The translations under genes were made by a program, and so were the position numbers. Below, piece by piece: positions 1 through 44,999 of a DNA stretch of 44,999 nucleotides. This DNA is from an uncultured Bacteroidales bacterium (GTDB taxonomy: Bacteria; Bacteroidota; Bacteroidia; Bacteroidales; FEN-979). The notes below the pieces were generated by a model that was not told where the DNA came from, made no database searches, and was given only the letters and a program-made list of their open reading frames with translations. Where the stretch lies: positions 1 through 44,999 of the forward strand of contig CAIQUS010000216.1 in assembly GCA_903875045.1 (NCBI GenBank). The letters are read 5' to 3'. The stretch's first letter is position 1. The number at the start of each line of letters is the position of its first letter.

Positions 1-1
1 C

Positions 2-475
2 CTGGAGGCAGGTTACATCATTTTCCAGTTGTATCCCTACTACAAGAATTATGGAAAAAGAGTAAGCAAATCGCCTAAAATCTATTTCACCGATCCGGGA
101 CTGGTTTCATATCTTCTGGGAATAAAAAGCGCTGAGCAATTGAAAACGCATTACCTGAAAGGCGCTTTGTTCGAAAACCTGGTCATTCTGGAGTTGCTGA
201 AACAGCGATTTAACAATGGAGTCCCGCAGGATATCTGGTTCTTTCGCGACAGCAATCACAATGAAGTGGATGTTGTCGCAGAAAATGAGTTGCTGCAATG
301 GATGGAAATTAAATCCGCAAGAACTTTTTCACCTGATTTTATCACCACATTCCGGTTTCTTGATAAAAACGAGGAGGCAGAGAAGGATAATAAGTCGATC
401 ATATATGGCGGTGATGACACTTTCTTATATAAGGGATTTAAAATTGTATCATGGAGAGATCTAAGGAAGTTTTAA
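2..475 (+). CDS. DUF4143 ATP-binding protein, C-terminal part (5' end outside window)
   Basis: The frame is already open at base 2, so this is the 3' end of a longer gene. About 157 C-terminal residues are visible. The segment KSPKIYFTDPGLVSYLLGI, followed by a conserved GALFENLVILEL stretch and a D..EVDVV...E..EIKS pattern, is typical of the DUF4143 domain at the C-terminus of Bacteroidota/archaeal-type AAA ATPases of about 380-400 residues. The D-EVD-EIK spacing resembles a PD-(D/E)XK nuclease-like fold. The N-terminal P-loop domain would lie upstream and is not visible. The cellular role of this family is not established. The family assignment is confident; the function is not. Confidence 0.8.
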   Translation: MEAGYIIFQLYPYYKNYGKRVSKSPKIYFTDPGLVSYLLGIKSAEQLKTHYLKGALFENLVILELLKQRFNNGVPQDIWFFRDSNHNEVDVVAENELLQWMEIKSARTFSPDFITTFRFLDKNEEAEKDNKSIIYGGDDTFLYKGFKIVSWRDLRKF

Positions 476-752
476 ACATAGCCTCTATCAGTGTTTTATG
501 GGGAAGGATCTCCCTACTGGACCGTCACCCTCAAAAACACAAATCTGATACAGACAACAAATAATACCTTGAAAACCCTACGTACATAGGCGATACAGTG
601 AACCCGTCCAAGTCCCAGGCTGATTACCAAGGAGGCTTAACAGCCTCTTTTTTTTTGCCTGATCTTCAACGTAGTTATAGTATTTACAAGGGTTTCATTT
701 AGCAAGCATTTTTTACTTTAATTGATCCTGTACTTTGGCCGCTAACGGCAAT
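476..752. other. Intergenic region without a supported gene
   Basis: No credible gene. One forward frame reads a short peptide (GEGSPYWTVTL...) that looks like a fragment of a secreted repeat protein but is closed by stops on both sides, so it may be a decayed remnant. The only clear element is the terminator hairpin at 632-656. Confidence 0.4.
632..656 (+). terminator. Rho-independent terminator
   Basis: Perfect 6-bp stem GAGGCT/AGCCTC with a TAAC loop, followed directly by nine T. It points in the + direction and would end transcription from the DUF4143 gene or the remnant between them. Confidence 0.75.
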
Positions 753-1697
753 TCATTTGCCATTGGATTTTGCTTGTGCTAACATTAAATCTAGCGCTTT
801 CCTGTTATAAACTTTCCCTCGCACGATAACAATTTCAATAGTTTTTGTGTTTTCAATATTTTCCAATGGGTTCTTATTCAGTAAAACCAGGCTAGCAAGT
901 TTGCCTGCCTCAACAGAACCAAAATCAGCTTTTTCGTCCATAAATATTGCAGGGTTGATTGTTGCAGACCTTAATGCATCAAGTGCAGGCATACCTCCCT
1001 TTACCAGTAGGGACAATTCATCATGCAAAGAAAATCCCGGAAAAACATAAGGATTTGGGAAATCGGTTCCTGCAAGAAATTTTACTCCTTTCTCATTCAT
1101 TTTCCCTATTAAACTTAGCTCAAAAATACACCTGACTCTTGAGCTATTCGCAAAATTATCTATTTGGCTTTTTGTATAAGGACTCATTTTTTGATTCCAA
1201 ATCTCAAGAACGTATCCTGGCAGATAAGACTTTCTATAATCACTTGTAAATATTGTATCGTTTAAATAACTCATTGCCCTGTTAACTGTCAAGGTGGGGC
1301 ATAACCACATGCTGCTCTTAGCCAGGACGGAACATATAGTATCAAACTTTTTGTCTGAAAATGTAACAACGAGTGCTTCATTTGATGAGTCAGCAGACGA
1401 GCAGGCATTCAGAAACCCATATAAATGTTCCGAGCTGGCCATTCCAGCTTCAATTGCCTTGTAGATTGAAACCCTGTTGGGTATATGACCGGCAAATGGG
1501 ATATTTCTTTTCCTGGCTTCCCCGGCAATAGACATAAAACATTCTTCGGATAACGAACTGTAAACTTTGATAAAATCGACCTTTTTATCTATTTGATTTT
1601 TTACGGCATCAACAGCTTCACCTGGTGTTGCAACCACAACACCATCCCCTGTTTGATTTGAGAAATTTAACAATTTGATCCCTTGATAAAAGAACAA
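753..1697 (-). pseudogene. Amidohydrolase family protein, N-terminally truncated
   Basis: The product matches the C-terminal two thirds of imidazolonepropionase-like amidohydrolases, which are usually about 430-480 residues. Visible are the candidate metal-bridging lysine in DFIKVY, histidines in AGHIP and SEHLYG, the catalytic Asp region GTDFPNP, and the closing EAGKLASLVLLNKNPLENI segment. The N-terminal beta-strand with the HxH metal ligands is missing: the frame opens with a TTG codon right after an in-frame TAA, and no upstream frame restores it. The 314-residue remnant therefore lacks half the metal site and is probably inactive. The break lies next to the higBA module, so a rearrangement or insertion there may have removed the 5' end. 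An alternative is a sequencing frameshift, but no matching N-terminus was seen in other frames. Confidence 0.65.
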
Positions 1698-1731
1698 TTA
1701 ACATAAAGTTCCCAATTTGCGAATTTCACAA

Positions 1732-1739
1732 TACCTTTG
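1732..1739 (+). promoter_or_regulatory. Bacteroidota -7 box upstream of higBA
   Basis: TACCTTTG matches the TAnnTTTG consensus, 17 bp before the higB start codon, which implies a very short leader. No clear TTTG -33 element is seen at the usual spacing. Confidence 0.45.
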
Positions 1740-1756
1740 CCATCAGAATTTACTAC

Positions 1757-2053
1757 ATGGACAGAATATTTTCAAAAAGCACTTTGAGGGAATTTTGTGA
1801 ATCACATCCTGATTCAGAGCAGTATCTAAAGACTTGGTACGACACTGCAATGAATTCAAGTTGGAAAACCCCAAATGACATAAAGCAAAAATATGCAAAT
1901 GCAAGTATTTTAAAGGAAGCCAGGATTGTATTGAATATCAAAGGGAATAACTACCGATTGGTAGCGAAATTTAACTTCGAGAAACAATGGATTTTTATCA
2001 GGTTCATTGGAACACATGTGGAATATGATAAAATTGACGCAAATACGATATAA
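1757..2053 (+). CDS. higB: HigB-type mRNA interferase toxin
   Basis: This 98-residue protein has the HigB-family architecture (RelE/ParE fold): an N-terminal helix pair (LREFCESHPDSEQYLKTWY), the W.TP.DIK..Y.NAS motif, and the core NIKGNNYRLVAKFNF followed by IRFIGTH.EYDKID. The family acts as a ribosome-associated endoribonuclease that cleaves mRNA when its antitoxin is degraded. It lies 11 bp upstream of an antitoxin gene, in the toxin-first order typical of higBA. Length is normal and the key Arg, Lys and His positions near the C-terminus are present, so it is probably functional. Confidence 0.9.
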   Translation: MDRIFSKSTLREFCESHPDSEQYLKTWYDTAMNSSWKTPNDIKQKYANASILKEARIVLNIKGNNYRLVAKFNFEKQWIFIRFIGTHVEYDKIDANTI

Positions 2054-2064
2054 AAAATACGGAC

Positions 2065-2433
2065 ATGAATATCAGCCCAATAAAAAACGAGATTGACTAT
2101 CGGAATGCTTTAAAACGCCTTGAAGCCATCTTTGATGCACCGATTGGAACTCCGGAAGGTGATGAAGCCGATTTGATTGGATTAATGGTGGATGAATATG
2201 AGAAAAAGCACTATCCAATCGAAGCACCTGATCCAATTGAAGCCATCAAGATCAGGATGGAGGAAATGCAATTAAAGCAAATGGATTTAGTAAATGAAAT
2301 TGGCGGAAAAAGCAGAGTTTCCGAAATATTAAACCGTAAGCGCAAATTAACTGTTGATATGATTCGTAAATTGAACAAGCGATTGAATCTTTCACCAGAA
2401 CTTTTGATTAATGACTACAAACTGACAAGGTAA
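2065..2433 (+). CDS. higA: HigA-type antitoxin with C-terminal helix-turn-helix
   Basis: 122 residues. The N-terminal half (DYRNALKRLEAIFDAPIGTPEGDEADLIGLMVDEYE) is the standard long N-terminus of HigA partners of HigB toxins. The C-terminal half (QMDLVNEIGGKSRVSEILNRKRKLTVDMIRKLN) is an XRE/Cro-type HTH domain. By family knowledge it neutralises HigB and autoregulates the operon promoter; the box at 1732-1739 would be its target region. It is co-transcribed with higB after an 11-bp gap. Confidence 0.9.
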   Translation: MNISPIKNEIDYRNALKRLEAIFDAPIGTPEGDEADLIGLMVDEYEKKHYPIEAPDPIEAIKIRMEEMQLKQMDLVNEIGGKSRVSEILNRKRKLTVDMIRKLNKRLNLSPELLINDYKLTR

Positions 2434-2626
2434 ACGACAGGTGCAATTTTATTTATCAAAACCATTTGCCTTACACAAGGGGCTCTCGCCGAACAGTTCG
2501 CCGGACAGGAATTCCTTTCATCCGGAAAAGACAAACTGTATTATTGGACAAGAAAGGCGAAAAGCAGTTATTCAGAAACGTTGTAACCCCGTTCTAAACA
2601 TCAAAGATAAAAGGCAGATGTCACCA

Positions 2627-5179
2627 TTACTTTGTTTTTTGCACATGCAAAACAAGTTTAACTTTTGTTCCAGACGAACTATCGCTTGTTATTTCAATGG
2701 TTCCATTCATCTCCTTGATGATCTGATAGGAGATAGATAAGCCGAGCCCGGTTCCTTTTCCTTCCTCCTTGGTTGTATAAAAAGGAAGCATGATATTCTT
2801 GATGTCATCATTGCCAATCCCAATACCATTGTCCGTTATTTCTACAATGATGAACTGGTCCTCCCGACGGGACCTGATGCCGACAAGCATGTCAAAATCC
2901 TGTACCACTTTGTTTTTCTTCTCTGTTACTGCATCCTTTGCGTTGATAAGGAGGTTGAGGATGACTTGTTCAAATTTAAAGGTATTGCCAACGATTGTTG
3001 GCATTTGCTGCTCTAGTTGAATATTGAGGATGATGCCATGGTGCTTGAACTGTTCCACAATCATCGATGATGCGTTAATAATGCTCGAATTCACATTGAA
3101 GGCAGTGAGTACATAATTATCGTGGCTTCTCGAAAAGTCCCGGACATGATCTATGATGTCCCTGATCCTGGTAATGTTTTCAAAAATTTTATCTGATTTA
3201 TTTTTAAGGAACCCGGCATCGATGGATTCAGCTTTGAAAGCCTCAAATAAAATTTTATCCATCACCATTGAAATGATGTTCAAGGGTTGGTTGACCTCAT
3301 GGGCGATACCTGCAGCCATTTCACCAAGAGTCGACATACGGTCAGTATGGATCTGTTTTGCCTCCATTTCCTTCCTTTGGGAAATATCACGGATGATTAT
3401 CATAAAAGAAACGGGAGTTCCATCGGCGCTCTGCATTAAAGTGGCACTGATTTCGCCTGTAAAAACAGATTGGTTTTGCTTTCTGATGGTAACGCCGATA
3501 TTTTGTGTAAAGCCGTCGTATGTGGTTTTGGCCAGTAATTCCTTTAAAAGTTCCTGTTCATCTGATGAAACAAATTGAAAAATCAGTTTGCCCACAAGAT
3601 CATCTCTGGAATCGGCTCCCAACAAATGAAGCCCGATTTCAGAAACCTCTACAATGATTCCCTTCATGTTGGTCAACACCATGCAATCGGGCGAGGCATT
3701 TAACATGGTTCTGTATTTTTCCTCGCTTAATTTGAGGGTTTGATCTGCCATTTTTCGGTTGGTGATGTGTCGAATGGTGCTCACCACCCCAACCACTACT
3801 CCATTTATACTGTAAGTTTTAGCAGAATGAGACAACCACCTTACTGCTCCCGTTTCATCATGGATCCGGTACTCGATATCCCTAAGTTCCTTCCCTGCAT
3901 GAAATATCCCATCCCAGGCTGTACGATCCAACTCCGTATCATCAGGATGTATAATGTCTGGCATCTGAAGTCCGATAAAGGTATCGCCCGGATATCCGAG
4001 AACCGTTTCACATTGAGGACTGACAAAAAGAATCTGGCCACCTGCATTGGTGAGTATTGTGAGGTCTGTGCTGTTGGACACAACGGTTTTTAGTAATTCT
4101 TCGCTATGCCTCAACGTGTCTTCCGCAATTTTGTGCTGAGTGATGTCTTTGTCTACACCACGGTAACCGCTAAGATTTCCATTGTTATCAAGTATCGGGA
4201 ACCCATTGGTGAGAACACAAATTTTCCGACCATTTTTGCCGATATTCCAATTCTCAATATCCTTTATGGGCAACCCTTTGGACTTGATTTCGAAAAAAAT
4301 CGCTGCGACTCTCGCTGCTTCATCCGGTGGCATGAAATGGAAGGGTGTTTTTCCGATAACCTCTTCCTGTGCGTATCCAAAAAAATCAAAGCTTTTTTCT
4401 GAAGCGTAAGTATAAACTCCGTTTTTGTCAACCTCCCAAATCCAATCAGCCATGCATCGGGTGATCTCGCTCATGCGGTTTTCACTTGCCAGCAGTGCAT
4501 TTTCCGCAAGCTTGCGGCCTGTGATATCGACAACGGTTACCCGGCATTGGTCATCATGTTCTGTTGCTATGCCGGTGAGGTGAACATACATTGATGAGTT
4601 ACCATCTGTCGGAAGAGCCACCTCGCAAGTCTCCTTTACAAAGGCTGAAAAAACCTTCCTGAGAAAGAGATAAAAGGTTTCCTTGGTATCGTCGGAAATA
4701 AAAAGTACAAACGGTCGATTTTTCAGATACGAACGTTCTCGTCCCAGCATCATGGCCCCGCACAGGTTCAGCTCAAGAATTATCCCTTCCTTGGAAAGTG
4801 TGAAATATCCCGACGGACTGAAATCGTATAATTCTGCATATTTATCTGTGGCAGCTTTTGCTATCTGCTCCTTCGCCATGATAAGCTCCTCGTTTTGCAT
4901 TTCCAGTTCAATCTGATGCACCTCAAGTTCATGAGTAAGTTTCAGGGAATTTGCAATCGCAATACTTAACTCGTCAGCTCGTTTTGCTTTCTCTTCGTTT
5001 TGAAAAGCCAGTTCCTTGTTGGCAATGACCAACTCACCTGCCCGTTTCGCCTTCTCTTCATTTTGTAAGGCTAGTTCTAGAACAAGCTCCAGGATTTCGG
5101 CCTCTGATCTCTTTTTCAGCAACTCTTCCGCTTTACGGCGCAGTGCCGCTGCTTCTGATGTGTTTTCGTTTTTATCCAT
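2627..5179 (-). CDS. Soluble multi-PAS sensor histidine kinase
   Basis: 850 residues with no membrane segment, so a cytoplasmic sensor. Residues ~1-118 form a charged coiled coil with an internal duplication (two copies of a unit containing QNEEKAKRA.EL). Four PAS/PAC units follow (~118-230, 235-355, 360-480, 485-600). Then comes a HisKA dimerisation domain with phospho-acceptor motif AAGIAHEVNQPLN (His near 630) and an HATPase_c domain with N box NLLINAKDAV, G1 box DNGIGIG and G2 box GKGTGLGLSI. There is no receiver domain and no response regulator nearby, so its partner is elsewhere. The signal cannot be deduced; no haem- or flavin-specific residues were recognised. A promoter-like box lies at 5326-5333, giving a leader of about 140 nt. 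Confidence 0.9.
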   Translation of the reverse strand: MDKNENTSEAAALRRKAEELLKKRSEAEILELVLELALQNEEKAKRAGELVIANKELAFQNEEKAKRADELSIAIANSLKLTHELEVHQIELEMQNEELIMAKEQIAKAATDKYAELYDFSPSGYFTLSKEGIILELNLCGAMMLGRERSYLKNRPFVLFISDDTKETFYLFLRKVFSAFVKETCEVALPTDGNSSMYVHLTGIATEHDDQCRVTVVDITGRKLAENALLASENRMSEITRCMADWIWEVDKNGVYTYASEKSFDFFGYAQEEVIGKTPFHFMPPDEAARVAAIFFEIKSKGLPIKDIENWNIGKNGRKICVLTNGFPILDNNGNLSGYRGVDKDITQHKIAEDTLRHSEELLKTVVSNSTDLTILTNAGGQILFVSPQCETVLGYPGDTFIGLQMPDIIHPDDTELDRTAWDGIFHAGKELRDIEYRIHDETGAVRWLSHSAKTYSINGVVVGVVSTIRHITNRKMADQTLKLSEEKYRTMLNASPDCMVLTNMKGIIVEVSEIGLHLLGADSRDDLVGKLIFQFVSSDEQELLKELLAKTTYDGFTQNIGVTIRKQNQSVFTGEISATLMQSADGTPVSFMIIIRDISQRKEMEAKQIHTDRMSTLGEMAAGIAHEVNQPLNIISMVMDKILFEAFKAESIDAGFLKNKSDKIFENITRIRDIIDHVRDFSRSHDNYVLTAFNVNSSIINASSMIVEQFKHHGIILNIQLEQQMPTIVGNTFKFEQVILNLLINAKDAVTEKKNKVVQDFDMLVGIRSRREDQFIIVEITDNGIGIGNDDIKNIMLPFYTTKEEGKGTGLGLSISYQIIKEMNGTIEITSDSSSGTKVKLVLHVQKTK

Positions 5180-5325
5180 CCTGATTTTTGTGTATGAGCA
5201 GCGTTATAGGCCTTTAACTGACAGTTATGTGAAGCAAAATAAAGCAGGAACCTCACATAATATTTTCTAAGTGTTTAAGAACGATCAATGAGTTTGCATA
5301 TAGTATTTTATGTGAATACCAGATA

Positions 5326-5333
5326 CAAATGTA
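5326..5333 (-). promoter_or_regulatory. Bacteroidota -7 box for the histidine kinase
   Basis: On the minus strand this reads TACATTTG, matching TAnnTTTG. It lies about 150 bp before the kinase start codon. A TTG occurs 15 bp further upstream, closer than the usual ~19-21 bp. Confidence 0.35.
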
Positions 5334-5483
5334 GTCATTATACCAAGACAATGTAAAAAGGCTTGGTACATAGTGGCATACCTGCCTTCGGTGTGCCATC
5401 GCTTGAGAAAATGTCCACCATGACAGGAACTACCAGCCACTTCTTCAACCATTGCCAGCCTGTTTAAAACTTTTAAAGACAAT

Positions 5484-5516
5484 TTTGGCAGATGTATTGA
5501 CAGTTCAGTATCTTTG
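5484..5516 (+). promoter_or_regulatory. Bacteroidota-type promoter of the small lipoprotein/cysC pair
   Basis: TTTG at 5484-5487 and TATCTTTG at 5509-5516, separated by 21 bp, fit the -33/-7 promoter layout of the phylum. The start codon follows at 5602, giving a leader of about 80 nt. Confidence 0.5.
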
Positions 5517-5601
5517 AACCGTCAATTTTGCTTTCGGAAATCATCCTTGTGACTGAATTTTAAACGGAAGTGATTGTTAACTTCAAAATGTATCACTGAA
5601 C

Positions 5602-5997
5602 ATGAAATATTTTTTTGTAATCGCCCTTCTGATCTCCGTATGGGCATGTTCGTCAAAAAAACCGAACACTGAGGGACTTAAATCAATCATCGAGCAGAAA
5701 ACCGGAGTAACTTTTAAGGTTGCATCAAAATCAGATACGTCAGAAACGCTTTACTATGTTCAGCAGGAAAAAGATTTAGCAAAAGGTCTAGGACGGTTTG
5801 ACAGTACGAAAGCAGCCTGTATATCCTATTTTAACAGTCCTGGCACCTTTCATGAAATCGCCGATAAGGCATTTTTCCAATGGAACAAGGATGGTTTTTT
5901 TGCGGTTCTTGTTTCGGCACTGGATAAGGACAGTAATGTTGTATTCAGGGTAGCTACCTCGACCAGGCCCATTCCGATCGGAGAATTTCGCAAATGA
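5602..5997 (+). CDS. Small hypothetical lipoprotein
   Basis: 131 residues. The N-terminus MKYFFVIALLISVWACSSKKP is a lipoprotein signal peptide with Cys16 as the lipidation site followed by a serine/lysine stretch. The mature part of about 115 residues (TGVTFKVASKSDTSETLYYVQQ..., ending in RPIPIGEFRK) resembles no family I can name. cysC follows 59 bp later on the same strand with no terminator between, so they may be co-transcribed. Membrane anchoring in the inner or outer membrane is inferred from the signal only. Confidence 0.65.
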   Translation: MKYFFVIALLISVWACSSKKPNTEGLKSIIEQKTGVTFKVASKSDTSETLYYVQQEKDLAKGLGRFDSTKAACISYFNSPGTFHEIADKAFFQWNKDGFFAVLVSALDKDSNVVFRVATSTRPIPIGEFRK

Positions 5998-6056
5998 GCA
6001 CTCGTTCGAAGAGCAGTTATCGTTGCACCTATTATTTCTAACCTCTTAACACCATT

Positions 6057-6662
6057 ATGCTATCTACAACAGACAATATATTCCCTGTCTATCATGAAAT
6101 ACTTGGCAGGCCGGAAAAGGAAGCATTATTAAAACAGCGCTCAAAAGTAATTTGGCTTACCGGTTTATCCGGAGCCGGAAAAACTACCCTGGCCAAATAT
6201 CTCGAAGAGGCATTGTTCAGCAAAGGATTTTTCACACAGGTTCTCGACGGTGACAATATCAGGTCGGGCATCAACAGCAACCTCGGATTTTCGGATGCTG
6301 ACAGGTTTGAGAACATCAGGAGAATTGCAGAAGTTTCAAAATTGCTGGTAAATTGCGGCGTAATCACCATCAATTGTTTCATCAGCCCAACCGAAGAAAT
6401 CCGTGACATGGCTCGCAGGATTATCGGGAAAGATGATTTTATTGAGATTTATGTGAATGCACCCCTTCAGGTTTGCGAGGAACGCGATGTAAAAGGCTTG
6501 TATTCCCGCGCCCGTCGCGGAGAAATCAAAGATTTCACGGGAATCAGTTCACCATTTGAAACCCCGGAAAATATCGATATTGAAATCCGGACAGATTTGC
6601 AAACCATTGAGGCGTCCGTAAAACAAATTCTGGAGTTTGTCCTTCCGAGAGTTAAATTCTAA
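6057..6662 (+). CDS. cysC: Adenylyl-sulfate kinase (APS kinase)
   Basis: Phosphorylates adenosine 5'-phosphosulfate with ATP to give PAPS. The 201-residue length fits stand-alone CysC. The P-loop GLSGAGKTT is at ~36-44, DGDNIRSGIN follows (phosphate-binding Asp and Arg), then the FSDADRFENIRRIAEVSKL APS-binding segment, NCFISPTEEIRDMAR, and EIYVNAPLQVCEERDVKGLYSRARRGEIKDFTGI (lid and substrate loop). No cysD/cysN or PAPS reductase lies nearby, so PAPS might serve sulfation or assimilation encoded elsewhere. The gene converges on the SPFH gene across a palindromic repeat array. Confidence 0.93.
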   Translation: MLSTTDNIFPVYHEILGRPEKEALLKQRSKVIWLTGLSGAGKTTLAKYLEEALFSKGFFTQVLDGDNIRSGINSNLGFSDADRFENIRRIAEVSKLLVNCGVITINCFISPTEEIRDMARRIIGKDDFIEIYVNAPLQVCEERDVKGLYSRARRGEIKDFTGISSPFETPENIDIEIRTDLQTIEASVKQILEFVLPRVKF

Positions 6663-6663
6663 A

Positions 6664-6735
6664 ATGCAGGCAATGCAGACAATGCAGTCAATAATTACAT
6701 TGCTTACATTGCCTGCATTGTTTGCATTGGCTTGA
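6664..6735. repeat. Palindromic array of 9-bp repeats between convergent genes
   Basis: The left half holds three tandem copies of AATGCAGNC. The right half holds about three copies of the reverse-complement unit (ATTGNNTNC). Folded together they give an imperfect stem of about 30 bp with roughly 24 pairs. The array fills nearly the whole gap between cysC and the SPFH gene, both ending into it, so it probably acts as a two-way terminator or RNA-stabilising hairpin. Confidence 0.7.
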
Positions 6736-6736
6736 T

Positions 6737-7624
6737 TTAAACCGGAGCATATTTTGTGTCGGGTTTATCCCTGATTGGAATAATGCCTGCCATTTCGCCC
6801 AGTACATTCACCAGGTCGGAGCCGGCGGGTACGACAATTTTTGAATTATCTTTCAAAGAGGTTTCCAAAGCCTGTATTTTACGAAGAACCTGGGCGTTGC
6901 CGATAAAAAACTTTTCGGCAGCTTCATTAACGAGTGCAATAGCCTGTGCCTCCCCTTCTGCCCGCAGGATCTGACCTTGCTTCACCCCTTCCGCACGCCT
7001 GATTTCTGCACGTTTCTCACCGTCAGCTTTGGTTTCAGCGGCTGTGGCATAATCAACTGCGGCAATTTTTTCATTTTCAGCCTTCACAATCTTGTTCATG
7101 GTTTCCTGAACATCCTTGGGCGGGTCGATCTCCTTTAATTCAGTACGGATGATCTGAATGCCCCAGCTCCGGGTCTCATCCAGTAAAGTACCATGAAGTT
7201 CCTTGTTGATTTTTCCACGTTCGCTGTTGGCCGATTTCAGGGTCATGGTGCCGATGATGTTACGCAGTGTTGTCCGTGCAAGGTTTACAATCTGATATTC
7301 AATATTGTTAACATTGTACTGTGAATTTTTCACACTTTCCTCATCATTGGTGATTTTAAAATAAACCTGGGCATCCACTTTTGCGTTCAAATTGTCATTG
7401 GTAATGATTTCCTGCGGTTCGGCATTGATCATTTTCTCAGTGATATTGACCTGGTACATCAAATCGATGCCAGGAATTATCCAGTGAAACCCCGGACCTG
7501 CAAAGCGGTTGTATTTGCCGAAACGTTCAATGAGTCCGCGATGAGTTGGACGAACGATCCGGATACCTGAGAAAAAGAGCAACCCGACTGCTCCGACGAC
7601 GATCAGAATTAAAACATTGTTCAT
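6737..7624 (-). CDS. SPFH/band 7 domain protein (stomatin/slipin-like, QmcA type)
   Basis: 295 residues. A single N-terminal membrane helix (~3-20, VLILIVVGAVGLLFFSG) is followed by the SPFH domain: RIVRPTHRGLIERFGKY, GPGFHWIIPGID, ITEKMINAEPQEIITND, then LRNIIGTMTL, and the charged Ala/Glu-rich coiled coil (AAETKADGEKRAEIRRAEGVKQGQ). This family oligomerises into membrane cages and is associated with membrane microdomains and with protease or membrane quality control. No NfeD-type partner is adjacent. It is divergent from the M49-like gene, and a good promoter is visible just upstream. Confidence 0.92.
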   Translation of the reverse strand: MNNVLILIVVGAVGLLFFSGIRIVRPTHRGLIERFGKYNRFAGPGFHWIIPGIDLMYQVNITEKMINAEPQEIITNDNLNAKVDAQVYFKITNDEESVKNSQYNVNNIEYQIVNLARTTLRNIIGTMTLKSANSERGKINKELHGTLLDETRSWGIQIIRTELKEIDPPKDVQETMNKIVKAENEKIAAVDYATAAETKADGEKRAEIRRAEGVKQGQILRAEGEAQAIALVNEAAEKFFIGNAQVLRKIQALETSLKDNSKIVVPAGSDLVNVLGEMAGIIPIRDKPDTKYAPV

Positions 7625-7665
7625 GGCGATTTGGTTTTAGGTTTATTGAAGTAAATATTTTGTCA

Positions 7666-7696
7666 CAAACTTATGAATATTTCCTTATGAAACCAA
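7666..7696 (-). promoter_or_regulatory. Bacteroidota-type promoter of the SPFH gene
   Basis: Read on the minus strand: TTG at 7696-7694, a 20-bp spacer, then TAAGTTTG at 7673-7666. The start codon is about 40 bp downstream. Confidence 0.5.
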
Positions 7697-7732
7697 GATG
7701 TCAAACATAAAAAATTGAACTCGTTTTTTTAT

Positions 7733-7740
7733 TACATTTG
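7733..7740 (+). promoter_or_regulatory. -7 box of the M49-like peptidase gene
   Basis: TACATTTG, matching TAnnTTTG, 24 bp before the preferred ATG at 7765. This favours the ATG over the in-frame TTG at 7738, which overlaps the box itself. Confidence 0.45.
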
Positions 7741-7764
7741 CCCGTAACATTAAATCTGACAGTT

Positions 7765-9423
7765 ATGGTAAAGAAAATGGCCGCCTTGATGGCACTTTGT
7801 GTATGGATGGGAATCCTTATTTCCGGTTGCACCGGTCCTTCCGGCAAAACAAACTCAGCTCTCACCCCTGAAGATTCACTGCTCCAGGTTAAAATCAACG
7901 AATACGCAACGGTAAAACTTACCACCGACCTCACAAAACTGAGCGACAACGAAAAAAAGATGATTCCCATATTGATCGAAGTGGCAGGCATCATTGATGG
8001 TTTATTCTGGGACCAGGCTGTGGGTGATAAAACGGCTTTTCTCGACACCATCAGTGACACCCTCATGCAACGGTTTGCATTAATCAACTACGGGCCGTGG
8101 GAAAGATTAAACGGCAACACTCCCTTCATCCCCGGCTTCGGAAATAAACCCGAAGGTGCAAATTTTTACCCCGCCGACATGACCAGGGAGGAGTTTGAAA
8201 AATGGAATGACAAGGATAAAACCAGTCAATACACCCTTATCCGCCGAAATGATGACAAATCATTGAAATCAGTTTGGTATCATGAGGCTTATTCAGCCCA
8301 AATAACCCGGGCAGCTGAATTGCTCAGACAAGCATCAACACTGGCAGATGATCCGGGATTGAAAAAATATCTTGAACTTCGTGCACAGGCTTTTTTAACC
8401 GATGACTATTTTGCCAGTGATATGGCGTGGATGGAAATGAAAAACAACACCATCGATTTTGTGATCGGCCCCATAGAAAATTACGAAGATGAACTTTTCG
8501 GGTATAAAACTGCCTACGAAGGCGCCCTTTTGATCAAAGACAAGGAATGGAGTCTGAAACTTGCCAAGTTTGCATCCTTTCTTCCCGAATTACAGTTAAG
8601 TTTACCTGTGGATGCAAAATACAAGAAGGAAAAGCCAGGCACCGACTCCGACCTTAACGCCTACGATGTTATATTTGTTTCCGGAAACTCAAATAAAGTG
8701 AGTAAGACCATCGCGATTAACCTCCCGAATGATGAGAAAGTGCAACTGGCAAAAGGTTCCCGCCGGCTTCAGCTTAAGAATGCGATGCGTGCAAAGTTTG
8801 ACAACATCCTTGTTCCTATTTCCGATGTGCTGATTGATTCAACACAGAAAAAGAACATTAAATTTGATGCTTTCTTCTCAAATGTCATGTTTCATGAAGT
8901 TGCCCATGGATTGGGCATCAAAAATACCATAACGGGTAAGGGAACTGTGAGAGAGGCCATGAAAGAGAAATATTCATCCATCGAAGAGGCAAAGGCCGAC
9001 ATCCTCGGACTTTTCATGACGACACAGCTTATTGCCAAAGGCGAAGTGACGGAAATTACTGCTGAAGATTGTTTCGTGACCTATATGGCAGGCCTGATCC
9101 GCTCGGTTCGTTTCGGGGCAGCAAGTGCACATGGAAAAGCAAATATGATGTGTTTTAATTTCTTCGCCGACAATGGTGCATTCGAGCGCAGTGCCGGAGG
9201 TACCTATATGGTTAACTTTGAGAAAACCCGTGAGGCTATGAATAAATGGGCAGCCATGGTCTTGAAATTCGAGGGAGATGGTGATTATCAGGGCGCCTCG
9301 GCCTATCTTGAAACCAACGGAAAGATCAGGGAGGTATTGCAAGCTGACCTTGAACGGCTTAAAACTGCCAAAATCCCTTTAGATATTGTATACGAACAGG
9401 GGGCCTCGGTGTTGGGGTTATAA
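7765..9423 (+). CDS. M49 (dipeptidyl-peptidase III-like) zinc peptidase, lipoprotein
   Basis: The ATG at 7765 is chosen because it gives an immediate signal peptide and follows the -7 box; the upstream TTG lies in the promoter. The product is 552 residues with a lipobox (ILISGC, Cys22). The catalytic region reads FHEVAHGLG, then ~40 residues later EEAKADILGLF, the paired zinc motifs of M49-like enzymes. The tail FLAGLIRSVRFGAASAHGKANM and the ending IPLDIVYEQGASVLGL are also typical of the bacterial family. The motif is HExxH, not the HExxGH hexapeptide of classical DPP III, so this belongs to a distinct branch whose dipeptidase specificity is uncertain. It is probably periplasm-facing or surface-anchored and degrades oligopeptides. 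Confidence 0.72.
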   Translation: MVKKMAALMALCVWMGILISGCTGPSGKTNSALTPEDSLLQVKINEYATVKLTTDLTKLSDNEKKMIPILIEVAGIIDGLFWDQAVGDKTAFLDTISDTLMQRFALINYGPWERLNGNTPFIPGFGNKPEGANFYPADMTREEFEKWNDKDKTSQYTLIRRNDDKSLKSVWYHEAYSAQITRAAELLRQASTLADDPGLKKYLELRAQAFLTDDYFASDMAWMEMKNNTIDFVIGPIENYEDELFGYKTAYEGALLIKDKEWSLKLAKFASFLPELQLSLPVDAKYKKEKPGTDSDLNAYDVIFVSGNSNKVSKTIAINLPNDEKVQLAKGSRRLQLKNAMRAKFDNILVPISDVLIDSTQKKNIKFDAFFSNVMFHEVAHGLGIKNTITGKGTVREAMKEKYSSIEEAKADILGLFMTTQLIAKGEVTEITAEDCFVTYMAGLIRSVRFGAASAHGKANMMCFNFFADNGAFERSAGGTYMVNFEKTREAMNKWAAMVLKFEGDGDYQGASAYLETNGKIREVLQADLERLKTAKIPLDIVYEQGASVLGL

Positions 9424-9497
9424 CATGAGCAGATGAAATTCATTTAAAAAAAGAATAATACTGTATATTTACCAACTGAATTTAATAATTACAACCT

Positions 9498-10931
9498 ATG
9501 GCAGATAATCTTCTCGAAAAGGCCAATGAAATACTTGATAAGGCACAGCTGGCATCAGCGGAATTTCATCAATTCGACCAGGAACAAACAGACAGAATTG
9601 TAGAGGCTGTTTTTAAAGCAGGGTTCAACAACCGGGTAAAGCTTGCAAAAATGGCCCAGGAGGAGACCGGAATGGGCAAATGGGAACATAAAGTGATCAA
9701 AAATGTACTCGGGACTCAATTGGTTTACGAAAGTATCAGGAATGAAAAGACTGTCGGCGTCATTTCGTCCGACCCAAAAACCGGGATCACTGAAATTGCC
9801 CAACCCCTGGGTCCTATTCTTGCGGTCATCCCCGTTACCAATCCCACCTCGACCACCATGTTTAAAATCCTGATTTGTCTTAAGTCACGCAACCCCATCA
9901 TCATCAGCGCACATCGCGGCGCTGCCAAATCATGCAGTGAAACAGTCAGAATTTGCTATGAAGCTGCTCTTGAAGCCGGTGCCCCGGAAGATTGCATCCA
10001 GATGATTTCCTCAGGCAGCAGGGATTTCACCCAGATGATCATGGGGCATCCAAAAGTTGCGCTTATCCTGGCTACTGGGGGCACAGGACTGGTGAAAGCT
10101 GCCTACAGTTCAGGGAACCCGGCCATAGGTGTAGGTCCGGGAAATGTTCCGGTATTTATCGATGAAAGTGCCGACATCCCCTTTGCCGTATCCAACATCA
10201 TATCATCCAAAACCTTCGACAATGGGACCATCTGTGCAAGTGAACAGGCCATTGTGGTGGTGAAAACCATTGAGCAGAAGGTAAGGGAGGAATTCGAAAG
10301 GCAACATTGTTATTTTTTGAATCCGGACGAAATCAGACAAGTTGAGAAGATCGCGATTGTGGCAGAAACAAACAGTATGAGTCCTTTTATTGTCGGACAG
10401 CCGGTCTCTGTCATTGCTGCCAAAGCGGGGATCAATGTTCCTGACGGCACCAAAATTCTGCTGGCAAAGCTTGATGGCATCGGAAAGGATTATCCGCTGT
10501 CTGTTGAAGTACTGGCGCCCATTCTGGCTTTTTACGCTGCTGATGATTACCATACCGCCGTGAATTTGTGCGTCGACCTGAATTATCTGGGCGGGATCGG
10601 ACACAGTGCGTGCATTTACGCCAATGACGAAAAAAGGATCATGGAGTATGCTGAATTACTGAATGCCGGACGTGTACTGGTTAACACACCTACCTCCCAG
10701 GGAGCGGTTGGCTACTTTTACAACCACCTGCCCCCCTCACTCACCCTGGGTTGCGGAACAGGAGGTAAAAATATCACCACAGAAAATATTACAGCAAAAA
10801 ACCTGATCAATATTCAACGGGTCAGCCGGCGTAAGCCAAATGAAATGTGGTTCAGCCATGACCAATCAAAATATTACGATGAATCGCTCGGTGCTGATGA
10901 AATCATGAAAGATTATTACAAAAATCATTAA
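9498..10931 (+). CDS. CoA-acylating aldehyde dehydrogenase (AdhE N-domain/EutE-like)
   Basis: Converts an aldehyde (probably acetaldehyde) and CoA to acyl-CoA with NAD, or the reverse. The 477-residue chain aligns with the N-terminal half of AdhE: IAQPLGPILAVIPVTNPTST, LKSRNPIIISAHRGA, ATGGTGLVKAAYSSGNPAIGVGPGN, and the catalytic loop DNGTICASEQA with nucleophile Cys246. It ends where AdhE would continue into the iron alcohol dehydrogenase domain, so it is stand-alone. No encapsulation peptide or microcompartment gene is nearby, making a PduP/EutE organelle role unlikely. A near-consensus -7 box TATATTTA lies at about 9463. A STAS-domain gene follows after 10 bp. Confidence 0.88.
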   Translation: MADNLLEKANEILDKAQLASAEFHQFDQEQTDRIVEAVFKAGFNNRVKLAKMAQEETGMGKWEHKVIKNVLGTQLVYESIRNEKTVGVISSDPKTGITEIAQPLGPILAVIPVTNPTSTTMFKILICLKSRNPIIISAHRGAAKSCSETVRICYEAALEAGAPEDCIQMISSGSRDFTQMIMGHPKVALILATGGTGLVKAAYSSGNPAIGVGPGNVPVFIDESADIPFAVSNIISSKTFDNGTICASEQAIVVVKTIEQKVREEFERQHCYFLNPDEIRQVEKIAIVAETNSMSPFIVGQPVSVIAAKAGINVPDGTKILLAKLDGIGKDYPLSVEVLAPILAFYAADDYHTAVNLCVDLNYLGGIGHSACIYANDEKRIMEYAELLNAGRVLVNTPTSQGAVGYFYNHLPPSLTLGCGTGGKNITTENITAKNLINIQRVSRRKPNEMWFSHDQSKYYDESLGADEIMKDYYKNH

Positions 10932-10941
10932 TCTGTATTCA

Positions 10942-11253
10942 ATGGTAAGCTTTACTTATAACGAGGAGAATAAAGTCCTGACGGCTACTTTTGCCGGACG
11001 CATGGACACAATAGCAGTTCAAAAGGTGAGTGAAATGATCAATATTCACATCCCTGTAAAAGAGGGGATATCTGGGGATAAAATAATTTTTGACCTTCGG
11101 GAAGTTGATTATATATCTTCCTCATTCATCCGGATTTGTGTCAGCACTGCCAAACAGGCGGGACCCGGGCAGTTTTCTATTGCCCATTGCCAGCCATTTG
11201 TAAAGAAAACGTTTAAAATCTCAGGGCTCGATGATATTCTGAATGTAACCTGA
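10942..11253 (+). CDS. STAS-domain protein (anti-sigma factor antagonist-like)
   Basis: 103 residues covering one STAS domain: strand VLTATFAGRMDT, helix VQKVSEMIN, strand DKIIFDLREVDYISSSFIRICV, and the closing KKTFKISGLDDIL. The serine cluster after DYI is where SpoIIAA-like proteins are phosphorylated, so it could act in a partner-switching circuit. No anti-sigma kinase or PP2C phosphatase gene lies in the window. The tight 10-bp spacing to the aldehyde dehydrogenase gene suggests co-transcription, an unusual pairing whose meaning is not known. Confidence 0.78.
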   Translation: MVSFTYNEENKVLTATFAGRMDTIAVQKVSEMINIHIPVKEGISGDKIIFDLREVDYISSSFIRICVSTAKQAGPGQFSIAHCQPFVKKTFKISGLDDILNVT

Positions 11254-11280
11254 TCTGTTCCAACTGGCTGAATTTGCTGA

Positions 11281-11309
11281 ATGATCCGGGCTCAAGCGCC
11301 CGGTATCAT
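11281..11309. terminator. Hairpin downstream of the STAS gene
   Basis: ATGAT-CCGGGC / GCCCGG-T-ATCAT forms an 11-bp stem around a TCAAGC loop, 28 bp after the STAS stop codon. There is no T-tract, so it may be an RNA 3'-stabilising hairpin or a weak terminator. Confidence 0.5.
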
Positions 11310-11326
11310 GCCATTTTCAGATTATA

Positions 11327-11358
11327 TTGTGTGAATCCAACAATTGTATGTATCTTTG
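11327..11358 (+). promoter_or_regulatory. Bacteroidota-type promoter of the DEAD-box helicase gene
   Basis: TTG at 11327-11329, a 21-bp spacer and TATCTTTG at 11351-11358. The predicted start near 11366 gives an untranslated leader of about 150 nt. Confidence 0.55.
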
Positions 11359-11441
11359 CAATCTCATTTGAAAGATTGTATTTCAATCTGTATGTAATCC
11401 TCCCACTTTTACAATTCAGCCCACGTACATTTTTTTAAAGA

Positions 11442-11484
11442 AACTCCGTTACAACGTTGTCATGACAACTTTGCAACCGGAGAA
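11442..11484 (+). promoter_or_regulatory. Palindromic leader element before the DEAD-box gene
   Basis: The leader holds two overlapping perfect palindromes, ACAACGTTGT (11451-11460) and GTTGTCATGACAAC (11456-11469), within an outer CTCCG...CGGAG pairing. It could fold as a hairpin in the mRNA or be a protein-binding site. Long structured leaders are common on cold-shock-type helicase genes, but no direct evidence is available here. Confidence 0.4.
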
Positions 11485-11514
11485 ATCAATTTTATATACA
11501 TTAATAAACATTAA

Positions 11515-12651
11515 ATGAATTTTGAAAATCTGAACCTTATCCAGCCTTTATTGAATGCTGTAAATAAGAAAGGGTACCTGAACCCGACACCAATCCAGGA
11601 AAAAGCGATCCCTACAGTTTTACAGGGAAAAGATATTTTTGGTTGCGCACAAACCGGCACCGGTAAAACGGCTGCATTTGCCTTACCCATTTTACAATTA
11701 CTTGAAACTGAAAAAGACCGTAATCAACGCAGGGCTGTCAGGGCTTTGATCCTTGCCCCTACCCGTGAACTGGTCGCCCAGATAAGCGAAGAGTTCAGCA
11801 CGTACGGCAAAGGACTCGACATCCGCATTGTTACCATTTATGGGGGTATATCACAAAAAAACCAGACCCAGGCGCTTCAAAGCGGGGTTGATATTATTGT
11901 TGCAGCGCCGGGCCGGTTGCTCGATCTGATGAACCAGGGATTTGTCCGCCTTGATAAAGTGGAATATCTGGTACTCGATGAAGCTGACCGCATGCTGGAT
12001 ATGGGATTTATCAATGATATCCGCAAGATCACCGCAAAACTGCCGGCAAAAAGGCAAACCATGCTCTTTTCGGCCACAGCGCCAGATGAAATCAGAAAAC
12101 TGGCTGCATCTTTATTGAATAATCCTGTCCAGATAAATCTTTCACCGGATACCATGCCACCAATCCTGGTTTCCCAATCGGTTTACCATGTAAAAAAAGA
12201 GAATAAGAAATTGTTACTCACACATGTCCTTAAAAATGAATCGCTTAAAAATGTACTCATCTTCACCCGTACCAAACATGGAGCGGATAAAGTTGTGAAA
12301 GATTTGATTCGCAACGGCATCAAGGCGCAAGCCATTCACGGCAATAAATCGCAGAGTGCACGCGACAAAGCCCTGAAAGATTTCAAAAGCAGGAGTATCC
12401 GAGTGCTGGTCGCCACCGATGTTGCCTCGAGGGGTATTGATGTTGACAAGTTAAGCCACGTGATCAACTACGAAATTCCGGAGCAGGCGGAGACTTATGT
12501 TCACCGCATCGGACGAACAGGGCGGGCCGGCGAAACCGGAGCGGCATTGTCATTTTGCTCCGCCGATGAAAAACCATATCTGAAGAATATTCATAAGCTG
12601 ATCCACAAAAATATTGATGTGGTTACTTCTCATCCGTTTGCCATTAATTAA
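11515..12651 (+). CDS. rhlE: DEAD-box ATP-dependent RNA helicase, RhlE type
   Basis: 378 residues with the full motif set: Q motif NPTPIQEKAIP, Walker A AQTGTGKT, Ia APTRELV, GG, Ib APGRLLDL, II DEAD, III SAT, IV LIFTRTK, V ATDVASRGIDV, VI HRIGRTGR. It unwinds short RNA duplexes and assists ribosome assembly or mRNA turnover. The chain ends shortly after the second RecA-like domain (HPFAIN), without the basic C-terminal tail of many RhlE proteins, so it is a minimal version. It has its own promoter and a strong terminator and is a single-gene unit. Confidence 0.93.
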   Translation: MNFENLNLIQPLLNAVNKKGYLNPTPIQEKAIPTVLQGKDIFGCAQTGTGKTAAFALPILQLLETEKDRNQRRAVRALILAPTRELVAQISEEFSTYGKGLDIRIVTIYGGISQKNQTQALQSGVDIIVAAPGRLLDLMNQGFVRLDKVEYLVLDEADRMLDMGFINDIRKITAKLPAKRQTMLFSATAPDEIRKLAASLLNNPVQINLSPDTMPPILVSQSVYHVKKENKKLLLTHVLKNESLKNVLIFTRTKHGADKVVKDLIRNGIKAQAIHGNKSQSARDKALKDFKSRSIRVLVATDVASRGIDVDKLSHVINYEIPEQAETYVHRIGRTGRAGETGAALSFCSADEKPYLKNIHKLIHKNIDVVTSHPFAIN

Positions 12652-12664
12652 GTCGAAACAAACT

Positions 12665-12692
12665 TTCCGGGTTTAAAAACCCGGAAGTTTTT
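12665..12692 (+). terminator. Rho-independent terminator of the DEAD-box gene
   Basis: A 10-bp perfect inverted repeat TTCCGGGTTT/AAACCCGGAA with a minimal loop, followed by a GTTTTT run, starting 14 bp after the stop codon. Confidence 0.8.
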
Positions 12693-12703
12693 ACAAGATT
12701 TTG

Positions 12704-12711
12704 TATTTTTG
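12704..12711 (+). promoter_or_regulatory. -7 box of the two-gene nucleotidyltransferase module
   Basis: TATTTTTG matches TAnnTTTG and lies 38 bp upstream of the ATG at 12749, just after the helicase terminator. Confidence 0.4.
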
Positions 12712-12748
12712 TGTTTCAATCAAAGGAAAAGAAATTTCCAGGCAGAAC

Positions 12749-13006
12749 ATGGAAAACCCAGCACTCATGCCAAAATTCGATGAACCGATGGAGGAATTTC
12801 TGAAATCAGACGGGTACCGGAAACCATCGGGGGAAATCACTTTTTCAGACTTCCAGGGCCAGGAAGAATCTAATTATGCCTACTGGCGTAGCCTTACTCC
12901 TGCTCAAAGGTTAGCATTGCATACCATCATGGTCCATTCCATCTATAAAGACACGGTGATGCGAAATTCCTGTAACCGGGGTTTTGAAATAGTTTTTACC
13001 GTTTGA
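12749..13006 (+). CDS. Small hypothetical protein paired with a nucleotidyltransferase-like gene
   Basis: 85 residues from the ATG at 12749 (an in-frame ATG at 12767 is also possible). The upstream extension of the open frame overlaps the -7 box and is unlikely to be translated. Visible features are a Lys/Asp-rich N-terminus (MPKFDEPMEEFLKSDGY) and the helix SLTPAQRLALHTIMVHSIYKD, a pattern common in small proteins encoded just before MNT-like genes. The stop is 5 bp before the next start, so the two are translationally coupled. It may be the small partner of a toxin-antitoxin-like pair, but this is inferred from arrangement only. Confidence 0.6.
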   Translation: MENPALMPKFDEPMEEFLKSDGYRKPSGEITFSDFQGQEESNYAYWRSLTPAQRLALHTIMVHSIYKDTVMRNSCNRGFEIVFTV

Positions 13007-13011
13007 TCCGC

Positions 13012-13479
13012 ATGAATATATTTAATGACTTTCATCAACGATTCGTGATCAGCCTGCTGGAAAACCAGGTAGAATTTCTGATTGTTGGCGGGTTATCTGT
13101 TGTTTTTCATGGATATATCAGAACAACCGGTGATATGGATTTATGGGTTCGTCCGACAAACGAAAATAAACTCAAACTCCTTCCGGTTATGGTTCGATTT
13201 GGTCTTTCAGCAGATTCAATTGATTTGCTGAATAGCAAGGACTTTACAGAAACGCTGGCATTTCATTTTAACAACCCTCCCGAAAAAATCGAATTTCTTA
13301 CTTCAGTATCAGGACTGAACTTTAACAACGCCTTAGAACGTTGTGACCATCTGAACATTGAAAATTACGATGTCCCTTTTCTGAGTTTCGAAGATCTGAT
13401 AATCAACAAAATGGTTGCAAGACGGCTCAAAGACCAGGCAGATGTTGAAGAATTACAAAAAATTCATCGCAAACAGTAA
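13012..13479 (+). CDS. Nucleotidyltransferase-fold protein (AbiEii/DUF6036-like)
   Basis: 155 residues from the ATG at 13012, preferred over an in-frame TTG at 13003 that overlaps the previous stop. The core LIVGGLSVVFHGYIRTTGDMDLWV is the nucleotidyltransferase signature: the GG turn followed by D.D metal ligands on the next strand. The C-terminal DVPFLSFEDLIINKMVARRLKDQADVEEL carries the conserved LI.NK..A.R.KD..D motif of this family. Related proteins act as toxins (AbiEii, modifying tRNA) or as stand-alone proteins of unknown role. It converges with dnaE across palindromic repeats. Confidence 0.75.
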   Translation: MNIFNDFHQRFVISLLENQVEFLIVGGLSVVFHGYIRTTGDMDLWVRPTNENKLKLLPVMVRFGLSADSIDLLNSKDFTETLAFHFNNPPEKIEFLTSVSGLNFNNALERCDHLNIENYDVPFLSFEDLIINKMVARRLKDQADVEELQKIHRKQ

Positions 13480-13506
13480 CTAATTATCAACAGGTTAGGA
13501 AGTCTT

Positions 13507-13574
13507 GATTCATGGGGCTCAAGCCGGAAGACATGAATCAAACCTAAACCTAAACAGTTGGCTAAAGCCAACTG
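13507..13574. repeat. Two palindromes plus short tandem repeat between convergent genes
   Basis: GATTCATG/CATGAATC enclose a GGGCTCAAGCC-containing loop (13507-13539). A direct repeat of AACCTA follows, then a perfect 9-bp stem CAGTTGGCT-AA-AGCCAACTG (13555-13574). The GGCTAAAGCC core resembles REP-like elements often seen in Bacteroidota intergenic regions. Probable role: two-way 3' hairpins for the nucleotidyltransferase gene and dnaE. Confidence 0.6.
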
Positions 13575-13617
13575 CAATAGACAGTTCATTCCGGGAATCT
13601 ATTTCAGCCAGCTTCAA

Positions 13618-16600
13618 TTATCCCCTCGGATCACCCTTCAACGGCATCTTCGCCATCTTTTCAACGGTCATGCTTGGAAAGCCAAACTCCTCCACTATTT
13701 TTCCCTTGACCAGATAAACCCCCTCGCCCCGAAAAGGGTATGAGGTAACTGCCTTCGGAAAATGGACGGTATCAAAGAAGCGCCCGTTGACATCGATGAA
13801 AGTGCCAAAGTGCATCCACTCCCTTTTAATCGTACGAACATATTTAATGGTAACGAGCAGCCCCAGCATACGAATAGTTTTTCCGACGTATGAGGTCATT
13901 TCGTGTGCAAGGATGTCGCCCCTGAATTTCGTCGCCAGCAAATCGAAATAGGAATAGGTAACCGGAAATCCAAGCAGTTCGATTTCATCGTACACATCGG
14001 CAATGAGATTCTGTTCAAGTTCTGGAAGTATAAATTTCTTAACCGGAATGGAATTGAAAATTGAGAATTGGAAATTGACTACAGAACCTTCGGCATCTGT
14101 TTGCCCGGTTTCGCCATTTCGTGATTTCGCCATTTCGCTATGTTTACCCAGCAGAACATGGGCCTCCCACAACAGCGATGCCTTGGGTTTACCCGTGAAG
14201 CGGAATGCCCCCACCCGGATAAGAATGATCAGTTGGTCAAGGGTAACCGGAACACGTTGTATAAAATCATCCAGGTCAGCATAAGGCTTTTCTTCCATTC
14301 TTAAATCGTACATCTCATATCGTAAATCCGTAACCGCTTTTCCCACACCCGCTTCCAGGCCTGTCACATGGATAAAACCCAAAAAAATATCCTTTCCCCG
14401 GATACACGTCTTATATTCACTCCGGTTAACGCAAGGCACATGCAGATTTGCACCTGATACCTTCGCCTCGTTGAAATAAACCCACGAGGAATAGAATCCC
14501 CCGAAATTATTGATTACCCCTGTGATGAACTCCAGCGGGAAATGGGCTTTAAGATAAAGGCTCTGGTAACTTTCCACTGCGTATGAAGCTGAATGGGCTT
14601 TTGAAAAGGAGTAACCGGCAAACGATTCGATTTGCCGCCACACCTCTTTGGTTACCTCTTCGGGATACCCGGATTTTCTGCAATTCTCGAAAAACTTGTC
14701 GATGATACGCTGCAACTCCTTTTTCGACCGGTATTTTCCGCTCATGGCCCGCCTGATCACATCGGCATCGGCCAGGTCGAGACCGGCAAAATGGTGGCAG
14801 ATCTTCAGCACATCCTCCTGGTAAACCATCACACCATAGGTTTCCTTCAACTGCTGCTCCATCACCGGATGCAAATATTTAAATTTATCGGGATGATGAA
14901 ACCGGAAAATATACTCTTTCATCATTCCTGAGCGTGCCACGCCCGGGCGGATGATCGAACTGGCAGCCACGAGTGTCCGATAGTTGTCGCAATGCAATTT
15001 CTTCAGCAATCCGCGCATGGCAGGGCTTTCAACGTAGAAGCATCCAATGGTACGGGCATTGCGCAACTGCTCCTTTACCATTTCATCCTCTTTGAATGCC
15101 TGCACCTTGTGGACATCGATTGCAACACCTCTGTTCTTTTTCACGATCTCCACCGTTTCATAAATATGGCCAATGCCCCGCTGGCTCAGAATGTCGAGTT
15201 TTTCAAAACCGATGTCTTCTGCCACGTACATATCGAACTGTGTGGTTGGAAAACCTTTGGGGGGCATATCAAGTGCGGTATAACAGGTAATAGGTTCCTC
15301 AGAGATGAGCACCCCGCCGGCATGGATGCTGCGCAGGTTCGGAAAGTCGGCCATCATCTCCCCGAGTTCATTGATCTTGCGGATAATATGGTTATTATGG
15401 ATCGCCTCCTCCGGATGTTTGAGAAAAGCATCGATCTCCCCTTTCGGCAACCCGTGAACCTTGCCAAGTTCACGGTAAATAGATTTATCCCTGAAGGTGG
15501 ACATGGCGCCGAGGAGGGCGGTGTGCGCATGTCCATACCTTTTAAATATATAGTCGAGCACTTCATCGCGTTCCTTCCATGAGTAGTCGATGTCGAAGTC
15601 GGGCGGTGAGGTTCGTTTGGGATTGATGAAGCGTTCAAAATAGAGGTCGAGTTCGATGGGATCCACATCGGTGATACGCAGGCAATAGGCCACGATGCTG
15701 TTGGCACCACTCCCCCGCCCCACGTGATAAAAACCACGTGACATGGAATAGCGGAGGATATCCCAGGTGATCAGAAAATAGGAGGCAAAACCCATCTTAT
15801 CTATGATTTCCAGTTCATGGCGGATGCGGCGCCCTGCCTCGCCATGGCCTTTTCCATAACGGTATTGAAGTCCGTCCATGGCCAGTTTTTCGAGGAGTAC
15901 GCGATCATCGTAGTGGTCGCCGGTGAAGGTTTTTTTGTTTTTACAGGCCTTGAAATCGAAGTCGATGGAGCACGCTTCAACCAGTTTTTGGGTATTGCGG
16001 ATAATTTCAGGAAAATCGCGGCACGTTTCGAGCAATTCATCAACGGGCAACATGATCTCATCGCAGGATGCGACCTGATGGGCTTCAAGCCGGCTCAGCA
16101 ACACATTGTGGTCGACCGCCCTGAAGTTGCGGTGCAGTTCGTACTCCTGCCTGTTGCGGAAAGTAACCGGGGCCATCAGCACCATCCGGGGAATGAGGTC
16201 GCGGTGGCGGGAAAGCATGAGGGGGCTGAGTTCGGAGGGGCGCACACCAATATACGATTGACGATTGACGATTGACGATGTTGCCTTAGTTGCCGAAGGC
16301 AAATCATTTGAAATTCGAAATTCGTTGTTCAATATCCGATATTCAAAACTGCCTGTAGACGAACGAAGGACGGATGAAATGGGATAAATAACAAAGACAT
16401 TATTGAATTCAGGGGCCTTATCCGGCAAGGGCAGGTTATTGAGGTTGTGGTGGCTCAGAAATTCGTTCAGCTCGCGGAAGCCCTCATTATTTTTGGCCAG
16501 CCCGGTGTAAAGCAGCCGGTCGTCGCGCCGGAATTCGATCCCTGCGATGGGTTTGATCTTTTTCTCTTTGCACACAGCAACGAAATCCATGATACCCGTG

Positions 16601-16761
16601 GAGTTATTGATGTCGGTGAGAGCCATGGCAGGGACAGTTTTTGTGGCTGCCTCACCGGATGCATTGTCAAGACCATACGCATTTACAGCTTCCTGCACGA
16701 GGTTGTCCATGGAGATGGTTCCATAACGGAGGGAGTAGTAGGAGTGGGAGTTTAAAAACAT
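13618..16761 (-). CDS. dnaE: DNA polymerase III alpha subunit-type polymerase (secondary, DnaE2-like), with repeat-derived insertions
   Basis: The ATG at 16761 (MFLNSHSYYSLRYGT) is preferred to a GTG five codons upstream, giving 1047 residues. Domains in order: N-terminal PHP (~1-250; the first motif HSY is degenerate), the C-family palm/fingers with the catalytic aspartates in SPPDFDIDYSW, GRGSGANSIVAY, IHAGGVLIS, SFSKAHSASYAV, helix-hairpin-helix (~850-900), and a C-terminal OB fold. It is shorter than replicative DnaE and resembles the second, error-prone-type polymerase that Bacteroidota encode with DinB and an S24 regulator. Four stretches with short tandem DNA repeats are read through in frame (near 16255-16372, 14300-14333, 14109-14140, 14050-14080). 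They lengthen surface loops without a frameshift. Confidence 0.88.
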   Translation of the reverse strand: MFLNSHSYYSLRYGTISMDNLVQEAVNAYGLDNASGEAATKTVPAMALTDINNSTGIMDFVAVCKEKKIKPIAGIEFRRDDRLLYTGLAKNNEGFRELNEFLSHHNLNNLPLPDKAPEFNNVFVIYPISSVLRSSTGSFEYRILNNEFRISNDLPSATKATSSIVNRQSYIGVRPSELSPLMLSRHRDLIPRMVLMAPVTFRNRQEYELHRNFRAVDHNVLLSRLEAHQVASCDEIMLPVDELLETCRDFPEIIRNTQKLVEACSIDFDFKACKNKKTFTGDHYDDRVLLEKLAMDGLQYRYGKGHGEAGRRIRHELEIIDKMGFASYFLITWDILRYSMSRGFYHVGRGSGANSIVAYCLRITDVDPIELDLYFERFINPKRTSPPDFDIDYSWKERDEVLDYIFKRYGHAHTALLGAMSTFRDKSIYRELGKVHGLPKGEIDAFLKHPEEAIHNNHIIRKINELGEMMADFPNLRSIHAGGVLISEEPITCYTALDMPPKGFPTTQFDMYVAEDIGFEKLDILSQRGIGHIYETVEIVKKNRGVAIDVHKVQAFKEDEMVKEQLRNARTIGCFYVESPAMRGLLKKLHCDNYRTLVAASSIIRPGVARSGMMKEYIFRFHHPDKFKYLHPVMEQQLKETYGVMVYQEDVLKICHHFAGLDLADADVIRRAMSGKYRSKKELQRIIDKFFENCRKSGYPEEVTKEVWRQIESFAGYSFSKAHSASYAVESYQSLYLKAHFPLEFITGVINNFGGFYSSWVYFNEAKVSGANLHVPCVNRSEYKTCIRGKDIFLGFIHVTGLEAGVGKAVTDLRYEMYDLRMEEKPYADLDDFIQRVPVTLDQLIILIRVGAFRFTGKPKASLLWEAHVLLGKHSEMAKSRNGETGQTDAEGSVVNFQFSIFNSIPVKKFILPELEQNLIADVYDEIELLGFPVTYSYFDLLATKFRGDILAHEMTSYVGKTIRMLGLLVTIKYVRTIKREWMHFGTFIDVNGRFFDTVHFPKAVTSYPFRGEGVYLVKGKIVEEFGFPSMTVEKMAKMPLKGDPRG
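14050..14080. repeat. ~8-bp tandem repeat inside dnaE
   Basis: Degenerate AATTGAAA-like units in tandem. On the dnaE strand they encode NFQFSIFNS in the linker before KKFILPELE. Confidence 0.6.
14109..14140. repeat. 8-bp tandem repeat (TTTCGCCA type) inside dnaE
   Basis: Four consecutive octamers: TTTCGCCA, TTTCGTGA, TTTCGCCA, TTTCGCTA. Read through in dnaE as part of HSEMAKSRNGETGQ. The same octamer family flanks dinB at 34917-34964 and 36115-36138. Confidence 0.8.
14300..14333. repeat. AAATCGTA-type repeat inside dnaE
   Basis: Imperfect ~9-bp units (TTAAATCGTA, CATATCGTA, AATCCGTA) that encode TDLRYEMYDLRME in dnaE, between the helix-hairpin-helix and the conserved PYADLDDF segment. Confidence 0.5.
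16255..16372. repeat. Composite repeat insertion inside the dnaE PHP domain region
   Basis: Contains three tandem copies of the heptamer ACGATTG plus a partial fourth (16254-16280), and a TTCGAAATTCG / ATATCCGATATTC segment (16310-16345). It encodes about 39 residues between VIYPISS and YIGVRP, two conserved blocks that I recall as lying only a few residues apart in relatives. Confidence 0.6.
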
Positions 16762-16808
16762 GGTGAAATAAAACACACTTATCTGTTATAAAACATAAGT
16801 TTTGATCG

Positions 16809-16816
16809 TATATTTG
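16809..16816 (+). promoter_or_regulatory. Bacteroidota -7 box of a candidate small RNA
   Basis: TATATTTG, a perfect TAnnTTTG match, on the + strand with no protein-coding gene downstream in that direction for about 800 bp. This suggests a non-coding transcript. Confidence 0.45.
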
Positions 16817-16822
16817 CAATGG

Positions 16823-16917
16823 CATTTGAGAACAGGATTATTTTGAAGGCTACGATCGACCAATGTTTCGCCGAACAAGTCCCGTAGTGAAAACCCAACA
16901 TAGTCCTGTTTTCTTTT
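16823..16917 (+). ncRNA. Candidate small structured RNA (~95 nt)
   Basis: Starts just after the -7 box. An outer stem pairs AACAGGA (about 16831-16837) with TCCTGTT (about 16904-16910), followed by TTTCTTTT as a terminator tail. An inner stem pairs CTACG (about 16850) with CGTAG (about 16883). A closing stem around a large internal bulge, the length and a dedicated promoter resemble 6S-type RNAs, including the ~110-nt forms of Bacteroidota, but I cannot confirm the family. The tail reaches the 3' end of the convergent LPD3-like gene. Confidence 0.4.
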
Positions 16918-17368
16918 ATTCTAGTTCCCTGATGATTCCGTGATCATAATAAAATACCTTATCCCTGGTTTCTTTTACCTTTAGCCATATTTCATATATT
17001 TTTGCTTCATATACCACAATGTTGTAGAAGTCATGAACTCCGGCAATTGACAGGTCTCCCCTGTTGTTTGGATTAAATCCCACATAATATGCATCCACAA
17101 GAATTTTCGGTAATTGCAATACAAGCATCAATTCGAGTTCAGGATAGCCATGGTGTTTGCTGATTGAATGCTTTAACCCTTTTGGTGAAAAGTATACCAG
17201 CCTGTTGATCGGAACAGAAAAGAAAACTCGCTTGCTCAAACCTGACTTTTTAACCCAACTCCATATCTCTCTTCTTAATTCGGTAATATTTTGTTCATCT
17301 TTCATTTCAGACAGATTTAGACAGTGTACGTGCTTCTTAATCGGGCAAATACAAGAAAGGTTATCCAT
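16916..17368 (-). CDS. LPD3/barnase-EndoU-like nuclease-domain protein (hypothetical)
   Basis: 150 residues; an ATG at 17305 (MKDEQNITELRREIW) would give a 129-residue form and is a plausible alternative start. The C-terminal pattern GLKHSISKHHGYPELELMLVLQLPKIL, then HDFYNIVVYEAKIYEIWLKVKET, then FYYDHGI resembles the phage and plasmid polyvalent-protein domain LPD3 (barnase/EndoU/colicin/RelE-like nuclease fold). The conserved KHS..KH block and the YDH end would hold catalytic residues. Here it is a stand-alone gene without phage genes nearby. It may be a toxin or a mobile-element remnant. No partner is recognised. Confidence 0.5.
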   Translation of the reverse strand: MDNLSCICPIKKHVHCLNLSEMKDEQNITELRREIWSWVKKSGLSKRVFFSVPINRLVYFSPKGLKHSISKHHGYPELELMLVLQLPKILVDAYYVGFNPNNRGDLSIAGVHDFYNIVVYEAKIYEIWLKVKETRDKVFYYDHGIIRELE

Positions 17369-17626
17369 TTGTTCACAAATAGTTTATCGTTTTGTAAAAC
17401 AAACTGTCTCATATAGTGTTGGGAAGAAGGCTGTGATTTTACGTTGATTAAAATTTAACCATTAATACGACTACAATTTAATCAAATATTATGAATAAAA
17501 TTCAAAATCTTTTAAAAAATAAATATTACTTTTGAACCATTCAATAGCACCGATACCCGGATGAAATAGTTGGGAAATAGACGAATTTTCTCAGTTTCAC
17601 AGAATTTTACGGAAATATCTGACCTC
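17369..17626. other. AT-rich upstream region of the seven-gene operon
   Basis: No gene. Holds the candidate promoter box TACTTTTG at 17527-17534, about 95 bp before the M14 carboxypeptidase start. Confidence 0.4.
17527..17534 (+). promoter_or_regulatory. -7 box of the peptide-utilisation operon
   Basis: TACTTTTG fits TAnnTTTG and precedes the first gene of the co-directional block that runs to the terminator at 29254. Confidence 0.4.
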
Positions 17627-19126
17627 ATGAAAACACCAATTGCAATTCTGATCTTGTATTTCATCCCCTTGTTTGTTTCTTCTCAGGAAATTAAATCCCC
17701 GCTTGAAAAGAGCAACTTTAGCAACCTTACATCATACAATGAATTAACATCATATATTCAATTACTTGACGCAAAATCTGATTTACTGAAAGTTGAAATC
17801 ATCGGTCAGTCAGTTGAAAAACGGAATATTTACGCGATGATGTTTTCTTCCTCACAGTTCGACAAGGACCTGTCAAAAATTAAAGTACTCATCTTTGCAC
17901 AGCAGCATGGCAATGAACAATCAGGCAAAGAGGGGGCATTGCTGCTCGCAGGGGAGTTGCTCAAACCGGAAAACAGGCCTCTTTTTAACAAAATTGATCT
18001 TGTCCTGGTTCCCCAGGTAAATCCTGATGGTTCGGAGACAAATAAAAGACGGAACGCAAATGATGCCGACCTGAACCGTAACCATCTGATCCTGAGTGAA
18101 CCTGAAACAATGGCTTTACAAAGTTTATTCAGTAAATACTGTTTTGAAGTTTCGATGGATGTACACGAATATTCACCATACGGGGAAGCATGGAAAAAAT
18201 ACGGTTACAGAAAGAATGCGGATATTACCGTAGGGGCCACAACCAATCTGAATGTTTCAGCGGAGATCAGAAAATTATCCAATGAAGATTATCTTCGTTA
18301 TATATTTAAATACCTGAGTGACCGCAAGTTTTCCTCATTTGAATATTGTCCAGGCGGACCGCCGGATGTCGAATACATCAGGCACAGTACTTTCGATATC
18401 AACGATGGCCGCCAGAGCCTTGGAATTCAAAACACTTTTTCCTTTATCCAGGAAGGCATGAACGGGAAGGATGACTCGGTTGAAAACCTTCAGCACCGGG
18501 CTAAAGGACAGATGACCGGCATGCGTGGATTGCTTGCGTATGTTTACCGGAATAAAGATCTCATCAAAGACCTCGTAATTACGGCACGAAAAAAATTAAT
18601 TTCAGGTGCTTACAGTGAAACTGTTTCTGTTCAGTCGGAACACGTCAGAAACGGAGAGAAACTTCAGATCAAACTCCTTTCTTATTATTCAGGCAATGAT
18701 TCTGTCGTAAATGTAAACGATTACCGGCCTGTCGTAAAGTCCCTGTCTGATGTAAAAAAACCGGTGGGGTATCTCATTCCCCGGAAATACACGGAACTTG
18801 GTGAATGGGCTGACAAACATTCTCTTACGCGGAGACCTTTTAAACAATCAGGAGCCTTTAAAATTGAACAATATTTCATCAATGGCATTGATTCCATCGA
18901 TTTTGAAGGGGATGTTGTTGTAAACCCTCAGACTGTTGTCAGGGAATTCCGGGAGCCTGTTTCCGACAATGATTATTTTTTCATCCCGGCGACACAGTTG
19001 AAAAGCAACATGATTGTATTGGCTCTGGAGCCAAAATCGATGCTGGGATTGGTTACTTATAAAAACTATGCCCATCTGTTGAAAAACAGGGAAGTTTTCC
19101 CCATCCTGCGGGTAATAAAAAAGTAG
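17627..19126 (+). CDS. Secreted M14 zinc carboxypeptidase
   Basis: The ATG at 17627 is chosen because it starts a clean signal peptide (MKTPIAILILYFIPLFVSSQE); the open frame further upstream is not conserved-looking. The product is 499 residues. Zinc ligands are His94 and Glu97 (QQHGNEQSGKEG) and His180 (MDVHEYSPYGEAW). The substrate-binding NPDGSETNKRRNAND.DLNRNH block and the catalytic Glu276 (FIQEGMNG) are present, so it should be active. M14 enzymes remove C-terminal amino acids or split isopeptide-like bonds in peptides. It is the first gene of the operon, 41 bp before the NSAR-like gene. In context it could trim arginine-containing peptides released by the cyanophycinases. Confidence 0.85.
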   Translation: MKTPIAILILYFIPLFVSSQEIKSPLEKSNFSNLTSYNELTSYIQLLDAKSDLLKVEIIGQSVEKRNIYAMMFSSSQFDKDLSKIKVLIFAQQHGNEQSGKEGALLLAGELLKPENRPLFNKIDLVLVPQVNPDGSETNKRRNANDADLNRNHLILSEPETMALQSLFSKYCFEVSMDVHEYSPYGEAWKKYGYRKNADITVGATTNLNVSAEIRKLSNEDYLRYIFKYLSDRKFSSFEYCPGGPPDVEYIRHSTFDINDGRQSLGIQNTFSFIQEGMNGKDDSVENLQHRAKGQMTGMRGLLAYVYRNKDLIKDLVITARKKLISGAYSETVSVQSEHVRNGEKLQIKLLSYYSGNDSVVNVNDYRPVVKSLSDVKKPVGYLIPRKYTELGEWADKHSLTRRPFKQSGAFKIEQYFINGIDSIDFEGDVVVNPQTVVREFREPVSDNDYFFIPATQLKSNMIVLALEPKSMLGLVTYKNYAHLLKNREVFPILRVIKK

Positions 19127-19167
19127 ATGATAATTTATATTTTCAGTAACTGATAAAAACCACTTCT

Positions 19168-20277
19168 ATGCGTATCGAAAAAATTGAACTTCGCCATATT
19201 AAAATGGTGTTGGTGAGCCCGTTTGTAACTTCAATGGGAACAGAATATGATGAAGAGCATATCATTGTCAGGGTTGATGCCAACGGCGTTACCGGCTGGG
19301 GAGAAAGCGTGGCTGAAGGCACCCCGTTTTACTCTTATGAAACAGTTCAGACAGCGTGGCATATTCTGCAGGATTTTTTAATTCCTTCTGTTCTGGGAAA
19401 AGACCTTGCCAACGTTGATGAGGCAATTGCCGGTTATGCAAAAGTCCGCGGTCACATGATGGCCAAGGCCGGACTGGAAGCTGCCTTGTGGGATGCGTTT
19501 GCAAAAACCCAAAACATCTCTCTTTCCAAAATGCTTGGCGGAACCCGCGAAAAAATTGATGTCGGAGTGAGCATTGGAATTCAGTCGTCTGTTGCTGAAC
19601 TTATTAAAAAGGTTGAGGGATACCTTGCTGAAGGGTACAAAAGGATTAAAATCAAAATATCCCCGGGCTATGACCTTCAATTTGTAGAAGCACTCAGAAA
19701 GGAATTTCCCAATATCTTATTACAGGTCGATGCGAACTCTGCCTATACACTGGATGATCTCAGCATTTTTAAGCGGATGGATGATTACAACCTGTTACTG
19801 ATTGAGCAGCCACTTGGTTATGAAGATATTTTCGATCATTCAAAACTGCAACGCGAACTAAAAACCCCTATTTGTCTGGATGAGAGTATTCATTCGCTTG
19901 ATGATACCCGTGCAGCCATTGAATTAGACAGTTGCCGGATCATCAATATCAAACCAGGGCGTGTGGGCGGATTCACAGAATCAAAGCTCATTCATGACTA
20001 TTGTGCCTCCATGAACATTCCGGTGTGGTGTGGCGGAATGCTTGAATCGGGAATTGGCCGGGCCGGAAATGTTGCACTGGCATCATTGTCCAATTTTACC
20101 TTGCCCGGTGACATATCGGCAACCAAAAGGTATTACAAGGAGGATATTGTTGATCCCGAATTTGTCGTCAATCCTGATGGCACCATGGATGTTCCGACCA
20201 AACCGGGAATCGGGGTTGACGTCAACATGAAAGTGCTGGAGAAGGTTACGGTGAAAAGTGAAACTTACAAAAAATGA
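19168..20277 (+). CDS. Enolase-superfamily enzyme: NSAR/o-succinylbenzoate synthase-like
   Basis: 369 residues of the muconate-lactonizing-enzyme subgroup. The capping domain contains PFVTSMGTEYDEEHIIVRV. The barrel has the acid-base pair and metal ligands: KIKISPG (first Lys pair), VDANSAY (Asp), IEQPL (Glu), CLDESI (Asp) and NIKPGRVGG (second Lys). The ESGIGRAGNVALASLSNFTLPGDI segment marks the branch shared by o-succinylbenzoate synthase (menC) and N-succinylamino acid racemase. No other menaquinone gene lies nearby, while peptidases and cyanophycinases do. Racemisation of an N-acyl amino acid or epimerisation of an isopeptide such as beta-Asp-Arg is therefore a reasonable inference. A MenC role cannot be ruled out. 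No signal peptide, so cytoplasmic. Confidence 0.82.
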   Translation: MRIEKIELRHIKMVLVSPFVTSMGTEYDEEHIIVRVDANGVTGWGESVAEGTPFYSYETVQTAWHILQDFLIPSVLGKDLANVDEAIAGYAKVRGHMMAKAGLEAALWDAFAKTQNISLSKMLGGTREKIDVGVSIGIQSSVAELIKKVEGYLAEGYKRIKIKISPGYDLQFVEALRKEFPNILLQVDANSAYTLDDLSIFKRMDDYNLLLIEQPLGYEDIFDHSKLQRELKTPICLDESIHSLDDTRAAIELDSCRIINIKPGRVGGFTESKLIHDYCASMNIPVWCGGMLESGIGRAGNVALASLSNFTLPGDISATKRYYKEDIVDPEFVVNPDGTMDVPTKPGIGVDVNMKVLEKVTVKSETYKK

Positions 20278-20367
20278 CCTTTTGTGTAAAAAAGATTATA
20301 TCTGTTGTTTTTGTGCACCCTTATTTTATAATTTCGTTATTATTTAATCATTCACGTTTTCAACACT

Positions 20368-22359
20368 ATGGTCATTACTAAAACAACACCTTTGTATTTG
20401 CCGCAAGGGTTGTTGTTTCTTTTCTTTTTATTCGGATTCACTCATCTTGCTGCACAACCCGGCCGGTTTTTGCTGGTTGGTGGCGGAAATGAAAAAAATG
20501 GAGTCGCAAGTTGGAGTACTCCGGCTTATCGCTGGGCCGGTGAAGGCAGAAAAGTAGCTATTGTAGGTTATTCGACCGGCACGCTTGCACCATATTTTAT
20601 CCAACAGTGCGGTGCACTAAGGGCAAAAGAATTTGCCATTGCCAGTTACGACAGCGCAAACAGCCAGGCGACCTATGATACACTGACCAGCTATGATGTG
20701 ATCTTCTTCAGGGGTGGCGACCAATATGATTACTACAGTTTATACCGAAACACAAAACTTCAGGAGGCTGTATATGATGTTTACATGAGGGGTGGCACCA
20801 TCTGTGGTACCTCGGCTGGCATGCACATACTTTCTTCGGTTGTTTTTACAGCAAAAAACGGAACTGCCTACCCCTATTCCTGTATTGAGAATCCTAATAA
20901 CTACTACGTTACACTTGCTGACGATTTTATGAACTTTTTCCCGGGTTTCCTGTTTGACACTCACTTTGCAGAGCGCGGGCGTTTTGGGAGGCTGGTAGGT
21001 TTTATGGCCAATTACTCACTTAATAAAGGAGAAGCTGTTACCGGGCTTGGCATGGATGACATGACTTGCATGACGGTTGATGAACAAGGTTTAGGGACTG
21101 TATATGGAACGGGATGTGCAAATCTTTATAAATCTGGCAGCAACTATTCATTGAATGGCACCAAATTGCTTGCCGATACGGTTCAAATAATTCAATTGTT
21201 GCATGGCAGTACTTTTAATTTCCAGACGGGTCAGATATCGTATGCCGGACTTGATCATCAGATGAGCACCAACGGACTTGAGGAAACAGGCAATTATACC
21301 ATTCTGGCCAGTGGAAGTAATCTTGTTTCCGATAATCAGGCCATGCTGAACGACCTGGTAAACAATTCAGGATTACAAAAAGCGGTAATACTTGTGTTAA
21401 CCGGTGATCAAAACCTGGCAGACGCCTATAAAGGCAAACTGATGGAACTGGGCGCCGAGCAAGTGAATATCTTCGTCCTGAACATGGAATATGGTAACGA
21501 CGCTGAACTTGGCAACCAAATAAACCAGGCAACAAAAATCCTGTTTTTGAAGAATTGGTTTATCTTGTTTTCCTCATTTATGTCGACTCCCAACGGTAAA
21601 TTGCTTCAGAAACAGATCAAAAGGGACAACATGATCACCGCCTTTATCGGAGAGGATGCACGACTTGCAGGAAAAACAGTTATTGACAACTACCTTGCCC
21701 TGTATGCTTCCTATTATGGTGAACTCTCATTTGGGAAAGGGCTTTCACTGCTGAATCACACGGTGCTGATGCCCGACACCTATTTGAATACAGATGTATT
21801 TGAGAACACAGCAACCGCTGTTCCTTATGCAATGGCCAGGGATAGCCTGAAATATGGAATTTGGCTTACAAACCACAATTACATGAAATACACCCCGGTG
21901 GCGGGCAAAGCCACTCTCACAGGTTATGGAACTGCGCCAGTGATGATTCTTGCCAATGCCGGAACCCAGGCAGGTTTTTCAAGCCACACTGCATCGGGCA
22001 GTACCGGCACAAAGCCTCGCATGGTGGCGGGGTTTGAACATTTGAACCTTTCACTGATCGATTACACCACCCCATATTTGATGGGCAACGTCTATTCATC
22101 CGGCATCAATACGCTCGGCAACAAGAACCCGCTGGTGATTTCACCTGATCCGGTTCAGGATGAACTGACCATGAGATGGAATTCAACCGGATATGATTGG
22201 GAAATCCTTGGTCTGCCGGGAACCCGACTCCTGAAAGGCAAGTCAGGCACCGAGCAGGAATCAGTGGATATTTCGTTGTTTAAGCCAGGAGTCTACCTGC
22301 TCAAGGTTCACAACAAAAAAAATAACGAGTCAAGGGTTTTAAAATTTGTAAAAAAATAG
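20368..22359 (+). CDS. Exported tandem S51 (cyanophycinase-family) protein with T9SS tail
   Basis: 663 residues. A signal peptide (~1-30, ending LAAQ) is followed by an active S51 domain (~32-300): RFLLVGGG, FFRGGDQ, nucleophile GTSAGM with Ser149, DTHFAERGRFGRL and LGMDDMTCM. Residues ~305-480 look like a second, degenerate S51 domain: VLTGDQ and ELGAEQVNIFVL are in place, but the nucleophile elbow reads AFIGEDARLAG and the DTHF block reads MPDTY. The end (VISPDPVQDELTMRW, then GVYLLKVHNKKNNESRVLKFVKK) is a T9SS type A sorting domain, implying secretion to the surface. Cyanophycinases cut the Asp-Arg polymer cyanophycin into beta-Asp-Arg dipeptides. Other S51 substrates remain possible. Confidence 0.8.
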   Translation: MVITKTTPLYLPQGLLFLFFLFGFTHLAAQPGRFLLVGGGNEKNGVASWSTPAYRWAGEGRKVAIVGYSTGTLAPYFIQQCGALRAKEFAIASYDSANSQATYDTLTSYDVIFFRGGDQYDYYSLYRNTKLQEAVYDVYMRGGTICGTSAGMHILSSVVFTAKNGTAYPYSCIENPNNYYVTLADDFMNFFPGFLFDTHFAERGRFGRLVGFMANYSLNKGEAVTGLGMDDMTCMTVDEQGLGTVYGTGCANLYKSGSNYSLNGTKLLADTVQIIQLLHGSTFNFQTGQISYAGLDHQMSTNGLEETGNYTILASGSNLVSDNQAMLNDLVNNSGLQKAVILVLTGDQNLADAYKGKLMELGAEQVNIFVLNMEYGNDAELGNQINQATKILFLKNWFILFSSFMSTPNGKLLQKQIKRDNMITAFIGEDARLAGKTVIDNYLALYASYYGELSFGKGLSLLNHTVLMPDTYLNTDVFENTATAVPYAMARDSLKYGIWLTNHNYMKYTPVAGKATLTGYGTAPVMILANAGTQAGFSSHTASGSTGTKPRMVAGFEHLNLSLIDYTTPYLMGNVYSSGINTLGNKNPLVISPDPVQDELTMRWNSTGYDWEILGLPGTRLLKGKSGTEQESVDISLFKPGVYLLKVHNKKNNESRVLKFVKK

Positions 22360-22385
22360 GCATTTAACACCGCACCCCCTTCCCC

Positions 22386-22401
22386 CTCTCCCAAAGGAGA
22401 G
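22386..22401 (+). other. Intercistronic hairpin
   Basis: CTCTCC-CAAA-GGAGAG, a 6-bp perfect stem without a T-tract, in the 71-bp gap between the two S51 genes. It may stabilise or attenuate the operon mRNA. Confidence 0.4.
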
Positions 22402-22430
22402 TGGATGATGGGAGAACTTAATGACACAAT

Positions 22431-23711
22431 ATGAACAAATTACGAACATTGCTGGTCGGCACAATATTTTTAATCTCATCTGTTTCAAACAGTCAGACGC
22501 CTTCAAAGGGAAGTCTTGTGATCGTGGGAGGCGGACTTGAAGCCAGCAACAAAAGTATTTTCAACCAGATGATCGACCTTTCGGGAGGAACCGATAAGGC
22601 TGTCTTTGCCGTCATCCCGTCGGCAGGAGGCGCACCCGTTCAGTCGTTCATGTATTTCAGAAGTGAATTGATTTCTTACGGTGTAAAACCCGAAAACATC
22701 CACCTGATCCCTGTGGCACTGATGGACGATGACAGTACCAAGGTTGTCAATGAATCAGCGTGGAAAGATAACGGGAATAATCCCCGATTGGCCAAAATGG
22801 TCAGGGAATGTTCTGCAGTATGGTTTACGGGCGGTGACCAGTTACGTACCATGAAAACATTGATCAGACCAGATGGAAGTAAAACGCCAGTGCTGGAGGC
22901 CGTATGGGATGTATTCAACGCGGGAGGTGTTGTTGGCGGAACAAGTGCCGGCGCTGCCATCATGAGTGAAGCCATGATTGCCGGAGGCAATAGTATTGGT
23001 GCGCTCACCCATGGCGTGGTAACAGGATATGAGGGAGATGATTTTCCGGAGAGTGATGGCGTTCTGATGACAAAAGGGCTGGGATTTTTTCCGCTGGGAA
23101 TTGTTGATCAGCATTTCAATAAAAGAGCCAGGATCGGACGACTTGCCGTAGCCCTTATGCATGAGAAGCCAAGGTTTAATTTGGGATTTGGTGTAGATGA
23201 AAACACAGCCCTTATTTATATCGGAAGTAAAAACCTGGTGAAAGTGGCCGGTGCTGCAGGGGTTACCCTGATTAATGCTTCTAATGCACGGATTTCATAC
23301 GTACAGAACCTCCCGGAAATCGAAAACCTCGTGGTGAGTTATCTTGACGAAGGCGATTCATATAATATTTCAACCGGAATCATTATGCCTGCCGATGATA
23401 AAAAACCCACCGGTGGCAAGGAATATTATCATATTAAAAATCCAGGACAAGCTGGAATATTGTCAGGTTATTCCAATAGTTTCCAGGACCTTATTACTGT
23501 CAACCTGATTGACAACAAAGATGCCGATACCATTCACAATCTCAGTTTTTACAATCAAGATTCCGGATTTCTGGTCACATTGTGCAAAACATCACAAAGT
23601 GCAGGTTTTCATGTTGAACGTCCCGTGGAAGGGGACAAATATACTGCAACCGGCATCAGGATGGATATCATCCCTGTTCATATCTCCGTAACACCCATGA
23701 TAGATAAATAA
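22431..23711 (+). CDS. Exported cyanophycinase (peptidase S51)
   Basis: 426 residues with a signal peptide (MNKLRTLLVGTIFLISSVSNSQ). One complete S51 domain: GSLVIVGGGLE, IPSAGG, YGVKPENIHLIPV, VWFTGGDQLR, nucleophile VGGTSAGAA with Ser172, VDQHFNKRARIGRL and GFGVDENTALI. This is closer to canonical CphB/CphE cyanophycinases than the preceding gene. A C-terminal ~100-residue extension (SYLDEGDSYNISTG... to IPVHISVTPMIDK) carries no T9SS signal, so it is probably periplasmic. It would hydrolyse cyanophycin or its fragments to beta-Asp-Arg. susC follows after 18 bp, placing both cyanophycinases in one transcript with the uptake genes. Confidence 0.85.
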   Translation: MNKLRTLLVGTIFLISSVSNSQTPSKGSLVIVGGGLEASNKSIFNQMIDLSGGTDKAVFAVIPSAGGAPVQSFMYFRSELISYGVKPENIHLIPVALMDDDSTKVVNESAWKDNGNNPRLAKMVRECSAVWFTGGDQLRTMKTLIRPDGSKTPVLEAVWDVFNAGGVVGGTSAGAAIMSEAMIAGGNSIGALTHGVVTGYEGDDFPESDGVLMTKGLGFFPLGIVDQHFNKRARIGRLAVALMHEKPRFNLGFGVDENTALIYIGSKNLVKVAGAAGVTLINASNARISYVQNLPEIENLVVSYLDEGDSYNISTGIIMPADDKKPTGGKEYYHIKNPGQAGILSGYSNSFQDLITVNLIDNKDADTIHNLSFYNQDSGFLVTLCKTSQSAGFHVERPVEGDKYTATGIRMDIIPVHISVTPMIDK

Positions 23712-23729
23712 TAACCAAACTTTGACTGT

Positions 23730-26639
23730 ATGAAAAAACATTATTTTTTGCTTTTATTGTTCGGGTTGCTTCTCCGGCAACTGGCCGCACAGGAGATCCC
23801 CGTGAGCGGAATCATCCTTTCTTCTGATGATAATTCACCCATTCCGGGAGTTACCGTCCTGATCAAAGGGACCTCACAAGGAACCACCTCCAACCTCAAC
23901 GGGAAATATTCATTGCTGGCGCCTCCAAACGGGGTCTTGCTTTTTTCCTTTGTAGGCATGCAAACCCAGGAAATACCTGTGAACAACCACAAAATAATCA
24001 ATGTCAAACTGACCGACCAGGACATACCACTTGGCGAGTTGGTTGTGGTAGGCTACAGCACCACAAGTAAGAAACTCCTCTCGGGAGCAATTGAGGTGGT
24101 GAATAATGAAGAGATCAAAAACATACCCATCCGCACCCTTGAAGGTGTGCTTCAGGGTCAAACGGCCGGACTCGCCATCAACATGCAGTCGGGTACCCCT
24201 GGTGGTCAGAATGTAATGAAACTCAGGGGCGGAAGTTCAATCAATGCAAGCAATGCACCCCTGATCGTCATCGACGGGATCCCTGCGATTACCGGGCAGT
24301 ATTCTCAGGTGGGTATGAGCGGGCAGGAACTCAACGCCATGACCGATATAAATCCCAATGATGTTGAATCGATGACCATTTTAAAGGATGCATCCGCCAC
24401 ATCGGTTTACGGTGCACGTGCTTCCAACGGGGTTATCCTGATCACAACCAAGAAAGGAAACCGCGATAAAACGGATGTGTCGCTGAACCTCAGCTATGGA
24501 TGGCAGACCCTGCCAAAAAACAGGATTATCCCAATGATGAGCGCTTCCGACTGGAATGCTTACAAGGGAACCAATGTACAGGGGATCAATACCAACTGGA
24601 TGGATGAAATCCTGATCACCGCACCTACCGCAAACACGGAACTCTCGGTCAGCAGCGGAAGTGATAAATTCAGGCTCTTCATCTCAGGAAACTATTATGA
24701 CCAGGGTGGTGTTGTGATGGGATCATCGTATCAGCGTTACAACGGACGGTTGAATGCGGACTACAAGATTCTGCCCAATCTGACCTTTGGCGGCGGGGTT
24801 TCAATGACTTACTCAAAAAACGCCAGGGTTGAAGGAGATGCTACACTTAACGGCCCCTTGCCTAATGCCATGTCGATTCCGGCAATTTTTCCTGTATATG
24901 ATTCAACTGGTGCTTATGATGAATCCATGTTTTATGCGAATCCGGTGGCCATTGCCAAAAATTCCATTAACTATGCATACACCAACCGTACCGCCGGAAA
25001 TGCTTACCTCGAATATAAATTTTTAAATGGTTTTACATTTACCTCCAAAATCGGGATCGATATATACAATCTCAGGGAGCACAGTTACGACCCTACAACC
25101 ACCCGTCAGGGTAAAAAATACAATGGTCTGGGCATTGAAGGAACAAGTTATGCCAGCAACCTCACCACCAACAATGTGCTCCAATACATCAATGAATTTG
25201 ACAAAAAGCACAACATTGACATCCTTATCGGTCACAGTTTTGAGAAATATGCCAGCCGGACCACTTACATCGAAGGAATAAACTTCCCGAATGACGAACT
25301 TCAGTATCTTACTTCGGCCGGCACCATCCGTGCTGCTTCAGCGAGAGCCCTCGACCGTGTGTTGAATTCGTACTTCGGACAAGCCAAATACAATTACAAG
25401 TACAAATACATCTTCACTTTCACGATCAGGGCTGATGGTTCCTCGAAATTCGGCAAGAATAACCAGTACGGGTATTTCCCTTCGGGTTCATTTGCCTGGC
25501 GTATGTCGGAAGAACCTTTCCTGAAAAAGGTGAAATGGATCAATGAACTGAAAATCAGGGCGATTTGTGGAGCCACCGGAAATGACGGCATTGGTGATTT
25601 TGGCTACCTTGGCCTATATGGTGGCGGGTATAATTATGGAGGTGGTGCCGGTATCGCACCTTACAAATTACCCAATCCGGACCTGAAGTGGGAATCAACG
25701 ATCCAAACGGGACTGGGATTTGATTTGTCGGTATTAAAAAACAGGATCAACCTTAATTTTGATGTATATTACAACCACACCAACGACCTGCTTCTCGACA
25801 GACCCCTTCCTTCCTCATCCGGTTACTACAGCATCGCAGCCAACATCGGGCAACTTGAAAACAAAGGGCTCGAAGTCGTGCTGAATACGGTAAATATCGA
25901 TAAGGCATTCACCTGGACCTCTTCCCTCAATTTTGCCATGAACCGGAACAAAGTGCTGAGCCTTTATAATGATCAGCCGATTGACGACATGGGACGTGGC
26001 GGAAACCGCGTTGAGGTAGGTCAGCCAATCGGGATCTTTTATGGCTACAATTGCCTTGGCGTCGACCCCACAACAGGGAACCTCGTGTATGAGGATATCA
26101 ACCATGATGGCGCCATTACCTCTGCCGACCGCATGAAAACAGGCGATCCGAATCCTGATTTCACCACGGGATTTACCAATGTATTTGGCTTTTTCAACTT
26201 CGAACTCTCTGTTTTTCTGCAAGGGGTGTACGGAAACGACATATTTAACGGAACGTATATCTACCTCGAGTCGGGCACCGGCGAAGACAACCAGACGGCA
26301 CGCATGAACGGTCGCTGGAAGAAACCGGGAGATATCACACAATTTCCAAAGGTTGGTGATTCATATAAGTCATCCAGGTTTATTGAAGATGGTTCTTTCA
26401 TCAGGGTGAAAAATATCACCCTGAGTTATAATTTCAGGAAGGACTGGCTTAAAAAGATCGGGATGAAGTCGGCCAAAATATACGGTACCGTGCAAAACCT
26501 GTTCACCTTTACCAACTATACCGGTATGGACCCCGAAGTAAACTACTATGGAGGATCGAGCAATATCATCCAGGGGACAGACTTTTTCACCTATCCGCAA
26601 TCGCGTACCCTCCTGATTGGCCTTACCCTTATTTTTTAA
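23730..26639 (+). CDS. susC: SusC-type TonB-dependent outer-membrane transporter
   Basis: 969 residues. Signal peptide (MKKHYFLLLLFGLLLRQLAAQ), carboxypeptidase-regulatory-like domain (~22-105: VSGIILSSDDNSPIPGVTVLIKGT...GTTSNLNGKYSL), plug (~115-230: NVMKLRGGSSINASNAPLIVIDGIP, ATSVYGARASNGVILITTKKG) and a long beta-barrel ending in SRTLLIGLTLIF with the terminal aromatic residue. It imports an oligomer bound by the SusD partner, powered by TonB-ExbBD. The adjacent cyanophycinases suggest the cargo is a peptide rather than a glycan; no glycoside hydrolase is present in the block. Confidence 0.95.
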   Translation: MKKHYFLLLLFGLLLRQLAAQEIPVSGIILSSDDNSPIPGVTVLIKGTSQGTTSNLNGKYSLLAPPNGVLLFSFVGMQTQEIPVNNHKIINVKLTDQDIPLGELVVVGYSTTSKKLLSGAIEVVNNEEIKNIPIRTLEGVLQGQTAGLAINMQSGTPGGQNVMKLRGGSSINASNAPLIVIDGIPAITGQYSQVGMSGQELNAMTDINPNDVESMTILKDASATSVYGARASNGVILITTKKGNRDKTDVSLNLSYGWQTLPKNRIIPMMSASDWNAYKGTNVQGINTNWMDEILITAPTANTELSVSSGSDKFRLFISGNYYDQGGVVMGSSYQRYNGRLNADYKILPNLTFGGGVSMTYSKNARVEGDATLNGPLPNAMSIPAIFPVYDSTGAYDESMFYANPVAIAKNSINYAYTNRTAGNAYLEYKFLNGFTFTSKIGIDIYNLREHSYDPTTTRQGKKYNGLGIEGTSYASNLTTNNVLQYINEFDKKHNIDILIGHSFEKYASRTTYIEGINFPNDELQYLTSAGTIRAASARALDRVLNSYFGQAKYNYKYKYIFTFTIRADGSSKFGKNNQYGYFPSGSFAWRMSEEPFLKKVKWINELKIRAICGATGNDGIGDFGYLGLYGGGYNYGGGAGIAPYKLPNPDLKWESTIQTGLGFDLSVLKNRINLNFDVYYNHTNDLLLDRPLPSSSGYYSIAANIGQLENKGLEVVLNTVNIDKAFTWTSSLNFAMNRNKVLSLYNDQPIDDMGRGGNRVEVGQPIGIFYGYNCLGVDPTTGNLVYEDINHDGAITSADRMKTGDPNPDFTTGFTNVFGFFNFELSVFLQGVYGNDIFNGTYIYLESGTGEDNQTARMNGRWKKPGDITQFPKVGDSYKSSRFIEDGSFIRVKNITLSYNFRKDWLKKIGMKSAKIYGTVQNLFTFTNYTGMDPEVNYYGGSSNIIQGTDFFTYPQSRTLLIGLTLIF

Positions 26640-26657
26640 CCTTAAACTCTGAACAAG

Positions 26658-27992
26658 ATGAAAAAAATATCCTACATATTGCTTGTCATCGCGCTTGCTG
26701 CGATGTCGTGCACCAAGATGCTTGACGTTCAGCCTACAGATGCCATCTCGGCCGATGTAGCCTTCAAAGACAAAGCCGGGGTTGACAAAGCCGTCACCGG
26801 AGCCTATAATTCCCTTCATGATGCAGGCAACTACGGGCGCAACCAGGTCATCGTTGAAGACCTTGCAGCCGATAATCTCGCCTGGACCGGTACGACCCGC
26901 GAATACATGCAGATAGCCGAAAACAATATTGCTGCCGACAATGCCATTATTGATGGTTTATGGGCATCCAATTATGATTGCATCAACAGGGTCAACAATA
27001 TACTCTTTCGTATTGCCAACATAGACATGACGCTATCCGAAAGAAATACCTACACCGGTGACGGACTATTTCTACGTGCATTGTCACATTACAACCTTTT
27101 ATGTTATTTTGGCGGCATTCCGGTTAAAACCAAACCAACCCTCGACCTTGGTATGATCAACCAGGCACGCAATTCGGTTGCCGAAGTTTATACCCAAATT
27201 ATTGCTGATCTTTTGCAGGCAGAAACAATCCTTCCTGCCACGAGACCATTGGGATGGGCCAGTTCCTTCAGTGCAAAAGCGCTGCTTGCAAGGGTTTACC
27301 TTGCACAATTTCAATCCACAGGCGATCCGGCCATTGCAGTTCTTGCCAAAACCAAGGCAGATGAAGTAATCAACAATGGCGGGTTTACCCTTGCCCCCGC
27401 CTATTCCGACCTGTTCAACGGGAATACCAGCGAATCCATTTTTGAAGTTGTATTTGATGCCCAGAATTATAACCGGCTGGCCCAGTATTTCTTCCCTGTG
27501 AGCCTTACCGGCCGGTATGAGGTTTCGCCTCCAGCCGCCTTTATCCAAAGTTTCCAGGCTACCGACACCACCAGGTTTGATGCTTCCATCACCTTTGATG
27601 AGAAGAATCTGCCTTATGGAATCAAATACAAAGACTACACATCCGGAACCGACCGGGTTTATGTGCTGCGTCTTGCTGAAATGTACATGATCCGCGCCGA
27701 AGCCCTGGCTTATACAGATGGGAATATTGAGGACATCAGAAGCGATATCAACACATTGCGAACTCGCGCAGGGTTGCCGGCAACAACAGCTACCAACATC
27801 CCGGAACTTAAGCTGGCAATTGAGAATGAACGCAGACATGAGTTTGCTTTTGAAAGCCAGCGTTGGTCTGACCTTGTCAGAACAAAAAGAGCCACCACCG
27901 TACTTGGAATCGATGAGAAATTCACGCTCTTTCCAATACCCCTCAGTGAACTTCAAACAAACAATCTGATGACCCAAAATCCCGGATATTGA
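26658..27992 (+). CDS. susD: SusD/RagB-family substrate-binding lipoprotein
   Basis: 444 residues. Lipoprotein signal with MSC site (ALAAMSCTKMLDVQP), then the SusD fold: TDAISADVAFKDKAGVDKAVTGAYNSL, the TPR-like GDGLFLRALSHYNLLCYFGGIPV, AKALLARVYLAQ, and the C-terminal ERRHEFAFESQRWSDLVRTKRA...FPIPLSEL. It forms the lid of the SusC transporter on the cell surface. At 444 residues it is shorter than many glycan SusDs (500-600), similar to RagB-like peptide-binding members, which fits a peptide cargo but does not prove it. Confidence 0.95.
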   Translation: MKKISYILLVIALAAMSCTKMLDVQPTDAISADVAFKDKAGVDKAVTGAYNSLHDAGNYGRNQVIVEDLAADNLAWTGTTREYMQIAENNIAADNAIIDGLWASNYDCINRVNNILFRIANIDMTLSERNTYTGDGLFLRALSHYNLLCYFGGIPVKTKPTLDLGMINQARNSVAEVYTQIIADLLQAETILPATRPLGWASSFSAKALLARVYLAQFQSTGDPAIAVLAKTKADEVINNGGFTLAPAYSDLFNGNTSESIFEVVFDAQNYNRLAQYFFPVSLTGRYEVSPPAAFIQSFQATDTTRFDASITFDEKNLPYGIKYKDYTSGTDRVYVLRLAEMYMIRAEALAYTDGNIEDIRSDINTLRTRAGLPATTATNIPELKLAIENERRHEFAFESQRWSDLVRTKRATTVLGIDEKFTLFPIPLSELQTNNLMTQNPGY

Positions 27993-28021
27993 TCATTTCT
28001 CAACCTGTAAATGTAAAAATC

Positions 28022-29221
28022 ATGAAAAGAAATCTGTTATATTTAGTCTCTGTGTTGTTCATCCTGAATTTGGGAACCGGATGCAAAGAGAAGGACATGG
28101 GCACACCGGCTGCCAGCACCGTGGCCAGTTTCAGTTATGTTATCACGAACCAGGGATACTCGCCGTGTGAAGTGGCGTTTACCAATTCATCGTTAAATGC
28201 TGCGGGATATTTGTGGGATTTCGGAAACGGACTCACCTCAACAGAAGCCAATCCCACCACGACCTACGCAACACCAGGATTATACAATGTCAAACTCACC
28301 TGCACCCCGGTAAACACCTTGTATTACAATCAGACGGTTAAAACGCTGGTTGTGAATGTAAAAGATCCACTTGGAGGCCTTACCCAGGTTTTTTACTATA
28401 CCTCCCGGGGAACAGTAGGAAATGGTCATCTTGTCATACTGGATGATGCTCCCCCGCTGATCCAGAATTTTGTCGAAGCAGACCTGTCGAGACCTTACGG
28501 AATTGCAGTTGATACTGCCCATAAAAAAGTATATATAACTGATTATTCGAATCAGGCCATTTACCGCTACGATGCAGATGGGAAGAATGTCCAGAAGATT
28601 CTTGATGCCAAGGTTGCCGGACAGGAATTCGTTGGAGATGCTGAAGCAATTTTCGTTCTCGGGGATAAAATTTACTGGGGACGCACAGGAGGCATTTACA
28701 AAGCCAACCTTGATGGCTCTAATCCTGAAGTACATATTGATTTTGGTGCCGGACCGCCCGAATACCCCATTGATATGCAATACGACCCTGCCACCAATAA
28801 AATTTACTTTGTCAATGATAAAACTGATTACACTGGCGGATTCTGGTCGGTAAACCTTGATGGGTCAAGCATGACTGAAATTATTCCGGATGTTGACGGT
28901 ACAGCACTTGAAATGGATTTCAGGAATGGTAAAGCTTACCTGGTGCTTTATGGTTCTGCAGGGACTGTTGCCCCCGAAAATGGCGTTTTTATGTGTAATT
29001 TGGATGGAACCGGCGTTACCAAAATCGGAGATTATGGCCTCAAAGCAACCTGGGGTATCACCATCGATGAAAAGCGGAACAAGCTACTGTGGGGGTATAA
29101 AATCTCAAACTCGGCACCTGACGGGAAAATAATCCGGGCAAACCTCGACGGATCCTCTCCGGAAGACTGGATTACAGGTGTAAGCCCACATGCCATGCAG
29201 GTGGTTTGGATAAAACTTTAA
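28022..29221 (+). CDS. Surface lipoprotein with PKD domain and beta-propeller
   Basis: The ATG at 28022 gives MKRNLLYLVSVLFILNLGTGCKEK, a lipoprotein signal; an in-frame start 11 codons earlier overlaps susD and is unlikely. The product is 399 residues. Residues ~30-115 form a PKD domain (PCEVAFTNSSLNAAGYLWDFGNG...TPGLYNVKLTC). The rest is a YWTD/NHL-like propeller with repeated blades of the type KVYITDYSNQAIYRYDADG and KIYWGRTGGIYKANLDGS. It sits where SusE/F-type accessory lipoproteins lie, directly after susD and before the operon terminator, so it probably binds the substrate or scaffolds the complex at the surface. Confidence 0.8.
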   Translation: MKRNLLYLVSVLFILNLGTGCKEKDMGTPAASTVASFSYVITNQGYSPCEVAFTNSSLNAAGYLWDFGNGLTSTEANPTTTYATPGLYNVKLTCTPVNTLYYNQTVKTLVVNVKDPLGGLTQVFYYTSRGTVGNGHLVILDDAPPLIQNFVEADLSRPYGIAVDTAHKKVYITDYSNQAIYRYDADGKNVQKILDAKVAGQEFVGDAEAIFVLGDKIYWGRTGGIYKANLDGSNPEVHIDFGAGPPEYPIDMQYDPATNKIYFVNDKTDYTGGFWSVNLDGSSMTEIIPDVDGTALEMDFRNGKAYLVLYGSAGTVAPENGVFMCNLDGTGVTKIGDYGLKATWGITIDEKRNKLLWGYKISNSAPDGKIIRANLDGSSPEDWITGVSPHAMQVVWIKL

Positions 29222-29228
29222 TTCGCGG

Positions 29229-29246
29229 CAGGTGACACCACCTGGC
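29229..29246. other. Small hairpin before the operon terminator
   Basis: CAGGTG-ACAC-CACCTG, a 6-bp perfect stem just after the lipoprotein stop codon and upstream of the main terminator. Confidence 0.4.
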
Positions 29247-29253
29247 AACCCAT

Positions 29254-29286
29254 AAAAAAAGCCGTCTGAAAGGACGGCTTTTTTTT
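29254..29286. terminator. Bidirectional terminator closing the operon
   Basis: A run of A, stem GCCGTC-TGAAAG-GACGGC, then a run of eight T. The A and T tracts make it functional for both the operon (+) and the convergent T9SS protein gene (-). Confidence 0.9.
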
Positions 29287-29306
29287 ATGACCTTTATTGT
29301 AAACAC

Positions 29307-30407
29307 CTATTTGACTAACATCATTTTCCTTGATGTAACCTGATCGCCACATCTGAGGGTATAGTAATAGACACCAGCAGGCAGATCTTTTGCATTGAAA
29401 TTGACACTGTGTGTACCCCTTGTTTGATTTGCATTTTCCAAAGTAGCCACTTCGCTCCCGATCACATTGTAAACCTTTAAACTTACAAACCCGCCATCAG
29501 GGATATAATAATTAATGGTCGTTGAATGACCAAACGGGTTTGGCGCATTTTGCCCGAGATTGAATTCATTTTTGGCAGATTTTATATCGTCAACGGAAGT
29601 GATCAAAGCCTGATATTTCGTTTCTGCGGCTAAAATGTTGGATAACATGGTTTGTTCATCTGCACCGAGCGCCAATGCGTAATACACATTAAATGATCCC
29701 CCCGGAGCCAGAACCACCGGCATCTGCGCAGTGATTGTAACAGGTCCATCAACGGTTGTCGAAGTATATTGAGGTTGCAGTGCACCATGATTCATCCAGT
29801 TCCATAAACTGGTATCAACAGAATAGCCATCATACCATTCAAAGGAATAGAGGGATGACAATGAAGATGAGAGAAGTTTCATTCCCATATTTACCTGATT
29901 GCCCCTGTGAAACCTTATAACGTCCGCTGCACTGTTGTATGTTACTGTATCAAATCCATACTCCTGATTGATTTCAGGAATGATATCCAAACCTGCTGAG
30001 GCATTCATGGCATCCGTTTGCATATTTTTGATATTGAACCTGACAATGGTAAAACTTGCGTTGGTCCAGCCGTAAGCGTTCAATTTTACATTTACAGCAG
30101 GGGGTAATCCTGAGTAAGAATTGTCGTAGGCATCATAATTTTCAAAATCACTCTTTGTCGGGTTGGCGACCAATACCGTTGGTTCCAGTTGCTCAGAGTC
30201 ATTTGTGTAGTCAAATACGGATGTCGGGGAAGTTTCAACCAAAATCGATGCACGTTGCAAATGTCTGATGGCATCAGGTGTATACAAACGGATTCTGCCA
30301 TACTGGTTTACATCAACCTCGAGGGCACCTGTGGTAAAAGAGGCCTGGGAATAACCATCCGCAATGGCCATCAGTACAACTGCCATAATGAGTAAAGTTT
30401 TTTTCAT
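29307..30407 (-). CDS. Secreted protein with T9SS type A sorting domain
   Basis: 366 residues. Signal peptide (MKKTLLIMAVVLMAIADGYSQ). The central ~250 residues contain a beta-rich region (FTTGALEVDVNQYGRIRLYTPDAIRHLQRASILVET, APGGSFNVYYALALGA) that I do not assign to a family. The C-terminus LGQNAPNPFGHSTTINYYIP...GSEVATL...GVYYYTLRCGDQVTSRKMMLVK is a textbook T9SS sorting domain, so it is exported and anchored on or released from the cell surface. It converges with the operon and may share its regulation, but no enzymatic role is visible. Confidence 0.85.
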   Translation of the reverse strand: MKKTLLIMAVVLMAIADGYSQASFTTGALEVDVNQYGRIRLYTPDAIRHLQRASILVETSPTSVFDYTNDSEQLEPTVLVANPTKSDFENYDAYDNSYSGLPPAVNVKLNAYGWTNASFTIVRFNIKNMQTDAMNASAGLDIIPEINQEYGFDTVTYNSAADVIRFHRGNQVNMGMKLLSSSLSSLYSFEWYDGYSVDTSLWNWMNHGALQPQYTSTTVDGPVTITAQMPVVLAPGGSFNVYYALALGADEQTMLSNILAAETKYQALITSVDDIKSAKNEFNLGQNAPNPFGHSTTINYYIPDGGFVSLKVYNVIGSEVATLENANQTRGTHSVNFNAKDLPAGVYYYTLRCGDQVTSRKMMLVK

Positions 30408-30442
30408 AGGAATTAAGTTTTTAGGTTTGACTTATGTTTATG

Positions 30443-30450
30443 CAAATATA
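30443..30450 (-). promoter_or_regulatory. -7 box of the T9SS protein gene
   Basis: Minus-strand TATATTTG, 36 bp before the start codon; it matches TAnnTTTG exactly. Confidence 0.45.
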
Positions 30451-30505
30451 ATAAATCCAAAGAAAAATGGAACGTTGAAAATTAAGTTGAGATCAAAAAA
30501 CATAC

Positions 30506-30513
30506 TAACTTTG
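30506..30513 (+). promoter_or_regulatory. -7 box of the YfcC-type transporter gene
   Basis: TAACTTTG, 37 bp before the start codon, with a TTG at 30487-30489 (16-bp spacing). Confidence 0.45.
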
Positions 30514-30550
30514 AACGCAAGATTACTCACCTAAACCCAGGCCTGTTGTC

Positions 30551-32152
30551 ATGTCAAAAAAAGTAAAGATACCCCACACCTATGTCATCGTCTTCTTTAT
30601 TATCATAATCGCAGGAATATTGACCTGGATTATTCCCGGTGGCACTTTTATACGTGAGACCATTACCGTTAACGGGATTGATCGCGAAGTAGTTAAAAGC
30701 AACAGTTTTCATTATATCGGAAATTCTCCTCAAACCTGGCAAATCTTTTCTGCTATTTTTGACGGATTTGTTGACAAAGCCAATATCATTGTTTTCATCC
30801 TGCTCATCGGAGGAGCCTTTTGGATCATGAACCAGACGAAATCGATCGATATCGGAATTTATGCATTTCTCCGTTACACGAAAAAAATCGGGAATAACCG
30901 GGTCATGAAATACCTTGGGATAGATAATCTCATTATCGTACTGATCATGTTAATATTCAGTATTTTCGGAGCGGTATTCGGTATGAGTGAAGAGACCATT
31001 GCATTTACAATCATATTTATTCCGCTTGCCATAAGGATGGGTTACGATTCGATTACCGGAGTATGCATGTGTTATGTTGGCGCCCACCTCGGTTTCGCAG
31101 GGGCTCTGCTCAATCCCTTTACCATTGGTATCGCGCAAGGATTGTCGAAATTGCCGCTGTTCTCCGGGATCGAGTACAGGCTGTTCTGCTGGGTCGTTAT
31201 CACTGTCACAGGAATCGCATTTGTTCTATGGTATGCCAATAAAATCAGAAAAAAACCAAAATCATCCTATGTTTATGAAGAGGATGCTTACTGGAGGGAA
31301 CACACCAGTAAAGACGAATTGACCATTGAATACCATACCCCGACATCCGCCTGGTTTGTATTCGGGGCCATCCAGATTGTTTTAATCATCTTTTCCATTT
31401 TCTATCCGCTTACAAACCTTAGGATTGGACTTTCAAGCATCATCATACCGATCCTTCCCATTCTTGCTGCCATGTTTCTGGTATCAAGCCTTTTGTTATT
31501 AAGAAAATCGGTCCATTTTTTCATCCTCAATCTTTTCTTTTTTACGATTGCCTTTCTCATCGTAGGTGTAATGGGTTATCAATGGTATGTCATGGAAATT
31601 GCTACCCTCTTCTTTGTCATGGGCATATCTTCCGGGCTTGCCATGAATTACAGCCTGAATACCATCACAAATTACTTTCTTGATGGGGCCCGTGATATCC
31701 TTTCAGCCGGGATCATCGTTGGCTTGGCCGGAGGGATTATCATCATCCTGAAAAACGGACAAGTGATTGACACCCTGCTCTACTATGTGGCAGGCTCCAT
31801 GAACAACCTGGGAAACTATGCGACAATCAGCATCATGTATGTGATCCAAACCGGCATCAATCTGATCATGCCATCCGGTTCGGCCAAGGCAGCGCTCACC
31901 ATGCCCATCATGTCACAGTTTTCCGACCTCATCGGTGTTTCCAGACAGGCAACTGTGATGGCCTATCAGTTTGGGGATGGTTTTACCAATATGCTCACTC
32001 CAACATCCGGTGTACTGATGGGTGTGCTCGGAGTATCACGCATACCTTATGATAAATGGCTTAAGTGGATCGCTCCCCTGATGTTGATTTTGTTCGTCCT
32101 TGGTTTTCTGCTACTTATCCCAACAGTAACCATGAAACTGAACGGTTTCTGA
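30551..32152 (+). CDS. YfcC-family amino acid/peptide transporter
   Basis: 533 residues with about 12 membrane helices. The N-terminus PHTYVIVFFIIIIAGILTWIIPGGTF is the YfcC/ArcD-like signature. Other landmarks are GAFWIMNQTKSIDIGI, FGMSEETIAFTIIFIPLAIRMGYDSITG, GAHLGFAGALLNPFTIGIAQGL, MPSGSAKAALTMPIMSQFSDLIGVSRQ and DGFTNMLTPTSGVLMGVLG. The family includes basic amino acid exchangers and short peptide/C4-dicarboxylate carriers of the inner membrane. It follows the peptide-utilisation operon by ~1.3 kb (with the T9SS gene between) and could move arginine, ornithine or Asp-Arg dipeptides. Substrate is inferred from context only. Confidence 0.85.
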   Translation: MSKKVKIPHTYVIVFFIIIIAGILTWIIPGGTFIRETITVNGIDREVVKSNSFHYIGNSPQTWQIFSAIFDGFVDKANIIVFILLIGGAFWIMNQTKSIDIGIYAFLRYTKKIGNNRVMKYLGIDNLIIVLIMLIFSIFGAVFGMSEETIAFTIIFIPLAIRMGYDSITGVCMCYVGAHLGFAGALLNPFTIGIAQGLSKLPLFSGIEYRLFCWVVITVTGIAFVLWYANKIRKKPKSSYVYEEDAYWREHTSKDELTIEYHTPTSAWFVFGAIQIVLIIFSIFYPLTNLRIGLSSIIIPILPILAAMFLVSSLLLLRKSVHFFILNLFFFTIAFLIVGVMGYQWYVMEIATLFFVMGISSGLAMNYSLNTITNYFLDGARDILSAGIIVGLAGGIIIILKNGQVIDTLLYYVAGSMNNLGNYATISIMYVIQTGINLIMPSGSAKAALTMPIMSQFSDLIGVSRQATVMAYQFGDGFTNMLTPTSGVLMGVLGVSRIPYDKWLKWIAPLMLILFVLGFLLLIPTVTMKLNGF

Positions 32153-32248
32153 AATATCATGAAATTTCAGAAAAATACTATCCGGAATATCGAAAAAGTG
32201 CATAATCATCGTCAAGGAATCCATCAACATCATACAACCATCTGATGT

Positions 32249-33727
32249 ATGCTGAATGTAAAGAAAATTTCAACCAAATGGATTTATTTCATCGGAGTAA
32301 TGGTATTCATTATTACCGCGTGGTTTTCTGTCGGATATAACCAATTTGATGAACACTTTCAGATACTTGAGTTTGCCGGGTTGAAACTCGGGATTACAGA
32401 AAAAGCAAACCTCCCTTGGGAATACCAATGCATGATGCGCCCTGCCCTTCAGCCGCTGGTCGTTTATTGCATTTACAAGGCCATCGCCGTTACCGGGGTT
32501 ACCAGCCCGTTCATCATGGCCTTCTTCATCCGTTTATTTTCAGCAATTCTCACCCTGGTGAGCATTCATCTGGTCATCAGGCTGTATGCCCCTGGTATTT
32601 CCAACAGGAAATTGCTTTACGCTTTTCTGATTCTATCCTTTTTTCTTTGGTTCGTTCCATACAACAGTGTCCGGTTTGCATCCGAAACAGTTGCCGGCAG
32701 GGTATTTCTGATAGGATTGGCCTGGTTCTTTCTCCGGAAAAAACTGAACGGATTTGATTATTTGATTACAGGCCTGTTACTGGGAGTATCATTCATTACG
32801 AGGTACCAGGTCGCATTCATGATATTGGGCTTTGCCGCATGGCTCGCCTTCATCCAAAAAGCCGGTTTCAGAAATTTGCTGCTGTTCACCACAGGGATTA
32901 TCCTGGCCACTGCTCTGGGCGTGTTAATCGACAGATGGTATTATGGGGCATGGGTGATCACCTCCTGGAATTATTTCCTGCAGAACATTCTCCTTGGTAA
33001 AGCCTCAGGATTTGGCATAAGCCCCTGGTGGTTTTATGTGGAACAAACTTTCATGAATGCCATTCCTCCGCTGAGCCTTGTCTATATCCTGGCCGTTTTT
33101 CTGTATTTCATCTATTTTCCCAAAGATATTCTGACGTGGACGATGGTTCCGTTCCTGGCCATGCATTTCCTGATTCCTCATAAGGAGCTCAGGTTCATTT
33201 ATCCCATCATCGGTTTTCTTCCTGTAATGCTCATAAGAGTTGCCGGGGTTATCCTTCAGAAAAAAGGATTTGAAGTGATGGGGCACCGTATTACAAAGAT
33301 TGCCGTCATGCTTTTCTGGGGTGTGAATTTTCTGATGGTTGTCATTCTGGCATTTCGTCCTGCCGATGTCCAGATCGCGTTGTTTCAAAAACTCTGGAAT
33401 GATTATCCAATGCCCGCCAGACTGTATTTCACCGGAGATAACCCGTATTACCGGGCAAATGCCGACATCTGTTTTTACAAAAGGAAGACACTTACTTTTC
33501 AACATGTGGATTCACTGGGAATGGTCATTCCACCGCCTGATACCATTTGTCTCATTCTGTCGGATAAACCAGGTTTACAGGCCGCCAGTCAATTCAGGCC
33601 GGTATTGATATTTTCCACCTTACCTCCATGGGTGCGTCATTTTAATGTGAACCATTGGATTGAGCGTACGAGCTTCTGGTATATTTACGAATTAAGAAAA
33701 ATCCAACCCCCTAATAATATCCCTTGA
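32249..33727 (+). CDS. GT22-like membrane mannosyltransferase
   Basis: 492 residues with ~10 membrane helices. The first loop FSVGYNQFDEHFQILEF carries the acidic catalytic-type motif and the later HKELRFIYPIIGFLP is the hallmark of GT22 enzymes (PIG-B/ALG9-like). These transfer mannose or related sugars from polyprenol-phosphate donors on the outer face of the inner membrane. The stop overlaps the next start (TTGA), showing translational coupling with the GT87 gene. Target glycan unknown; protein O-glycosylation or a lipid-linked glycan is plausible. Confidence 0.8.
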   Translation: MLNVKKISTKWIYFIGVMVFIITAWFSVGYNQFDEHFQILEFAGLKLGITEKANLPWEYQCMMRPALQPLVVYCIYKAIAVTGVTSPFIMAFFIRLFSAILTLVSIHLVIRLYAPGISNRKLLYAFLILSFFLWFVPYNSVRFASETVAGRVFLIGLAWFFLRKKLNGFDYLITGLLLGVSFITRYQVAFMILGFAAWLAFIQKAGFRNLLLFTTGIILATALGVLIDRWYYGAWVITSWNYFLQNILLGKASGFGISPWWFYVEQTFMNAIPPLSLVYILAVFLYFIYFPKDILTWTMVPFLAMHFLIPHKELRFIYPIIGFLPVMLIRVAGVILQKKGFEVMGHRITKIAVMLFWGVNFLMVVILAFRPADVQIALFQKLWNDYPMPARLYFTGDNPYYRANADICFYKRKTLTFQHVDSLGMVIPPPDTICLILSDKPGLQAASQFRPVLIFSTLPPWVRHFNVNHWIERTSFWYIYELRKIQPPNNIP

Positions 33728-34914
33728 ATAAAAAAGAAATTTTTACCGGGTTCACGCTTCTGATAGCGATTGCCTGTGTGGCCACCTTCACGCTGAATAT
33801 GATCAATGGCAAGTTTCTGCTCGGTGACTTCAAGGTATACTATTCTGCTGCCATGAACCTTATTTCAGGCAAACCTGTTTACCTGATTTCATTTTACACT
33901 GGCTCCGGCTTCTATAAATACAGCCCGGCAATACTGTTTTTTTTCCTGCCATACCTGTTGTTCAGTTTTAAAATTGCTGCCATTATTCACTTTTTCATCC
34001 TTGGAATTGCCTACTGGTATACATTGAACCTGATCCGCAAATTGATCGGTGAATACTTTTCAATGTTGAATGTCAAACATGAAATGTTGCTGATTTCAAT
34101 TTCGTTTATCTGCATTCTGATCCATTTTACCAGGGAAATGTACCTTGGCAATATCAACATTATTTTATTGATGTTATGTTGCCTTTCCATCAGGAATATC
34201 CTCACGGGAAAAGCCCTTCAGGGCGGTATTCTGTTTGGGATTGTCATCCTGACGAAGCCCTACCTGCTGATCCTGTTGCTTCCGCTGTTGCTGAGAAAAA
34301 AATGGAGGGTGATCGGCTCGATGAGCCTTACGGTTGCCTTCGGTCTGCTCCTGCCCTTTCTTTTCTTTGGGATACAAAAAAGCATCGGTTTGTATGGGGA
34401 TTGGATGCAATCCGTGCTCGTACACGGAGAGCAGTTCCCCGGAATGACCTCCATCGACTACTTCATCCGGTTTCTTATCCCATCATGGCCGGTGTGGGGA
34501 ATTGCTGTTATCTTTTTTATATTGTATGCCCTCGCTGCCATATTGATCCTGAGCAACCTTCAAAAGGAAAAACAGAAGGGAATATATCCTGGTGCAGCTG
34601 ATATGAATTTCATGTTCGAATGGTTTTTACTTATTGCTGTTCTTCCGAACCTTATTAAAACTGATTGGGTCGTGCTGCTTTTCAGTGCACCGCTCATCGT
34701 ATTCATGATATTCTATATTGCTTACCATAAGAAATACGTATGGATTCCTGTTTTGTTCATTCTTCTCTTTTTTTACGGGGCAAATTCCGATGACCTTTTA
34801 GGCAGGAGTCTCTCTCATGCGATTTTGCAATCGGGGCTGATGGGATTAAGCAATTTTTTTCTGATCATCGCCTCTCTGTTCATGTTCCTTTCTCATCGCA
34901 AACGAATGTTATGA
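33724..34914 (+). CDS. GT87 (DUF2029) polyprenol-phosphate-dependent glycosyltransferase
   Basis: 396 residues, ~10 membrane helices. Early loop LGDFKVYYSAAMNLISGKPVY with the conserved Asp, then FYKYSPAILFFFLPYL, GNINIILLMLCCLS and the long ILTKPYLLILLLPLLLRKKW are typical of GT87. The start is a TTG overlapping the upstream TGA; no ATG occurs before the first conserved block. It pairs with the GT22 gene, and both would extend a glycan in the periplasm. The end abuts the repeat array at 34917. Confidence 0.8.
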   Translation: MNKKEIFTGFTLLIAIACVATFTLNMINGKFLLGDFKVYYSAAMNLISGKPVYLISFYTGSGFYKYSPAILFFFLPYLLFSFKIAAIIHFFILGIAYWYTLNLIRKLIGEYFSMLNVKHEMLLISISFICILIHFTREMYLGNINIILLMLCCLSIRNILTGKALQGGILFGIVILTKPYLLILLLPLLLRKKWRVIGSMSLTVAFGLLLPFLFFGIQKSIGLYGDWMQSVLVHGEQFPGMTSIDYFIRFLIPSWPVWGIAVIFFILYALAAILILSNLQKEKQKGIYPGAADMNFMFEWFLLIAVLPNLIKTDWVVLLFSAPLIVFMIFYIAYHKKYVWIPVLFILLFFYGANSDDLLGRSLSHAILQSGLMGLSNFFLIIASLFMFLSHRKRML

Positions 34915-34916
34915 TT

Positions 34917-34964
34917 ATTTCGCCATTTCACCATTTCGCCATTTCACCATTTCACCATTTCGCT
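34917..34964. repeat. 8-bp tandem repeats at the 3' end of dinB
   Basis: Six consecutive octamers: ATTTCGCC, ATTTCACC, ATTTCGCC, ATTTCACC, ATTTCACC, ATTTCGCT. The dinB stop codon lies inside, so the last residues of DinB (NSEMVKW) are encoded by the repeat. Confidence 0.85.
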
Positions 34965-36113
34965 ATTTTTAATCGCCACCCCTCTCACCACACTCTTCTG
35001 CCCGTATTTCCTTCTGATCCGGTCGAGTGCCTGGTAAAGGTTCACCATTTCCACATGATCATCGAACATATTGAGTTGCGGGTTTCCCGAGATGAGGTTG
35101 CTGAAGCGCACACCGATGAGGCGTATCAGCATACGGCGCTGATAGATGCGATCGAATAGTTCCTTTACGACAGGGATGAGCTGGTGGTCGAAGGCTGTGT
35201 AAGGCACCTGCTTTTGCAGGGTATGGGTGTCAAAATTCGAGTATCGGATCTTCACGGTGACACAGGCGGTGAGTTTCTGCTTGTCGCGCAACTCAAAAGA
35301 TATCTTCTCCACCATCTTAACCAGTATCTCTTTCATCCGGATGATGTCGATACTGTCCTGTTCAAAGGTGGTTTCGGTACTCACCGATTTGGCTTCATGG
35401 TAGGGACGTACCGGTGTCGTGTCGATGCCGTTGGCTTTCTCCCATATCACCGTGCCATTTTTACCCATCACCTGCTCCATCATCTCTACGGGGATGTGGC
35501 TCAGGGTATCAATCGTTACCACCCCCATCGAACGGAGCAGCCGGTAAGTCTTCTCCCCTATTCCAGGGATTTTGCGAATGGAGAGAGGTGAGAGAAAAGG
35601 TTGCACCGCCTCGCCCCCCACGTACAACTCCCCGTTCGGCTTGGCCTCGCCCGTGGCAATCTTTGATACCGTTTTATTTACCGACAACCCGAAGGAGATC
35701 GGCAATCCGGTGTTTCTGATGATATTTTCCCTCAGTTCATGGGTCCATTTCTGTAATCCGAAGAAACGGTCCATCCCGGTAACATCGAGATAGTGCTCGT
35801 CAATGGAGGCTTTTTCATACAACGGAGCTTTTTCAGCAATGATATCCGTAACCGTGTGCGAATATTTCGAATAAAGTTCCATATCGCCCCTCACGAGGAT
35901 GGCATCGCCACACAACGCCCGGGCCATCTTCATCGGCATGGCCGAGTGTATGCCGAATTTCCGTGCTTCATAGCTGCAACTTGACACAACCCCGCGGTCG
36001 GAGGTGCCGCCAATGATTACCGGTTTCCCAACCAGTTCAGGGCGTAGCAGCCGCTCAACTGATACGAAAAAAGTATCGAGATCGAAGTGGACTATGTTGC
36101 GGGAGAAGGTCAT
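34944..36113 (-). CDS. dinB: Y-family DNA polymerase IV
   Basis: 389 residues. Palm residues are intact: IVHFDLDTFFVSVERL (first catalytic Asp), then SIDEHYLDVTG (Asp-Glu pair), the CSYEARKFGIHSAMPMKMA fingers, KTVSKIATGEAKPNG, the HhH region IRKIPGIGEKTYRLLRSMG and a little-finger domain (~240-370). It performs translesion synthesis. It is divergent from a LexA-like S24 regulator, a common arrangement for damage-inducible polymerases. Its C-terminus is formed by tandem-repeat DNA (NSEMVKW) and no beta-clamp motif is obvious there. A second polymerase gene (dnaE) lies 18 kb away on the same strand. Confidence 0.93.
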   Translation of the reverse strand: MTFSRNIVHFDLDTFFVSVERLLRPELVGKPVIIGGTSDRGVVSSCSYEARKFGIHSAMPMKMARALCGDAILVRGDMELYSKYSHTVTDIIAEKAPLYEKASIDEHYLDVTGMDRFFGLQKWTHELRENIIRNTGLPISFGLSVNKTVSKIATGEAKPNGELYVGGEAVQPFLSPLSIRKIPGIGEKTYRLLRSMGVVTIDTLSHIPVEMMEQVMGKNGTVIWEKANGIDTTPVRPYHEAKSVSTETTFEQDSIDIIRMKEILVKMVEKISFELRDKQKLTACVTVKIRYSNFDTHTLQKQVPYTAFDHQLIPVVKELFDRIYQRRMLIRLIGVRFSNLISGNPQLNMFDDHVEMVNLYQALDRIRRKYGQKSVVRGVAIKNSEMVKW

Positions 36114-36114
36114 A

Positions 36115-36138
36115 AAATGGTGAAATGGCGAAATGGTG
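36115..36138. repeat. 8-bp tandem repeats in the dinB/S24 divergent promoter region
   Basis: Three octamers AAATGGTG, AAATGGCG, AAATGGTG, the reverse complement of the family at 34917-34964. They lie directly before the dinB start and upstream of the S24 gene's -7 box, so they could affect both promoters. Confidence 0.8.
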
Positions 36139-36147
36139 TTTTTTTAT

Positions 36148-36155
36148 TATCTTTG
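36148..36155 (+). promoter_or_regulatory. -7 box of the S24 regulator gene
   Basis: TATCTTTG, exact TAnnTTTG, 60 bp before the start codon. The octamer repeats occupy the -33 region. Confidence 0.5.
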
Positions 36156-36215
36156 CCGCGTTTTTAATCATTTTTCCGACGATAATATAATCATAAATTT
36201 TAAAAACACAAAAAA

Positions 36216-37019
36216 ATGTTTTTCAGCAGCAATATAAAAGTTTTAAGAAAACGGCGTGAACGCACACAGGACGACATTGCCGTTGCCCTTAACATGAAGC
36301 GCTCAACCTTGAGCGGATATGAGAACAACATTGCCCAGCCAGGCTTTGAAACCCTGATTGCTTTCTCTCAATATTACAATGTAGCCATCGATACCCTGAT
36401 CAAGGTCGATCTGGCTAAAATCCCGGAAAGCCAGTTGCGGCAACTGGAGCGTGGCTATGATGTATTTATCAAAGGTTCAAACCTCCGCATACTGACCACA
36501 ACGGTAGGCCAGGATAATGAAGACAACATTGAACTCGTTTCGGAAAAAGCAAAAGCAGGCTATACCGGAGGATTTGCCGACCCGGAGTACATCAGTATTC
36601 TGCCAACATTCAGGCTGCCCTTTTTATCCCGGCAAAAGAAATACCGGACTTTTCAGATAAACGGAGATTCAATGCTGCCCATCCCCCATGGGTCGTGGGT
36701 TACCGGAGTATACATTCAGGATTGGACAACACTCCGCGACAAGGATGCATACATCATTCTCACCGTGGATGAGGGTATTGTGTTCAAAGTGGTTGAGAAC
36801 AGGATCAAAGCTGAAGGGAAACTTGTGCTGCATTCATTGAATTCACTTTATAACCCATACGATATCAATATCCAGGATATCCGTGAAATATGGCAGTTCG
36901 TGCATTATATCAGTCCGGTAATACCTGAAAACCTCAATTCGGAAAACTATCACCTCGTGGAAACTGTTAAGCAGTTACGTAATGATATTCAGGTAATTCA
37001 AACCCGGCTGAATATATAA
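36216..37019 (+). CDS. LexA/UmuD-like S24 transcriptional regulator (XRE HTH)
   Basis: 267 residues. N-terminal XRE-type HTH (~5-60: IKVLRKRRERTQDDIAVALNMKRSTLSGYENN). The C-terminal S24 peptidase domain has the nucleophile GDSMLP (Ser152) and general base FKVVEN (Lys191). A candidate self-cleavage bond Ala114-Gly115 (KAKAGYT) sits between the domains, as in LexA. It would repress genes until RecA-stimulated self-cleavage after DNA damage. Divergence from dinB suggests dinB is a direct target. A C-terminal coiled-coil tail (~235-267) is extra compared with LexA. Confidence 0.85.
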   Translation: MFFSSNIKVLRKRRERTQDDIAVALNMKRSTLSGYENNIAQPGFETLIAFSQYYNVAIDTLIKVDLAKIPESQLRQLERGYDVFIKGSNLRILTTTVGQDNEDNIELVSEKAKAGYTGGFADPEYISILPTFRLPFLSRQKKYRTFQINGDSMLPIPHGSWVTGVYIQDWTTLRDKDAYIILTVDEGIVFKVVENRIKAEGKLVLHSLNSLYNPYDINIQDIREIWQFVHYISPVIPENLNSENYHLVETVKQLRNDIQVIQTRLNI

Positions 37020-37137
37020 TTGCATGAAAACGATTTTTTTTTTTTAAACATGCCGGATTTAAGAAAAGTGTTAACTTGCTTGACCATTTTATCCATATAT
37101 TTGTTTAATCGTTAGTAAAAACTAAAACCTCCACCCC
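37020..37137. other. Intergenic: T-tract and ugd promoter
   Basis: A run of about 13 T (37034-37046) follows the S24 gene without a strong stem. TTG at 37076 and TATATTTG at 37096-37103 (17-bp spacing) form a likely promoter for ugd and the genes behind it. Confidence 0.5.
37096..37103 (+). promoter_or_regulatory. -7 box of the ugd operon
   Basis: TATATTTG, 34 bp before the ugd start, with TTG upstream. Confidence 0.55.
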
Positions 37138-38463
37138 ATGAAAGTTACTATTGTAGGATCCGGATACGTCGGATTAGTCACCGGTACTTGTTTCGCAGAA
37201 GTAGGGATCGAAGTCACCTGTGTTGACATTGATCAGAAAAAAATTGAAAATCTTAAAAATGGCATAATTCCCATTTATGAGCCAGGTCTTGAAGACATGG
37301 TTCATCGGAATATGAAAAAAGACCGTATTAAATTCACCACAAACATTGCCGAAGCACTCGAAGATTGCGAAGTGATATTCAGTGCCGTGGGAACCCCTCC
37401 GGATGAGGACGGAAGCGCCGACCTTCAATATGTGATCAGTGTGGCAAGAGATTGCGGCAAACACATGAACAACTATCTGCTGATTGTCACAAAAAGCACC
37501 GTACCCGTCGGGACTGCCGAAAAAGTAAGAAAAGCGGTTCAGGAAGAGTTGGACAAACGTGGCGTGAATATTCCATTTGATGTTGCTTCCAATCCGGAAT
37601 TTCTGAAAGAAGGTGCAGCAATTGATGATTTCCTGAAACCCGACCGTATCGTGGTTGGATGTGATTCTCCCCGTGCCGAAGACTTAATGAAAGAACTTTA
37701 CCGGCCATTTACCCTGAACGGGCATCCGATTATTTTTATGGACATCACCTCTGCAGAAATGACAAAATATGCAGCCAACTCCATGCTTGCGACCAAAATC
37801 AGTTTTATGAATGATGTTGCCAACCTTTGCGAAATTGTTGGCGCCGACATCAACATGGTTCGGAAAGGAATTGGTTCAGACAGCCGGATTGGCAACAAAT
37901 TCATCTATCCGGGTGTTGGTTATGGCGGGTCATGTTTTCCAAAAGATGTGAAAGCCCTTATTCATACCGCCGAGGATTTCAAATACAGCCTTCGCGTACT
38001 GAAAGCCGTTGAAGCTGTAAATGATGACCAGAAATCGGTGCTGTTCAATAAAATGATGAAACATTATGGCGGGAACCTGGCCGGAAAGACTGTTGCCATC
38101 TGGGGTTTGTCATTTAAACCACAAACCGACGACATGCGCGAAGCCCCTTCACTGGTGATCATAAAGAAACTGCTTGATGCAGGCGTAAAAGTGAAAGCTT
38201 ATGATCCTGTTGCCATGCACGAAACACAGCGGGTAATGGGCGATAAAATTTATTATGCCCCCGATCAGTATGATGCGCTGATTGATGCCGACTGTCTGAT
38301 GCTGGTCACAGAATGGCCTGAATTCAAATTCCCGAACTTCAACATCATCAAGAAACTATTGAAAGACCTGGTGGTATTTGATGGAAGGAATATTTACGAA
38401 ATTGCAGAAATGAAGCGCAAAGGTTTTGCCTATTACTGCATTGGGGTTGATACAACTAAATAA
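37138..38463 (+). CDS. ugd: UDP-glucose 6-dehydrogenase
   Basis: Oxidises UDP-glucose to UDP-glucuronate with two NAD. 441 residues: Rossmann motif [76 protein letters not shown], and the catalytic cysteine in [16 protein letters not shown]. The C-terminal domain ([17 protein letters not shown]) is present, so it is complete. It leads a co-directional cluster; the next gene uses its product, which strongly supports the assignment. Confidence 0.96.
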
Positions 38464-38492
38464 GACCATTCAACCTTTTAAAATCTGAAACC

Positions 38493-39431
38493 ATGATAAA
38501 GAAAAAAATTTTAGTCACTGGCGGTGCGGGTTTCCTGGGATCCCATCTTTGTGAACGATTACTCAGGGAAGGAAATGAAGTTGTATGCCTTGACAACTAC
38601 TTCACAGGCCAGAAACAAAATGTGGTTCACTTGCTCAGCAATCCATATTTCGAATTGATCAGGCACGATGTCACCATGCCTTTCTTTATCGAGGTTGACG
38701 AAATTTATAACCTTGCCTGCCCCGCATCACCGATCCATTATCAATATAACCCCATTAAAACGGTTAAAACATCGGTGATGGGGGCTATCAATATGCTCGG
38801 GCTTGCAAAACGCATCAAAGCACGGATTCTGCAAGCCTCCACCAGTGAGGTCTATGGAGATCCTGAAGTTCATCCGCAGGTTGAATCTTACTGGGGACAT
38901 GTCAACCCGATTGGTATCAGATCATGTTATGATGAAGGTAAACGCATCGCTGAAACACTCTTTATCAACTATCATCAGCAAAACAATGTGCGTATCAAGA
39001 TCATACGGATTTTCAACACTTACGGACCCCGCATGCATCCGAATGATGGCAGGGTTGTGTCCAATTTCATTGTCCAGGCTCTGAAAGGACAAGATATCAC
39101 CATGTATGGCGACGGATCGCAGTCAAGGAGTTTTTGTTATGTTGACGATTTGCTGGATGGGATGATCAGACTGATGAACTCACGGGAAGATTTTACAGGA
39201 CCGGTCAACATCGGGAACCCCAACGAATTCACCATGCTCGAACTTGCTGAAAAGGTAATCAATCTCACCGGATCGAAATCCAAGATTATTTTCATGCCAC
39301 TTCCGGCCGATGATCCTACACAACGCCAGCCCAATATTTCACTGGCGAAAAAGGAACTTGGCTGGGAGCCGAAGATCATGCTTGATGAAGGTTTGGTAAA
39401 AACCATTGATTTTTTCAAATCAATCATCTGA
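38493..39431 (+). CDS. uxs: UDP-glucuronate decarboxylase (UDP-xylose synthase)
   Basis: 312 residues, extended SDR. NAD-binding [14 protein letters not shown], then [20 protein letters not shown], the UXS-specific [35 protein letters not shown] (Tyr/Lys catalytic pair) and [10 protein letters not shown]. Converts UDP-glucuronate to UDP-xylose. It follows ugd by 29 bp, giving a two-step route from UDP-glucose to UDP-xylose for a surface polysaccharide or glycan. Confidence 0.95.
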
Positions 39432-39451
39432 TAAACAATTAGCCTTTCCGT

Positions 39452-40312
39452 ATGAAGATCCTAGTTACCGGTTCCAACGGCCAGCTTGGCAGCGAATTCA
39501 GATTGCTTGCCCCGGCCTGTCCTGATTTTCAATTCATTTTTACTGACGTAGCTGAACTTGACATCACAAGCGAGGCAGATGTGTCTGCCATGGTAAAAGA
39601 TGAACAACCTGCTGTCATTATTAACTGTGCCGCCTATACCGCGGTGGATAAAGCTGAGCAGGAAGATAACCTGGCATTTCTGATCAATGCAACCGCCGTG
39701 GGCAACCTCGCAAGGGTTGCTTCAAAATTCAATGCCCTGCTGATCCATATTTCAACCGATTATGTTTTTGATGGCAAAGGTTTTAAACCCTATATTGAGG
39801 ACGATCCAACGAATCCGGTTTCACTCTATGCAAAGAGTAAACATGCAGGAGAACAGCAGGTCCAGTCTTATGCCAACAAAGCCCTTATCATCAGAACCTC
39901 CTGGCTTTACTCGGAATTCGGGCATAATTTCGTTAAAACGATGATGAAATACGGAAAAGAACGCGGACTTCTGAATGTCGTTTTTGATCAGACCGGCACC
40001 CCTACCTATGCCCGCGACCTCGCACAAACGATTCTCGATATCCTTCAAAAACAGAAAATATCCGATGGCGTTGAAGTTTTTCATTACTCAAATGAGGGTG
40101 TTACAAGCTGGTACGACTTTGCCAAAGCAATTATAGAACTAAGCGGCATTACCTGCAAAATCAATCCGATTGAGACCAAAGAATACCCCTTGCCTGCAAC
40201 CCGCCCGTTTTACAGTGTATTCAATAAATCAAAAATAAAACAACGGTTTCAGATTGAAATTCCATACTGGAAGGACAGTTTAAAGGTATGTATTCAACGA
40301 TTAGGTCAATAG
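39452..40312 (+). CDS. rfbD: dTDP-4-dehydrorhamnose reductase
   Basis: 286 residues. GSNGQLGSEF cofactor loop, NCAAYTAVDKAEQE, ISTDYVFDG, YAKSKHAGEQQ (Tyr-x3-Lys), RTSWLYSEFGHNFVKTM and the C-terminal RPFYSVFNKSK. Last step of dTDP-L-rhamnose synthesis using NADPH. rfbA, rfbB and rfbC are not in the window, so they lie elsewhere. It follows uxs by 20 bp in the sugar-nucleotide cluster. Confidence 0.94.
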   Translation: MKILVTGSNGQLGSEFRLLAPACPDFQFIFTDVAELDITSEADVSAMVKDEQPAVIINCAAYTAVDKAEQEDNLAFLINATAVGNLARVASKFNALLIHISTDYVFDGKGFKPYIEDDPTNPVSLYAKSKHAGEQQVQSYANKALIIRTSWLYSEFGHNFVKTMMKYGKERGLLNVVFDQTGTPTYARDLAQTILDILQKQKISDGVEVFHYSNEGVTSWYDFAKAIIELSGITCKINPIETKEYPLPATRPFYSVFNKSKIKQRFQIEIPYWKDSLKVCIQRLGQ

Positions 40313-40342
40313 CATTCATTTCGAATTTCAAAAGGTGAACAC

Positions 40343-42079
40343 ATGGAGATAGAAAAGTCAATTTCAGAACGCGCACAGATTTGGCTCAATGGCAGTTTTG
40401 ACGATGCTACAAAAGCTGCTGTAAAACAATTAATGGAAACAAATCCCGTAGAATTGACCGATTCGTTCTACCGGGATCTCGAATTCGGGACCGGAGGACT
40501 GCGGGGTGTGATGGGTGTTGGTACAAACCGAATGAATAAATACACCGTCGGAATGGCCACCCAGGGACTTGCAAACTATCTGAAGCTCATGTTCCCTGCT
40601 TTGGATCCGGTTAAAATGGCCATTTCGCACGACAGCCGGAACAACAGCAAATATTTTGCACAAATTGTTGCCGAAGTGCTTTCAGCCAATGGGTTCAGGG
40701 TTTTCCTGTTCGATGACCTGCGTCCCACGCCCGAACTATCCTTTGCGATCAGAAAACTTGGGTGCCAGAGCGGGGTCATGGTTACCGCTTCGCATAATCC
40801 AAAAGAGTATAACGGGTATAAGGCATATTGGGATGACGGCGCCCAGATGATCGCCCCGCATGATGAGAATGTGATCAGGGAGGTGCAGAAAATCACCTCC
40901 ATCGATGATGTAAAATGGGCAGGCGTACCGGAGAACATCGTAAGCATTGGTGCTGAAATTGATGTGGAATACCTCGACCGCATTCAAGCCCTTTCACTTT
41001 CGCCCGAAGCCATCCGGCGGCAGAAAGCCCTCAAAATCGTTTACACACCATTGCATGGCTGCGGCCGGAAACTGGTACCTGATATCCTGGCCAGGTTCGG
41101 ATTTGAAAACATCCACATGGTAAGTGAACAGGCAATTGCCGATGGCAATTTTCCAACCGTCCATTCCCCAAACCCCGAGGAACATGATGCGCTCGATATG
41201 GCAATAAAACTGGCAGAGGAACTGCATGCCGACCTGGTGATGGCCACTGATCCGGATGCCGATCGTGTCGGGATCGCTGTCAGAAACCATAAAAATGAGA
41301 TGATACTTCTCAATGGGAACCAAACTGCTGCACTGCTGTTCTATTACATCCTCAGCCGTTGGAAAGAACTCGGAAAACTTAACGGAAACGAGTTCATTGT
41401 CTCTACCATTGTCACCACCAAACTACTGTCAGAAATCACAAAATCCTTTGATGTCGAATATTTTGAATGCCTCACCGGGTTTAAATTTATTGCTGACGTT
41501 ATCAGGCAGAACGAGGGTAAAAAACAATATATCGTTGGTGGAGAGGAGAGTTACGGGTACCTTATTGGTGATTTTGTCCGCGACAAGGATGCCATCAGCG
41601 CATGTGCATTGATTGCGGAAACTGCTGCATGGATGGCCGATGCCGGAAAATCGCTGTTTGACCTGCTCATCGAAATTTATCAGAAGTATGGTTTTTACAA
41701 AGAGGGACTGATCTCTGTAACCCGTAAAGGGAAAAGCGGTGCCGAAGAAATTCAGCAAATAATGGTGGATTACAGGACCAAGCCGCCAGTTTCCATTAAT
41801 AATTCAAGGGTTGTGAAGATCAAGGACTACTTGCTGCTTAGTGAAAAAGAGGTTGCAACCGGCCATGAAACACCGATCCATTTGCCAAAATCAAACGTTC
41901 TCCAATTTCTTCTTGAGGACGGGAGCATCATCAGTGTTCGCCCTTCGGGAACAGAGCCCAAGATCAAGTTTTACTTCGGGGTTCGTGAACAACTAAGGAA
42001 TATCGCGGAGTTTGAACAAACAGAGCAACGTCTGGATGAAAAAATTGCAGGTATCATCGCTTCAATGAAGCTTAAATAA
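40343..42079 (+). CDS. Phosphoglucomutase/phosphomannomutase (phosphohexomutase)
   Basis: 578 residues, the long Bacteroidota/Firmicutes PgcA-like form. Domain I phosphoserine loop TASHNPKEYNGYKAYWDDGAQM, metal loop TDPDADRVGIAV, sugar-binding GGEESYGYLIGD and phosphate-binding RPSGTEPKIKFYF are all present. Interconverts glucose-1-phosphate/6-phosphate or mannose-1/6-phosphate, supplying the precursors used by ugd and rfb enzymes. It follows rfbD by 30 bp and its stop is immediately followed by the next ATG. Confidence 0.93.
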   Translation: MEIEKSISERAQIWLNGSFDDATKAAVKQLMETNPVELTDSFYRDLEFGTGGLRGVMGVGTNRMNKYTVGMATQGLANYLKLMFPALDPVKMAISHDSRNNSKYFAQIVAEVLSANGFRVFLFDDLRPTPELSFAIRKLGCQSGVMVTASHNPKEYNGYKAYWDDGAQMIAPHDENVIREVQKITSIDDVKWAGVPENIVSIGAEIDVEYLDRIQALSLSPEAIRRQKALKIVYTPLHGCGRKLVPDILARFGFENIHMVSEQAIADGNFPTVHSPNPEEHDALDMAIKLAEELHADLVMATDPDADRVGIAVRNHKNEMILLNGNQTAALLFYYILSRWKELGKLNGNEFIVSTIVTTKLLSEITKSFDVEYFECLTGFKFIADVIRQNEGKKQYIVGGEESYGYLIGDFVRDKDAISACALIAETAAWMADAGKSLFDLLIEIYQKYGFYKEGLISVTRKGKSGAEEIQQIMVDYRTKPPVSINNSRVVKIKDYLLLSEKEVATGHETPIHLPKSNVLQFLLEDGSIISVRPSGTEPKIKFYFGVREQLRNIAEFEQTEQRLDEKIAGIIASMKLK

Positions 42080-44035
42080 ATGCTCGTTAAAAGGTTTGCT
42101 TTTCGTTGTTTTGATCATCCAAACCTGTCACCTTTCAGATTAATATTTCTTCTGTATTCAGCGGTTTTCCTGTGGCATCCTTCAGCGAAGGGAGAAGTGT
42201 CATACCATATAAATGCTGAAGCAGCAAACAGTGCACATGATACTGTTCATCAAAAAAAGATGAATAAAGCGGATAGCGCTGCTTACAAGAATTCCCGGGT
42301 TTTTTATGATACCGTTTATAAAAAGTTCTCCCGAAATAAAATTTCACAAATGCTGTATGGTCTTGCTTTTGCTGTACCGCGACAGTCTGATTTACCCGAT
42401 ACCCTGCAGGTTCTGAAAAGCAACAGCCCCTTTGAAGCATATCAGGGAAAAATAATCCGAAACATTGTTGTCAAAGTTTTACCACCATTCGGTGCCAGCG
42501 TTTATGACACCGGGAAAATGGCTGTAACAGGCGTTGGGAAAGCCCTGAACAGTGTCCATATAAATACCCGGAAATATGTGATCCGCAGAAACCTTTTAGT
42601 AAAAAACGGAGATCGTATTGATCCGGCTTTCCTGGCAGATAATGAACGGGTGCTCAGAAATATGAGTTCGATTGACAATGCACGCATCATCGTGGTTCAG
42701 GATCGTCCGGACAGTGATTCAGTTGATCTTCTGGTAGTGGTAAAAGATGTCTGGTCCATCGGAATCGATATTCCCATGATAACCATGCAACATGTGAGGG
42801 TGCGCCTTTATGATGGAAATTTTCTGGGTTTGGGCGACAGACTGTCAACAATGATGTCCATGGATTTATACAGCGCCCCTTTCTACATATTTGAAGGATT
42901 ATCATATACCTATTCCAACATTGGGAGATCTCAGATTAATGCAACCATTGGCTATTCTGCCGACCATACCGGGAATCGAATAATACTGCTTCGGTTAGAC
43001 CGATCTTTCCTTACAAACCAAACGAAATGGGCTGGTTCGGCTTATGCTTCGTGGGAGACAGCTGTGAATAAAATTGGTGATACCGCTTCCATCACTTCTC
43101 ATTTCAGAAACGAAGGTATTTGGCTTGGCAGGGCCTATTTACTGAAAGGACAGAAAGAGACCTCACGTGCAGTCATTTCAGCAGCTGCCTACCGGAAAGT
43201 ATACAATTCCCGTCCGATGGTAACGATTGATTCAAACAGGAGCTATTATAACACTTTACAGGGACTGGCATCCTTCTCTATCTCAAGAAACAACTACTAT
43301 TTGTCGGATTATATCCTGGATTTTGGAACAACGGAGAACCTTCCTTATGGTCATCTGTTTCAAATCACTGTAGGTGCCGACCAAAGTGATTTTTACACCA
43401 GGCTGTATTCGGGTTTGCATGTTTCCATGGGAAATTTTTTTAATAAATTTGGTTACATTTCCTCCTATTTTAAATTTGGCGGTTTTTTCAACCATTCATC
43501 TTTTGAGGATGCAGTTGTTAAATTCAACCTCCATTATTTCACCCCTCTTCTTAAAACCCATGACAAACGATACAAATTCAGGTTATTTTACATGGCCGAT
43601 TACAGGTATGCCATCAACCCCCGCTCAAACAACCGTGACTACTATGATGCAAATTTGAATTTTAAAATTGATAAGCCGGGCGACGAATCTTATTTTAACG
43701 GAGTAAATATTTTTTCTCAAAGGCTGGCATCTGTATGCTTCACCCCATGGTATTTTTTTGGTTTCCGGTTTGCCGTCATGATGGAAGTCCAGGCAGGGTT
43801 GGTCGGTAAAAAAAAAGAACCTTTGTATAAAGCACCCATGTTCAGCAGTATAGGATTAAGCATCATTATTAAAAACGACAACCTGATCTTTCCGGCATTT
43901 CTTATTTCAGGATATTTTTATCCTTCATCTTTGGGAAATTTCAGACAATTGCAGTATACGTTAAGTTCCAATCTGAATGTGGAGTATTATGATTTTAATG
44001 TGACAGCCCCGCATGAAGAAAACCTTGGAAATTGA
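42080..44035 (+). CDS. Outer-membrane beta-barrel protein with POTRA-like domain
   Basis: 651 residues, starting directly at the previous stop. The N-terminus has a hydrophobic signal (LIFLLYSAVFLWHPSAKG). Residues ~115-230 (KIIRNIVVKVLPPFGASVYD, NLLVKNGDRIDPAFLADNERVLRNMSSIDNARIIVV, DLLVVVKDVWSIG) form one or two POTRA-like units. The rest (~235-650) is beta-barrel with alternating aromatic strands (MQHVRVRLYDGNFLGLGDRLS). This resembles Omp85/TamA-type surface antigens. It may assemble or export outer-membrane components; the link to the sugar genes is positional only. Confidence 0.72.
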   Translation: MLVKRFAFRCFDHPNLSPFRLIFLLYSAVFLWHPSAKGEVSYHINAEAANSAHDTVHQKKMNKADSAAYKNSRVFYDTVYKKFSRNKISQMLYGLAFAVPRQSDLPDTLQVLKSNSPFEAYQGKIIRNIVVKVLPPFGASVYDTGKMAVTGVGKALNSVHINTRKYVIRRNLLVKNGDRIDPAFLADNERVLRNMSSIDNARIIVVQDRPDSDSVDLLVVVKDVWSIGIDIPMITMQHVRVRLYDGNFLGLGDRLSTMMSMDLYSAPFYIFEGLSYTYSNIGRSQINATIGYSADHTGNRIILLRLDRSFLTNQTKWAGSAYASWETAVNKIGDTASITSHFRNEGIWLGRAYLLKGQKETSRAVISAAAYRKVYNSRPMVTIDSNRSYYNTLQGLASFSISRNNYYLSDYILDFGTTENLPYGHLFQITVGADQSDFYTRLYSGLHVSMGNFFNKFGYISSYFKFGGFFNHSSFEDAVVKFNLHYFTPLLKTHDKRYKFRLFYMADYRYAINPRSNNRDYYDANLNFKIDKPGDESYFNGVNIFSQRLASVCFTPWYFFGFRFAVMMEVQAGLVGKKKEPLYKAPMFSSIGLSIIIKNDNLIFPAFLISGYFYPSSLGNFRQLQYTLSSNLNVEYYDFNVTAPHEENLGN

Positions 44036-44076
44036 ACTGACCAAAAATAAACCGTAAATTTACACCCTCATTTAAT

Positions 44077-44628
44077 ATGCTCAGTATGAATGATCAGAAT
44101 ATCAACACCGATGACCCCGTATATTCCCGCAAGGTTCTGGAAATGCTCACAGTGGCCAATGAATTTTGCCTGTTCCTCGAAAAGGCAGATGACTATTCAG
44201 TAGAAGAGCTGTTTAATTTTCTTCAAAAAATATCTCCACTGATCTATCTGAAAAGTGCACTGCTTCCCGACATCGAAGTATCAGATGAGGATGCTGTTGA
44301 ACATTACGTGAGTGAAGAACAATGGGAGGCCATGTTCAATATTTTGTATCATAAATTTGGAGAAAAGGATCAGTTCTTCTTTGTCGATCATCTCGAAAAA
44401 AGTCACAATGACCCGGTAAAAGGCAGTCTGGCTGAGTCATTCACCGATATTTATCAGGATTTGAAGGACTTTCTGTTATTATACCAGAAACCGCTGAAAG
44501 CCTTTAAGGAAAATGCCGTGAAAGAGTGCAGGCATTTGTTCGAGACCCGTTATGGCTACAAACTGATCAATGCCCAATCGGCCATTCATTGCATGCAATA
44601 TCCCGCAGAGGATACCTTTATTTATTAA
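44077..44628 (+). CDS. DUF5063 protein
   Basis: 183 residues from the ATG at 44077 (an ATG at 44086 is also possible). Helical throughout: VANEFCLFLEKADDYSVEELFNFLQKISPLIYLKSALLPDI, then EDAVEHYVSEEQWEAMFNIL and ESFTDIYQDLKDFLLLYQ, matching the DUF5063 family of Bacteroidota. No signal peptide, so cytoplasmic. Function unknown; related genes are often near core metabolic or ribonuclease genes. Confidence 0.8.
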   Translation: MLSMNDQNINTDDPVYSRKVLEMLTVANEFCLFLEKADDYSVEELFNFLQKISPLIYLKSALLPDIEVSDEDAVEHYVSEEQWEAMFNILYHKFGEKDQFFFVDHLEKSHNDPVKGSLAESFTDIYQDLKDFLLLYQKPLKAFKENAVKECRHLFETRYGYKLINAQSAIHCMQYPAEDTFIY

Positions 44629-44634
44629 GAAAAG

Positions 44635-44880
44635 TCTGGACATAATTTTTATTGCGTTTCACTTTCGGTCAAGTTGGAAGTTTATTATAGGATTCTACCC
44701 ATTATAAGACATTTCACTCTTGCCTGAAAACAAAAAACTTAAATAATTATTCAACTTGGCAACGTAGTTGCCCAATCTTTGTAGTTTATGAGACAGGTGT
44801 AAAATTTAAAGCAGCGTAGCTGCGACATATTCGAACCATATCGCCCCTAAGGGGCTTTTTACATTTTTTGGCTTTTCAGG
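44635..44880. repeat. Intergenic region with REP-like palindromes
   Basis: Contains GGCAAC-GTA-GTTGCC (~44757-44771), a GCAGC-GTA-GCTGC palindrome (~44812-44824) and a GCCCCTTAGGGGC-type hairpin followed by T (~44845-44862) that can act as a terminator. The ...CGTAG...GACATATTC... sequence is of a kind dispersed in Bacteroidota genomes. No gene is seen. Confidence 0.5.
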
Positions 44881-44883
44881 CTA

Positions 44884-44999
44884 ATCGGGTAGGAAGCGGC
44901 TCGCGCCGCTGTCCCCCCACACCACCGGGCATACTTGTTAGTACCACGGCGGTTTCTATTAGCTTTTACACCTTCATTCTTAGATATAACGACAGTAAG
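44884..44999 (-). mobile_element. 3' end of a group II intron (domains V-VI), continuing past the window
   Basis: Read on the minus strand: AACCGCCGTGGTAC-TAAC-AAGTATGCCCGGTGGT forms a domain V-like hairpin (~44921-44954), followed by GTGTGGGGGG, a domain VI-like stem AGCGGC-GCGA-GCCGCT (~44895-44910) and the end CTACCCGAT. The ACCGCC...GGTGGTGTGGG pattern matches the 3' end of bacterial group II introns. The reverse transcriptase would lie beyond 44999. Confidence 0.6.

Follow-up and report, generated by a model that had tools for sequence, protein, structure and literature searches.

The 44,999-nucleotide stretch of DNA analysed here (the window), from an uncultured Bacteroidales bacterium, probably carries a SusCD-type variant of the published cyanophycin utilization loci, in a host that apparently does not make cyanophycin. 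Cyanophycin is a cyanobacterial nitrogen-storage polymer. An earlier note on this DNA had proposed a cyanophycin locus, and the reading is supported at the level of genomics by gene order together with iadA, by pocket residues and by grouping with CphB. Its novelty had been rated too high: a Bacteroidetes locus for cyanophycin utilization has already been cited in print. The features of the region are as follows.

17527..17534, + strand: candidate -7 promoter element TAnnTTTG (exact match, about 90 bp 5' of the M14 ATG; a chance-frequency motif)
17627..19126, + strand: predicted exported M14 zinc carboxypeptidase, 499 aa (PF00246, E=3.7e-22; signal-like N-terminus by eye)
19168..20277, + strand: N-succinylamino acid racemase (NSAR) / OSB synthase (OSBS) family enzyme, 369 aa (TIGR01928, 381.3 bits, cut-off 200.65)
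20368..22359, + strand: S51A, cyanophycinase-family protein, 663 aa (signal-like N-terminus, type IX secretion C-terminal domain)
22431..23711, + strand: S51B, predicted exported CphE-sized cyanophycinase-family protein, 426 aa (TIGR02069, six pocket residues)
23730..26639, + strand: SusC/RagA-type TonB-dependent outer membrane transporter (TIGR04056, 829.5 bits)
26658..27992, + strand: SusD/RagB-type surface lipoprotein (PF14322, PF07980; lipobox-like AMSC by eye)
28022..29221, + strand: PKD-domain lipoprotein, possible beta-propeller (PF18911, E=3.2e-9; lipobox-like GTGC by eye)
29251..29289, + strand: intrinsic terminator hairpin and T-tract (folding -20.8 kcal/mol, z -4.62)
29307..30407, - strand: protein with type IX sorting tail (TIGR04183, 39.8 bits; conserved in the locus)
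30551..32152, + strand: DcuC/YfcC-family inner-membrane transporter (PF03606, 345.6 bits; past the region covered by the earlier note)

The coding span (17627-29221) holds the M14, NSAR/OSBS, S51A, S51B, SusC, SusD and PKD lipoprotein genes on one strand, all seven of them open, with gaps in gene order of 41, 90, 71, 18, 18 and 29 bp when ATG starts at 17627 (M14) and 28022 (PKD lipoprotein) are used. Coordinates, families and the hairpin's z of -4.62 agree with the earlier description of a co-directional seven-gene block with short gaps and a strong terminator. The hairpin at 29251..29289 was not among the results of a consensus scan and is detected by folding. TAnnTTTG, the Bacteroidota -7 box, was found 42 times in the window against 37.8 expected, which is chance frequency. 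Relatives carry iadA, in many cases together with an M28 gene, on the opposite strand between the NSAR and S51 genes. Because of this division, transcription may run in two units, M14-NSAR and S51A-to-PKD, instead of the one operon proposed earlier. The earlier parts list contained the seven genes but missed the T9SS tail of S51A, the DcuC transporter at 30551-32152 and iadA.

Two exported S51 cyanophycinase-family proteins had been claimed. S51B bears this out with 169.3 bits against the TIGR02069 equivalog model, above the cut-off of 126.6, whereas S51A, at 89.5 bits, falls below that cut-off and is assigned at the level of the family (27.1 bits against PF03575, above 23.9). The CphB pocket residues described as critical for cyanophycinase in the available excerpts of PMC3235067 (Gln101, Asp172, Gln173, Arg178, Arg180 and Arg183) are all kept in S51B. 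Five of the six are kept in S51A, and the sixth (CphB 173) is Thr198, which is Thr in CphE too. The nucleophile Ser132 in GxSxG and His174 (CphB numbering) are present as S149/H199 in S51A and S172/H228 in S51B. The proposed catalytic Glu, present in CphE (Glu251) and in CphB, is Glu257 in S51B and Asp231 in S51A, and it is also Asp in the S51A orthologues. The PepE-like S51 protein of the same genome differs from the cyanophycinase pocket at 101, 172, 173 and 178. In a tree, which is no proof of function, S51A and S51B group with Synechocystis CphB, apart from this PepE-like protein, whose outgroup branch is very long (6.2); only 3en0 (CphB) counts as a verified cyanophycinase in that tree, the CphE sequence not being included. 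A position of the S51 proteins apart from cyanophycinases, which had been named beforehand as evidence against the cyanophycin reading, was thus not seen. The nearest PDB relative by sequence, 7uqv, has all of the tested residues and yet is titled 'pseudo-CphB'; because of this, the pocket residues are no proof of cyanophycinase activity.

S51A is, as predicted from its sequence, a type IX secretion substrate. It has a signal-like N-terminus, judged by eye, and a sorting domain (TIGR04183, 23.4 bits, cut-off 23; the Pfam model, at 25.7, is just under 27), and the T9SS core protein SprA is found in the same genome (2585.5 bits). The S51A structure model has a pLDDT of 89.6, and its Foldseek matches are CphB structures and T9SS C-terminal domains. 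A second S51 domain in S51A was considered (residues 295-575 against 30-285) and dropped, as profile comparison gave a probability of 1% and an E of 0.052.

Downstream of S51B, the genes for the SusC TonB-dependent transporter and the SusD lipoprotein lie next to each other. The cyanophycinase-family genes are clustered with transporter genes, the two S51 genes adjoining SusCD and DcuC lying nearby; the latter reaches 383.5 against the YfcC model, below the cut-off of 500. As for the "PKD/propeller lipoprotein" of the earlier note, the PKD domain was found, but the beta-propeller is sub-threshold (DUF5050, 23.9 bits against a cut-off of 27).

IadA is an isoaspartyl dipeptidase that splits beta-aspartyl dipeptides. 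In this genome its gene lies outside the cluster on another contig (C163; 445.8 bits), where it adjoins an M28 gene. No cyanophycin synthetase 1 was found over the cut-off in the genome, which is 99.1% complete (best 71.6 bits against 850), and for this reason the genome looks like that of a cyanophycin consumer. The order of genes in other Bacteroidota, proposed earlier as a check, is conserved and usually includes iadA. Among 40 close loci (S51B identity at least 43%), the fetched DNA contains iadA in 34 and SusC in 36, with SusC directly downstream of S51B in 35; in a remoter set of 40 loci, iadA is present in 9. Homologues of the DcuC-family transporter occur in 16/40 close loci and 21/40 remote cyanophycinase-family loci. 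Two points weigh against the cyanophycin reading, as does the unlinked iadA of this genome: in the order sample, IadA matches (48/295) are commoner than S51B matches (25/295), and S51B is missing from three genomes of the same family. In its favour, one genome of another family (G224) has SusC (the end of the gene), SusD, a cyanophycinase-model S51 gene, DcuC, M14 and NSAR in a row, and a relative at the phylum level only (G300) has S51A, M14, NSAR, DcuC and an Asparaginase_2 gene together.

The M14 protein has carboxypeptidases as its nearest structures by Foldseek and scores 19.6 bits against the AstE/AspA-like subfamily model PF24827, below the cut-off of 25. Its presumed functional residues H94, E97, N150, R151, H180 and E276 are invariant in 16/16 aligned sequences. 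The NSAR-family enzyme has no signal-like N-terminus, and its best PDB matches are NSAR/OSBS enzymes. In this enolase-superfamily protein, the two catalytic Lys (K163 and K262) and the three metal ligands (D188, E213 and D238) are invariant in 16/16. Eight genomes of the order sample carry the NSAR-family gene, and in every one of them M14 adjoins it. A cyanophycinase-family gene lies in the same stretch in 6 of the 8, and in G179 and G075 this link is drawn across contig ends; with these two counted, all 8 fit. Neither gene is an exclusive marker of cyanophycin loci. NSAR contexts in the phylum sample, viewed in 16 of 28 other matching genomes with 12 weaker matches (36-47% identity) left out, had M14 within the fetched DNA in 10/16, an S51A-type gene in 6/16 and neither in 6/16. 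M14 matches were found in 19/295 genomes, 10 of them remote (35-41%); in nine of these ten, the fetched DNA contained none of the other query genes. The remaining one (G294) had SusC, SusD and an S51 gene.

The same parts could serve another substrate. Instead of cyanophycin, the locus might import peptides of dead biomass, whether general or rich in isoaspartyl residues, with exported S51, M14 and M28 enzymes breaking damaged proteins down to dipeptides and with IadA and the NSAR-family enzyme processing the beta-linked or epimerised ones. The exopeptidase families S51, M14 and M28 do co-occur in relatives and a racemase would suit epimerised residues, but both S51 proteins carry the Arg178/180/183 cyanophycinase pocket and S51B exceeds the cyanophycinase model cut-off, so that this explanation appears unlikely. 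SusCD pairs usually have glycans as their substrate, which would favour an ordinary glycan PUL whose peptidases are incidental; however, no glycoside hydrolase family was found in the nine proteins scanned, as the earlier note had also stated for the locus, and the peptidases are kept with SusCD across families. We regard such a PUL as very improbable.

Also quite unlikely is that the NSAR-family gene does no more than supply the genome with its menaquinone-pathway o-succinylbenzoate synthase, unconnected with the locus. The gene passes the cut-off of the OSBS model TIGR01928 and is the genome's only MR_MLE_C match, and three Bacteroidota genomes (G303, G651 and G559) carry a 76-80% identical gene without M14 or S51 in the fetched DNA. 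Against this, MR_MLE_C matches at E<=0.001 are absent from three same-family genomes, and there is the association described above, with M14 adjoining in 8/8 genomes and a cyanophycinase-family gene in 6/8 stretches. The overlap with the S51B locus has p=1.8e-12 under the assumption of independent genomes, which they are not.

Cyanophycin use stands as the preferred reading. The analysis shows the gene content, the synteny, the conserved residues, a T9SS tail and core gene and no cyanophycin synthetase over the cut-off; the substrate, the location of the proteins, the transport and each step of catalysis are inferred. S51A, exported by type IX secretion, would trim cyanophycin at the cell surface, and SusD and the PKD lipoprotein would capture the oligomers or beta-Asp-Arg, which SusC could import using TonB energy. 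Periplasmic S51B would complete beta-Asp-Arg release, while M14, likewise in the periplasm, may take off C-terminal residues or cleave the isopeptide bond. Passage of the inner membrane, as dipeptide or as amino acids, would be the task of the DcuC-family carrier, and cytoplasmic IadA, encoded elsewhere in the genome, would yield Asp and Arg. If this holds, SusCD-type uptake, usually associated with glycans, extends to a major cyanobacterial nitrogen reserve, and the S51 pair, SusCD, iadA, DcuC, M14 and NSAR form a marker set for finding recyclers of cyanophycin nitrogen in environmental genomes. M14 and the NSAR-family enzyme would then also be two named candidates for gaps in the Bacteroidota pathway.

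The M14-NSAR module may be new. Several lineages of Bacteroidota have it next to cyanophycinase-family genes, though not every carrier does. The two-step cyanophycin pathway does not account for M14 and NSAR, a point against the cyanophycin reading in that a different isoaspartyl substrate would be conceivable. beta-Asp-Arg is N-succinyl-Arg with one amino group added, and an N-succinyl-amino-acid racemase is therefore a natural start for beta-aspartyl epimerisation. It is possible, though doubtful, that M14-NSAR adds a new branch to the use of isoaspartyl polymers, with M14 as one of the isoaspartyl dipeptidases that PMC10206079 describes as undiscovered in Bacteroidota and the NSAR-family enzyme epimerising beta-aspartyl amino acids. 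In that event, these bacteria would encounter beta-aspartyl compounds whose residues are D-configured or racemised.

As in the window locus, cyanophycin is the predicted substrate of an outer membrane transporter in Citromicrobium sp. JLT1363, an Alphaproteobacterium. Its TonB-dependent transporter gene is near a cyanophycinase gene, and the excerpts of PMC3400609 name no SusD, M14 or racemase. The cyanophycin utilization locus of the Bacteroidetes strain L21-Spi-D4 (Ben Hania et al. 2017) is known here by citation, and on that basis the window's genome differs in having its iadA on another contig. For Salinivirga cyanobacteriivorans, which comes under the same citation, the available part of PMC6243061 describes an S51 protein that has a Por secretion domain and another that lacks it. 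CphE, the extracellular cyanophycinase of Pseudomonas alcaligenes DIP1, has a 1260 bp gene and a signal peptide (PMC3235067, in excerpt). By that published description, CphE matches S51B in size and has the same Ser, His and pocket residues, and S51A shares its Thr at CphB position 173. On the side of the differences, S51A carries Asp in place of the proposed catalytic Glu, and neither SusCD nor a T9SS tail is described for CphE. The portion of PMC10206079 available, which speaks of isoaspartyl dipeptidases yet to be discovered in Bacteroidota, also cites cyanophycin dipeptide hydrolase, an isoaspartyl dipeptidase annotated as M14/aspartoacylase. That enzyme, like the window M14, is an M14-type metallopeptidase linked with cyanophycin genes, but the window protein matches classical M14 carboxypeptidases, the AstE/AspA model being sub-threshold. 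The NSAR/OSBS structure 1sja matches the window NSAR over its full length with catalytic residues kept, and differs in that the window gene adjoins S51, M14 and DcuC genes.

Open-licence literature that joins cyanophycinase and SusD concerned Dyadobacter genomes only, one of which has a cyanophycin synthase too. The same literature gave nothing for cyanophycin with isoaspartyl and racemase and nothing relevant for the NSAR residues; each of these three results is weak evidence of absence. The available parts of PMC10100682 and PMC12590107 name no such locus. No viral copies were found in one scan of viral contigs. The minus-strand protein at 29307..30407 has a homologue in 17/40 close loci.

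The source genome (5.96 Mb in 253 contigs, 99.1% complete) carries the locus on contig C216, the whole of which is the window. The seven-gene block described in the earlier note was confirmed: all genes from M14 to the PKD lipoprotein lie on the + strand, separated by 41, 90, 71, 18, 18 and 29 bp, and a hairpin with a T-tract is located 3' of the lipoprotein gene. The locus extends beyond that description, which did not include a divergent gene whose product bears a type IX sorting tail (T9SS-tail protein) and a DcuC/YfcC-family carrier downstream.

Genes of the locus in the window (coordinates, strand, product)
17627-19126, +, M14 carboxypeptidase
19168-20277, +, NSAR/OSBS-family enzyme (NSAR)
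20368-22359, +, S51A, cyanophycinase family
22431-23711, +, S51B, cyanophycinase family
23730-26639, +, SusC
26658-27992, +, SusD
28022-29221, +, PKD lipoprotein
29307-30407, -, T9SS-tail protein, divergent
30551-32152, +, DcuC/YfcC-family carrier

S51A and S51B were compared, in an alignment of 30 sequences, at positions that an excerpt of PMC3235067 gives as critical in Synechocystis CphB; the same source supplied the corresponding residues of CphE, an extracellular enzyme from Pseudomonas alcaligenes. All six pocket residues are present in S51B; S51A keeps five and has Thr at position 173 (CphB numbering), as does CphE. Both proteins keep the Ser and His, and the proposed catalytic Glu position holds Glu257 in S51B and Asp231 in S51A. 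A third S51 protein of the source genome (contig C31) is PepE-like and deviates at 101, 172, 173 and 178. The earlier note had named clustering of the S51 proteins away from cyanophycinases as a finding against its interpretation; instead, both group in the tree with CphB and proteobacterial CphE-sized proteins, and the PepE-like protein stands apart on a long branch. The S51A score is under the TIGR02069 cut-off. The structure 7uqv carries the same residues, yet its PDB title is pseudo-CphB. The middle of S51A (window 21235-22092, residues about 290-575) is well predicted and has no family match; a second S51 domain there was not supported by profile comparison.

The C-terminus of S51A is a type IX sorting domain, scoring slightly above the TIGR04183 cut-off and slightly below that of the Pfam model. 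The AlphaFold model (pLDDT 89.6) matched T9SS C-terminal domains and CphB, and SprA is present in the source genome. Only signal-like N-termini, judged by eye, were seen in S51B and M14. Because the sorting domain occurs in S51A and S51B has only the signal-like N-terminus, S51A is probably at the cell surface and S51B periplasmic.

Among 295 genomes of the order, 25, including the source genome, had an S51B match (E<=1e-20). Three same-family genomes in this sample had none at this threshold, and the distribution is therefore patchy. Contexts were obtained for 20 of the 24 other positive genomes; ten held a homologous SusC (49-72% identity) and ten did not (one had a weak 25% SusC match). A scan of titled contigs yielded 461 S51B relatives; the best 80, several of them from genomes already in the order sample, were divided into 40 close loci (S51B identity >=43%) and 40 remote loci (below 43%). 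Genes were called by blastp at 1e-10 against window proteins, with copies from relatives used instead for IadA and M28, a search that remote homologues may escape. Counts for close loci are lower bounds because many contigs stop within the locus. The gene order, which the earlier note had proposed to look for in other Bacteroidota, recurs: SusC was found in at least 36 of 40 close loci, and in at least 35 it lies directly downstream of S51B, within 250 bp. It was not found by this search in L097, L099, L101 and L102. IadA (isoaspartyl dipeptidase) occurs in at least 34, SusD and PKD in at least 32 each, S51A and M28 in at least 20 each, M14 and the T9SS-tail protein in at least 17 each, DcuC in at least 16 and NSAR in at least 14. 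The remote loci gave DcuC in 21/40, IadA in 9/40, S51A in 5/40, SusC in 1/40, and neither M14 nor NSAR (0/40 each, blastp 1e-10). Among the best 80 of 461, the SusCD form is limited to contigs titled Bacteroidota, and the cyanophycinase-DcuC pairing extends to Proteobacteria. Nearly all close contigs are titled uncultured Bacteroidales or Bacteroidetes, including three from 'LacPavin'; L099 is titled Clostridiales. Two remoter SusCD-cyanophycinase loci (L045 1430-3202, L048 984-2776) are each preceded by two genes resembling, by eye, an ECF sigma factor and its anti-sigma factor; the window locus showed no such pair.

Relatives carry iadA, frequently together with an M28 peptidase gene, between the NSAR and S51 genes on the opposite strand, where the window has the 90-bp gap. 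In the source genome, iadA (445.8 bits) adjoins M28 on contig C163 (L061 2201-4923), and its product shares 72-75% identity with the copies that the six nearest genomes carry in the locus. Relocation of the pair from the locus is the simplest reading. The opposite-strand iadA of relatives also qualifies the single operon of the earlier note: the block may be transcribed as two units, M14-NSAR and S51A-to-PKD. The source genome encodes one Asparaginase_2 protein, and no cyanophycin synthetase match over the cut-off was obtained in it.

Cyanophycin was predicted as a TonB-dependent transporter substrate in 2012 (PMC3400609). In an excerpt of PMC10206079, a cyanophycin utilization locus of a Bacteroidetes strain, with cyanophycinases, iadA and a transporter, is credited to Ben Hania et al. 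2017. Because iadA lies outside the cluster in the source genome, the window locus lacks one feature of such loci; it appears to be a variant of the known loci rather than a plain member, and would work like them. According to an excerpt of PMC6243061, a Por secretion domain distinguishes the two S51 proteins of that paper's strain from each other, and likewise the two of Salinivirga cyanobacteriivorans; S51A and S51B differ in the same way. On genomic grounds, the cyanophycin-uptake interpretation of the earlier note is supported.

The M14-NSAR module is the part deserving specialist attention. NSAR is the sole MR_MLE_C match of the source genome. At E<=1e-60, NSAR occurs in 8/295 genomes of the order, seven of which also have the S51B locus (p=1.8e-12, assuming independent genomes, which these are not); for G179 and G075, where contig ends divide the locus, the linkage is inferred. 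The eighth genome, G224, has in a row a SusC end, SusD, lipoprotein, M20 peptidase, S51 (156.1 bits, above the cyanophycinase cut-off), DcuC, M14 and NSAR, and no IadA match at 1e-60. This locus (L155 1-14152) has a different arrangement, with a choice-of-anchor-J protein and a PepT-like M20, and another SusCD pair adjoins on the opposite strand. In the phylum sample, 29/395 genomes had an NSAR match, the source genome included, and contexts were fetched for 16 of the other 28. M14 was present in the fetched DNA of 10/16 and an S51A-type gene with cyanophycinase motifs in 6/16, so NSAR is more strongly associated with M14 than with a cyanophycinase. G300 has S51A, M14, NSAR, DcuC and an Asparaginase_2 gene all together; neither M14 nor an S51A-type gene was found in the fetched DNA of G303, G651 and G559 (NSAR identity 76-80%) or of three genomes at 49-53%.

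In M14, H94, E97, N150, R151, H180 and E276 are invariant in 16/16 sequences. Structural matches are carboxypeptidases (model pLDDT 78.4, residues 241-264 poorly predicted). M14 looks unlike the aspartoacylase-type cyanophycin dipeptide hydrolase in the excerpt of PMC10206079, which also states that in Firmicutes and Bacteroidota the isoaspartyl dipeptidase(s) have yet to be discovered. M14 is a candidate for the Bacteroidota enzyme, especially in G224. The catalytic residues of NSAR are conserved. As beta-Asp-Arg is an amino-substituted N-succinyl-Arg, we infer that epimerisation of such dipeptides by NSAR is chemically plausible.

M14-NSAR is accompanied in other Bacteroidota by a saccharopine-dehydrogenase-like gene (L193 9270-10421 by Pfam; L190 9188-10324 and L192 4357-6512 by eye). 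L192 also has a PLP enzyme close to the D-cysteine desulfhydrase family, a possible sign that D-amino acids are handled. In G294 (L215 318-8963), SusC, SusD, S51 and M14 genes cluster together with no NSAR hit, and the S51 protein scores 141.4 bits, above the cyanophycinase cut-off.
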